Shown here piece by piece: positions 1 to 43,709 of a stretch of DNA of 43,709 bases. The notes beneath the pieces were generated by a model. The model was not told the DNA's origin. It searched no databases and saw only the letters and a program-made list of their open reading frames with translations. The DNA is from an archaeon (GTDB lineage: Archaea; Thermoproteota; Nitrososphaeria; Nitrososphaerales; Gagatemarchaeaceae), in contig JAKACC010000006.1 in assembly GCA_021796515.1 (NCBI GenBank), positions 1 through 43,709 on the forward strand. Reading direction: 5' to 3'. Each line of letters begins with the position of its first letter. The stretch's first letter is position 1. A program made the translations under genes and the position numbers.

Positions 1-102
1 CTTGGAAGCCTGCTGGGTCACAAGCCCCACCTTGGCTCCGCACTTGTAGCAGAATCCCGCGTCATCGGGGAGCTGCGCGCCGCACTTTGGGCAGAACACC
101 AT
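1..102 (-). CDS. Zinc-ribbon protein, N-terminal part (cut by window edge)
   Basis: The first 34 codons read [25 protein letters not shown] and continue past base 1. Two CxxC pairs (CPKC and CYKC) form a classic double-cysteine zinc ribbon like those in the SPFH protein just upstream. ATG lies 6 bases after the SPFH stop codon, with a GGTGG stretch before it, so the two are probably co-transcribed and translationally linked. What follows the ribbon is not visible, so no function is assigned. Confidence 0.7.
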
Positions 103-108
103 AACCAC

Positions 109-1203
109 CTAGAGCTTGGTCCCGCAGCTGTTGCAGAACTTCGAGCCTGCCGTGACAGGGCTTCCACAGTTGGGACAGAACTTGCTCGTCCCGGCCGGAG
201 CCTGGGGACCCTGCTGGGAGGCCACGGTCGCCCCGCAGTTGGGGCAGAACTTCGCCGTGGCCGAGATGATGGATCCGCAGTTGGGGCAGCTCCGGGACTG
301 GAAGTTCTGGTTCATCCCCTGGGCCATCTGCCCGCCGATGGCAGAACCGGCGCCGATGCCGGCCCCGAGCCCTGCGAAGACCCCTGCGCCTCCGCTGGGG
401 TTCTTCGCGGCGTCGTCTATCGCCTTCCCTGTCTGATATTGCATGTAGTTCACCCCAAGGACCTGCATCTCCGACCGCGTGTCGATGGCCTTCTGCACCT
501 CGTCGGGGAGGCTTATGGTCAGCCCCGAAATCTTGTTGATCTCAATCCCATACTGCCCGAGGTGGTCGGGTGCCGAGGCCAGGACCTCCTGCTCTATGTT
601 GGTGAGGTTAGCGGCCAGGTCGGTGACCTTCAGCCCTTGCTGCTTCATCTTCCCGAGAGCGTTGTAGACTAGGATGACGACCTGCTCCTTCACCCTCCCC
701 TCGACGTCGTCGGAGGTGTCCGCTCCGAACGTCCCGACAAACTGGTTGATGAAAAGCTCAGGGGAGGATATCTTCCATCTGTACTCACCGAACACCCGGA
801 GGTTGATTATGCCAAAGGTCGGATCAGTGAACTGGTAGGGCTGGGTGCTCCCGTATTTCCCGTCGAGATACCTCTTCGGTACGAAATAGACCTCTGCCCA
901 CTGGGTGACACCGGTGAAGAACTTCAGCAGCTTCCCGACCACCGGAGCGTTGAAGTCCGTCAGAGCGTATCTGTTGGGCTGGTCGAAGTAGGTCAGCGCC
1001 TTCCCATCCCTGTAGAACACGGCGATCTCGTCCTCCCTCACCACCACGTTGTCGTTCAGCCTGATTTGGCGCGGCGCCTTCCAGAGGACGTTGTAGACCC
1101 CGGGCGCAGGCTGCTTGTCCTTGTCGTCCCAGGCGAAGGTGGTGGAGCCGAGCACGCTCCCTCCGGTCGCGGGGACAGCGTCGCTCTTCTTTCCGAACAC
1201 CAT
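109..1203 (-). CDS. SPFH (stomatin/prohibitin-like) protein with C-terminal zinc ribbons
   Basis: About 364 residues. The N-terminal two thirds resemble the SPFH/virion-core-protein-like family (COG4260 type), which typically assembles at membranes. A glycine/alanine-rich linker (around residues 270-300) leads to two zinc ribbons built from CPNCG and CNSCG-like pairs (CPNCG...CPNCG, then CPNCG...CNSCG). No transmembrane helix is obvious. I chose ATG at 1203 because GGTGA sits 5 bases upstream. A GTG at 1212, overlapping the preceding stop, would add three residues. It lies between a hypothetical protein and another zinc-ribbon protein on the same strand, suggesting one operon. The family assignment is fairly secure; the cellular role is unknown. 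Confidence 0.8.
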   Translation of the reverse strand: MVFGKKSDAVPATGGSVLGSTTFAWDDKDKQPAPGVYNVLWKAPRQIRLNDNVVVREDEIAVFYRDGKALTYFDQPNRYALTDFNAPVVGKLLKFFTGVTQWAEVYFVPKRYLDGKYGSTQPYQFTDPTFGIINLRVFGEYRWKISSPELFINQFVGTFGADTSDDVEGRVKEQVVILVYNALGKMKQQGLKVTDLAANLTNIEQEVLASAPDHLGQYGIEINKISGLTISLPDEVQKAIDTRSEMQVLGVNYMQYQTGKAIDDAAKNPSGGAGVFAGLGAGIGAGSAIGGQMAQGMNQNFQSRSCPNCGSIISATAKFCPNCGATVASQQGPQAPAGTSKFCPNCGSPVTAGSKFCNSCGTKL

Positions 1204-1208
1204 CACAA

Positions 1209-1757
1209 TCACCGTCCGAGGGCTATGCCCTCAATCGCCTCCATCCTCTGAGACCATTTCTGCCTGATGTCAGCCACAGTCCTCGCGAACTCACCCATCA
1301 CCGTCTGGACTGTGTTCGGGGCCGAGCTGTCGTAGCTGAGCTTCCCAGGGGACGTGGCGTCGTCGAGCTGGAAGACCGAGCTCACGAAAGCGTAATCATA
1401 GTCGTATAACCTGTTCAACTTGTCATCATTGATTTGGATTGGCGCCACCCACCCGGCGTACCCCTGCCCTGAGTGCCTCACCTCTCCGCTGAGCCCTTGC
1501 ACCTGAGATATCAGCGACCCGACCGTCGTGAGGTTGTTGAAGTCCCCTGCCGCGGCGACCTGCTTCCTGAGTTGCTGCAGGTTGTCCTTCACCTTGTCCA
1601 GCCTATCCGCCACCTGATTCCGAAGGAGCGCATCGGACGCCCTGAGGTCTTCCTTGCTCCTGTATCCTCTGAGGCCCGGGATGAGCAGCTCCAGTTTCTT
1701 CGCTACTCCTCTGTTGGCGTCGACCTGCTGCCTGATATCGGGGTTCCCCTGAGACAA
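1209..1757 (-). CDS. Hypothetical protein, first gene of SPFH operon
   Basis: 182 residues, no family recognised. The first half is charged and predicted helical (RLDKVKDNLQQLRKQV), compatible with a coiled coil; the second half has aromatic, mixed sequence. No signal peptide, membrane segment or zinc motif is visible. The start is a TTG about 33 bases downstream of the centre of an AT-rich TATA-like element at 1786-1797. It ends a few bases before the SPFH gene, so the pair is very likely co-expressed and the product may work with the SPFH protein; that partnership is inference from position only. Confidence 0.65.
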   Translation of the reverse strand: MSQGNPDIRQQVDANRGVAKKLELLIPGLRGYRSKEDLRASDALLRNQVADRLDKVKDNLQQLRKQVAAAGDFNNLTTVGSLISQVQGLSGEVRHSGQGYAGWVAPIQINDDKLNRLYDYDYAFVSSVFQLDDATSPGKLSYDSSAPNTVQTVMGEFARTVADIRQKWSQRMEAIEGIALGR

Positions 1758-1785
1758 AGGAGTACGAACGCGACCCCGGTTCCAT

Positions 1786-1797
1786 CTAAATAAATAT
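1786..1797. promoter_or_regulatory. Shared bidirectional TATA-like element
   Basis: The stretch CTAAATAAATAT lies between the divergent hypothetical/SPFH operon (minus) and the DUF72 gene (plus). Its centre is about 26-30 bases from the minus-strand start region and about 40 bases from the plus start, so it could serve as the TATA box in both directions. Inference from spacing only. Confidence 0.4.
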
Positions 1798-1833
1798 GGC
1801 GAACCTTCTCCGTTACTGGGAAGGGCTTCCCTG

Positions 1834-2637
1834 GTGGATCTTGAGAACCTCAGGATAGGATGTAGCGGCTGGTCATATAAGGACTGGCAGGGGATTTTCT
1901 ACCCCAAGGGGGTGGCTCCGAAGGACTACCTCCCTTACTACTCCAAGGTGTTCAACTGCGTCGAAGTCGATTCCAGTTTCTACAGGATACCTAGCCAATT
2001 TATGGTCACCCAATGGAGGAGCGGCACGCCTTCGGGGTTCGTCTTTTCCCCGAAGCTCCCGAAAAAGATAACCCACGAGAGGAAGCTCAAGGACTCGGAG
2101 TCAACCCTTGTCTACTTCTATAGCGTTCTCAGCAAGTTGAAGGACAAGCTGGGACCCATAGTGATACAGCTCCCTCCTTCTATCAAGCTGAGCACCCACG
2201 GGGAGGCCCTCAAGGGGTTCATCTCCCAGCTCAGCCCCGAGTTCATGCACGCCATCGAGTTCCGCCACAAGTCCTGGTTCAATCCCGAAGTCTATTCCCT
2301 TCTCAGGAAGAGCAACATCGCGATGGTGTGGACCCTGAACCAGTATGTGGAGTCCCCTCCGGAAGTCACGGCAGACTTCGTCTATCTGAGGATGGTGGGG
2401 GACAGGGAGATCACCGAATTCAACGGGATCCAGAAGGACAGGTCTGGCGACATGAAGCGCTGGGCCACCGCCGTCAAGGAGAATTCCAAGAAGTTCGAGT
2501 CGGGATATGTCTTCTTCAACAACCATTTCGCCGGCTTCAGTCCAGAGTCGGCGAACGAGTTCCGTAGGCTCCTGGGCCTGATGGAGATTGACTGGAAGGG
2601 ACAGGGAGCCGAGCAGCAGACACTCTTCGGGACGTAG
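1834..2637 (+). CDS. DUF72 (YecE-like) TIM-barrel protein
   Basis: 267 residues matching the DUF72 family: N-terminal RIGCSGWSYKDW, then VEVDSSFYRIP, IQLPPS, AIEFRHKSWF and C-terminal YVFFNNHFAG motifs, in the usual order. The family forms a TIM-barrel; its biochemical role is not established. The start is GTG. The stop is followed after 7 bases by the TTG start of the DNA polymerase IV gene, so the two likely share a transcript, which hints at a stress or DNA-repair context but does not prove one. Confidence 0.85.
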   Translation: MDLENLRIGCSGWSYKDWQGIFYPKGVAPKDYLPYYSKVFNCVEVDSSFYRIPSQFMVTQWRSGTPSGFVFSPKLPKKITHERKLKDSESTLVYFYSVLSKLKDKLGPIVIQLPPSIKLSTHGEALKGFISQLSPEFMHAIEFRHKSWFNPEVYSLLRKSNIAMVWTLNQYVESPPEVTADFVYLRMVGDREITEFNGIQKDRSGDMKRWATAVKENSKKFESGYVFFNNHFAGFSPESANEFRRLLGLMEIDWKGQGAEQQTLFGT

Positions 2638-2644
2638 CTGACAG

Positions 2645-3739
2645 TTGCAACCCCAGCAGAGGACCATCCTCCACGTCGACCTGGACGCCTTCTACGTGTC
2701 CGCAGAGGTCAGGGAGCACCCTGAACTGAAGGGACTTCCTGTTGTGGTCGGTGCAGACCCGGAAGACGGGAAGGGGAGGGGCGTCGTGGTCGCCTGCTCC
2801 TATGAAGCGCGCAAGTTCGGCCTCAGGTCCGGGATGCCGATTTCACAGGCATACAGGCTCTGCCCTCAGGCGAAGTACAAACCGCCAGACTGGGAGCTCT
2901 ACGAGCGCGCTTCGGAGGAGGTCATGTCCACCCTCAAGGGGTTCGCAGACAAGTTCGAACAGGGGAGCATCGACGAAGCCTACCTCGACGTCACCAGCAG
3001 GGCGACTGACGAAGAGTCGGGCAGGAGGGTGGCCGTGGAGGTCAAGAAGGCGGTGAAAGAGAGGCACGGGCTGTCTTGCTCCATAGGGGTCGCCCCCAAC
3101 AAATCATCAGCCAAAATCGCCTCCGACAGAAACAAGCCCGATGGCCTGACGGTGGTACCTTTCGATGGCGTCGCCCGCTTCCTTGCACCGCTCCAGGTGT
3201 CTGTGGTCCCTGGAATCGGCGTGAAGACAAGGGAATTCCTCTCCGAGAAGGGGGTCTCGACGATTGCCCAGCTGCAGCAGCTCGAGGGGAAGCAGCTTAC
3301 TTCCTGGTTCGGCAAGAACGGTGTCTGGCTCTGGGGAGTGATTCACGGACTGGAGAGAGTGGATGTGAGACAGCAAGAGATGCCGAAGTCTCTCAGTGTC
3401 GAGAGGACGTTCAAGGATGACGTCAGGGAGTTCCGGGAGGTCAGGCGGGAGGCCGCCGACGGCGCGGCCGAGCTCATGCGACGGGTCAGGTCTGCGGGGT
3501 ACTCCTACAAGGTCGCCGGAATCAAGATAAGGTTCGGCAGGGGCTTCGAGACTCACACTCGGGAAAAGACTCTGGTCAGCCACACAGACAGCGCCGCCCC
3601 TCTCATCGAGGCCGTCGACGCGCTTCTCGACGAGTTCGAGACAAATGGGAAGCCAGTCAGGCTCATAGGCGTCCGTGTTGCTGACATCCAGCGCTCCGTC
3701 TCCGGGCCCTCGAAGCTGGACGACTGGGTGGGAGCCTGA
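2645..3739 (+). CDS. dinB: DNA polymerase IV (Y-family translesion polymerase)
   Basis: 364 residues, the normal length for DinB/Dpo4. It copies past damaged template bases. The palm motif HVDLDAFYVS is at residues 10-19 (D12 a metal ligand, F16/Y17 the sugar-gate region). The second catalytic motif SIDEAYLD is at 108-115, with D110 and E111. A helix-hairpin-helix-like segment (VPGIGVKTREFL) lies near residue 190 and a little-finger domain follows. The extreme C-terminus (SKLDDW) could be a weak PCNA-binding motif, but lacks the usual glutamine. TTG start, 7 bases after DUF72. Confidence 0.93.
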   Translation: MQPQQRTILHVDLDAFYVSAEVREHPELKGLPVVVGADPEDGKGRGVVVACSYEARKFGLRSGMPISQAYRLCPQAKYKPPDWELYERASEEVMSTLKGFADKFEQGSIDEAYLDVTSRATDEESGRRVAVEVKKAVKERHGLSCSIGVAPNKSSAKIASDRNKPDGLTVVPFDGVARFLAPLQVSVVPGIGVKTREFLSEKGVSTIAQLQQLEGKQLTSWFGKNGVWLWGVIHGLERVDVRQQEMPKSLSVERTFKDDVREFREVRREAADGAAELMRRVRSAGYSYKVAGIKIRFGRGFETHTREKTLVSHTDSAAPLIEAVDALLDEFETNGKPVRLIGVRVADIQRSVSGPSKLDDWVGA

Positions 3740-3803
3740 TCCGCGCCACGTCTGCCCCATGGTCGAAGAGTTATCCACCCCCCTAATGGGATAAACGGGA
3801 ACA

Positions 3804-5099
3804 ATGGGTACCGCGTCGCGGGGATTCCTCAAAACTCGGAGCTTCCTCAGCTACTTTGGGATGAACCTCTCTGGACGGACCGCCAGCGCGGTAGTCAACG
3901 TGGCCATCCTCCTGCTGGTTGCCAAGTCGGCCAACAGCCTGAGCCAGTCGGCGCTCTACGTCACGATTGTCGGAGTGGCGGAGACCCTGGCCGCCGTGGT
4001 CACCACCCTACCGGCAGGCGTCCTTGTGGACCGCCATGACCGTAGGAAACTCCTAGTGTTAGCCAACTCCGTCAGGGCGGCGAGCTTCGGCCTGCTCGCA
4101 GTGGTCACAGCTCTCTACGGGTTCCAGTTTCTCGCCGTCGTGGCCGTGGCCGTGGTCTGGAACTCGGCCGGGGAGCTGAACAGGTCGACGTCCTACTCGG
4201 TCCTCCCAGACCTGGTGAACGCGGATGTGATTGCCGACGCCAACGGGGTGACGATGGCGGGCTTCAACCTCGTCGGATCTGCGTCCAACGCGTTGGGCGG
4301 GGCCATAATGGCCGTGGCAGGCGCCGCCCTGGCTTTCGGGTACGGGTTCGTGGGATATTCAGCAGCCCTTGTCTTCTCCCTACTCATACTCCGCTACGCG
4401 GCCAAGCAGAAGCGCACCGTCGACAGGAAGCGAAAGATGGGAGCGGAAATCAAGGAGGGGTTCAGTTGGCTCGTCACTCAACGGGGCCTGCTACAACTCT
4501 CTGTCTCGGCGCTGGTCTTCAACTTCCTGTTCGGCATGGCCAACGCCTTCTTGGTGCTTTATGTCGTCTTCGCCTTGGGAGGGGGCGCCATCCTCTTCGG
4601 CGTCGTGCTCGCCGCCTTTGTGGTTGGGAACGCGACCGGATCTCTGCTCGTGGGGAAGACCGGGGCCATCAGGCACGCGGGCAAGGTGTGGGTCCTCTGC
4701 TATGGCGGAGGCGTCGGCGTACTTACACTCCTGATGGGTGTTTTCCCGGCCACCGCGGTCGCTATGGCGGCCATCGTAGCCGTCGGCTTTGCCATCAGCT
4801 TCAGCGGGAACGTCTGGCTATCATCGGCCCAGGGCCTGGTACCAACCACCATGCGTGGTCGCTACTTCGCAGTAGACGGCCTGTTGAGCTTCATAGGCGG
4901 GCCGCCTTCCATCGCGACCGGTGGGATTCTCATCGCGACCTTGGGGGTGGCGAGAATGTACGAGGTAGTCGGGGTCTTGATGGTCATTTCCGCAGCTGTC
5001 TTCGCCCTGATGAGGAACCTCTGGGCCCTCGACGGCCGCGTCAAGAACGAGCCTCCGGGTGCAGGCTCGTCGTCACAGGTTACCTCGCCCCTAGCATGA
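3804..5099 (+). CDS. Major facilitator superfamily transporter (efflux-type)
   Basis: 431 residues with about 12 hydrophobic segments. The loop between segments 2 and 3 carries GVLVDRHDRRKLL, the MFS motif A (G-x-x-x-D-R-x-x-R-R/K). The architecture resembles MFS_3/enterobactin-exporter-like (EntS) drug or siderophore exporters. The substrate cannot be told. A TATA-like ATGGGATAAAC lies just before the ATG. The C-terminal 20 residues are hydrophilic. It stands alone between dinB and the convergent flavoprotein gene. Confidence 0.85.
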   Translation: MGTASRGFLKTRSFLSYFGMNLSGRTASAVVNVAILLLVAKSANSLSQSALYVTIVGVAETLAAVVTTLPAGVLVDRHDRRKLLVLANSVRAASFGLLAVVTALYGFQFLAVVAVAVVWNSAGELNRSTSYSVLPDLVNADVIADANGVTMAGFNLVGSASNALGGAIMAVAGAALAFGYGFVGYSAALVFSLLILRYAAKQKRTVDRKRKMGAEIKEGFSWLVTQRGLLQLSVSALVFNFLFGMANAFLVLYVVFALGGGAILFGVVLAAFVVGNATGSLLVGKTGAIRHAGKVWVLCYGGGVGVLTLLMGVFPATAVAMAAIVAVGFAISFSGNVWLSSAQGLVPTTMRGRYFAVDGLLSFIGGPPSIATGGILIATLGVARMYEVVGVLMVISAAVFALMRNLWALDGRVKNEPPGAGSSSQVTSPLA

Positions 5100-5214
5100 A
5101 GGCCCGTTGACCTCGTCCACGCACAATGCCTGATTCTCATCCGCTCTTGGGCTGTCATCAGGGTTCAACACGAAGGGCCAGGTCGGACATTTCAAGGAAG
5201 GTGCAGCCTCTGGT

Positions 5215-6399
5215 TCAGCTTGGGCCCCGCCGGCCAAACCTGGCTGGGCTGAGGAAGGAGATGTCGTAGTCAAGCTTCTCCCCTGAGACCAGGCTCGACA
5301 CCACTTCGCCTAGGACGCTGGCGAACTTGAACCCGTGCCCCGAGCCTCCGCTGACAACCGAGACCCTGTGGTCGTCTGGATGGGGACCTACGGCGAAGTT
5401 GAAGTCCGGAGTGTTGGTGTAGAGGCAAGTCGTAGATGATATTGGGGGACCGTCCAGCCCCTTCAGCCTGCGTGACGCGAAAGACCTTACGGGGGCTATG
5501 TCTTCCTCGGTCACTTCTCTCGTCACTTTGTCTGGTTCTCCAACCTTGCCGCCGTGATGCCTGGCCACCTTGACCCCATGCCCCAAGTCCGGGATTCCAT
5601 AGTAGAAGACGCCGTCACCTTCCTCCGCTACGAAGACAGGCATCTCCTGCGGAGTGAACTTCTCCTCTCCCCCTGACGAGAACCAGAGAGGGACCTGCCT
5701 CTCCACCTGAAGGGGGACCACCCCCTTGAGCAAGGGGCCGCTCCAAGCCCCGGCGCAGAAGACGAGCCTGTCGGCCGATTGGGTCCCGAACTGGGTCTCG
5801 ACCTCCACACCCTGCGTTCGTGCCTTCCACCCCCTGACCTCCTCAGAGAACCTGTATTCGCACCCTGACTCGCTTCCCAGCCCCACGAACGCACGGACGC
5901 ACTCCTCAGCGAGCAGGACCCCGGCCCCCTGCTCATGCACGGCCGCAAGCCCTTCCTCTAGCCTGAACGCCCCGAAACGTCCCTCGGCCTCCGACGCTGT
6001 CATGAGTTCGTAGGGTATCCCGTGAATCCGGGCTGCCTTCAGCGTCCCAGCCACCAGCTCCCCGTCTGGCCTCCCTATCATAAGACCCCCAGTCATTTTC
6101 AGCAGCGTCTTACCTGATTTCAGCTCCACCTCCTTCCACGCCTCCAAGGCTCGCCGGAGGAGCGGCACGTATCGTGGGTCTTCATAGTAGGCCGTCCTGA
6201 AAATCCGCGTCCTTCCGTGCGACGAGCCGTGCTCGTGGTTCACCCCAAACCGCTCGATGTTGAGGACTCTGAGGCCCTTCGTCGCGATATTGTAGCTCGC
6301 CGCCGCACCCATTATGCCGCATCCGATCACGATCACGTCCCAGCGGCTACGGGGGCGGTAGTTCTCCGACGGCGGTCTTACCTCCTGGCTAAGAGCCAA
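5215..6399 (-). CDS. FAD-dependent oxidoreductase, monomeric sarcosine oxidase / N-methyltryptophan oxidase family
   Basis: About 394 residues. The N-terminus has the dinucleotide-binding motif VIVIGCGIMGAAASY, followed by GSSHGRTRIFR, a hallmark of monomeric sarcosine oxidase-type flavoproteins where FAD is often bound covalently. The C-terminal region contains CLYTNTPDFNF and SGGSGHGFKF, which close the active site in this family. The likely reaction is oxidation of an N-methyl or secondary amine with O2; the substrate is unknown. I chose TTG at 6399, which overlaps the upstream gene by 11 bases and follows AAGGAAAG; an upstream start at 6468 would overlap by 80 bases. It appears translationally coupled to the BtuF-like gene. 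Confidence 0.8.
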   Translation of the reverse strand: MALSQEVRPPSENYRPRSRWDVIVIGCGIMGAAASYNIATKGLRVLNIERFGVNHEHGSSHGRTRIFRTAYYEDPRYVPLLRRALEAWKEVELKSGKTLLKMTGGLMIGRPDGELVAGTLKAARIHGIPYELMTASEAEGRFGAFRLEEGLAAVHEQGAGVLLAEECVRAFVGLGSESGCEYRFSEEVRGWKARTQGVEVETQFGTQSADRLVFCAGAWSGPLLKGVVPLQVERQVPLWFSSGGEEKFTPQEMPVFVAEEGDGVFYYGIPDLGHGVKVARHHGGKVGEPDKVTREVTEEDIAPVRSFASRRLKGLDGPPISSTTCLYTNTPDFNFAVGPHPDDHRVSVVSGGSGHGFKFASVLGEVVSSLVSGEKLDYDISFLSPARFGRRGPS

Positions 6400-7225
6400 T
6401 TCTTTCCTTGGCCATCCTGAGCCTTCCCTCCAGCCATGGCAGGGCTTCGGTGATAAACGACGGACCATGGTGTGCGAGGAAGTCGAGGGGTCTCGGCGTC
6501 AAGAACACGTTCCCAAGTTTCGCCGCTCTGAGGTCCCGCCACCGTCTCGAGATGACGAATGCGCCAATATCACTTTCCCCGAACTCCGAATACATCTTCG
6601 GTTCGTAGAAGACGGCGTCGGGGTCCTCCTTTGCAACAGCGTTTAGGTCTGGCTTCAGCCATTCCGAGCGGGCGTCCTCGTAGATGTGAGAACTCCCCAG
6701 GAACTTAAACGCGTCTGTTATGTAGCTGTAGGCGCCGAAACTTACAGGCCCTCCGAGGTCTATCTCCACATAGGACCTCACCCCTGCTACCTTTCTCGCC
6801 CCTCCCAACGCGCGGAGGAGGTCCGCCGCGACCCCCCTACCCCTGTCCGGGGCTCCCGCGACGAGCCCGACTTTAACCACGAAATCAGCTATTCCCGCTA
6901 CCGACAGAGGGAGCTCGAGAGGGTACACGGGATATCTCTTCGACAGCCTGAGAGCGAAGTCTCTCTGATATCCTGTGACGGTGAAGATGAGGTCGGGTTT
7001 CAGCTCGTCAAGAAGGTCTTCCCTGACAGTGTTGTAGCTTCCGATTCTGCGTTTGTTCTTCGCCTCAGGCGGCCTCGCGCAAAATGCACTGACTGCTGCA
7101 ACCTCGTCTCCCAACCCGATCTTGAAGAGCGTCTCTGTGGCTGCAGGACTGAAACTCACTATCCTCTTTGGGACGTCAGGGACGGCTACCTCGGACCCGA
7201 GAACCTCACTGAAGACCCGACCCAA
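6389..7225 (-). CDS. BtuF-like periplasmic-binding-fold protein (cobalamin/metal chelate receptor family)
   Basis: 278 residues with the helical-backbone metal receptor signature: VPKRIVSFSPAATETLFKIGLGDEVAAVS at the N-terminus, then LKPDLIFTVTGY and a C-terminal AHHGPSFITEALPWLEG. This family binds vitamin B12 or iron chelates for ABC importers. No signal peptide or lipobox is seen, and no permease or ATPase gene is next to it, so transport is uncertain. The start is placed at TTG 7225 because a TATA box (ATATAT near 7254) lies about 27 bases upstream, giving a leaderless transcript; upstream residues in the long ORF look non-coding. It overlaps the flavoprotein gene, indicating an operon. 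Confidence 0.75.
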   Translation of the reverse strand: MGRVFSEVLGSEVAVPDVPKRIVSFSPAATETLFKIGLGDEVAAVSAFCARPPEAKNKRRIGSYNTVREDLLDELKPDLIFTVTGYQRDFALRLSKRYPVYPLELPLSVAGIADFVVKVGLVAGAPDRGRGVAADLLRALGGARKVAGVRSYVEIDLGGPVSFGAYSYITDAFKFLGSSHIYEDARSEWLKPDLNAVAKEDPDAVFYEPKMYSEFGESDIGAFVISRRWRDLRAAKLGNVFLTPRPLDFLAHHGPSFITEALPWLEGRLRMAKERIGS

Positions 7226-7542
7226 GGCTCGAACTCCGCGTCCTCTCGGCGATATATGTTGCCCTTCAGCGGCCGAAGTCCGGCGACCCATGGGCGGTGA
7301 TGCACGCCTGCCTGACCAACGGGCTGGTAGAGACCCCAATCCAACTCGCATCCAAACCGTCCGCATTCGATGTCGCTCCTTCTACCAAGCTCTTGTGGAA
7401 CGCTCTGCGACTTGTTCAAGGCTAGGTCTGAAGGCGAGATATCGCAACAGGAGGCAATCGCCGCCTTGAGCGTCAACGCCATGGTCATAGGTCTGGCCGG
7501 CGCATCTCGACCACAGATTATCACCCGCGCAGCCTTCGACGG
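7226..7542. other. Intergenic stretch without a secure gene
   Basis: Besides the TATA box of the BtuF-like gene near 7254, I see short open frames on the plus strand (for example 7370-7606, and a 41-codon frame from 7310) with somewhat protein-like composition but no recognised family, no convincing start signal and overlap with the next gene. They may be remnants of a decayed gene. Nothing else is evident. Confidence 0.4.
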
Positions 7543-7752
7543 TCAACGACTGGCGCCGTCGGCTTCCCCTTTCAACTTCCTCGTGAACCTAGACAGGAGG
7601 CCATAGAGAGCGACCCCAAGGACGATGAACGCAGCTCCGGCGACGTCACTGGCAAGGTCTTCGGCTACCAGCCCTGCGAACAGTACGAACGCGCCCACCA
7701 GGATGATGAGGACTGCCGCCGTCTTCGAAATCGGGCTCGCCTTGACGGACAT
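7543..7752 (-). CDS. Small membrane protein with two transmembrane helices
   Basis: 69 residues. Two hydrophobic helices (about residues 12-30 and 36-53) are separated by a short acidic turn, and the C-terminus is basic then acidic (RFTRKLKGEADGAS). No family recognised. It lies 46 bases downstream of a small zinc-ribbon gene on the same strand, so they could be co-transcribed. Confidence 0.6.
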   Translation of the reverse strand: MSVKASPISKTAAVLIILVGAFVLFAGLVAEDLASDVAGAAFIVLGVALYGLLSRFTRKLKGEADGASR

Positions 7753-7798
7753 ACCTTACCTCGACCCCGCCCCTGGAGTTAAACGGTTGGTCGACGCC

Positions 7799-7993
7799 TC
7801 AGGCTCTGCCGGAGCCTTTGCCACGGCTTCCTCCTTTCTCCTCTTCTTTCAGCAGCTTGTAGAGCCTGTACCTGTCACTCTCGCCCGGAGAAAGCGCGTA
7901 TCCGCATACCATGCAGGCGATCTTCTGGCCCGTCTCGTGGAGGTCGAGCCTCCCGCACTTCGGGCACCGCATCTCGTCGCTCTGGGTCTTCAT
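7799..7993 (-). CDS. Small zinc-ribbon protein
   Basis: 64 residues. A single zinc ribbon is formed by CPKCG (residues 9-13) and CMVCG (27-31), followed by a basic, low-complexity C-terminus (KEEEKGGSRGKGSG). Such small archaeal zinc ribbons are often found near transcription or RNA-processing functions, but nothing here shows its role. ATG start; the gene faces away from the cdvB-like gene. Confidence 0.65.
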   Translation of the reverse strand: MKTQSDEMRCPKCGRLDLHETGQKIACMVCGYALSPGESDRYRLYKLLKEEEKGGSRGKGSGRA

Positions 7994-8300
7994 CAGGAGG
8001 CGCAGCGGCGGGGAAGTTCAAAAGCGTTGACTCCCTGCGAACCTACCGTGCGCCGGGCTACCTGATCCTCGCAGCCGCGCCCCTTGCGAACTTCTCGGCG
8101 CCAGTATGACTCCTTTGCGCCAAACGAGCTTGGTGACCCGACTCCCATCACGTCCCATTGTTCCGGTTTTTGCCGCTGGAACGCGCACACATCTGTTTCT
8201 GAACAACGGTCAAGCATCGTGTCGGACCTAGACCGCCTGGTGCGCTAAACGGCATCCATACGATGTTAAAACCCCATCCGACGAACATGCACTCACCGCC

Positions 8301-8316
8301 TTGACAGCGCTGTCAA
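8301..8316. promoter_or_regulatory. Perfect 16-bp palindrome (operator or terminator candidate)
   Basis: TTGACAGCGCTGTCAA is its own reverse complement and is followed by TTTTATTT. It could be a dimer-protein binding site about 45 bases upstream of the TATA box of the cdvB-like gene, or a 6-bp hairpin with a GCGC loop and T tract acting as a terminator. The sequence alone does not decide between them. Confidence 0.4.
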
Positions 8317-8354
8317 TTTTATTTCTTCAAAATGGCATGTGGATTAGAGCCCCC

Positions 8355-8363
8355 GGTATATTG
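8355..8363 (+). promoter_or_regulatory. TATA box for cdvB-like gene
   Basis: GGTATATTG is centred about 31 bases upstream of the ATG at 8391, the spacing expected for a very short leader in archaea. Confidence 0.45.
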
Positions 8364-8390
8364 CACCCGTGGCCTCCTTTGTAACCAAAC

Positions 8391-9038
8391 ATGAGCTTTT
8401 CATCGAAGTGGCAAAAGAGGGACCAGGGTCCTGGCCTAGTAGACAGACTCAGGGGGACGGTGAGGCCACCGACGCCACTGAAGTCGCAGATAGAGCAAGC
8501 TAACAGGCAGATTCGGGTTCTGATTTCACAGCTTGACGGCACGGTGAGCAGGATCAAGCAGCGAGATTCGACCATCTTCAAGAACGTGGTTTCGTCGCTC
8601 GCAAAACATGACACGCAGCACGCGGCGGTCTATGCCAACGAGCTCGCAGAAGTGAGGAAGATGGGGAAGATGGTCACTCAGGCCCAACTCGCCATGGAAC
8701 AGATATCGCTGAGGCTGGGAACCATCACGGACCTAGGCGAAATCGCGAACACGCTCGCTCCTGCCGTATCGGTCATCAGGAACATGAAGGAGGGTCTGAC
8801 CAGCGCGCTCCCCGAAGCGGACAAGGAAATCAGCGAAATCTCCGGCCTGCTCAGCAGCGTACTAGTCGATGCGAGCACCACCAGTGGGATATCACTCAAC
8901 TTCGACGCAGCAAACGAGGACGCCCAGAAGGTCCTTGAGGAAGCCTCGGCCGTCGCAGAGCAGAGGATGCGAGAAAGCTTCCCGGAGATACCAGCGGGCG
9001 TGTTCGTCCAGGACGAAGGGGAAGGGCTCACCGCGTAG
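8391..9038 (+). CDS. cdvB: ESCRT-III-like cell division protein (CdvB family)
   Basis: 215 residues resembling archaeal CdvB/Snf7 proteins. Residues about 30-160 form the predominantly helical, charged ESCRT-III core (QIEQANRQIRVLISQLDG near the start; MEQISLRLGTITDLGEI in the middle), and a conserved acidic helix (LPEADKEISEISGLLSSVL) follows. CdvB polymers constrict membranes in cytokinesis of many TACK archaea and are remodelled by the Vps4-like CdvC ATPase. It is a short version: I see no broken winged-helix domain after the core. Neither cdvA nor cdvC is adjacent, so this may be a stand-alone paralogue. This is a main pointer to the TACK lineage. Confidence 0.8.
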   Translation: MSFSSKWQKRDQGPGLVDRLRGTVRPPTPLKSQIEQANRQIRVLISQLDGTVSRIKQRDSTIFKNVVSSLAKHDTQHAAVYANELAEVRKMGKMVTQAQLAMEQISLRLGTITDLGEIANTLAPAVSVIRNMKEGLTSALPEADKEISEISGLLSSVLVDASTTSGISLNFDAANEDAQKVLEEASAVAEQRMRESFPEIPAGVFVQDEGEGLTA

Positions 9039-9162
9039 CCCAGAAGTCTGAAATCTGACTGCGGCTTCGACCGCGACCTCCCCCTTCCGGGCGTTCAACA
9101 CCATTGAATGATTTCGAGCCCCACTTCGCTTAATACCTCGACGGGATATCTTCTCCCTTGAC

Positions 9163-10347
9163 TTGAAGATAGGGCAAGAATGCCTCCGCTCGTTTCCGCC
9201 TGGAGGCCAGCCCTCGGTCCCCACAGCTCCGCGACGGAGCGGTTGGAGGGCCGCGGGCCTGATAGCCGTCGCTCTGATTCTCATGGCAGGGTTCGTGGTG
9301 GTCGCCCCCTACCTGTCGACAACGCTCAAACAGGGATACTCGGTGTTCTCCCAACTCGCGTCCACCACCCTCGGGGTATCCACGATAACGGGAGGGGCTA
9401 CGGCCACGACCTCGGTCGGCAGCTGCTCCAGCGCCGTTGCAATCAAGCCTCTGACTGCACCAGATATCACAAACGGCTCGGCTGACGTAGCTTACCCCCC
9501 CGATTACTGCACGCTCGCTCAGTATGCCCTCTCTCTCATCAACACCGACAGGGCTGCAAACGGAACCGGACCGGTAGCGCTAGACTTCAACCAGGCCGCC
9601 CAGCAGCACGCTGACTCCATGATCTACTACCGGTACTTCAGCCATTTCGACACGCAAGGGTACAAACCCTACATGCGCTATACTCTCTTGGGTGGGACCG
9701 GCGCTGACTACGAGAACATAGCGTACCAGACGTACGGCACGAGCCCCTTCGGCCAGCTCTCGGCGCTGGAGGGCGCAATCAACAACCTAGAGCACTTGAT
9801 GGTGTACAACGACGCAGCCTGTTGCAACAACGGGCACAGGGACAACATACTCAATCCCCTCCACAACTACGTCTCGATAGGAATTTCATACAACAGCACC
9901 TACGTCTTCTTCGACGAGGAGTTCCAGAACTATTACATCAACCTGAATCTGACTGTGAGTGGGCCAAGTACCTCCTCTCCTTACTACGTGTCGATGCAGG
10001 GTACCGCGGTATCAGGGACCCCTGTCCCCGGCTCGGTCTACGTCTTTTACGACGGTCCCCCAGCGGCGCAGACCAGGTCCCAGTTGAATGCGGGGCCGCA
10101 CGAATATACTCCTGGGACGTTCATAGGTGGAGTCCTTCCCCGCAACGTCCTTGGTACCTGCAATCAGTTCCTCACCGGTACCACGGTCTGTGCAGACAAG
10201 TGGGCCTTCGGCTCCGGCGCGGTCGATATAGCGTTCCCACTGGAACAGTTCGTTCGCGACTACGGGCCCGGGGTCTACACGCTCTACCTGATAACGGGGC
10301 CGAACACTGACTACTCCCTCACCACGATATCCGTCTTCGTGACCTAG
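9163..10347 (+). CDS. Membrane-anchored extracellular CAP-domain (SCP/PR-1-like) protein
   Basis: 394 residues. A basic N-terminus is followed by one transmembrane helix (about residues 31-51, AAGLIAVALILMAGFVVVA), which may be a signal anchor. Residues about 115-250 match the CAP domain: ALSLINTDRAANGTGPV, then QQHADSMIYYRYFSH, ENIAY and GHRDNILNPLHNYVSIGI. These supply the histidine/glutamate cluster of the family. A beta-rich C-terminal region follows, rich in S, T, Y and N-x-S/T sites. CAP proteins in archaea are secreted and mostly uncharacterised. The TTG start is about 29 bases from a TATA-like TTAATAC near 9134, suggesting a leaderless transcript. Confidence 0.8.
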   Translation: MKIGQECLRSFPPGGQPSVPTAPRRSGWRAAGLIAVALILMAGFVVVAPYLSTTLKQGYSVFSQLASTTLGVSTITGGATATTSVGSCSSAVAIKPLTAPDITNGSADVAYPPDYCTLAQYALSLINTDRAANGTGPVALDFNQAAQQHADSMIYYRYFSHFDTQGYKPYMRYTLLGGTGADYENIAYQTYGTSPFGQLSALEGAINNLEHLMVYNDAACCNNGHRDNILNPLHNYVSIGISYNSTYVFFDEEFQNYYINLNLTVSGPSTSSPYYVSMQGTAVSGTPVPGSVYVFYDGPPAAQTRSQLNAGPHEYTPGTFIGGVLPRNVLGTCNQFLTGTTVCADKWAFGSGAVDIAFPLEQFVRDYGPGVYTLYLITGPNTDYSLTTISVFVT

Positions 10348-10820
10348 ATCTTCGCCATCGCGGCCCGGATTGACCTCGCCGCCTCTTCCATCTCGGCAGC
10401 CGTGAAGCGCTGCCTCCCTGAGAACCTCCCTCTGTCCGCCATCTTGACTGGGATTACGTGCACGTGCACGTGGGCGACCACTTGGTTGGCCGCTTCGCCG
10501 TTGTTCTGGACGAACCTGAACCCGTCAGCCTCCATGGCCGTTACCGCGGCTCTCGAGACCTTCGACGCGACTTGGAACAGCTCTGCGATGTCGCCTTCCT
10601 TCATGTCCCAGATTGTCTCGCCATGCTCTTTGGGGCAGACCAACGTGTGGCCCCTGGAGAATGGGAAGATGTCGAGGAAGGCGATGTATCTCTTGTCCTC
10701 GTACACGATATTCGAAGGAGACCGCTTGGACGCGATTTGGCAGAAGACGCAGCTTCCAGCCTCCCCGTCCTGAGTAGCCACAGGCAGTCGTTTAGACAAA
10801 CCAGTGGTGCGGTTAATCAA
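10344..10820 (-). CDS. HIT-family hydrolase (histidine triad nucleotide-binding protein)
   Basis: 158 residues with the catalytic histidine triad HVHVHVIP near residue 118, preceded by CVFCQI (a zinc-binding CxxC typical of many HIT proteins) and RGHTLVCPKEH. The family hydrolyses or transfers AMP from nucleotide conjugates such as AMP-lysine or dinucleoside polyphosphates. It converges with the CAP gene, and the two stop codons overlap in the single palindrome CTAG at 10344-10347. Confidence 0.9.
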   Translation of the reverse strand: MINRTTGLSKRLPVATQDGEAGSCVFCQIASKRSPSNIVYEDKRYIAFLDIFPFSRGHTLVCPKEHGETIWDMKEGDIAELFQVASKVSRAAVTAMEADGFRFVQNNGEAANQVVAHVHVHVIPVKMADRGRFSGRQRFTAAEMEEAARSIRAAMAKI

Positions 10821-11034
10821 CGCAGTTCTCTAAATCTTTTGCCCGGGGGTCTTAACGTTCGGGGTTTGCCGGCGGAGCCAACTGGTCTGCGAAAGGCGCC
10901 GTGCAGGACTGACGGTCGAGTTCGAGAGCAGCATAGAGAAGGTGGAAAGGATTACTATAATCCGATGCAAAACGTGCGACAGGAGCGGCCATACCGAGGT
11001 TATGAATGACGACTGAAGGTGGTCCGCAGTCGGC

Positions 11035-11388
11035 CTAAGCGGTCCCGGATGCTGTCTGCCAGTAGGCGGCGATGAACTCCAGGGCGAACCTGTCCGCCTG
11101 CTTTTCGGTCCCTCTGTGCTTCCCACTGACGGACCTGAGATGATGGTAGAACTCGTGTATTATGACGAAAGGGTCGTACAAGAACTCCCTATTCGCGGCC
11201 AGAATCTCCTTCCTCCTCGGCGAATACACCGCAGCCACCCCCTTTGTCTTCCCTTCGAAGACCCCTACTCCGAGCCTGGGTTCCGAGACCCTGTACCACC
11301 GGCTGAGGACTCTGATCGCTTCCTCGGGCTTGGAGTCAAGGATGAGAGCGACAACCCCAGCCCGCACTTCTCCTTGTGACAGATTCAA
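11035..11388 (-). CDS. Small HExxH putative metalloprotein (ImmA/IrrE- or SprT-like fold)
   Basis: 117 residues. The motif VIIHEFYHHLRS (HEFYH, around residue 77) is a zinc-metallopeptidase HExxH signature. Downstream TEKQADRFALEFIAAY (E-x-x-A-D-x-F) supplies the third metal ligand as in ImmA/IrrE and related minimal peptidases. No signal peptide or DNA-binding domain is seen. It stands alone on the minus strand with about 200 empty bases on the left and 500 on the right. The target is unknown. Confidence 0.65.
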   Translation of the reverse strand: MNLSQGEVRAGVVALILDSKPEEAIRVLSRWYRVSEPRLGVGVFEGKTKGVAAVYSPRRKEILAANREFLYDPFVIIHEFYHHLRSVSGKHRGTEKQADRFALEFIAAYWQTASGTA

Positions 11389-11892
11389 CGGAAGGAGCCA
11401 TCCATCCCCGCACTTAAGCAGTCACGCAGGTGGTTGACGTTTTAGCCCCTTGTCATTAAACATTGATTTCCCTGTTCAACTGGCAAACGAGCTTTCATCA
11501 TCCTCATGAACAGGCGCAGACACATCAGAATCGACGGTCCGAAGGGGATGCGGTTCAGGGGACCTCCGTCCCTGTTTGCCGTCGGCTGAACGCGTCCGAG
11601 AGAGTCGTCCGCGGATTGGCTGCCGAGGAATCCTGCTGCGGTTCCTGTAGAGTAGGCCCAGAAGCACTAGTTCTGAAACCTCAGTATTACAAGTGACCAA
11701 AAGGGCGTGCCACAGCCGTCATAGCAATGCTCGGTCGCAGCAGATGCAACGACTCTATGATTCTTTACTCCCTGCCCGGTCAGTCCGGGGAGAGTTTCTC
11801 TGCCACGGTCGTAACAGCGGAGCCCAGTGCCGCAATCCTTGGTCGACCGTCGAATGCGAGACTTATAGCCCGAATCCGCCGGCAAACTGCGG
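11389..11892. other. Intergenic stretch before dph6
   Basis: About 500 bases without a recognised gene or RNA. Open frames of 72-96 codons on both strands lack protein-like composition. A TATA-like ACTTATAGC near 11866 lies about 26 bases before the TTG start of dph6. I found no tRNA T-loop and no strong hairpin. Confidence 0.4.
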
Positions 11893-12558
11893 TTGCCTCC
11901 TACCGCCGTCCTTTCGTGGAGTGGGGGAAAAGACAGCGCGCTCGCGCTCTATGACGTCTCCAAGTCCAAGGACTTCGAGATAACATCTCTAATGACCACG
12001 CTGACCAGGGATTTCGGCAGGATAAGCATGCACGGGGTCAGGAGGGCCCTCCTGACGGCCCAGGCGGATAGGCTGCGCCTCCCCGTCGACGAAGTCTGGA
12101 TAACGAAAAGCGCATCAAATGCCGAGTATGAGAGGTACATGTCCAACGCTCTCGAAGCACGGCGCTCGCAAGGTGTGCGGCATGTAGTCTTCGGTGACCT
12201 GTTTCTCAAGGACATCAGGGACTATCGCGAGAAACTTCTCTCGAAGCTCGATATGGTCGGGGTGTTCCCTCTCTGGATGAAGGACACCAGGAAACTAGCC
12301 CACACGTTCCTCCACCTTCAGTTCAAAGCCATCGTCTGCACCGTGGACCCCGAGGTCCTCGACGGAGGGCTTTGTGGGAGGGACTTCGACGAGTCGTTCC
12401 TCTCAGAACTCCCCGCAGGTGTTGACCCATGTGGTGAGAACGGAGAGTTCCACACATTTGTCTACGGCGGGCCGATATTCGACGGAGAGATTGGCGTGAA
12501 GAGAGGAGAGGTAGTCTTGAGAGACGGCTTCTGCTTTACTGACATCCTCCCCGACTAG
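11893..12558 (+). CDS. dph6: Diphthine--ammonia ligase (diphthamide synthesis, ATP pyrophosphatase)
   Basis: 221 residues, the usual length for archaeal Dph6. The PP-loop WSGGKDSALALY (SGGKDS at 10-15) binds ATP. The C-terminal GVDPCGENGEFHTFVYGGPIF motif is a family hallmark. Dph6 catalyses the last step of diphthamide formation on elongation factor 2, amidating diphthine with ammonia. The start is a TTG about 26 bases from a TATA-like element, so probably leaderless. The stop region overlaps by 4 bases with the convergent surface-protein gene. Confidence 0.92.
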   Translation: MPPTAVLSWSGGKDSALALYDVSKSKDFEITSLMTTLTRDFGRISMHGVRRALLTAQADRLRLPVDEVWITKSASNAEYERYMSNALEARRSQGVRHVVFGDLFLKDIRDYREKLLSKLDMVGVFPLWMKDTRKLAHTFLHLQFKAIVCTVDPEVLDGGLCGRDFDESFLSELPAGVDPCGENGEFHTFVYGGPIFDGEIGVKRGEVVLRDGFCFTDILPD

Positions 12559-13247
12559 GGGAGCGGACAGGTGGGAAGGTACTCTGAATTCTCTGGGCAG
12601 TAGATCCAGGCGAATGTTGTCCCGTTGACCGCAGGTATCGCGTCCGCTCCCACTTGGGCCACCTGCCAGGATGAGGAACTGTTGTAGGTAAGGAGGAACC
12701 AGTACTCGGACTGCGAGTCGGACACCCCTCCGATTCCGGTCACGAAGTGCTCGCCGTACTGGGGGTACCATGTGGCCTGCACTCGTCCGTCGAGAAGCAC
12801 CAGGGTGACGACATAGGCGTTCCAGCCGGGTTGGGCCGCCGTGTCGTTGTACCAGACCCTCGTCCCGTTCCCATAGTCGACCAGCATGTGCATCCCATAA
12901 ATCAAATGGGTCTCCCCGGCCGAACTCGCAAGTGCCTGATATTCGCCCCACAAGGTGGACAAGGCGACGCTCGCCTCCTGATAGGCTGGGGTGCTGGTGT
13001 TGAGATTGGCGACCGCGGTCACTAGCAACGATATCGTCTCGTTGTAATCTGACAGGCTGCTGTCATAAGAGCCCTGGAGAGTCCTGTAGCTCGCGAGCGC
13101 GGTCTTTAGCTCCCCTGCGTAAATCTGGTTCTGGGAAGCAGCGGCCTCGTATTCCCCATAGTAGATTACTGTCGCGGTTGAGCTCAGGACTAGAAGAGCC
13201 GCGAGGACCGCGACGACCCCCCAGAATGTCCCCTTGGTAGGCATCAA
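12555..13247 (-). CDS. Membrane-anchored surface protein with DUF4430-like C-terminal domain
   Basis: 230 residues. An N-terminal helix (about residues 7-29) looks like a signal anchor, followed by a coiled segment rich in A, S, Y and L and then a beta-rich domain ending in GVSDSQSEYWFLLTYN and GADAIPAVNGTTFAWIY. That ending resembles the transcobalamin-like DUF4430 fold, which often accompanies ECF-type vitamin uptake. The gene overlaps the ECF S-component gene by 4 bases, so they form one operon. I suggest a substrate-capture role for the transporter; this is inference, and the DUF4430 match is by eye. Confidence 0.6.
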   Translation of the reverse strand: MMPTKGTFWGVVAVLAALLVLSSTATVIYYGEYEAAASQNQIYAGELKTALASYRTLQGSYDSSLSDYNETISLLVTAVANLNTSTPAYQEASVALSTLWGEYQALASSAGETHLIYGMHMLVDYGNGTRVWYNDTAAQPGWNAYVVTLVLLDGRVQATWYPQYGEHFVTGIGGVSDSQSEYWFLLTYNSSSSWQVAQVGADAIPAVNGTTFAWIYCPENSEYLPTCPLP

Positions 13248-13804
13248 GGCCGCCTCCCCAAGGCCCTGGGAATGACTGTGATGAACGCAGGTGCGACGAG
13301 GACCCCGAAGGCGAAGTCGCTCCCCTCATGGGCGATTGAGAAGAGCAGGGTAAACGGGTTGAACATCGTCGCCAAGAGCTGAGGGACTCCGAGGGAGGGC
13401 CAGTATGAAATCAGTGCGGTGGCGGCATTGGTCTCAAGGTCCCAGAGGAACGCACAGATGGCCAGGGATGCTCCGATGAAGATGGAGTTGACCGACAGGA
13501 CCCCTACCTTCTTGCCCCAGGCGCGCGAAGCGGCCCACCCTGCCAGCGCGAACAGGAGTTCGCCGGTGACCAGGAAGGGTGTTATCGCCCCCGCCATCCC
13601 TATGGGGCTGACGAAACTCCAGGCTGTCTCGGAGACCACTGCAACCGCCGCCCCGACCCGGAACCCGAACAGGTAAGCAGAGACGAAGACTAACGTGTCC
13701 AGGAGCTTGATGTTGGAGAATTCCGGTCCCGAAAGCGCGAGGTCCGACCCTATGATCAGTGCCGAGAACGCCGCGACGACTGCCACGTCGCTGGCTCCTC
13801 GCAT
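13244..13804 (-). CDS. ECF-type transporter substrate-binding (S) component
   Basis: 186 residues with about six hydrophobic helices, starting MRGASDVAVVAAFSALIIG. Motifs such as FGFRVGAAVAVVSE and GMAGAITPFLVTGELLFALAGW are typical of ECF S components, which bind vitamins or metals and work with a shared EcfT-EcfA module encoded elsewhere. The substrate is not certain; the DUF4430-like partner makes a corrinoid a candidate. ATG at 13804 was chosen because the minus-strand TATA (TTTTATAC) lies about 26 bases upstream. The longer open frame to 13978 lies within the divergent regulator gene and is not protein-like. Confidence 0.75.
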   Translation of the reverse strand: MRGASDVAVVAAFSALIIGSDLALSGPEFSNIKLLDTLVFVSAYLFGFRVGAAVAVVSETAWSFVSPIGMAGAITPFLVTGELLFALAGWAASRAWGKKVGVLSVNSIFIGASLAICAFLWDLETNAATALISYWPSLGVPQLLATMFNPFTLLFSIAHEGSDFAFGVLVAPAFITVIPRALGRRP

Positions 13805-13829
13805 ACTGGATGGATAATCCATCCAGTAT
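13803..13829. promoter_or_regulatory. 27-bp palindromic operator overlapping divergent promoters
   Basis: The inverted repeat has 13-bp perfect arms (ATACTGGATGGAT and its complement) around a single central A at 13816. It abuts the TATAAAA box of the plus-strand regulator and sits between the minus-strand TATA (TTTTATA) and the ATG of the ECF gene. A dimeric repressor bound here would block both. The adjacent winged-helix protein is the natural candidate. Confidence 0.75.
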
Positions 13830-13833
13830 AAAA
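13827..13833 (+). promoter_or_regulatory. TATA box (TATAAAA), read in both directions
   Basis: TATAAAA on the plus strand and TTTTATA on the minus. On the minus strand it is about 26 bases from the ECF start at 13804, predicting a leaderless mRNA. On the plus strand it is close to the GTG at 13841, so the plus transcript may start inside the annotated frame and the true start may be later. Confidence 0.55.
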
Positions 13834-13840
13834 GGGATTC

Positions 13841-14521
13841 GTGGAAGCCTTCTCCTCCCTGACGAAACATGATAAAGAGACCGAGCGAAAGTCGGCGGCG
13901 TTGCAGTCGTTCCGCGGTCTGCTCCAGTTGGCAGCCCGGCCTTCTATCGGGCCCTCTCCTTCTTACGGGAAGGCCCACATGGTCTTGGCTTTCCTGACTA
14001 TAGGAGAAAGCGGGCTTATCGGCCGGCAGGCTCTTGCCGCCAAAGCAGGCCTCAAGGAGGGACCTGCTCGTACGATCATCAAGAAGCTCCGCGACGGTGG
14101 GTATGCGGGGGCAAACGCATCAGGGTGCTACCTGACCGAGTCCGGGATGAGTGCCCTCCAGTCGTTCGCAGCAAAGCTCTCCCCCCTCGTCGCGGTCGAG
14201 AGGTCTGCTATCACTATGGGATTTATCCAGGTCGGCCTGGCTGTGAAGGAAGGAGGGCGGGCGGTAAGGGGCGGGCTTGAGCAGAGGGATGCGGCCATAG
14301 GGGTAGGGGCAGCCGGTGCGACTACCCTCATAATCAAGGAGGGGAGGTTCACCATCCCTGGTGGATCCGCTGACTGCGAAAGCGACTTCCCTGGTCCTTC
14401 GTGGGGTTCGCTCCGCGCGCACCTAAAGCTGGCCAACGGGGACGCGGTGGTCCTCTCGGGGGCACCTGACGAGGTGACGGCGAAGCTCGGGGCCCTGTCC
14501 GCTGCCCTTACCCTGCTCTGA
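13841..14521 (+). CDS. Winged-helix transcriptional regulator with C-terminal ligand-type domain (DUF4443-like)
   Basis: 226 residues from GTG. Residues about 45-105 form a winged helix (VLAFLTIGES, GRQALAAKAGLKEGPARTIIKKL, then a wing GGYAGANASGCYLTESG). The C-terminal 110 residues are glycine- and alanine-rich (GAAGATTLIIKEGRFTIPGG) and resemble the archaeal DUF4443 domain, perhaps a ligand sensor. The gene is divergent from the ECF transporter operon with a shared 27-bp palindrome, so it likely represses that operon and itself in response to the vitamin or metal. The start is uncertain because the TATA box is only about 10 bases upstream of the GTG. Confidence 0.75.
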   Translation: MEAFSSLTKHDKETERKSAALQSFRGLLQLAARPSIGPSPSYGKAHMVLAFLTIGESGLIGRQALAAKAGLKEGPARTIIKKLRDGGYAGANASGCYLTESGMSALQSFAAKLSPLVAVERSAITMGFIQVGLAVKEGGRAVRGGLEQRDAAIGVGAAGATTLIIKEGRFTIPGGSADCESDFPGPSWGSLRAHLKLANGDAVVLSGAPDEVTAKLGALSAALTLL

Positions 14522-14866
14522 CTACTGCTTCGGGGCCTGTTCCGCGGGAGCCGGCTCGGAGCCGGTGAGCGACTTGTTCACCTGCCTGTTGATGGCGTCG
14601 GCGAAGTAGTGCCCAGTGACCACGACCCTTACAGACTTCACCCCCTTCACCTGCGTCAGACTGTCTTTCAGGTCCTGAGAGATCTTCAAAGCAAACACGG
14701 GGGGGCAGAACTGGGTGGTCGCGTGGTATTCGACGTCCACCTCTCCCTCCTTGACGTCCAGCCTGTCGACGAGGTTCATCTCGACGATGGGCATGCCTAT
14801 CTCAGGGTCGACAATCTTCGAAATCTGTCGCTGCAGTTCCTTCACGTCCACCTGTTCGGAAGACAT
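14522..14866 (-). CDS. DUF59 / MIP18-family iron-sulfur assembly protein
   Basis: 114 residues with the DUF59 core: VDPEIGMPIVEMNLVDRLDV near the N-terminus (DPE-x-x-x-P-I), TTQFCPPVFALKI with the conserved cysteine around residue 56, and VKGVKSVRVVVTGHYF. The family (SufT, PaaD, MIP18) helps mature Fe-S proteins. The C-terminal 20 residues are proline/alanine-rich. It ends exactly next to the stop of the regulator on the opposite strand (convergent, no gap). In a genome with many Fe-S proteins (Hdr, Apr) this assembly role fits. Confidence 0.8.
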   Translation of the reverse strand: MSSEQVDVKELQRQISKIVDPEIGMPIVEMNLVDRLDVKEGEVDVEYHATTQFCPPVFALKISQDLKDSLTQVKGVKSVRVVVTGHYFADAINRQVNKSLTGSEPAPAEQAPKQ

Positions 14867-14961
14867 CCGATTCCGAAAAGACCGCCTTCCGCTACTAAAA
14901 GCTTGTCCCGGGAAGGAGGGCCATCGGCAGGTTTACACTTCGGAGAAGGCTGACCACGCCC

Positions 14962-15531
14962 ATGAAACCAGAACAGCTCCTGAAGTCCATCGAAGACGCG
15001 GCCCCAGGAAAGGGGTGGCCCATCATAGGCCCGAAGAGGGGCCTTCTGCTCGACGAGGTGATTGCGGTTCACAGGCCGTCGTCCATTTTGGAGGTCGGCA
15101 CCAACGTCGGTTACAGCGCAATCAGGATGGCGAGGCATCTAGACGCAGGAGGCAAGCTCATCTGCGTGGAAATCCGGGAAGACATGGCCAAGGCCGCGCG
15201 TTCCAACTTTGAGAACGCAGGGCTCTCTGACAGAATCGAAGTGGTCGTAGGCGATGCGCTGAAGGTACTCCCAACGCTGGATGGGCGATTCGACATGGTC
15301 TTCCTCGACGCAGTGAAGGAGGACTACCTCGTTTACCTGAATTCAATCGAGCGACTGCTGCACAAGGGGAGCGTGGTGGTCGCCGACAACGTGAAGTCCC
15401 ACGCCGCCGAGGTCGGCTCCTATCTGGAGTACGTAAGGAAGTCGGGACTGTACGATAGCGCCTATAGGGAGGCGTCGCCTAACTGGGGAACCGACGCCGG
15501 GGACGCCGTGGAAATAAGCGTCAGGCTCTGA
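14962..15531 (+). CDS. SAM-dependent O-methyltransferase (class I, COMT-like)
   Basis: 189 residues. Motif I ILEVGTNVGYSAIRMA (around residue 43) binds S-adenosylmethionine. ICVEIREDMAKAARSNFE is the acidic loop, and FDMVFLDAVKEDYLVYL supplies the metal-binding region found in catechol-type O-methyltransferases, followed by VVVADNVKS. The acceptor is unknown. The 3-prime end overlaps the convergent luciferase-like gene by 11 bases. Confidence 0.85.
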   Translation: MKPEQLLKSIEDAAPGKGWPIIGPKRGLLLDEVIAVHRPSSILEVGTNVGYSAIRMARHLDAGGKLICVEIREDMAKAARSNFENAGLSDRIEVVVGDALKVLPTLDGRFDMVFLDAVKEDYLVYLNSIERLLHKGSVVVADNVKSHAAEVGSYLEYVRKSGLYDSAYREASPNWGTDAGDAVEISVRL

Positions 15532-16525
15532 ACCCCTCTATCATCCGCTTCCAGTTTTCGTTTCCGTCGAAGGGGAGGTAGAGCCTAACCCTCTCCAGGA
15601 GGTTCTCATACCTGCCTTTGACCGCCACCCCGATGTCGTCCCAGGTCCCTTCCACCACGAACTCGTTCAGGATGTCGTCCGTGACCTCCGACGGCATCCT
15701 CCCCCAGTCCCCCTTGGTCGAAAGCCCGTGGAGTCTGTCGCAGATGTCCCCCCATCCGTGCAGTTCCATGACCCGCCTGTAGCTCCGCGTCGACGCATAG
15801 AACGATATCTGTTCTCTGTATGCTTCCCTGACGTTACGTATCTCCTCTCTTGTTTCACCTACTGCGGCGAACACCGAAGCAGCAGCCGCGGCCCGTCCCT
15901 TCCGTCCTGCTTTGGCCGCGCCAGCCTCCAGCGCAGGCCGCACCACCTCAGTTAGGTATCTCACGGTGTGCAGAGGATGCACATGAAGCCCCTCCGCAAC
16001 TTCCCCTGCGACCCTGCACATCCCCGGGTTGACCCCCGCGACGTAGATAGGTATCTCGGGGTGCTCCACCGGGCCGGGGCTGAAGAAGGGGGTCATCAGG
16101 TCCAACCTGAAGTATCTGCCGTGGTAGCCGAGAGTCTTCCCTTCCTGCCAGCTCTCCCAAACTGCCTTCATCGCGAGGACTTCATCTCTCATTTTCGGAG
16201 CGGGAGCGTCCCATTTCATTCCGAATCTCCTCTCGATATGTCCCTTCACCTGACTGCCGAGCCCCAATATCAGCCTCCCGGCCGACAAGCTCTGGAGGTC
16301 CCAGGCGGTGTACGCCAGGGTAGTGGGACTCCTCGTGAAGGCGAGGGCTATGGAGGTCCCGAGGGAAATCCTCCGGGTCGACTGGGCGGCGAGCGAGAGC
16401 TGGACGAACGGGTCGTGCTTCGTTTCGTTCACCCAGAAACAATCGAATCCGTATTCCTCGGCCTTCTTCGACAGCTCTGCTGCCTCCACAGGAGCCCCTA
16501 CTTGCACCTCAGCGTCTATCTTCAA
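15521..16525 (-). CDS. Luciferase-like (LLM) oxidoreductase, probably F420-dependent
   Basis: 334 residues with the bacterial-luciferase TIM-barrel pattern: GFDCFWVNETKHDPFVQLSLAA, GTSIALAFTRSPTTLA, LSAGRLILGLGSQVKGHIERRFGM and IPIYVAGVNPGMCRVAGEVAEGLHVHPL. These match the family of F420-dependent dehydrogenases and methylene-tetrahydromethanopterin reductase-like proteins. The GLGSQVKGH segment corresponds to the cofactor-phosphate loop. The substrate is not predictable. The ATG lies about 29 bases from a TATA-like TTTAAG, shared with the divergent transporter. Confidence 0.85.
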   Translation of the reverse strand: MKIDAEVQVGAPVEAAELSKKAEEYGFDCFWVNETKHDPFVQLSLAAQSTRRISLGTSIALAFTRSPTTLAYTAWDLQSLSAGRLILGLGSQVKGHIERRFGMKWDAPAPKMRDEVLAMKAVWESWQEGKTLGYHGRYFRLDLMTPFFSPGPVEHPEIPIYVAGVNPGMCRVAGEVAEGLHVHPLHTVRYLTEVVRPALEAGAAKAGRKGRAAAAASVFAAVGETREEIRNVREAYREQISFYASTRSYRRVMELHGWGDICDRLHGLSTKGDWGRMPSEVTDDILNEFVVEGTWDDIGVAVKGRYENLLERVRLYLPFDGNENWKRMIEGFRA

Positions 16526-16547
16526 CCGCAGCGCCCAGAAGTCAGAT

Positions 16548-16560
16548 GGCTCTTAAAGCC
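16548..16560. promoter_or_regulatory. Shared near-palindromic TATA element
   Basis: GGCTCTTAAAGCC is a near-perfect palindrome between the LLM gene (minus, ATG about 29 bases away) and the EamA transporter (plus, TTG about 33 bases away). It can serve as TATA box in both directions. Confidence 0.45.
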
Positions 16561-16586
16561 GAGCGAGGAGGGGAAGGTCTGTCCAT

Positions 16587-17474
16587 TTGGCGTACATCCC
16601 AATAGCAGCAGGCCTAGTCGCGGCTCTCTGTTGGGGGACCTCCGACTACCTGTCGAGGAGCCAGTCGGAGAAGTTGGGGTCCTACAAGACCGTCGTTTAT
16701 TCGCACGTGGTCACACTCGTCGTCCTACTGGCCCTGATCCCCTGGATTGACCCTCATCTGTCACTCACGCCGCCGGCGCTGGAGGTCTTGGCTGTGGCAG
16801 GAGGGCTGAACCTCATAGCATTCCTCCTGCTTTACCGCGCATTCCATAGAGGGGTGGTCTCTGTCGTTGCCCCTATCGCTTACACGTACCCCGCTGTGAC
16901 CGTCATCCTTTCCGTCGCCCTTCTCGGGACCCTGGTGTCGCCGGCCAAGGTTGTCGCCATCACAGGGATAATACTCGGGGTGATCCTCCTCTCGACGCGT
17001 TTCTCTGAGTTAAAGGGGCAGCTCGGAGGGCGTGGGAAGGCTGCACTAACGGCTGGGGTTGGGTCGGCAGTGGGGTGCTCGACCTTCTTTGGGATGGTTT
17101 ACGTGGGGGTTGGCTACGCGGCCCCGTTAGTCAGCCTCGTGATTCCGGCCCTGATGCTGCGGGGTGTTGGAGCGTCTGCGGGGTTCGCTCTTGCTCCCGT
17201 ACTCGGTCAGGACATCAAGCCCAGCCTGGCCGACTTCTCAGGCACCATACTTGTTATGGGCGTCCTGGAAGCCGCCGGGTTCCTTTCGTTCACCTACGGG
17301 ATTATTGCAGGGACTGGCGCTCTCCCTATGGTTGCCGCCCTTTCGGGAGTGGGTGGAGCCGTGGCCGCGGGGTACGGGCTTGTACTCCTCAGGGAACGCC
17401 TCGAGCTCAACCAGGTGGCTGGGGTCCTCCTCGCGATTGCAGGCGTCTTCGTACTTCTATACTTTGGAGGTTGA
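16587..17474 (+). CDS. EamA/DMT-superfamily transporter (10 TM)
   Basis: 295 residues with ten hydrophobic helices in two EamA halves: first AAGLVAALCWGTSDYLSRS and RGVVSVVAPIAYTYPAVTVILSVALLG, second GTGALPMVAALSGVGGAVAAG and LERLELNQVAGVLLAIAGVF-like ending. This family exports metabolites such as amino acids or cofactors. The start is TTG following GAGGAGGGGAAGG, a purine-rich stretch. The substrate is unknown. Confidence 0.85.
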   Translation: MAYIPIAAGLVAALCWGTSDYLSRSQSEKLGSYKTVVYSHVVTLVVLLALIPWIDPHLSLTPPALEVLAVAGGLNLIAFLLLYRAFHRGVVSVVAPIAYTYPAVTVILSVALLGTLVSPAKVVAITGIILGVILLSTRFSELKGQLGGRGKAALTAGVGSAVGCSTFFGMVYVGVGYAAPLVSLVIPALMLRGVGASAGFALAPVLGQDIKPSLADFSGTILVMGVLEAAGFLSFTYGIIAGTGALPMVAALSGVGGAVAAGYGLVLLRERLELNQVAGVLLAIAGVFVLLYFGG

Positions 17475-17491
17475 GAGGGACGGACTATTTC

Positions 17492-17800
17492 ATGGCGGTC
17501 AGTACGGGCAGGAAGAGGGTGGACAGGGCTGTCGCGACGCTGGAGGCAGTCGCAGGCCCCTGCTATCCCATGCTCTTCCTCAAGCTCGGGGCCTCCGAGT
17601 GGACCCCGGTGGGGGAAGAGATGCTCCAGAAGGTGGTTCAGGGTAAGAACAAGACTGCAGCGCTCGTTGTCTGCGACGGCGACGGAAACTCGAAGTCGAT
17701 GAGCGCATTCGTTCCGGCCGACAGGGCGAAAGAGTTTTCGAAGGCCCTGGAGCTGAAGGGCGTTCGCGTCTATCCGGGGGACGTGAGGCTCCCAATCTGA
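17492..17800 (+). CDS. Hypothetical protein (102 aa)
   Basis: 102 residues from ATG 17492; the frame stays open upstream inside the transporter gene but only this part is independent. Alternating strands and helices (AALVVCDGDGNSKSMSAFVP, then EFSKALELKGVRVYPGDVRL) suggest a small alpha/beta fold. No motif identifies a family. It begins 18 bases after the EamA stop, so it is likely co-transcribed. Confidence 0.6.
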   Translation: MAVSTGRKRVDRAVATLEAVAGPCYPMLFLKLGASEWTPVGEEMLQKVVQGKNKTAALVVCDGDGNSKSMSAFVPADRAKEFSKALELKGVRVYPGDVRLPI

Positions 17801-17936
17801 CCCTCCTCTTTATTAACAGGGTAAGGTTCTGGAGTATCGCGCCTTACCTGCACGGCCCAAACTCCGACGAACTCTTTGCAGCTCGACGAAGCAAGGGGAC
17901 GTGCCCGTATGACGCAGAGAAATTGGGGGTGAACGA

Positions 17937-18113
17937 ATGGCAAGATGTTCGGTATGCAAGGGCCACGCGGTAGCTACATGCTCAGAATGCCGGGCGCAGG
18001 TATGCATGTCGCACTCTACGACTATTTTCGATGAGGCTAGCAGGGCCATGAAGACCTACTGCGGTAACTGCACTGCGAAGAGGATGCCCGTGTGGGTTTC
18101 GCGGCGTAGGTAG
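17937..18113 (+). CDS. Small zinc-finger protein (58 aa)
   Basis: 58 residues with four cysteine pairs or knuckles: CSVC (4-7), CSEC (15-18) followed by C23 and H26, and CGNC (42-45). The spacing C-x2-C...C-x2-C-x4-C-x2-H resembles a B-box-type zinc finger, with an extra CxxC near the end. A strong ribosome-binding stretch (GGGGGTGA) ends a few bases before the ATG. The C-terminus is basic (RMPVWVSRRR). The function is unknown, perhaps nucleic-acid or protein binding. Confidence 0.7.
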   Translation: MARCSVCKGHAVATCSECRAQVCMSHSTTIFDEASRAMKTYCGNCTAKRMPVWVSRRR

Positions 18114-18257
18114 CGTTCAGGAAGAACCCAGAACCATCGGCTCAACCGGAGTATTGTACCAAATAGTCGGCCTGGGGCTCTAAAACGAGGACTCCGGCGC
18201 TGGATGCCTCACAGAGGACGCCCGTGGGTCACCAAGCTGGCAACTGGCTCTCGGTAG

Positions 18258-18956
18258 TCAGGGCTCTACCCCGAAGTAGAGCCGTCTGTTGCTCTTTCCC
18301 TTGTTGTCGATTTCGAGGCCGACTACCTTCCCGATTTCCCGGGTGTTCTTCACATGCACTCCTCCGTCGGCCTGCGTGTCTACGTCGCCTATCTGAACGA
18401 TGCGGAGTTCCTCAAGTGACGGAGGCATGGCATTGGCGAGCTTGACGAAGCCCGGGTTGGCCAGGGCTTCCTCCCTCTTCATGAAGAACGTCGTAACGTC
18501 GAGTTCCCTCCTCACCGCTTCGTTGACCCTGTCGATGTAGTGAGACATTTTGCTTCTGTCGAAATTTTCGAGGTTGAAGTCGACCCGCGACTTGTCTGGG
18601 CTTATCTGGTTGCCAGTGATTAGGGCCCCGGCCTCCCCATTCACTATCGCACTGAGTATGTGCGCGGACGTATGCATCCTCATGACTCTGTACCTCCTAT
18701 CCCAGTCCAACACGCCGTGAACTTTGTCCCCCATTCGCAGTTCCGCAGGTTCCTCTAGCAGATGGATGACGTTATCCCCCTCCTTTATGGCCTCCATCAC
18801 CCTCGCCCCGTTCAGGCTCCCCACGTCGGAGACCAGTCCACCGCCCCTTGGATTGAAGGCAGTCGAGTCCAAGATTACCCTGTTGCCGTCAACCAGTTCA
18901 GCTTCCGCCTCAAATTCGCGCAGATACATGTCCTCCCAGTAGAGTTTCCTAGTCAT
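18258..18956 (-). CDS. alaX: Alanyl-tRNA editing protein AlaX (trans-editing hydrolase)
   Basis: 232 residues, the size of the medium AlaX-M form. The zinc-binding HTSAHIL motif is near residue 95 and the second part QADGGVHVKNT is near residue 190 (the usual C-x-x-x-H here has Q in place of Cys, which occurs in several AlaX proteins). The N-terminal beta-barrel domain carries FNPRGGGLVSDVG. AlaX hydrolyses Ser-tRNA-Ala or Gly-tRNA-Ala. A TATA-like CGTTAAT about 26 bases upstream suggests a near-leaderless start at the ATG. Confidence 0.88.
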   Translation of the reverse strand: MTRKLYWEDMYLREFEAEAELVDGNRVILDSTAFNPRGGGLVSDVGSLNGARVMEAIKEGDNVIHLLEEPAELRMGDKVHGVLDWDRRYRVMRMHTSAHILSAIVNGEAGALITGNQISPDKSRVDFNLENFDRSKMSHYIDRVNEAVRRELDVTTFFMKREEALANPGFVKLANAMPPSLEELRIVQIGDVDTQADGGVHVKNTREIGKVVGLEIDNKGKSNRRLYFGVEP

Positions 18957-18995
18957 CGTAACCGCTCGCCGGCAGAGCCAGATTAACGTTCGTTC

Positions 18996-20312
18996 TCAAT
19001 ACGCGCTGATCTTTGTCTGGGTCAGCTCGCGGGAGATAAGTGCGCTCTCCCTCTTCCACTTTGCCTTGGATATCCTCATCTTCGATAGCGCCGAGTCCAT
19101 CGCGCCCCCGAACGTCTCATGCCTTTCGAACGGCTGCTTCATGAGCGCCCTTATGCTCTCCCTCACGTTCCACACTCCGAGCGGCATGATGAACCCGGGG
19201 TACGTCTCCCGTAGGACTACGGCAGCCGCCTGCTTCCCCTCCCTTTCTAGTGCCTCCGTCACCGCGAGCCGCGTCGAGTAGTAGCACCCCCCCACCCGCG
19301 CATACGTCGTCCTGCCGAAGTACTCCTCGTGGTCGCCTATCATGTAAGGGGCGGTGGTGAACTGGTTCCACGTGGTGTTTGGAAACCAGGCCTCAACCCA
19401 CTCGAATCTCCAAGGCTCGGGGAGGAGCATCGCGACGTACTGGTTGTCGTAGACGCCGAAGCTGTAGACCCTGTATTCGTCGATGGTAGGATAGCGCTTG
19501 ACCTTCTCTACCAAGTCTAGGCTTATCGAGCTGTCTACCGCGGTGATGCTCCACCTGGTGGGGACTATCTTCCTCCTGGCGCCGAACCCGAACATCCCAA
19601 GAGAGAAAGCCCTCTGTATCCTGGTGACCAGCACTCCCTTCCTATACAGCTCGCCTATGGCTCCGGCCGCGTCCAGGTCCCTGTCGTAGTATGCTGTCTG
19701 GACCCGCCCGTCGACCGACGGGTTGTCGATCTTGAACCTGTCGAGCGGGCCTGACGGTCCGTAGGGTTGGGTGTCTTCACTGAGGGTCAAAATCCTTCTG
19801 GGTGCCTTCGTCAGCCTGAGCTCAGTGTCAACGGGCCTCGCGGCCATGGCCAGCTCCTGGAGGGAGGACAGGAACCTCCCCGGGTCTTGGGCGTCTTCCA
19901 CGCTCGCCCTGGAGTTCCCCCTGACGAGGGAGTACCTGTAGTCCACAATCTGGTCTATGGGCTTCCCTAGCCACTCCTCCGGAGTGTCCAGCACCGTGGT
20001 GTCCCCGAATTGCGGCGGGACCATCGGGCCTATGGAGACCTTCGGGTACCCGAGCCTCCCTACAAACACGCCAGGTGGGGAAGAGCCGAGGATCTCGTTT
20101 GTCGCCATCGATGGACCCTGCCTGGCCAACGCCTGGGCTTTCACGATGACAGGGCACCTGGGCTTGCCGCAGAGGAGTTTCGCTCCCCGGCACGCTAGGC
20201 ACATCCAGGCGGGAGGGCTCTCCACGACCTCGATGGACTTCGCTTCGTCCTCCTCTAGCCCGGTCACGGACGGTGTCATCACGTTCGAGAGCCAAGCGAT
20301 TCTCTTCGACAA
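18996..20312 (-). CDS. nreA: Archaeal DNA repair protein NreA
   Basis: 438 residues. The N-terminus has a zinc motif CLACRGAKLLCGKPRCP (C-x2-C...C-x4-C-P, residues about 38-54), and then SSPPGVFVGRLGYPKVSIGPM, hallmarks of NreA/NreB (DUF650/DUF651). The last residues QTKISAY form a PCNA-interacting-like motif (Q-x-x-I-x-x-Y), as reported for NreA proteins that work with PCNA in DNA repair. TTG start is supported by a TATA box (GGTTTAAGA) about 27 bases upstream, giving a leaderless mRNA. It is divergent to nothing adjacent and follows the Zn-alcohol dehydrogenase on the same strand. Confidence 0.88.
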   Translation of the reverse strand: MSKRIAWLSNVMTPSVTGLEEDEAKSIEVVESPPAWMCLACRGAKLLCGKPRCPVIVKAQALARQGPSMATNEILGSSPPGVFVGRLGYPKVSIGPMVPPQFGDTTVLDTPEEWLGKPIDQIVDYRYSLVRGNSRASVEDAQDPGRFLSSLQELAMAARPVDTELRLTKAPRRILTLSEDTQPYGPSGPLDRFKIDNPSVDGRVQTAYYDRDLDAAGAIGELYRKGVLVTRIQRAFSLGMFGFGARRKIVPTRWSITAVDSSISLDLVEKVKRYPTIDEYRVYSFGVYDNQYVAMLLPEPWRFEWVEAWFPNTTWNQFTTAPYMIGDHEEYFGRTTYARVGGCYYSTRLAVTEALEREGKQAAAVVLRETYPGFIMPLGVWNVRESIRALMKQPFERHETFGGAMDSALSKMRISKAKWKRESALISRELTQTKISAY

Positions 20313-20379
20313 ATGACCTAGGAATGGGCGCTTCCGCTCTTAAACCCGTCCTGGTCGCCCTCGGTCGAGCCCGAAGCCC

Positions 20380-21357
20380 CTAGATTTCGAAGACGGTCTT
20401 GATAGCCGAGCTCGAAGCGGCGGACTCGAACGCTTCCTCACACCTATCCAGGGGGAACCTACGGGTTATCATCCCATCAACCTTGACGTCTCCTCGGCGT
20501 AAGAGTTCTATCGCCTCCTCGAAGGGCCCGCACCTAGATCCCTGGACTCTGAGCTCGTCTACCGCAACCCTGGTCGCGTCAAACTCCACCGGGGTCCCGT
20601 GGGTGCTCTTGAGGTGAAGGGTCCCCCGAGGCCTCACTAGGTCCATCGCCAGGGACAGACCCTCGGGGGTCCCGGTCACTTCGACTACATTGTCAAATTT
20701 TGTCCCGCCGGTCAGGTCGAAGACCTTGGTGATTTCTTCCGAGTCGAACGCGTGAGCGCCCAGCCGACGCGCCATCTCGAGTTTCACCCCTTTGTGCCCA
20801 ATGGCGACCATGACTTGTGGGGCGCGGAGCTTGAGGACCTGTAGGGCAAGAAGTCCCATCCTCCCGACGCCCACCACTGCGATCGTCGACCCATGATCTA
20901 TCTGGGTCACCTTGGTTATTTGGACGCAAGCTGCGAGAGGCTCGATGAAGACGGCTTCATCGTCCCTCACGGAGTCGGGGACGAGGTGGATGTTTTCTGC
21001 CGGGGTGGAGACCTGTTCGGCGAAGCCGCCGTCCCTGCGTATCCCGAGAGCCTCGACCTTCTCGCAATGAGTCCGCAAGCCCATCCTGCAGTAAGCGCAC
21101 CCTCCGCAGGAGACGTTGATCTCTGTCACGGCCCTCTTGCCGACCAGATCGGGCTTCCAACTGGGTGCACTGACAACCGTCCCAAGGATTTCATGCCCAA
21201 GCACCAGCGGAGTCGGAACAGAGAGTTTTCCCGACTTTATTGCCAAGTCGGTCCCGCATATCCCGGCCCTTCTCACAGCTATGACCGCCTCTCCTGTCCG
21301 ACGAGGGGGCGAGACTTCTCTGCACGACACGGTCCCGTCGTAAACGACAGCTCGCAA
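20380..21357 (-). CDS. Zinc-dependent medium-chain dehydrogenase (alcohol/threonine dehydrogenase-like)
   Basis: About 325 residues. Catalytic-zinc residues are in GICGTDLAIKSG and GHEILG; the structural zinc site is CGGCAYCRMGLRTHC (four Cys, residues about 84-98). The Rossmann motif VGVGRMGLLALQVLK binds NAD(P). The substrate is unclear. The frame could start at GTG 21369, but a TATA box (TATTTAG complement) at about 21385 is 26 bases from TTG 21357, which yields a typical MRAVVYDG N-terminus; I use that start. Confidence 0.85.
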   Translation of the reverse strand: MRAVVYDGTVSCREVSPPRRTGEAVIAVRRAGICGTDLAIKSGKLSVPTPLVLGHEILGTVVSAPSWKPDLVGKRAVTEINVSCGGCAYCRMGLRTHCEKVEALGIRRDGGFAEQVSTPAENIHLVPDSVRDDEAVFIEPLAACVQITKVTQIDHGSTIAVVGVGRMGLLALQVLKLRAPQVMVAIGHKGVKLEMARRLGAHAFDSEEITKVFDLTGGTKFDNVVEVTGTPEGLSLAMDLVRPRGTLHLKSTHGTPVEFDATRVAVDELRVQGSRCGPFEEAIELLRRGDVKVDGMITRRFPLDRCEEAFESAASSSAIKTVFEI

Positions 21358-21424
21358 CGGAAACGGCACTCTAGCGCTGTCTATTTAGCTGGCAGCCCAC
21401 GTCCTTCCAGGGTCCAGGCTCTAC

Positions 21425-23449
21425 CTACGGCGTCCTCACCGTAGACTCGCCCAGCGTCTTCTCGACCATGAAAATCTGGTCTGCGAAGCTCTCCAGTTCC
21501 TTGTCGTGGGAGACGATTATCATCTGCAGGCACCCCACGTCGTCCAGCACCTCTCTCACTGTCCCGAGCTGCGCTTGGCTGAACCCATCGGTGGGCTCAT
21601 CCAAGATTAGGAGGTTCGACTTCATCCCGACGGAAACTCTCTGGGCGAGGACGTTGAGAGCGAGCCTATAGGCGAGGGCGATGCTTGTTCTCTCTCCGCC
21701 ACTGAGGTACCTAACGTCCTGCTCGTACCCCGCCTGAGTGACTACCGGAGAGAAGTCCTCGTCTACCCTGACCTCCTTCTCGGGGTCGTCCACAAGCAAC
21801 CCGAACCACTTCCTGAACAGCGAGTCGAACTCCTGATTGACGGTGGCCAACACCGACTTCTCGACGGTCTTCACTGTGGGCACAAAATAGTCGCTCAGCC
21901 AGATCTCTCTTTCTCTGAGCTTCCTTCCTCTATTCGACGCCTCCTCTTTAGCCACCACCTCGATGGCGATTTCCGTCTGCCTCTTCTGGGCTTCCTCGAG
22001 CAGACCCCTAGTCCTTACGAGCCTGTCTCTCACACCCCTGAGCTTATCCTCAGTCTTGGTCAGATTCTTCTCAGCCGCCTTTATTCCCTCTTCGACCCCA
22101 CGCAGTTCTCTCAGCTGCTCCCCGGCCTGTTGAAGTGATTTCTTCGCGAAGTTGACCCGTTTTTCGAACTTGTGCATGGCCTGTGCCTTCTTCTCCAGGT
22201 CAGCCTTCAATCTCGAGCGCTCGGCTCTCCTTTGGGCAGACTCTTTCGAGGCTTCCCTGTACGACTCGACGCGCTCTATCTTCTCGCGGAGCGTATTGAT
22301 TTCGCCTTCGACTGCCCGGAGCTCCCGGACAAGGTGGTCCCGCTCGGCGCTCTTTTCCGACCTCCTTTCGTCGAAGTCGTGGGCCTCCACCGGCCTGTCG
22401 CACACCGGGCAGACTCCGTTCCTCATGACCGACTCGTAATCAGACAGCTTTGTCTCCGCCGCGGCCTTCAGCTCGGTCAGCTTCTTCTCCTTCCCTTCAA
22501 GGGTGCGTCCTCTCCGCTTCAAGTCAGGGAGCGAATCTGTCGAAGGCGGTCGCTCGAGCTCCGAGCCGGCCAGTTCGGCGTCGATGGCCTTGAGGGCTCC
22601 TGTCAGTTCGGCGATTTCGGCCTTCGCCGCTGCAAAGTCGGCAGCCGCTTCGGACTCGAGACGTTCGTAGTACTCCTTCTCCACCTTGACTCCCTGGAGG
22701 CTCAGCTCGCGCTTCCGCAGCGCCTCCCTCTCGTCCTTCACGAGACGGACTTCCTCTTCGACGTGCAGCTCCGTCTCCTCCAACTCTGAGAGACCGTCTC
22801 TGTGCTTTTCCTCTTCTTTCTGGAGCCTCTCGATGACCTCCCGTAGTTCGGTCATCCCTGTAGCTATTCCATCCTGCTTGCTCGCGTCAATCCTGATCTG
22901 CTTGGAAGCTTCTTCCGCGTTGTTCGCTGCAACCTTGTAGTCCTCCACCCTGAACGCCCTCCTGAGGATCTGCAGCCTCTGCTCGGAAGCGAGAGCGAGG
23001 ATGCTCTTCATCTCTTCTTGGGGAGTGTACACCGCATATCTGTAGACCCAGCTCTGGGCCTTCGGGTCGGGAGCCTCGTTGAACTCGAGGATTTCAAGTA
23101 TCTTCTCCTTCAGTTCGCTCGGAGAAAGGCTCAGAGTCTCACCGGGCATCTTGAGCACTCCGTCAGACTGCTGAACCCTCCCTGACTTCCTCTGAAGCCT
23201 CCTGGTGACTTCGTACTCCGAGCCGTCCACGTCGAAGGACATCCTCACTTCCCCGCTGTCCTGGCCGAGCCTCAGCACCGAAGTCCCCGAATCTGAACCA
23301 AGGCCGAACAGGGCGAACTCCATGGCTACCAGGACGCTGGACTTGCCCGAGCCTATGTCCCCTTCAAGCAAGGTCCTGCCGAGAGGGAACCGGATCATGG
23401 AGTGCCCGTGACTCCTGATGTTCGTGAGCTCGAGCTCTTTGATTATCAT
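21425..23449 (-). CDS. rad50: DNA double-strand break repair ATPase Rad50
   Basis: 674 residues. Walker A GDIGSGKSS is at residues 30-38, the zinc-hook CPVC at 347-350, the ABC signature LSGGE at 582-586 and Walker B LLILDEPT at 613-620. Between them are long charged coiled coils. Rad50 with Mre11 tethers and processes DNA ends. The protein is shorter than most archaeal Rad50 (usually about 850-900 residues), so the coiled-coil arms are short while every catalytic motif remains. The ATG overlaps the mre11 stop by 4 bases, showing tight coupling. Confidence 0.95.
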   Translation of the reverse strand: MIIKELELTNIRSHGHSMIRFPLGRTLLEGDIGSGKSSVLVAMEFALFGLGSDSGTSVLRLGQDSGEVRMSFDVDGSEYEVTRRLQRKSGRVQQSDGVLKMPGETLSLSPSELKEKILEILEFNEAPDPKAQSWVYRYAVYTPQEEMKSILALASEQRLQILRRAFRVEDYKVAANNAEEASKQIRIDASKQDGIATGMTELREVIERLQKEEEKHRDGLSELEETELHVEEEVRLVKDEREALRKRELSLQGVKVEKEYYERLESEAAADFAAAKAEIAELTGALKAIDAELAGSELERPPSTDSLPDLKRRGRTLEGKEKKLTELKAAAETKLSDYESVMRNGVCPVCDRPVEAHDFDERRSEKSAERDHLVRELRAVEGEINTLREKIERVESYREASKESAQRRAERSRLKADLEKKAQAMHKFEKRVNFAKKSLQQAGEQLRELRGVEEGIKAAEKNLTKTEDKLRGVRDRLVRTRGLLEEAQKRQTEIAIEVVAKEEASNRGRKLREREIWLSDYFVPTVKTVEKSVLATVNQEFDSLFRKWFGLLVDDPEKEVRVDEDFSPVVTQAGYEQDVRYLSGGERTSIALAYRLALNVLAQRVSVGMKSNLLILDEPTDGFSQAQLGTVREVLDDVGCLQMIIVSHDKELESFADQIFMVEKTLGESTVRTP

Positions 23450-24699
23450 TTCTGCTCCACCCTTGTCAGGGCGTGAATCCCCTCTCTGACCATCCTCGCG
23501 ACGTAATCCTTCTTGGCCTCTCCCAGCTTCGGGGGCTGCCGCCAGAGCCTCAGGAGCTCCATCCCAACGGCTGCCCCGGACTGGCCGCGCAGGTGTTCGT
23601 CCCCAACCTGGACTTTGGCTGCCTCAAGTTCGAGCAGCTTCTTCTCGATGGACGCAGGCTCCTCCCCGGAGAAGACGGGGCCTGTCTGCTCCCTTGAACT
23701 CAGTCCGCTCCTGTTGATGTAGACGTGAATGGCCCCTCGCCCGGAGAGCGTGGCCTTGACATGCGCTAGCCCGACCTCGGACGGCTTCCCTCCTGCGAGC
23801 TCTCCATGGGCCCTTATGACCACCAGTCTGCCCGCTACGTCTAGCCCCTTGACGTCCTCCAAGATCTTGGCGCCCGCCTCAGGAGCGTTAAGGCCGCCGA
23901 GGTCGTACTCTCTGAAGATCCCTCCGAAAGAGTCCATGGGAACGAACGTCTTGCCGGTGACACGCGCGTCGAACTCGACGACGTAGAGCCCCCGCCGTTC
24001 ACCCTTCGCCGTCGCCTCCAGGTCTTTCCCGTAACCTGTAAACAGGGGACCGGGGAAGACAATGTTCTCCATCCCAGGGAGGCTGTACTCGCCCCTCTCG
24101 TGTATGTGGCCACCCGCATAATATCCGAATCCCTTCGGTAAGAGCTCCGCATCCACGGTGTCCATAGCACTCAGGTGGTCGGGCTTCAACTCAGTGAGCC
24201 CGCTGTGGAATGCGAATACCTTGAACCCCTGCTCTCTCTCAAGAGACGCCCTATCCAGGGCCTCGAAGTAACGGCTTTCGAGCCCGATCTTGCGCGCGGA
24301 GATGCCGGCGATTTTGGCCCCCGTCTTATCGTCTACCGTGACCCCGAGCCTTAGAGCCCCACCCTCGAAGCTCGGCTTGAACACGTTGGTCAGCACTCCG
24401 GCCGTGCTCAGTATGTCGATGACCGACGTACCGTTGGGGGTGTAGTCGTGGCTTCCATAGACGGCATAGATGGGAATCCCCTGCGTCTTCACTGCGATCA
24501 TGCTCTTCAGCGCAGCGTCGACCACCTCAAGGTCTGGAATCCCGACGTGGAACAGGTCCCCACAGACCAGAACGAAGTCCACTCCGAGTTCGACGCACTT
24601 CTTCATGGTGGCGTCGAAGATCTGCAGCTCGAGGTTCGCAAGTGCCGGCTCCCGGTGAGCTCCGAGATGGACGTCGGCTAGGTGCGCGAATCTGTGCAA
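23446..24699 (-). CDS. mre11: Mre11 DNA nuclease
   Basis: 417 residues with calcineurin-type phosphoesterase motifs: DVHLG (9-13), GDLFH (47-51), GSHDY (82-86), FHSGLTEL and GGHIHERGEY. Mre11 is the Mn-dependent nuclease partner of Rad50. The third motif has Ser where many family members have Asn (GNHD); such a change affects a metal-ligand position but may be normal for this lineage. TTG start lies about 26 bases from a TATA box (GTTTAAGC), so leaderless. No herA or nurA genes are adjacent. Confidence 0.94.
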   Translation of the reverse strand: MHRFAHLADVHLGAHREPALANLELQIFDATMKKCVELGVDFVLVCGDLFHVGIPDLEVVDAALKSMIAVKTQGIPIYAVYGSHDYTPNGTSVIDILSTAGVLTNVFKPSFEGGALRLGVTVDDKTGAKIAGISARKIGLESRYFEALDRASLEREQGFKVFAFHSGLTELKPDHLSAMDTVDAELLPKGFGYYAGGHIHERGEYSLPGMENIVFPGPLFTGYGKDLEATAKGERRGLYVVEFDARVTGKTFVPMDSFGGIFREYDLGGLNAPEAGAKILEDVKGLDVAGRLVVIRAHGELAGGKPSEVGLAHVKATLSGRGAIHVYINRSGLSSREQTGPVFSGEEPASIEKKLLELEAAKVQVGDEHLRGQSGAAVGMELLRLWRQPPKLGEAKKDYVARMVREGIHALTRVEQK

Positions 24700-24786
24700 C
24701 GTCTTTCTCCCTGACTCCGAGTTTAAGCGCGTTACGGACGCCGAGTCTACGTGGGTTCTAACGCCATTTGGGCGCCTTCATGGCCT

Positions 24787-26310
24787 TCAATGTATTATGC
24801 GGAGCCTGAACTCGCAGTTCTTGTCTCCCATACTCCTACATCTCACTTCGGTGCAATCGGCTTTGAGCTTGAAGATGGTCCCGCAGACGCCCTCGAGGCC
24901 TCCGGAGACGCTCGAACAGATCGGGACCTTTGAAGCCAGGGTCCCGCAGAGGTAGCAGTTGTTAAGCGTGATGTGGTACTCGCTATCTGATATCTTCTCG
25001 ACGTGCGACCGTAGAATGAAGGCACTGAGGAGGCTCACCCGCATAATTTTCGGTATGTATTTCCTGGCCGCCGCCGCCGCCGTCGATTCATGGTGTCTCG
25101 GGACTTCGAGCAGCGCTGCTCGCCTCGCAGCGATTTCCAAGACCGCCCGCTCTATCTGGGGCATCGACCTGATGTAGTCTGGCTTGTCCGTAATCCCGAT
25201 GCTCTCGGTCAGCATTTCTATCACGGTCCCCAGGGCGTCCCTGTTCGCGACGAAATATTCCAACGGGACTGCTTGGGTCCCTAACTTGTAGCTCCAGGCT
25301 ACCAGCCTGTCGGGGAGGATGAGCCTGAGGGTGTTGAGGAACGAGTAGCCTCCTCCTTTCGCGTTCAGTGCGTTTACGCCGTCGCTCGAGTAGTCCCGCT
25401 CGAAAGCAACCACGCCCGCAAGCTCCCACTTCGCAAGCAGCTGGAGCATCTCACCTGGCTTTTCCGGGAACAGTCGTGTGATCTCCATGGCTGACATCCC
25501 GACGAGCTGGTGTAGGAGGACGTACTCGCCCGCGGAAAGCTTGGCTCTGGAGGCGTTGGCTCCCCTCTGCAGAATGAACGTCTCCGGCTTCACCTTGAGT
25601 TCGCCGAACCTCTTCTCGAGAGCGCCTTCGGACACCTCCGCCGGCCTGTCCGTCAAGGCTCCTTCCCACTGGACTAGGATCCTCCCCTCTTCTATGGCGT
25701 ACTCGAACTCCCTCATGTTGTACTCAGGCCTGCAACACCCAGACACTACGAAAAACTTCGACACCCTGCCGTCCTTCCTCGTGATGCCGAACTCCACCCT
25801 GGAGCCCAGGAGGCCGACGATTTTTCTTTCTGCGTCCTTGAACGAGTTCGAGGGCATAAGGTAGATGTCTATCGTTCCGAACTCCTTCGAAGCGTTCTTC
25901 CAGGCGTCCACATACTTCAGCACGTTGTCATGGGGCTGGCTGATCAGCAGCGAAGGAAGGTACGAGTGCATGATTATCTCCCCCGGATGCTTCCGCCTGA
26001 TGGCGTTAATCTTCACGACCTTGTCGGCTAGGGAGTCTCCCGTGAGGATCTCGACATGCCCAATTCCAGAGAGGGAGGCCTTGTCACTAATCTCAGTGAA
26101 CCTGAGCTGAGGGTTGTACTTCTCAAAAATCAAACGCATGAAATTTCTGGCCTCAGAGTAGGTCTCGTCAAGCACCAGAATCGACATTCCACCGTAGACC
26201 ACCAAGACCTTGTCTAGGACATCGTGTCCTGTCACCAACTTCGATAAGCGGTCGCTCTTGGGGGCTACAGCCTCTGCCGAGACTCCGGGGCTTCTTTGGT
26301 TCTGAACCAA
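24787..26310 (-). CDS. V4R-domain sensor with degenerate KaiC/RecA-like core and winged helix
   Basis: 507 residues. Residues about 30-220 look like a RecA/KaiC-type alpha/beta domain (MSILVLDETYSEARNFMRLIF) but no Walker A (GxxxxGKS/T) is present, so it probably does not hydrolyse ATP. Residues about 260-310 form a winged-helix-like segment (VLLHQLVGMSAMEITRLF...LLAKWELAGVVAFE). The C-terminal 110 residues match the V4R (4-vinyl reductase) domain, with conserved cysteines in CYLCGTLAS, GVCG, CRSMGDKNCEF, thought to bind small hydrophobic molecules. It is divergent from a small winged-helix gene and shares the neighbourhood with a KaiC ATPase, suggesting a signalling module. TTG start sits inside a 15-bp palindrome. 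Confidence 0.7.
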   Translation of the reverse strand: MVQNQRSPGVSAEAVAPKSDRLSKLVTGHDVLDKVLVVYGGMSILVLDETYSEARNFMRLIFEKYNPQLRFTEISDKASLSGIGHVEILTGDSLADKVVKINAIRRKHPGEIIMHSYLPSLLISQPHDNVLKYVDAWKNASKEFGTIDIYLMPSNSFKDAERKIVGLLGSRVEFGITRKDGRVSKFFVVSGCCRPEYNMREFEYAIEEGRILVQWEGALTDRPAEVSEGALEKRFGELKVKPETFILQRGANASRAKLSAGEYVLLHQLVGMSAMEITRLFPEKPGEMLQLLAKWELAGVVAFERDYSSDGVNALNAKGGGYSFLNTLRLILPDRLVAWSYKLGTQAVPLEYFVANRDALGTVIEMLTESIGITDKPDYIRSMPQIERAVLEIAARRAALLEVPRHHESTAAAAARKYIPKIMRVSLLSAFILRSHVEKISDSEYHITLNNCYLCGTLASKVPICSSVSGGLEGVCGTIFKLKADCTEVRCRSMGDKNCEFRLRIIH

Positions 26311-26351
26311 ACGCTACTACGTTGTTCGCACGTTCTGATTTTAACTGTTAA
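26296..26351. promoter_or_regulatory. Palindromic operator-like sites at the V4R gene start and promoter
   Basis: A 15-bp perfect palindrome (TTGGTTCTGAACCAA, 26296-26310) covers the V4R start codon. An 11-bp palindrome (TTAACTGTTAA, 26341-26351) overlaps the TATA region about 26-30 bases upstream of it. Proteins bound at either would block the minus-strand promoter. Confidence 0.5.
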
Positions 26352-26382
26352 GGATACGCAATCCACAGAAGGGTTTAATTGT

Positions 26383-26393
26383 TGAACAGTTCA
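26383..26393. promoter_or_regulatory. 11-bp palindrome downstream of TATA of winged-helix gene
   Basis: TGAACAGTTCA, whose core AACNGTT is shared with TTAACTGTTAA 42 bases away (about four helical turns). It sits just after the TATA-like GTTTAATT at 26372-26379 that serves the plus-strand regulator, so it may be an autoregulatory site. Confidence 0.45.
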
Positions 26394-26419
26394 CGCACGA
26401 CCAAGAGATTTTGTCTAAC

Positions 26420-26743
26420 ATGAGCCGCAGCGATGGACTCCTTCGAAGGGTGCGGCGGCTTGAGGAGAGAGTCGGCTTCTTGGAACGGATGCCAAGGCTC
26501 GGGGGGGCCGCCCATAGCGGCGAGGCCACGGCAGTCCGCTACGAGGACCTCCCGAACTCTATTTCGAAGTCCCTCCAGGCCATGCAGGCTCTCGGGGAGG
26601 CCGATGCAACCACCGTGAGCCAGAAGACAGGGAGGAACAGAAGCGTGGAGACCATCTACCTAAACCAATTGGTCAGGCTCGGTATCCTCACCCGAACCAG
26701 AGTCGGGAAGAAAGTGTTCTTCAGGTTCGCGAAGGTCTACTGA
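26420..26743 (+). CDS. Small winged-helix transcriptional regulator
   Basis: About 107 residues (a TTG at 26411 would add three). After a charged coiled N-terminus (LLRRVRRLEERVGFLE) comes a winged-helix domain: LQAMQALGEADATTVSQKTGRNRSVETIYLNQLVRLGILTRTRVGKKVFFRF. The recognition helix is RSVETIYLNQL and the wing is the last basic hairpin. It resembles archaeal MarR/ArsR-like regulators. It is convergent to the KaiC ATPase (2-base gap) and divergent from the V4R sensor, making it the likely DNA-binding output of this cluster. Confidence 0.7.
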   Translation: MSRSDGLLRRVRRLEERVGFLERMPRLGGAAHSGEATAVRYEDLPNSISKSLQAMQALGEADATTVSQKTGRNRSVETIYLNQLVRLGILTRTRVGKKVFFRFAKVY

Positions 26744-26745
26744 TA

Positions 26746-27474
26746 TTACACCCGGACGTCAGTGTGCACTACGATTCCTTCCTTTGCGATTTCCATCCCG
26801 TAGATGGTTTGGTCGTGAGCGGTCCGCCTCATCTTCACGACCTGTATGGACCTCACCACCTCGGAGTTCTCGCTGACATAGTTCAACTGTATGGCGCCGT
26901 GCGACAGCGCCCACTCGATTGGAATGGAGTTCCTGGACCCGAGCGATTCGACAATCATCAAGCTGACACAGTCTTCAGCCGACAGGCCCTGCACCAGGCC
27001 GAGGAGCCCCTGCCTCACCTCGAAGTCGTCCTTGTACTGCATCTCTATCGTCGTGAGCGAGTCGATGACCACCCGCCTCGCTTTCATGCGTCTTGTCGCG
27101 TCGAGGGTCGCCTTGGCGACTATGCTGAAGGGAATCTTCTCACCCTTGAAGAGCGCCTCGTTCCTAGTTATGATCCCCGACTCGGTCGCTATGACCGGCC
27201 GCATGTCGAGGAGGGCAATCTTCCCTATCCTGGTTGCTTCGTCTATGTCCCAGCCGTGATCACGGAAGTTGTTCTTGACCTCCTCGGGGCTCTCCGTACA
27301 GGTGACATAGACCCCGCCATCTCCGTGCTCCTTGTATCCGCGGTAGATGAACTGAGAGCAGAGGGTGGACTTTCCGCTGCCGGGCCCCCCTGACACGACA
27401 ACGCAGCTCCCCCGGACGAAGCCGCCACCGAGAATCTCGTCAAGCCCTTCCACGCCTGAAGGAGTTCTCTCCAC
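26746..27474 (-). CDS. KaiC-like RecA-superfamily ATPase (single domain)
   Basis: 242 residues. N-terminal TPSGVEGLDEILGGGFVRGS is the KaiC family entry motif; Walker A GGPGSGKST is at about residues 29-37; VVIDSLTTIEM is Walker B-like; an ending MEIAKEGIVVH is typical of archaeal KaiC-like (RadC/Rad55-type) proteins. Such single-domain proteins act in archaeal signal transduction. The start GTG lies about 26 bases from a TATA-like element (AGATAAG), so leaderless. A near-match to the AACAGTT motif lies upstream at about 27567-27580. Confidence 0.87.
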   Translation of the reverse strand: MERTPSGVEGLDEILGGGFVRGSCVVVSGGPGSGKSTLCSQFIYRGYKEHGDGGVYVTCTESPEEVKNNFRDHGWDIDEATRIGKIALLDMRPVIATESGIITRNEALFKGEKIPFSIVAKATLDATRRMKARRVVIDSLTTIEMQYKDDFEVRQGLLGLVQGLSAEDCVSLMIVESLGSRNSIPIEWALSHGAIQLNYVSENSEVVRSIQVVKMRRTAHDQTIYGMEIAKEGIVVHTDVRV

Positions 27475-27844
27475 GCAGCGGCGGGGTTCGAATGGCTTAT
27501 CTCTCTTCTGGGGGGTGCGCGTTTACCGAAGTCAATGTCCTTACCGGTCATGTCACGCACTGGAGGTTAAACAGTTCGACGGTATGGTCTCTTGATGCCT
27601 CTGCCGAGTTCGTAGAACCTCGCCCATTCACCCGCACCCGGGCAGCTGAGAGTCAGCTATTTCTCCGTGCGAGTTGGTACCACCACGAAGGGCTTCGCGC
27701 TAACTTATCTCGATTTTCAGGGTAGTTTGAGCCGTAAATCTGCATTGATCCCCGAAGTTTCACCTTGAGGTAAGAAATACTGGGCGCGGCATCTCACCGG
27801 GGCTTAGCGGCAACCCCGGGCGGTTTTGCCCAACCCGGGGTTAC
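27475..27844. other. Intergenic region between KaiC and RNase P RNA
   Basis: About 370 bases with no convincing gene. It holds the KaiC promoter (near 27499), an AACAGTTC motif at about 27570 resembling the palindromes of the neighbouring sensor genes, and the hairpin at 27812-27842 after the RNase P RNA 3-prime end. Confidence 0.4.
27812..27842 (-). terminator. Stable hairpin just after RNase P RNA
   Basis: Perfect 9-bp arms (AACCCCGGG and CCCGGGGTT) enclose a 13-base loop. It directly follows the predicted 3-prime end of the RNase P RNA on the minus strand, so may mark a transcript end or a processing site. There is no T-run after it, so a role in termination is unproven. Confidence 0.4.
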
Positions 27845-28146
27845 GTTCGACTCGTGCCGGCCGTAGTCCTCCTTCTGTTCTAGACGGGATTCCGCTCAGC
27901 GGCCTACCCTGGCCTCTTGCAGGCGTTTCATCGGTCATGTTTGGCCTTGCTCTGCACGGGTCAGCCGTTTCATCCCGCGTCCCACCGACCTCAAGGTCGC
28001 CCTATCATCGCGTTTGATGGGCCGGGTCCCGTTTCTGTTCTGGAGCCGACCATCTCTGGTCGCGCCTCCTGGCGCCGTGCATCCTGCTGCGAGGGAGGAA
28101 CTTCCCCAGGAGATCCCCGTGGCCCGTCCACCGGCTCGCGTCGACC
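27845..28146 (-). ncRNA. rnpB: RNase P RNA
   Basis: The minus strand has the two universally conserved RNase P core regions. CR-I reads GGGGAAGUUCCUCCC (complement of 28093-28107) and CR-V reads AGAACAGAAGGAGGACUACGG (complement of 27862-27881). They pair as helix P4: GUUC with GAAC and CUCC with GGAG, separated by the unpaired AGAA of CR-V. The ends also pair as P1: 28131-28143 with 27848-27860, 11 of 13 positions matched. Distance between ends (about 300 nt) fits an archaeal type RNA. It processes tRNA 5-prime ends with protein partners. Exact termini are approximate. Confidence 0.85.
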
Positions 28147-28338
28147 CTCTGTCAGCCTCGCGCCTGATAACCGTTTCCTGAGATTCCATAGCGCCGAACG
28201 CCCACCTTCCCGGGCTGTAGGCACCCGGGCGGTCAGAATCCAGGCCGACGCGGACCTATACGCGGCCAATGTGTTCATCGGGGAGGCTACAGGTCCCACA
28301 ATCGAACGGGAATCGCGCTCAGGTGACAGCGAGAAGGC

Positions 28339-28872
28339 TCAATCCGCCGCCCGGAACGACTCGGGCTCGAAGAGTTGAGGGAAGTACTCCCTCTGCGCCC
28401 GAATGACCTTCCCTTCGGTCCGCGACCTCCTGTAATCCTCCAGAGGCTCCTCGTTCAGGGTCAGAAAGGTGGGGCCCCACTTATAGATACTCAGGTATCG
28501 TGACGCCTCTTCCACTTCTCCGAGGATGTACATGGTCGCCGCCACGGCTTCGAGCGAGCTCAGCACTCCAGCCCTTGAATAATTGGTCGGGTTCCCCGCC
28601 AGGAGAGTGGGGAGCCGCCTGTGCTTCCCTCCCAGCTTCCTGAAGAAGACTTCCTGGGCTTGGTTCCATGACGCGTCCACCACAAGTACGCTCTTGGCTA
28701 CCCTGTCGGGAGGGGAGAGTACCCGGTGGGCGAAGGGGTTGAGGACAATGGTCTTGTCTGACGCGTGGAACTTCCTGCTCACTGCCTTGGCCAGATCCAT
28801 GTTGACCATCTTCCGCGCTGTGCACTTGGTGGGGTCGTCCTGACCCATCTCAAGAGCGAAGACCCCGAGCAC
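28339..28872 (-). CDS. tsr3: 16S rRNA aminocarboxypropyltransferase Tsr3
   Basis: 177 residues matching the Tsr3/DUF367 family: DDPTKCTARKMVNM at the N-terminus, VLNPFAHRVLSPPD, VVDASWNQAQEVFF, and LPTLLAGNPTNYSRAGVLSSLEAVAATMYI. Tsr3 transfers the acp group of SAM to a hypermodified uridine in the small-subunit rRNA. The GTG start lies about 26-30 bases from a TATA-like TTAAG, consistent with a leaderless transcript. It is upstream of the RNase P RNA on the same strand, with about 190 bases in between. Confidence 0.9.
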   Translation of the reverse strand: MLGVFALEMGQDDPTKCTARKMVNMDLAKAVSRKFHASDKTIVLNPFAHRVLSPPDRVAKSVLVVDASWNQAQEVFFRKLGGKHRRLPTLLAGNPTNYSRAGVLSSLEAVAATMYILGEVEEASRYLSIYKWGPTFLTLNEEPLEDYRRSRTEGKVIRAQREYFPQLFEPESFRAAD

Positions 28873-29274
28873 GTCCAGTTCAGGCCGGATTGGCCCCTCT
28901 TAAGGTGGTGTCGGCGAACGAGAGAGGCGCCCCTCCAGCGACGAGGTTGATACACGGCGATGTTCCCAGGCTCCCCCCTTCCTTGCGTCGCCGCCACGAG
29001 GCATTTGCAGTAGAACATCTAACAGAAGTTGGTCACGAGCACCAGTTGACCGACCCTCTGTCGCTCACCGCACCCGATATGATGGGGAACACTGTTGAAG
29101 AGGTGTCAGAGAAGTTAACGGCACCGTCCCCGTAGAGACAGTCTGAAACCTTTGGCTGTGGGCTGTTTATCTCCAGATACAGCTATGCTCCATGACTTGA
29201 TGAGGGGCAATGGTTATTACGGCGCGCGGTGCAAGGGGATGCAGAGGAAGTGACCGAAAATCCCCCAGGCTTTC
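28873..29274. other. Intergenic region between tsr3 and the Lrp-like gene
   Basis: About 400 bases. The tsr3 TATA-like element is near 28902. A plus-strand frame at 28890-29135 (81 codons) has a partly protein-like tail but no recognised family, so I do not call it. A TATA-like GTTTATCT near 29166 precedes a 22-codon frame (29185-29253) that ends where the Lrp-like gene begins. No tRNA signature was seen. Confidence 0.35.
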
Positions 29275-29493
29275 GTGTTAGTAAACGCCGACCTTGGGGC
29301 TGAGGAGGACCTCCTCAAGAAGCTGCGGGAAATCCCCAACGTCAAAGAGGTCTACGTCGTCTACGGGGTCTATGATATCGTCGCCCGGGTCGAGGCCGAC
29401 ACCATGGAGAAGGTTAAGGAGACCATCACCTGGAACATACGTCGTCTCGACAAGGTGAGGAGCACCCTCACCATGATTGTCGTCGACGCGTAG
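29275..29493 (+). CDS. Stand-alone Lrp/AsnC ligand-binding (RAM) domain protein
   Basis: 72 residues from GTG: VNADLGAEEDLLKKLREIPNVKEVYVVYGVYDIVARVEADTMEKVKE covers the RAM domain, with no helix-turn-helix. Such proteins bind amino acids and can regulate or form rings. Homologous proteins usually start four to five residues earlier (a PQAFVLV-type strand). That sequence is present in frame here but is preceded only by ATC, with GTGACCGAAAAT in another frame just upstream across a run of five C. A one-base indel there would give a full N-terminus; see findings. Confidence 0.75.
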   Translation: MLVNADLGAEEDLLKKLREIPNVKEVYVVYGVYDIVARVEADTMEKVKETITWNIRRLDKVRSTLTMIVVDA

Positions 29494-29540
29494 TGCGATA
29501 GTCCTATCTTCAAATAATCGCGAGATGTGGTCCGACAGGC

Positions 29541-30725
29541 ATGCGGTTTCTGGTAGGTATCGACGACACTGATTCCCCGCGGGGTTACTGCACTACCTAC
29601 CTTGCCTACCGCATCGCGGTCGATCTTCCACCTGCCGTTACTGTCCTGCCGTATCCAAGGCTGGTCAGGCTCAACCCCAACATCCCTTTCAAGACCAGAG
29701 GGAATGCCGCTGTCTGCTTCACAGTGGAAGCTCCCGACGCCGAAGTCGCCTTCGCCGCGCTGTCTGCGAAGGTGGAGGAGCTCTCAGACATCGAAGGCGG
29801 AGCGAATTCAGGGATGGTCTTCCTGGACGACCCTTCGAAGGCGAGGTTGTTCGAGCCGCTTTACTTCGACGCCCTTACGGGGGTCGTCAACCCCCGCAGA
29901 GTCAGGACGCTCCTGAAGGAGGTTGGAGCGAGGTCTTTCGAGCTCGGGAACGGGATGGGACTCGTCGGGGCTGCAGCGTCCTTCGGTTTCGACGAGCGCT
30001 TCGACCACACCTACGAATGCATCACTTACCGCAGGAGGGACCGCTGGGGGACGAGGCGCCTCATCGACGGCGCGTCGGTGAAGGAGATGGACATCGGGAC
30101 ATTTCCGCACACCTTCAACAGTTACGACCACCAGAAGAGGAAGGCCCTGGTGGCCCCCCATGGCCCAGACCCTGTCTTCGCCGGGGTGAGGGGGGATTCG
30201 CCGACAGGCGTGTTAAGGGCCCTCGAGGCGCTGGTCCGTGGGGAGCCGCTCGAGGGCCATATGGTGTACGTGTCCAACCAGCACACTGACGCGCACTTGG
30301 CGAAGCCCCTCAATTGGAAGACTTATTCATCGGGGTGGGCAGAAGGGGCAGTCGAGCGGGTGGAAGTCGGTCAGGGGGGCCACACATATGTCACGCTGGA
30401 CGTGGAAGGGGAACGGCGTCTGGCGGCGGCCTACGAGCCCACGGGGGACCTCAGGCGGACCGTCAGGCTTCTGAAGCCGGGAGACAAGGTCCGTGCCTAT
30501 GGCGGTGTCAGGAGGCCCACTTCACTGCACCCGAGAGTCCTCAATCTGGAGAAACTCGAAGTGACCTCAGCCGGGTGCGGGCTGCCGGAGGGGATCTACA
30601 TATCCTCCCCAAGAGCGAACAGGCATCTTACGAAGCCCCTGATCAGGTATGGTCGCGAGGCGTATAGAAAATCAGAAGCAGTCGGGGGATGGCTTAAGGC
30701 TCCTATGCAGCCAGCGCCTGCCTGA
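29541..30725 (+). CDS. tiaS: tRNA(Ile2) 2-agmatinylcytidine synthetase TiaS
   Basis: 394 residues. N-terminal GIDDTDSPRGYCTTYLAYRI and ARLVR-like LNPNIPFKTRGNAAV are the TiaS signature; the middle ITYRRRDRWGTRRLIDGASVKEMD and SNQHTDAHL are also conserved. A C-terminal OB-fold (YVTLDVEGERRL...GDKVRAYGGVRRP) and RANRHLTKPL follow. TiaS attaches agmatine to C34 of tRNA-Ile2. The family usually has a zinc ribbon between the OB-fold and the RHLTKP segment; only one Cys is present here, so that ribbon appears absent. The ATG is 48 bases after the Lrp-like gene. The end overlaps the convergent PLP enzyme by 23 bases. Confidence 0.88.
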   Translation: MRFLVGIDDTDSPRGYCTTYLAYRIAVDLPPAVTVLPYPRLVRLNPNIPFKTRGNAAVCFTVEAPDAEVAFAALSAKVEELSDIEGGANSGMVFLDDPSKARLFEPLYFDALTGVVNPRRVRTLLKEVGARSFELGNGMGLVGAAASFGFDERFDHTYECITYRRRDRWGTRRLIDGASVKEMDIGTFPHTFNSYDHQKRKALVAPHGPDPVFAGVRGDSPTGVLRALEALVRGEPLEGHMVYVSNQHTDAHLAKPLNWKTYSSGWAEGAVERVEVGQGGHTYVTLDVEGERRLAAAYEPTGDLRRTVRLLKPGDKVRAYGGVRRPTSLHPRVLNLEKLEVTSAGCGLPEGIYISSPRANRHLTKPLIRYGREAYRKSEAVGGWLKAPMQPAPA

Positions 30726-31872
30726 AGTCCCCAATCAGGTCGTCCAAGTCCTCTATGCCCACGGAGACTCTGACCAGCGTGTCGGGGATACCAGTCTTCG
30801 CCCTTTCCTTGGCTGACATCTGAGTGTGGGTCATGTTGTAGGGCTGAGAGACCAGGGTCTCTACCCCGCCGAGGCTCGCGGCCAGTGTCGCGACCTTCAC
30901 CGACTCGGTGAAGCGCATTGCGTCTCTCGTGGTCCCCTTGATCACGAAGCTCAGCATCCCGCCGAATCCCCTCATCTGCTTCTTCGCCAGCAGGTGCTGG
31001 GGGTGGTCCCGGAGGCCAGGGTAGTGCACAGCCTCGACCTTCCTGTGTTTCGACAGGAACTCGGCCAGCGCCATAGCGTTCGCGTTCTGCTGCCTCACCC
31101 TGACTGCCATGGTCTTCATCCCTCTGAGGATGAGCCAAGCAGGAATGGGGTCAAGGGTCCCGCCGAAGTCGCGCCTCATCATCTTGATTTTTTGTATGCT
31201 CCCCTTGCTGGCCACGGCGGCGCCCGCGATAAGGTCCGCATGGCCGTTCAGATACTTGGTGGCACTGTGCAGCACCACATCGGCCCCCAGGTCTATGGGG
31301 TTCTGGTTGATGGGAGACGCGAATGTGTTGTCCACCAGGAGGAGCGCCCCGCTGGAGTGCGCCAGTTTCGCCACATTCGCAATGTCGACCACTTTCAGCG
31401 TCGGGTTGGTCGGGCTTTCGATGTAGACGATACTAGTGCTCTTCTTCATCCCTCTTTCGAGGGCCCCATGGTCGGTGGTGTCCACAAGGTCGGTGTCGAA
31501 CCCGAGCTCAGGGAGGATGTCGTGGAGGAGTCCGAAGGTGCCGCCGTAGAGGTCTCTTATCGCCAGGACGTGTGCCCCCTTCTTCAAGGAGGCGAAGATA
31601 GTGGTGGTGATGGCGGCCATCCCAGATGAGAAGGCAGCGCCGGCGCCGCCGCGCTCGAAAAGGGCCAGCTTCTTCTCCAGAGTCACCACCGTCGGATTGT
31701 CCCACCTAGAGTAAGTGTACCCCTTCTCTCCCGAGCCAGCGACCGCCACGGGGACGTCTTCGGCTTTCGAAAACCCGAAGGTAGACGTCTCATAGATTGG
31801 GACGGTGAGCGAGCCTGTCTGAGGGTCGAGGCGTTCTCCTCCGTGGACTGACTTCGTCGAGTCGCCGGTCAA
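30703..31872 (-). CDS. Trans-sulfuration PLP enzyme (cystathionine gamma-synthase / beta-lyase / methionine gamma-lyase family)
   Basis: 389 residues, the usual family length. YTYSRWDNPTVVTLEKKLA holds the subunit-contact tyrosine and arginine, SSGMAAITTTIF the PLP phosphate loop, VDNTFASP the aspartate stacking on PLP, and HSATKYLNGHADLIAG the PLP-binding lysine. The C-terminus GGVETLVSQPYNMTH is typical. Members move sulfur between cysteine, homocysteine and methionine; which reaction this one performs is not clear. A TTG start lies about 26-30 bases from TTTTACAG, so it may be leaderless. It adjoins the sulfur locus on its right, but on the far side of a 345-base gap. Confidence 0.88.
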   Translation of the reverse strand: MTGDSTKSVHGGERLDPQTGSLTVPIYETSTFGFSKAEDVPVAVAGSGEKGYTYSRWDNPTVVTLEKKLALFERGGAGAAFSSGMAAITTTIFASLKKGAHVLAIRDLYGGTFGLLHDILPELGFDTDLVDTTDHGALERGMKKSTSIVYIESPTNPTLKVVDIANVAKLAHSSGALLLVDNTFASPINQNPIDLGADVVLHSATKYLNGHADLIAGAAVASKGSIQKIKMMRRDFGGTLDPIPAWLILRGMKTMAVRVRQQNANAMALAEFLSKHRKVEAVHYPGLRDHPQHLLAKKQMRGFGGMLSFVIKGTTRDAMRFTESVKVATLAASLGGVETLVSQPYNMTHTQMSAKERAKTGIPDTLVRVSVGIEDLDDLIGDFRQALAA

Positions 31873-32217
31873 ACATATCCACCCCCGAAAGGGGCTGTAA
31901 AATGCGTAGCGAGAGTGGTGGGAGATAGCGAGGGGAGGACATGGAAGATGAGTGAGGCTTATTAGAGCGAGGTCATTAAACGGACAATGACGGCTTCATA
32001 AAGCGCGTTGAACCATTAGAGACACCAAAGCCATCGAAGCTGATGACGCTGGGAACCCGGGGGCGGCTTGATTTCGGCTGCGCTTCCTGTGACCTGAACT
32101 TAATCGGCGGGACCTTGCACCGACGGCGACCTTGGGTTGATTGAATTCATCAGCCCAGGTAGCTACAAACATCTTTTCAGCTAAAACGACCTTGGCCTAG
32201 CTTTGCCCGGCATGGTT
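31873..32217. other. Intergenic region before the sulfur locus
   Basis: About 345 bases with no credible protein. It contains the promoter of the PLP enzyme and a stretch at 32041-32097 with a TGATGA and a CTGA 57 bases apart, which could be a C/D box small RNA (low support). Confidence 0.4.
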
Positions 32218-32880
32218 TCACCCATAGGCGTCGATTATTCTCGTGTGGAAGCCCGACTCCTCGAGGACACCGACGAGTGCTTTGACAACGCTCGACGCCT
32301 CTATGCCTTCAGCCCATTTACTGAGGTTCGAAACTGGGGGACACCCGCCAGGAGGAACGCAGAGCAGGTTGACCTTCTCTAGGTCGGAGTTTAGCAGAAG
32401 GGTCCCGTGAACCAGTAGCGTGCGGACTGAAGATTTCGCCGCCATCCCTGACACCTTGCGGTTAGAGACGTCAATTCGGTTCGGAGCGGAGAACTGCGCC
32501 TGCACTCCAAGTCTCTGCAGGGCCTTGACCACGTACCTCGAGCCCTGGTCGAACGCCGCAGTCGGCGAGAGGAATGCCCCGGAGGTCCTGAGGAAGAAGC
32601 TCCAGTTTAGGTTCCCTTCGTCGTGGTAGACCACCCCTCCCCCAGTCTCCCTTACGATCACCGGAATCCCCAGTTTCCGCGCCAGCTCCTCGTTGTACCA
32701 GCCGTACTTGGCGCTCCTCGCCTTCCCCCTGACCAGGCACTCCGAGTTCACCCAGAATCGGACGAGCTCCGGGAGGTTGCCGCTGTCAACCCGCTCGAAT
32801 AGCTCCTCCTCTCGCGCCAGGTTCTTGACCGGATCCTTGGTATTGTCGAAGTAGACGAGCAGTTCTCTCTCTTCCAGCAT
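32218..32880 (-). CDS. lplA: Lipoate--protein ligase family protein (sHdr-associated)
   Basis: 220 residues of the BPL/LplA/LipB catalytic fold: RFWVNSECLVRGKARSAKYG, RETGGGVVYHDEGNLNWSF (the lipoyl-adenylate loop) and the lysine loop NRKVSGMAAK. The protein lacks a long accessory C-terminal domain. It would attach lipoate to the neighbouring LbpA-type protein, as is known for sHdr-linked sulfur oxidation. It lies 28 bases downstream of lbpA on the same strand, after DsrE-LbpA. Confidence 0.85.
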   Translation of the reverse strand: MLEERELLVYFDNTKDPVKNLAREEELFERVDSGNLPELVRFWVNSECLVRGKARSAKYGWYNEELARKLGIPVIVRETGGGVVYHDEGNLNWSFFLRTSGAFLSPTAAFDQGSRYVVKALQRLGVQAQFSAPNRIDVSNRKVSGMAAKSSVRTLLVHGTLLLNSDLEKVNLLCVPPGGCPPVSNLSKWAEGIEASSVVKALVGVLEESGFHTRIIDAYG

Positions 32881-32908
32881 GACCGCCAGCGTCAGGAACG
32901 GAGGATTT

Positions 32909-33274
32909 TCAGGTTTTGGTCAGGTCGATTCCCCATTCGTCGATTATGGGCTTGTACTGCTCCGCCGCCTCCTTCCCGCCGACGAGGAGTTTCACCTCCT
33001 CGTCCAGCTTCTCCGCCGCTAGCTTCACGACCCAGTTGGCGTATGAGTCGCCGTTCATCAGCGCCGGCTTGGCGATGACTTCGGCGTTCACCTCCTGTAC
33101 AGTCCCGGAGAACGGCGACCTCATGGGCCCCATGAACTTCGCGCTTTCGATTGTCGCCAGTATCGCCCCTCTCTCTACCTTCGTCCCGACAGGCTTCGCC
33201 TTGATGAAGATGACCTCCCCGGCGTACGCCTGCGCAGGCTCGGTCGCGCCGACCGTGGCGACCTGCCCCTCCAC
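32909..33274 (-). CDS. lbpA: Lipoate-binding GcvH-like protein (LbpA type)
   Basis: 121 residues from GTG. VATVGATEPAQAYAGEVIFI and ATIESAKFMGPMRSPFSGTVQEVN match GcvH; the lipoyl lysine is the K in ESAKFM. The C-terminus differs from glycine-cleavage H proteins, and the context (lipoate ligase, DsrE, Hdr) marks it as the sulfur-carrying LbpA of sHdr systems. The open frame continues 25 codons upstream to 33349 and encodes VPEELLYDLGFHVWAKVEG, the expected first strand of the H fold, but has no ATG, GTG or TTG. The true N-terminus is therefore likely upstream, perhaps at CTG 33349 right after GAGGGGGT. Confidence 0.85.
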   Translation of the reverse strand: MEGQVATVGATEPAQAYAGEVIFIKAKPVGTKVERGAILATIESAKFMGPMRSPFSGTVQEVNAEVIAKPALMNGDSYANWVVKLAAEKLDEEVKLLVGGKEAAEQYKPIIDEWGIDLTKT

Positions 33275-33362
33275 CTTGGCCCAGACGTGGAACCCCAGGT
33301 CATAGAGCAGTTCCTCCGGAACCCTGCACCCTTTGTACGACGAGGTCAGACCCCCTCGTAGC

Positions 33363-33737
33363 TCAGAAGTAGAGCACCGCCGTGTCCGGGTCCGACGTCA
33401 TCTCCAACAGCGTCGACGCGCCAGCGAACTGGATGCCGTCGATGATGTCGTCATCCTTCATCTTCCAGATTACCTTCGCCGCAGTGCTGCAGCAGAGCAT
33501 CTTGACCCGACTGCGGAACGAGATGTCGATGACCTTCTTCAGGGACTCCCCGCCCTCCGATGTCCTGATGTTCTCGGCGTTCCCCTTCTTGATCAGCGAA
33601 GGCCCCTCGGCGAGGAAGAACATCGTAGTGTCGAAGCCCATGGCGGCGCTGGCGTTGGCGTAGTAGAACGGGGAGAACGCCTTCTTCGGCTCGGCCGTCC
33701 CCGTGCTCACGACGAAGAGGTACTTCTTGTCAGCCAA
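33363..33737 (-). CDS. DsrE-family sulfurtransferase-like protein
   Basis: 124 residues. KYLFVVSTGTAEPKKAFSPFYYANASAAMGFDTTMFFLAEGPSLI is a DsrE/DsrF-like Rossmann half, and KMLCCSTAAKV carries a Cys pair at the position of the reactive cysteine. DsrE proteins pass persulfide sulfur between TusA and the oxidation complex. TTG start. It is the first gene of a minus-strand DsrE-LbpA-ligase unit, divergent from hdrC1. Confidence 0.85.
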   Translation of the reverse strand: MADKKYLFVVSTGTAEPKKAFSPFYYANASAAMGFDTTMFFLAEGPSLIKKGNAENIRTSEGGESLKKVIDISFRSRVKMLCCSTAAKVIWKMKDDDIIDGIQFAGASTLLEMTSDPDTAVLYF

Positions 33738-33798
33738 GTCTTTTCAGCCAGCTACCAACGTTCGAATCAGTCCCTAACAGCTGAGGGAACCTGCCAAA

Positions 33799-33829
33799 CT
33801 ATATATAATCACTTCGCACATTATAATAC
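33799..33829. promoter_or_regulatory. Divergent TATA region of the sulfur locus
   Basis: CTATATATAAT at 33799-33809 lies about 26-30 bases before the hdrC1 ATG (33834) and on the minus strand about 40 bases upstream of the expected start of the DsrE transcript. A second TATA-like TTATAATA follows at 33821-33828. The region likely drives both the hdr and dsrE-lbpA units. Confidence 0.55.
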
Positions 33830-33833
33830 TCGA

Positions 33834-34610
33834 ATGTATGTCACCAAATCCGAGAAGGTGACTTCCAGGCTCGGCAGCCTGAACGAGGACGGCTGGCACT
33901 ACAGCGGCTTGCCCGGCCTCCAATGGGAAGCGGAGAACGCCCGGATGGGGGACAGGAAGGTCATGAAGCGCATCGTCGAGGAGGTCCAGGCCGACCCGAG
34001 GTTCGAGGATTTCTACCACGCCTGCATCAACTGCGGGAACTGCACCGCCGTCTGCCCACCGTTCAGGCTCGTGGACTTCGCGCCGAGGATCGTCGTCCAG
34101 AAGGTGATGCACGCCAAGGACGAGCCGGAGCTCCTCTACCAGATGATGGACCAGTACATCTGGTCATGCTTCCAGTGCTATTCGTGCTGGGAGGTCTGCC
34201 CGGCGCAGAACAACCCGGGGGGGCTGGTGGCGATGCTAAAGGAGAGCGCCGTCAAGCACGGGCTCACATCGGCCAAGAGGTCTTTGGAGCCATACAGCAA
34301 GATCCTCTACAAGGTGATGACCACGGGGACCCAGATCACCCCCGACATGCACAGCTCCAACGCGCCATTCAGGGACTGGGGGGGAGGGAAGGCTGACCTC
34401 GCTAAGCACCTCAGAGAGGAGAGGGCTGCGGTCGCGGTCGAGACCCTGGCCGGGACCATCGACAAGAGCTGGAAGGTGGACGATAGGACGATGAAGGAGC
34501 TGATCACGATTGAGAAGGAGGCGGGTGTCACCGACATGGTGAAGCAGACGCTGAAGGACGTCGCAGAGATGGTCGAAGAGGCCGGCGAGGAGCTGGGGGT
34601 CCCGAAGTAG
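33834..34610 (+). CDS. hdrC1: Heterodisulfide reductase-like subunit HdrC1 (2x[4Fe-4S])
   Basis: 258 residues from ATG 33834. Two classic ferredoxin-type sites: C64-x2-C67-x2-C70-x3-C74 (CINCGNCTAVCP) and C112-x2-C115-x2-C118-x3-C122 (CFQCYSCWEVCP). This is HdrC architecture, fusing no extra domain. The long open frame upstream to 33333 crosses the divergent promoter and is not coding. The gene begins a plus-strand operon with hdrB (1-base gap), hdrA, hdrC2 and a membrane subunit. HdrC carries electrons between the flavin subunit and the HdrB or membrane partner. Confidence 0.92.
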   Translation: MYVTKSEKVTSRLGSLNEDGWHYSGLPGLQWEAENARMGDRKVMKRIVEEVQADPRFEDFYHACINCGNCTAVCPPFRLVDFAPRIVVQKVMHAKDEPELLYQMMDQYIWSCFQCYSCWEVCPAQNNPGGLVAMLKESAVKHGLTSAKRSLEPYSKILYKVMTTGTQITPDMHSSNAPFRDWGGGKADLAKHLREERAAVAVETLAGTIDKSWKVDDRTMKELITIEKEAGVTDMVKQTLKDVAEMVEEAGEELGVPK

Positions 34611-34611
34611 G

Positions 34612-35898
34612 ATGACGGAGAGCCAGGCCCTGAACCTGGGGAAGGGGGATGAGGTCGAGATGAGGACAGTCGACCTGAAGTTCTTGCAGAAGCTCTCCAT
34701 GGACAGGAAGGCCCACCTTGCATACGGCAAGGTCGAGGACTACCTCCGCATGCTCGAGAAGATGAAGGAGCTCGAGCGATCGGGAGAGATAATGGTGCAT
34801 CATGTCGGCGACGAGTACGAGCCTGCGACCGTCAAGACCCTGAGTGGTAGGGAAAAGAAGGTTCCAACTGTCGAGCTCTGGCAGCACAAGTCCTGCGGGC
34901 AGTGCGGGCATATACCCGGCTACATATCGGCGCTCTACTGGATTATGGCAGAACTCAAGATTCCTTACGTCGACGACACCAACCAGACCTCGTGCACGGC
35001 GTGGAACTACTACGGGTCTGGGACCTCGAACCCGGTGGCGCTTTCCGCGGTCTTCGCACGGAACATGCACGCGGCCTACGAGAAGAACGCCTACCCCCTG
35101 ATTCACTGTGGCACCAGCTACGGGGACTACAAAGAGGTCAGGTACCTGATGGTCATGAGCAGGGAAGTCCGGGACCAGGTCAAGGCCATTCTGAAGAAGA
35201 TAGGCAGGGACCTCGTCCTCCCGGAGGAGCTGGTCCACTACAGCGAGTGGCTGCACGTCAAGAGGAACGAAATCGCGGGAAGGAGGAAATTCGACGTCTC
35301 CAACATCAAGGCGGCCGTGCACGCCGCCTGCCACACCTACAAACTGATGGCCGAGGACTTCACCTACGATCCGACGATAATGGAGGGGAGGAGGCCGGCC
35401 CCAACGACAAGCGTGGCCATGGCCCTCGGGGTTGACGTAAAGGAGTACAGCACCTGGTCGGACTGCTGCGGGTTCGGGTTCAGGCACATCCTCACTGAGA
35501 GGGAGATAAGCAGGTCCTTCGCATACTTCAGGAAGATACAGCCGATAGTCAGGGAAACGAAGGCCGACGTCCTACTCGTCCACGACACCGGTTGCGTGAC
35601 GACCCTTGACAAGAGCCAGGTGGTCACCAAGGCCCACGGGTTCCCTGAGACGATACCGGTGGTCTCGGACGCCCAGTTCGCGGCGCTCGCCATGGGGGCC
35701 CACCCGTTCAAGGTCTGCCAGCTCCACTGGCACTTGGCCGATTGGAAGGGGCTCCTCGAAAAGATCGGGATCGACTGGAAGACGGCCGAGACAGAGTACA
35801 AGGACTACGTCCAGGCACTCAAAGAAGGGGCGAAGCCCGTCTACATCACGCCTCCCCCGCGGAGGCTGAAGCCGAGGGCCAAAGAGACCTTCAGCTAG
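34612..35898 (+). CDS. hdrB: Heterodisulfide reductase-like subunit HdrB (CCG domains)
   Basis: 428 residues. The first cysteine-rich repeat includes KSCGQCG (C95, C98) and TSCTAWNYYGSG (C128); the expected CCG there reads SC-T, so that repeat is degenerate. The second includes AACHTYKLM, SDCCGFGFR and HDTGCVTTL, a canonical CCG set. In Hdr, such domains bind noncubane [4Fe-4S] clusters where the disulfide or lipoyl-bound substrate reacts. In sHdr loci two HdrB proteins are usual; here only this one is found. Its start overlaps the preceding stop by spacing of one base, so coupling is tight. Confidence 0.9.
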   Translation: MTESQALNLGKGDEVEMRTVDLKFLQKLSMDRKAHLAYGKVEDYLRMLEKMKELERSGEIMVHHVGDEYEPATVKTLSGREKKVPTVELWQHKSCGQCGHIPGYISALYWIMAELKIPYVDDTNQTSCTAWNYYGSGTSNPVALSAVFARNMHAAYEKNAYPLIHCGTSYGDYKEVRYLMVMSREVRDQVKAILKKIGRDLVLPEELVHYSEWLHVKRNEIAGRRKFDVSNIKAAVHAACHTYKLMAEDFTYDPTIMEGRRPAPTTSVAMALGVDVKEYSTWSDCCGFGFRHILTEREISRSFAYFRKIQPIVRETKADVLLVHDTGCVTTLDKSQVVTKAHGFPETIPVVSDAQFAALAMGAHPFKVCQLHWHLADWKGLLEKIGIDWKTAETEYKDYVQALKEGAKPVYITPPPRRLKPRAKETFS

Positions 35899-35909
35899 GG
35901 CGATTGACC

Positions 35910-36968
35910 ATGGCGGAAAACCTTCCGGTCCTCGTCGTAGGGGGAGGCCCCTCGGGACTCAAGGCGGCTCTCGACCTCGCCGAGTTGGACACCAAAGTGA
36001 TCCTGGTTGAGAAGAGGGGGGAACTGGGTGGGGCGCCGATACGCTGGAAGTACAAGCTCCTCGCGCCCGAGCTGAGGCCCTCGGAGGAGGTGATGGGCCC
36101 GCTCCTGTCGTCCGTGGAGTCGAACCCTCTGGTCTCGGTCCACAAGGACTCATTCGTCGACGCTTGCGACGGCCCCGCGGGGAACTTCCGGGTCGTGATC
36201 GGGAAGAACGAGGGCGGGGGGTTCGTCGAGAGGCGTGTCTCGTCCATTGTCGTGGCAACAGGGTTCGAGCACTTCGACGCCCGGGTAGACCCAAGATACA
36301 GCTATGGCCGCGCTCCCAACGTCATAGGGATTAACGAGCTCGAGGGGATGCTCAAGGAGGGGAGGGTCGTGGGGCACGACGGGAAGGCCCCTAAGCGGGT
36401 CGCGTTCATCTTCTGCGTCGGCTCTAGGGACAGGGCGACTAACCCATGGTGCTGCACGGTCTGCTGCGGAGTGAGCATCAAGCAGGCCATCGAGATGAAG
36501 GAGTTGATCAAGGACGTCCAGCTCTACATGATTTACATGGACATCAGGACGATGGGGCAGTGGGAGAAGCTCTACTGGGATAGCATGGAGAAGTATGGGA
36601 TTAACTACATACGGGGGAGGGTCGCCGAAGTCTACTGGACAGGGGAGAAGCTCCTGGTCAAGGGGGAGGACACCCTGGTGAGGGGGCCCTTCGAGGTGCT
36701 CTTCGACATGGTCGTCCTGGCCGTGGGAATCGAGCCGGGTCCCGGGACGAAGAAGATTGCCGGCACACTCGGCCTGCAGCTCAACGAGAACGGATTCCTG
36801 GCGCCCAGGCACCCCAACATCCACACAGAGTCGACGAGGGAGGGGATCTTCCTGGCAGGCTGTTGCGTGACCCCCATGTCAATCGAAGAGTCGCTGGCTG
36901 AAGGCTCCGCAGCGGCCATGGCAGCAACCAAGTTCGCAAGGAAGGTCGCGCCCAAGGTAGGGGTGTAG
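35910..36968 (+). CDS. hdrA: Heterodisulfide reductase-like flavoprotein HdrA
   Basis: 352 residues, matching the short sHdrA form, not the long methanogen HdrA. GGGPSGLKAALDLAE (11-25) is the FAD Rossmann motif, VVATGFEHFDARV is typical of HdrA, and the cysteines C169, C181-C182, C185-C186 (WCCTVCCGVSIKQA) bind an [4Fe-4S] cluster. The C-terminal GIFLAGCCVTPMSIEESLAEGSAAAMAATKFA closes the flavin domain. ATG 35910 was chosen; an ORF start upstream at 35742 overlaps hdrB. QmoA has a similar flavoprotein fold, so a Qmo-like role cannot be ruled out. Confidence 0.9.
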   Translation: MAENLPVLVVGGGPSGLKAALDLAELDTKVILVEKRGELGGAPIRWKYKLLAPELRPSEEVMGPLLSSVESNPLVSVHKDSFVDACDGPAGNFRVVIGKNEGGGFVERRVSSIVVATGFEHFDARVDPRYSYGRAPNVIGINELEGMLKEGRVVGHDGKAPKRVAFIFCVGSRDRATNPWCCTVCCGVSIKQAIEMKELIKDVQLYMIYMDIRTMGQWEKLYWDSMEKYGINYIRGRVAEVYWTGEKLLVKGEDTLVRGPFEVLFDMVVLAVGIEPGPGTKKIAGTLGLQLNENGFLAPRHPNIHTESTREGIFLAGCCVTPMSIEESLAEGSAAAMAATKFARKVAPKVGV

Positions 36969-37092
36969 CTACTCGCCCGGGGAAGAGAGGCCAAAGAAGA
37001 AAGACGAGAAGGGGAAGTTCATCATAGAACGGCGCTACATCGACGACGACCGCATCATAGAGCCGGAGAAGCTGGAGTCGGGGGGGGTCGAC

Positions 37093-37440
37093 ATGTCGGG
37101 CCGCTGGGGCCTGATCGTCCTCCCCCGGACCATCAACGACTTCGACCACTCGCTCCTGGAGATGGTGAAGGCCCATCCGAAGGGGGGGCATGTTGGGAAC
37201 TGCTGGCAGTGCGGGAACTGCACTGCCGCCTGCCCGGTTGCTGAGAAGAACCCGACCTTCAACCCCCGTTATTTCATCTACGCTGCGAAGATGGGTTACG
37301 AGCAGGAAGTCAAGAAGATGAAGGAGAGCATCTACCTCTGCACCAGCTGCGGCCGGTGCACAGAGGTGTGCCCCAAGGGGGTGGACCCGAGCGGGGTGAT
37401 GGAGGCCATCGGGACTATGATTAGGAAGGCGCGCAGTTGA
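37093..37440 (+). CDS. hdrC2: Heterodisulfide reductase-like HdrC2 (2x[4Fe-4S]), N-terminus uncertain
   Basis: 115 residues from ATG 37093, with C37-x2-C40-x2-C43-x3-C47 (CWQCGNCTAACP) and C83-x2-C86-x2-C89-x3-C93 (CTSCGRCTEVCP). The frame is open upstream to 36961 and codes for charged, well-biased protein (KFIIERRYIDDDRIIEPEKLES) but contains no ATG, GTG or TTG. A one-base deletion in the GGGG run at the end of hdrA would fuse the two genes. The gene's stop overlaps the ATG of the next membrane subunit (TGATG). Confidence 0.85.
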   Translation: MSGRWGLIVLPRTINDFDHSLLEMVKAHPKGGHVGNCWQCGNCTAACPVAEKNPTFNPRYFIYAAKMGYEQEVKKMKESIYLCTSCGRCTEVCPKGVDPSGVMEAIGTMIRKARS

Positions 37441-38270
37441 TGGCAGGGGCGTCCTTCAGAAGCGCGGTGCCATGGCTTGTTACAATCGTCGCCGTCGCCA
37501 TCTTGGTATACGTGTGGGTCCAGCTCTACTTCGTCAACGTAGACTCGATTGCGAGTGGGGCGACGACGCAGATCAACCGCAACACGATATTGAGCAAGAC
37601 CATCGTAGACTATTCGGGGTTAGTGGCTGCAGTGGCGGTGGCCGCTGGCGTCGTCTACAGGTGGAGAGGTAGGAGCATTCCGCTCCTGATCCAAGAGATA
37701 CGCCAGGCCATCGGCAAGCCCTCCTCAGAAGGGGAGGAAAGCAAGTCGAAGGGCTGGGGGACCGTCGCTTCCGTGGTGGCCAAGGATATCCTGCTCCTAG
37801 GGAAGATGGGTGAGTGTGAGGACCTCCAGCAGTGGCTGGGCCACTTCCTGACAATGTGGGGCTTCATCGGCCTCGCCCTCACGACCACGCTGGATGCCAT
37901 CTTCAACAGCGCCGCCAACCCCCTCCCCATAACTGACCCCATCCGCCTGCTGGGGAACGCAACAGGGGTCATGCTCATCGCAGGGCTGACCTTGTCGTTC
38001 TCGCGGAGGCTGGTCCACTCGGAAGTCAGGTCGGCCAGCAGGGCGGGGGACTGGGCGTTCCTGGTTTCTCTCTACGGGACAGCGCTGACCGGGTTCATGG
38101 TGGAGGCGTTTGCGAACACGTCGAACTTTGTCGGGACCGCAGTGACATATCCCATACACTTGGTTTTCATCTCGCTCCTGCTTGTGGCCGCCCCTTGGAC
38201 CAAGTTCGTCCACGCACTCTGGAGGCCCTCCTGGGTGGTCTACAGCAGGCTCAACGCCCATGACAAATGA
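37440..38270 (+). CDS. HdrE/QmoC-like cytochrome-b membrane subunit
   Basis: 276 residues with about six transmembrane helices: 9-30, 55-73, about 135-155, about 175-195, about 210-230 and 240-262. Histidines suited to b-heme lie in WLGHFLTMWGF (middle) and HLVFISLLLVAAPWTKFVHALW (end). Between the second and third helices is a polar loop (GKPSSEGEESKSKG). The fold corresponds to the membrane domain of QmoC or NarI/HdrE, which passes electrons to or from quinones. Canonical sHdr operons lack such a subunit. It overlaps the downstream small gene by 11 bases. Confidence 0.85.
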   Translation: MAGASFRSAVPWLVTIVAVAILVYVWVQLYFVNVDSIASGATTQINRNTILSKTIVDYSGLVAAVAVAAGVVYRWRGRSIPLLIQEIRQAIGKPSSEGEESKSKGWGTVASVVAKDILLLGKMGECEDLQQWLGHFLTMWGFIGLALTTTLDAIFNSAANPLPITDPIRLLGNATGVMLIAGLTLSFSRRLVHSEVRSASRAGDWAFLVSLYGTALTGFMVEAFANTSNFVGTAVTYPIHLVFISLLLVAAPWTKFVHALWRPSWVVYSRLNAHDK

Positions 38271-38640
38271 CGAGACGGGAAGCCTTGCGGCCCGGGCCGA
38301 AGAGCGGTTCTTCACCCTGGACCACGTGGGGGTCGTCAGGCACTTCGAAGGGGTGGAGATGCGGCACGTCCAGTCTGCGGTGAGGAGCATGCTGGGCGGG
38401 AGGGGCTCGGGTTACGAGGATGCGCTGGAAGAAAGGCGCGGGGTGGTGGTGTACACGAACGTCGCGAGCATCCGGCCGGAGGGAGGACTTACGCTTTGGC
38501 TCAGCGCCACCCTTGTGGAACCGGTGGGCGTGGTCGTCGACGCGAAGCTCTTCCATTCGACCGAGCAGAGTGCCGAAGCGGACGAACAACTTTCGCTCTT
38601 CATCAACGAACTCCAGGAGAGGATCCTGGAAAGGATCTGA
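38260..38640 (+). CDS. Hypothetical protein of the hdr operon
   Basis: 126 residues, not recognised. It starts at ATG 38260, overlapping the membrane subunit gene by 11 bases (longer frames to 38182 are unsupported). The predicted fold is alpha/beta (RHFEGVEMRHVQSAVRSMLGG, VVVYTNVASIRPEGGLTLWLSATL). There are no cysteines for clusters. sHdr operons often have an unknown gene near hdrA-hdrC2, so it could be an accessory or assembly factor. The position in the operon is the main evidence. Confidence 0.65.
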   Translation: MTNDETGSLAARAEERFFTLDHVGVVRHFEGVEMRHVQSAVRSMLGGRGSGYEDALEERRGVVVYTNVASIRPEGGLTLWLSATLVEPVGVVVDAKLFHSTEQSAEADEQLSLFINELQERILERI

Positions 38641-38695
38641 GGCAGGCCGTGTCGGACGTATTCAAATCCGCTAGCCTCGGTGCGGCAGCAATTGG

Positions 38696-39539
38696 ATGGA
38701 CTGGGTTTTGGTTGGCTACGAGTTTCTGCTGATCCTCTTTCTGGCTTCCATTCTCGCGGGAGCGCTTGGGTCGATAGTAGGTCTGGGGGTGGGGTGATAG
38801 CCACCCCAGCCCTGACGGTCCTGCCGGGGGTGGACATTCACTTAGCCATCGGGGCGAGCATCGTTTCGGTCATAGCGACCTCCAGCGGGGCGGCAGCGAC
38901 TTGCGTCAAGGACAAGATGACCAACCTCAGGGTAGGCACGTTCCTGGAGCTCGCGACGACCGTGGGGGCGATCGCCGGTGCGGCGGTTGCTGCCTATACA
39001 AACTCGTTCGTACTCGAGCTCGCCTTCTGGACCATCCTGTTGGTCTCTGGTGCCGTTGGTCAAAGAGATAGGCGAAGACATCCTGCTGAACCCTGAGCTG
39101 GAAGGCCTTGCGAAGCGCCTCTCCCTCCACGGGTCTTACACTGGAACAGACGGTTCGGTCGTCAACTACAACGCGACCGGACCCAAGCGGGGCCTTGTGG
39201 GGATGTTCGCCGCCGGCCTGATATCCGGTCTGGTTGGCATTGGAAGCGGGACGTCAAGTCCTGTCCATGGACCTTGCCATGAAGCTCCCCATGAAGGTCT
39301 CGACGACCACGTCGAACTTCATGATAGGGGGGACCACCGCCGCCAGCGCAGGAATCTACTTTGCTAGGGGGGACATCAACCCCTTCATCGTAGCTCTCGT
39401 GGCCATAGGGATTCTCATCGGGGCCTTCGTCGGAACTAGGCTCCTCGTCAGGGCCAGGAATCCGACGGTCAGGAAAATCTTCGCAGCCGTGCTCGCTGTC
39501 ACCGCGGTCGAGATGGTGCTCAGGGCCTTTGGAATGTGA
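38696..39539 (+). pseudogene. TauE/SafE-family sulfite/sulfonate exporter, frameshifted
   Basis: Three reading frames together spell a TauE/SafE protein: ATG 38696 (MDWVLVGYEFLLILFLASILAGALG) up to a GGGGG run near 38790; then GVIATPALTVLPGVDIHLAIGASIVSVIA in a second frame; then GEDILLNPELEGLAKRL and GLVGMFAAGLISGLVGIGSG in a third; then MDLAMKLPMKVSTTTSNFMIGG to the stop at 39539. The shifts are near 38790 (missing base), 39050 (extra base) and 39245 (extra base). The intact family exports sulfite or organosulfonates across the membrane, which fits detoxification of sulfite made by sHdr. The frameshifts could be real decay or sequencing errors. Confidence 0.75.
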
Positions 39540-39554
39540 TTGGAGGGGGAAGAG

Positions 39555-39966
39555 TTGAACCTCAGAGACCCGGATCAGATGAACGACGTCTTGAGCGAAG
39601 TCCTCAGATACGGCATCCTGGCTTCGGCAGCGGTGCTGATCCGCGGCGCCTTCCTATTGTTGTTAAGATATGGCTCGGCCGACTCGTCGAACTTCCTGAC
39701 GTACTTTCCGAACCAGATACCGCACAGTGCGTTCACAGTGAGCCCATCGGCCCTGTTTCAGGGGGTCGCAGCTCTGGACCCGTTCGCAGTGATTGAACTG
39801 GGGGGTCGTGGTGCTGATCGCGACCCCCGTGACGAGGGTGTTATTCGCGGTCCTGCTCTTCGCCGCAGAGAGGGACATGACATATGTCAAAATCACCGTG
39901 GTCGTCCTCTTCCTCCTGCTCTTCAGCATGCTGGCGACGCCGTTCATCCCATTGTTCAACGCCTGA
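39555..39966 (+). pseudogene. DUF1634 membrane protein, frameshifted
   Basis: TTG 39555 after GGAGGGGG encodes NDVLSEVLRYGILASAAVLIRGAFLLLLRYG, a first helix, then SPSALFQGVAALDPFAVIELG. In a +1 frame after a six-G run (about 39800), VVVLIATPVTRVLFAVLLFAAERDMTYVKITVVVLFLLLFSMLATPFIPLFNA finishes the protein at TGA 39964-39966. DUF1634 proteins accompany TauE/SafE exporters in many genomes. It sits immediately after the TauE pseudogene, and both have frameshifts at short G runs. Confidence 0.7.
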
Positions 39967-40052
39967 GTTCAGGCCGTAGCAGCAGGGGATGTCTGGCCTC
40001 GCGCTGCGAAGTTTGGGGTGATGTAAGGGTTTAAGTATTCGACTATCCTAAT

Positions 40053-40322
40053 ATGTTAGGGGAGAGTTTGGCGATATCCGAGGCCAAGCCGGCGAAACTT
40101 CTAGATACGAAAGGACTTCTATGCCCCGCTCCGGTCATCAAGACCAGCCAGGCTGTCAAGCAGATCGAGGTCGGCGAAGTGCTCGAAGTGGTCGCCACTG
40201 ACCCGGGTTCGAAGCCTGACCTCACCTCCTGGGCCAGGATGACAGGTAATGAACTGATTAGCATGTCGGAGGACCAGGGTGCTCCGAAGGTGTACAAGTT
40301 CCGTATCAGGAGGATGAAATAG
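40053..40322 (+). CDS. tusA: TusA-family sulfur carrier
   Basis: 89 residues. KLLDTKGLLCPAPVIKTSQAVKQIE contains the CPxP motif; the first Cys carries the persulfide. EVVATDPGSKPDLTSWARMTGNELI is the rest of the core. TusA brings sulfane sulfur to DsrE or Hdr proteins. It is followed after 5 bases by a DsrE2-type gene. A TATA-like TTTAAGTA lies about 20 bases upstream. Confidence 0.93.
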   Translation: MLGESLAISEAKPAKLLDTKGLLCPAPVIKTSQAVKQIEVGEVLEVVATDPGSKPDLTSWARMTGNELISMSEDQGAPKVYKFRIRRMK

Positions 40323-40327
40323 TCGAG

Positions 40328-40834
40328 TTGACACTTGCCACACAGCAATCGAAGGAGGCAGAGAGGGGTAAGAAGGCGAACCACCTGGTGTTGGTCGTGA
40401 CGAACAATACGATAGACAAGGTGTACCCTCCGATGATTCTGGCGACGACTGCGGCGGCCTCAGGGATGGAGGTCGACATCTATTTCACCTTCTGGGGATT
40501 GAAGTTGCTCGACAAGAAGGGCCACACCCGCACTAAGATCGCCCCAGTAGGCAATCCGGCCATGCCTATGCCCAACATCATGGGGATGCTCCCAGGGATG
40601 ACCGCAATGGCCACCAAGATGATGAAGGGGAAGATCAAGAAGTACTGGCCGACGATTCCGGAGATGATGCAACAGGCCAAGGAGATGGGGGTGAGGCTCC
40701 ATGCCTGCTCGCCGACCATGGGCCTCATGGGGATGTCAGAGAAAGACCTGATTCCGGGGACCACATCGATTTGCGGTGCATCCACCTTCCTCGACTGGGC
40801 TACCGACCCGAATTCGGTAACGATATTCACGTAG
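40328..40834 (+). CDS. DsrE2-type sulfur-transfer protein
   Basis: 168 residues. VTNNTIDKVYPPMILATTAAASGMEVDIYFTFWGLKLL opens an alpha/beta DsrE-like core; the middle is methionine-rich (MPMPNIMGMLPGMTAMATKMM); the motif RLHACSPTMGLMGM carries the conserved Cys, and GTTSICGASTFLDWATD a second Cys. This is the DsrE2 (DsrE/peroxiredoxin-like, TusA-linked) form, often membrane-associated. It starts at TTG 40328, 5 bases after tusA. Confidence 0.87.
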   Translation: MTLATQQSKEAERGKKANHLVLVVTNNTIDKVYPPMILATTAAASGMEVDIYFTFWGLKLLDKKGHTRTKIAPVGNPAMPMPNIMGMLPGMTAMATKMMKGKIKKYWPTIPEMMQQAKEMGVRLHACSPTMGLMGMSEKDLIPGTTSICGASTFLDWATDPNSVTIFT

Positions 40835-40879
40835 GTCGCTCTTCCCCGGCGAACTTCAGCCCACGCGTGAGCGGGCGTC

Positions 40880-41203
40880 CTATGCTAGGATTCTTGCCTG
40901 TCCCAGCCTCGTCTCGCGGACAACTTCGTTGACAAGGTCGTAGGCCTTCAGGATTCTTTGGTCTGTCAGGCGGTAGTACACACGCCTTCCTTCCCTCTTG
41001 GCGTGCACGATTCCGAGACGCCGGAGAAGAGAGAGCTGCTGCGACACAGTCGACTGGGTCGCACCAGTTTCGGTGACCAGCGACGAGACCGTCTTCTCCC
41101 CCTCCCTGAAGCTGTCGAGGATAGCGAGCCTTATGGGGTGGGAGAACGTCTTGCAGAACTCGGCGTGGGCCTGATAAATCTCCTGATCCCTTCGGGTTCG
41201 CAT
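40880..41203 (-). CDS. ArsR/SmtB-family transcriptional regulator
   Basis: 107 residues with the ArsR winged-helix: FSHPIRLAILDSFREGEKTVSSLVTETGATQSTVSQQLSLLRRLGIVHAKREGRRVYYRL. One Cys (about residue 17) lies before the domain, whereas reported sHdrR/SoxR-type sensors use two, so a thiol sensor role is uncertain. A TATA box (ATTAATAAG) about 26 bases upstream gives a leaderless ATG. It is divergent from the second membrane subunit-aprBA operon, with a shared region of direct repeats, so it probably regulates the sulfur genes. Confidence 0.85.
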   Translation of the reverse strand: MRTRRDQEIYQAHAEFCKTFSHPIRLAILDSFREGEKTVSSLVTETGATQSTVSQQLSLLRRLGIVHAKREGRRVYYRLTDQRILKAYDLVNEVVRETRLGQARILA

Positions 41204-41226
41204 CTTGCCGGGGGCGGTGCGGGTTT

Positions 41227-41288
41227 CGCTTATTAATCATTCTTCTGGGACAAGAAGCGATTATTAATTCACATATTCAGATATAATG
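41227..41288. promoter_or_regulatory. Divergent control region with direct repeats
   Basis: CGCTTATTAAT (41227-41237) and CGATTATTAAT (41258-41268) are near-identical direct repeats 31 bp apart (about three helical turns). Between them ATTCTTCT and AGAAGCGAT form an imperfect inverted repeat. The first overlaps the minus-strand TATA of the ArsR gene; the second precedes a plus-strand TATA-like GATATAAT at 41280-41287 for the membrane subunit-aprBA operon. Likely binding sites for the ArsR protein. Confidence 0.5.
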
Positions 41289-41361
41289 GGTTGATGGAGA
41301 GGTCGTCCTTGGCGAGGCCGCATTCCGCCGTCCGCAGGGGCGCGCACTAGGCTTGGCGCTC

Positions 41362-42099
41362 ATGGACCTCCCGGTCGCAAACTGGGTGATCGACCTGGGG
41401 AGCGTCTTCGTTCTCGTCGTCATCGCCATCGGTCTGGCCCGCAGGGTCAAAGGCGGTTCGACCCATCATTTCGACCGGTGGCAGGTAATAGGCGCGCAGG
41501 CGAGCGCCATAGCCGCGAAGCTTTCCACGGGGGTGGTACTGGGGAGCGTCTCCAGGGTCCTGTTCAGAGACGTGTTCACGGCCAAGGTCCTGGACGCGTG
41601 CAGCAGAGTCAAGCGATGGTCCCATATCGCCCTGTTCTGGGGCTTCGCGTTCCTGGGGATATCAACCACCCTGGCTTTCATCACCAACCCGGACAACGTC
41701 GTGCTCCCTCTCACCGACCCGGTGAAGATATTCGGGAACTTGGGGGGAGCGCTGGTCCTGATTGGGTTCGCGGCTATGTTCTACGTCCGCTACAGGGAGG
41801 AGGCCCCCATCTGGCGACTGACCCGCTCGGACGTCTTCATACTCACGCTCTTCCTCACCGTGGTGACAGGGTTCGTCACCCAGCAGGCGGTGTACTCGGC
41901 AGCCGGGCCGTTCTGGGTCTCTGACGCCTTCTGGCTGCACATGGCCTTCGTCATCGTCCTCTTGGCGACCGCCCCCTTCACGAAGTTCTTCCACGCGGTG
42001 TCGAAGCCTGTATCCATCCTCCACGAGGAGATTGACCAGAAGCTCGGGAAGGAGCCCGTCCTCCCAGTGCGACAGACAAGGGAGGTCGAGCCGAGCTAG
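41362..42099 (+). CDS. Second cytochrome-b-like membrane subunit, linked to APS reductase
   Basis: About 245 residues from ATG 41362 (a TTG at 41353 is possible) with around six helices. Histidines are in RWSHIALFWGFAFLGISTTL and WLHMAFVIVLLATAPFTKFFHAVSKP. These, and the LPLTDPVKIFGN segment, match the hdr-operon membrane subunit, showing the two are paralogues. It precedes aprB (GTG at 42099 overlaps its stop by one base), so it is probably the quinone-side partner of APS reductase, replacing AprM or QmoC. The C-terminal tail is polar. Confidence 0.85.
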   Translation: MDLPVANWVIDLGSVFVLVVIAIGLARRVKGGSTHHFDRWQVIGAQASAIAAKLSTGVVLGSVSRVLFRDVFTAKVLDACSRVKRWSHIALFWGFAFLGISTTLAFITNPDNVVLPLTDPVKIFGNLGGALVLIGFAAMFYVRYREEAPIWRLTRSDVFILTLFLTVVTGFVTQQAVYSAAGPFWVSDAFWLHMAFVIVLLATAPFTKFFHAVSKPVSILHEEIDQKLGKEPVLPVRQTREVEPS

Positions 42100-42551
42100 T
42101 GCCGACCTTCGTCGACCCCAACAAGTGCGACGGCTGCGGCAAGTGCGTCGACATCTGCCCCAGCGACATCATGCACCTGTCCCACAGCATCCTCAACGGG
42201 AGGAAGGCGTTCAACATCGAGCCGAACTACTGCTGGGAGTGCTATTCCTGTGTGAAGGAGTGCCCCCAGCACGCCATCGACATGAGAGGGTACGCAGACT
42301 TCGCCCCTCTCAACCACAAGCTGACCGTCCTCAGGGACAAGGAGAAGAACGTGGTCAACTGGAAGATGAAGTACAGAAACGGCATGAAGAACGAGTTCAC
42401 CTTCCCCATCCGGACCACGAAGTGGGGGTCCATAGCTCCCCCGCAGAGTCGTCCGAACCCAAGCTGTGAGCAGTTCGATTCCCAGCTCCTTGCGCACGAG
42501 CCCGAATACCTCAAGACCGAACAGGGGCTCGCAACGGTGAAGAGACCATGA
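42099..42551 (+). CDS. aprB: APS reductase beta subunit AprB
   Basis: 150 residues. Two [4Fe-4S] sites: CDGCGKCVDICPSD (residues about 8-21) and CWECYSCVKECPQH (about 47-60), then WGSIAPPQ and C-terminal KP-containing tail. This is the electron-transferring subunit of adenosine-5-phosphosulfate reductase. GTG start overlaps the previous stop (TAGTG) and the stop overlaps the aprA ATG (ATGA), so translation is coupled. Confidence 0.93.
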   Translation: MPTFVDPNKCDGCGKCVDICPSDIMHLSHSILNGRKAFNIEPNYCWECYSCVKECPQHAIDMRGYADFAPLNHKLTVLRDKEKNVVNWKMKYRNGMKNEFTFPIRTTKWGSIAPPQSRPNPSCEQFDSQLLAHEPEYLKTEQGLATVKRP

Positions 42552-43709
42552 AGACGAAGACGGTCGACTGCGACATCCTCATCGTGGGAGGTGGGATGGC
42601 CGGGTGCGGCGCTGCCTACGAAGCGAGGTACTGGGGGCGGGACCTCAAGATAGTCGTCGTCGAGAAGGGGCACATAGAGAGGAGCGGCGCAGTCGCCATG
42701 GGCCTTTCAGCAATCAACTGCTACATGGGGATGCGGTGGAACGAGAACACCCCCGAGGACTTCGTCAGATACACCCGGAACGACCTGATGGGGCTGGTGA
42801 GGGAGGACCTCGTCTACGACATAGCAAGGCACGTCGACTCCACAGTCCACCTCTTCGAGGAGTGGGGCCTCCCGATAATCTACGACGAGCAGACGAAGAG
42901 GTACAAGCGGGAAGGGAGGTGGCAGATCCTGATACACGGGGAGTCGTACAAGCCGATAGTCGCCGAGGCGGCCACGAAGTCTGCCACGGAGGTGTACAAC
43001 AGGGTGATGGTCACGCACCTGCTTACGGACGCCGAAGACAGCAACAGGATAGCAGGCGCAGCCGGAATCGGGGTGAGGGACGGAGCCTTCTATGTGTTCC
43101 GCGCCAAGGCTGTGATAGTGTCCGCAGGTGGCGCGACCCATGTGTTCAGGCCGAGATCGGTGGGGGAAGGCGCGGGGAGGACTTGGTACTCTCCGTGGAG
43201 CACTGGGTCAGCATACGCGCTGCTCATCGAAGTCGGCGCAGAGATGACGCAGATGGAGAACAAGCTGGTGGTGACCCGCTTCAAGGACGGGTACGGTCCG
43301 GTGGGAGCGTGGTTCCTGGCGCTGAAGGCGAAGGCATCCAACGCCTACGGCGAGGACTACGAGCTGAAGTACAAGGAGGAGCAGCGGGCGCTCTACGGGG
43401 ACTACGTTGACGCGAAGCCTTTCCCGACCTGCCTGAGGAACGACGCGATGCTCCGGGAGATCAGGGCGGGACGGAGCCCCATCTTCATACACACGGAGAA
43501 GGTCCTCGACACCAGGGAGAAGGAAGAGCTCGGCCAGGAGGACTTCCTCGACATGACGATGAGCCAGACTATCGTCTGGGCGTCCCAGAACATCGACCCG
43601 AAGACGATGCCCTCGGAGCTCCAGCCGTCGGAGCCGTACATAATGGGGTCCCACGCGACATGTTCGGGGGCGTGGGCGAGCGGACCCGCTGACCTCTCGT
43701 CGAAGGAGT
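42548..43709 (+). CDS. aprA: APS reductase alpha subunit AprA (partial, runs off window)
   Basis: 387 codons are visible. MKTKTVDCDILIVGGGMAGCGAAYEA carries the FAD motif GGGMAGCG; RSGAVAMGLSAINCYMG, VRYTRNDLMGLVREDLVYDIARHVDS, HGESYKPIVAEAA and SAGGATHVFRP follow, all AprA hallmarks. It interconverts APS and sulfite plus AMP using FAD. The reading frame is intact to the right edge. Direction (sulfate reduction or sulfite oxidation) cannot be told from the sequence; co-occurrence with sHdr, LbpA and TusA favours oxidation. Confidence 0.93.
   Translation, partial: MKTKTVDCDILIVGGGMAGCGAAYEARYWGRDLKIVVVEKGHIERSGAVAMGLSAINCYMGMRWNENTPEDFVRYTRNDLMGLVREDLVYDIARHVDSTVHLFEEWGLPIIYDEQTKRYKREGRWQILIHGESYKPIVAEAATKSATEVYNRVMVTHLLTDAEDSNRIAGAAGIGVRDGAFYVFRAKAVIVSAGGATHVFRPRSVGEGAGRTWYSPWSTGSAYALLIEVGAEMTQMENKLVVTRFKDGYGPVGAWFLALKAKASNAYGEDYELKYKEEQRALYGDYVDAKPFPTCLRNDAMLREIRAGRSPIFIHTEKVLDTREKEELGQEDFLDMTMSQTIVWASQNIDPKTMPSELQPSEPYIMGSHATCSGAWASGPADLSSKE

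Follow-up and report, generated by a model that had tools for sequence, protein, structure and literature searches.

The anchor-aprBA operon and its surroundings

The analysed stretch of 43,709 nucleotides, called the window here, is the entire contig C5 of a draft archaeal genome (G000; 1.5 Mb, 95.6% complete). It ends in three genes on the same strand, a membrane anchor followed by the APS reductase genes aprB and aprA, and further upstream lie a divergent regulator gene, two sulfur carrier genes and an hdr-type module (Table 1). Counted from the TTG at 41353 the anchor has 248 amino acids; translation more likely starts at the ATG at 41362, since the relative L061 begins there. The stop codon of the anchor sits one base inside aprB, which starts with GTG at 42099. 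An earlier note on this DNA had described this overlap, which we confirmed, and the same neighborhood at 14 of 14 aprB loci of the class argues against chance. aprB and aprA overlap by 4 bp, and the AprB of the window lacks the Qmo-docking loop (CDGCGKCVDICP). The arsR neighbor of the operon is kept in the relatives f1 and f18, and a Sat gene is present, giving anchor-aprBA a Sat context.

A second anchor-aprB-aprA operon, overlooked in the earlier note, lies at the end of contig C20 of the same genome, and its anchor is 70% identical to that of the window. Both operons stand on contigs that end inside aprA, which fits an assembly break in near-identical copies. The complete operon is visible in the near relative Nitrososphaerota FK5_bin.27 (L068), which together with Thaumarchaeota Centralia_MAG_53 (L143) is among the named members of the window gene family. 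At 38680–39539 the window also holds a probable TauE-like gene (sulfite exporter type), apparently split across three frames, possibly by a frameshift or as a pseudogene; a Pfam scan of one piece of it gave no match.

Table 1. Features of the window that bear on the anchor operon.
Feature	Position	Strand	Evidence or remark
hdrC1-hdrB-hdrA-hdrC2/qmoC-N-qmoC-C module, sHdr-like, membrane-linked	33333–38270	+	Profile matches, neighbor comparison
TusA-type sulfur carrier	40053–40322	+	NCBIfam TusA, E = 2e-13
DsrE2-type sulfur carrier	40328–40834	+	NF047629, E = 5e-36
ArsR-type regulator	40880–41203	−	Pfam HTH_5; divergent from anchor operon
AprM-like/QmoC-C-type membrane anchor, predicted b-type cytochrome	41353–42099	+	qmoC profile, hhalign to AprM, AlphaFold/Foldseek
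His91 of the anchor, candidate heme ligand	41623–41625	+	Cytoplasmic start of TM2
His196 of the anchor, QmoC-type third histidine	41938–41940	+	Aligned with NarI His187
His214 of the anchor, candidate heme ligand	41992–41994	+	Cytoplasmic end of TM5; aligned with NarI His205
aprB	42099–42551	+	TIGR02060, 172 bits (cut-off 135.7); two [4Fe-4S] motifs; relay Trp46 present
aprA, cut by contig end	42548–43709	+	TIGR02061, E = 5e-177, 392/616 positions

Topology, fold and conserved histidines

Hydropathy analysis of the window anchor gave five transmembrane segments and one amphipathic stretch, not the six helices previously read from the sequence. The AlphaFold helices are consistent with this (residues 10–33, 85–111, 123–148, 158–181, and 186–209, with the amphipathic part at 38–76), and the models of the window anchor and of AprM are both confident five-helix structures (mean pLDDT 85.9 and 90.5, respectively). 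When both were compared with the PDB by Foldseek, NarI came first at a probability of 0.96–0.99; as the E-values were weak (0.06–0.2), we take the fold match as support only. For the window anchor the TM-score to NarI was 0.43–0.49 (E = 0.2), and a sequence search of solved structures also placed NarI best, yet with an E-value of just 0.03.

Three histidines of the anchor are conserved, to different extents. His214 was found in all 85 sequences compared and His91 in all 74 anchors, AprM and QmoC-like sequences outside family f31, while the f31 anchors carry Lys at the His91 site (11/11). His196 is present in every anchor of the archaeal clade described below (34/34; window genus, f20, f31, f43, g134, and L230) and in 22 of 22 QmoC-like proteins, whereas AprM and the f18 sequences have Tyr or Phe there (0/28 His); a single heme is therefore predicted for AprM. 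In the Thiodiazotropha AprM the counterparts of His91 and His214 are His94 and His219. In NarI, His205 and His187 are ligands of the proximal and the distal heme, respectively. No fourth conserved histidine, as needed to complete a second heme site, was found in the anchor alignment. According to the positive-inside pattern, His91, His214, and the AprB-facing loops are predicted to lie on the cytoplasmic side.

Homology to AprM and QmoC

Bacterial AprM references were chosen by synteny as the gene before aprB (80 named loci); the A. vinosum sequence is not among them. In hhalign the window type matched bacterial AprM at 99.1% (E = 6e-19, about 215 columns), while around 60 unrelated membrane proteins used as a control reached at most 3.9% probability. 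The anchors of f18, which are Nitrososphaeria intermediates, matched the bacterial AprM profile with an E-value of 7e-46. The protein had been called unlike AprM and proposed as a third type of electron partner, a proposal to which the earlier note itself had opposed clear AprM homology; at the profile level such homology is what we found, and a third type unrelated to AprM is rejected. A search for annotated AprM on plasmids gave no match.

The NCBIfam qmoC model also matched the window anchor (E = 2.8e-18), but only over model positions 162–358 of 360, the C-terminal membrane (heme) domain, and with 66 bits against 300, far under the cut-off. The same model matched all 15 members of the Nitrososphaeria anchor set A2 as well as the bacterial AprM of Thiodiazotropha (1e-12) and Thiobacillus (6e-10). 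In profile comparison the window anchor was equally close to a QmoC-C protein and to AprM, and the match to the Pfam family of NarI remained under its cut-off. Since the qmoC model and the profile-profile matches join all three, AprM, the window anchor and the QmoC membrane domain are, judged by their profiles, one superfamily.

Linkage to aprB across archaea

In a sample of 300 genomes of the class, 11 genomes contained aprB, at 14 loci, and in all 14 the anchor lies directly upstream of aprB. A sample of 398 genomes of the phylum added 29 aprB loci beyond the class, 26 of which adjoin an anchor-family ORF. In f43 the anchor is on the aprB strand in the order anchor-aprB-aprA-sat, with dsrMK-like genes near several of the loci, and in f31 the anchor-family ORF is divergent from aprB. 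At the 80 named loci an anchor or AprM gene is next to aprB throughout (78 identified automatically, 2 by inspection), and within the class the tested anchor-like matches away from aprB fall outside the anchor clades. This co-occurrence with aprBA across Thermoproteota supports the earlier view that AprBA has a membrane partner resembling cytochrome b.

All four loop-bearing archaeal AprBs, three of them the phylum exceptions and one from Thermoplasmatota, carry an insertion at the position of the proposed Qmo-docking loop and have no adjacent anchor; the Thermoplasmatota gene adjoins two qmoA/B-like genes, qmoC, and dsrAB. Nevertheless, six other Thermoplasmatota AprBs (L227–L229 and L231–L233) have no loop, and no anchor-family gene was found anywhere in their genomes. 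The anchor is therefore not universal, and we rejected a universal rule of either loop or anchor.

A case for coupling between AprB and the anchor comes from f31, where the relay Trp of AprB is replaced by Ala or Ser at 10 of 12 loci (L214–L222 and L224) and the anchors have lost His91. Two f31 loci retain the Trp although the anchor has Lys at the His91 site, and the joint loss may be a single event of the whole family; joint decay and an altered electron path are both possible. A Trp-to-Ala change in AprB was reported for Pyrobaculum (PMC2211403), and f31 is therefore probably Thermoproteaceae.

Phylogeny and probable anchor exchange

A maximum likelihood tree of the anchors, rooted on full-length QmoC, resolved an AprM clade of bacteria, Thermoplasmata, and f18 (100/100) and an archaeal anchor clade of the window genus, f20, g134, f43, f31, and one Thermoplasmatota (99.1/100). 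In the best tree the two are sisters (95.6/91). By its sequence, the window anchor thus appears to fall in a mostly archaeal clade with bacterial AprM as its sister; both groups are related to the QmoC membrane domain. In AU tests based on full tree searches, the following alternatives were not rejected: the window anchor inside the AprM clade (p = 0.074), and placement with QmoC of the window genus alone (p = 0.27) or of the whole archaeal clade (p = 0.61).

In the AprA tree the window genus is nested in f18, whose anchors are AprM-type (99/99), while the other AprAs with archaeal anchors make up a clade of their own. As the window AprA nests among AprM-linked AprAs but its anchor stands in the archaeal clade, the window lineage has probably exchanged its anchor, which implies that AprM and the archaeal anchor are interchangeable. 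Two genomes, G035 (L057 and L065) and G045 (L059 and L066), have two apr operons each, one per anchor type.

The placement with QmoC bears on the possibility that the archaeal anchor is a true third type after all, one that arose from QmoC-type cytochromes by a recruitment separate from that of AprM and may carry two hemes. The QmoC-type His196, kept throughout the archaeal clade and lost in AprM, points in this direction, as does the equal profile proximity to AprM and to a QmoC-C protein. However, the best tree unites all Apr-linked anchors, and the second heme would lack its fourth conserved histidine, so that we regard this origin as unlikely. The broader form of the idea, in which the whole archaeal clade is an independently recruited third partner class that also serves the Caldivirga/Pyrobaculum-type enzymes and displaced AprM in the window genus, also seems to us unlikely. 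Because the tree and the AU tests leave room for a separate recruitment from QmoC stock, what survives of the third type is a weaker claim, that of a second AprM-like type.

Proposed role of the anchor

Our preferred reading, to which we give a probability of about 0.7, is that the window gene encodes an AprM-like b-type cytochrome that links AprBA to quinone and stands in for QmoABC, most likely in sulfite oxidation. It is based on the homology, the gene linkage, the conserved histidines, the absence of the docking loop, and the fact that no QmoABC was found; from these we infer that it binds heme, has quinone as its partner, physically contacts AprB, and works in the oxidative direction. In this scheme AprBA would be held to the membrane by the anchor, on the cytoplasmic side. 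Oxidation of sulfite with AMP to APS would release electrons to the FAD of AprA, from where they would pass through [4Fe-4S] cluster I to cluster II of AprB, then to a heme b near the cytoplasmic side, with His91 and His214 as its ligands, and from the heme to quinone. Sat would convert APS to ATP and sulfate.

The oxidative role is favored because of the TusA/DsrE2 context, because no dsrA was found in the window genome, and because an acquired QmoABC has been credited with sulfate use in V. moutnovskia (PMC10504309). All three speak against the same wiring running in reverse, for sulfate reduction, which we consider unlikely on balance even though dsrAB or dsrMK adjoin anchor-aprBA-sat in the genus-mate G168 and in f43, and a survey reads such Nitrososphaeria as likely or possible sulfate reducers (PMC10833072). 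In G168 the tusA-dsrE2-arsR-anchor-aprBA-sat set is preceded, at L035 3058–8397, by genes for DsrA and DsrB, for a NarI-type protein, and for a protein of 685 aa that resembles DsrK/HdrD and carries a Rieske domain at its C-terminus. With dsrAB at the same spot beside the same anchor operon, the direction may differ among species.

The f31 anchors, in which His91 is missing, would fit a heme-free structural anchor with a soluble carrier taking the electrons of AprB. This is very unlikely for the window protein, as elsewhere even highly divergent sequences keep His91 and His214.

The earlier note had also overlooked the split qmoC-like pair that stands with HdrC-, HdrB-, and HdrA-like genes about 3 kb upstream of the anchor (QmoC-N-like, E = 1.6e-15; QmoC-C-like, E = 1e-29). 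This cluster looks like an independent membrane-linked Hdr module, ending in a membrane cytochrome where soluble sHdr has HdrB2. It is kept in f18 relatives (L243 9664–13318 and L247 14408–18757), and a Thermoplasmata sHdr-like set (L242) has no QmoC-C match within it. The window genome, at 95.6% completeness, encodes a single HdrA-type protein, hence no QmoA plus QmoB pair was found, nor was a full-length QmoC; having one HdrA and being sHdr-like, the cluster was rejected as a QmoABC. That the module is nevertheless the electron partner of AprBA and the anchor just a tether, as its proximity might suggest, is highly improbable, given the missing QmoA/QmoB pair, the AprB without docking loop, the location of the module apart from aprBA in f18 genomes, and the genus-mates G168 and G200, which have the anchor operon but in which no second QmoC-C protein was found (the anchor is the only QmoC-family protein of G200).

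Comparison with known systems

The 2013 description of AprM reported that it resembled no known domain and no known cofactor site (PMC3779200), and the electron donor of the crenarchaeal APS reductases of Caldivirga and Pyrobaculum was called unknown in 2008 (PMC2211403). Our comparisons suggest a family for AprM, that of the QmoC membrane domain, with a probable heme b; in the literature, which we covered in part, we found no statement of a relation between AprM and QmoC. Most of the sampled Thermoproteota APS reductases, including crenarchaeal ones, gain a gene-linked candidate partner, and the docking loop in AprB versus an anchor gene gives a sequence rule that predicts the partner, with the known exceptions. 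The window anchor probably passes the electrons of APS reductase to quinones.

Among known membrane proteins, the membrane domain of TcuB/CitB is a weaker profile match to the window anchor (2.7e-10), which differs in its partner and in lacking a fused iron-sulfur domain. NarI (Nitrate_red_gam, PF02665) is the top fold match and its His187 and His205 align with the C-terminal histidines of the anchor; however, the anchor stays under the Pfam cut-off (19.9 vs. 22.9) and has three conserved histidines against four heme ligands in NarI, one of which has no counterpart, and narGH was not found among its neighbors. With the QmoC membrane domain (NF038018) the anchor shares His91, His196, and His214, while it lacks the N-terminal HdrC-like iron-sulfur domain, and its genome the QmoA/QmoB pair.

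The closest parallel is AprM of the aprMBA operons of sulfur-oxidizing bacteria (Apr lineage I). AprM was reported with five membrane helices (PMC3779200), as found in the window anchor; both genes stand directly before aprBA on the same strand, both partner AprBs are without the Qmo loop, and the AprAs are of the same lineage. The window anchor differs in belonging to the sister clade, with about 20–25% identity, and in retaining His196, which is Tyr in AprM. Of the earlier claim that it acts in place of AprM or QmoABC, it thus holds that no QmoABC was found and that the protein is not a canonical AprM. The window anchor is a real and well conserved feature, not unrelated to bacterial AprM but its distant sister.
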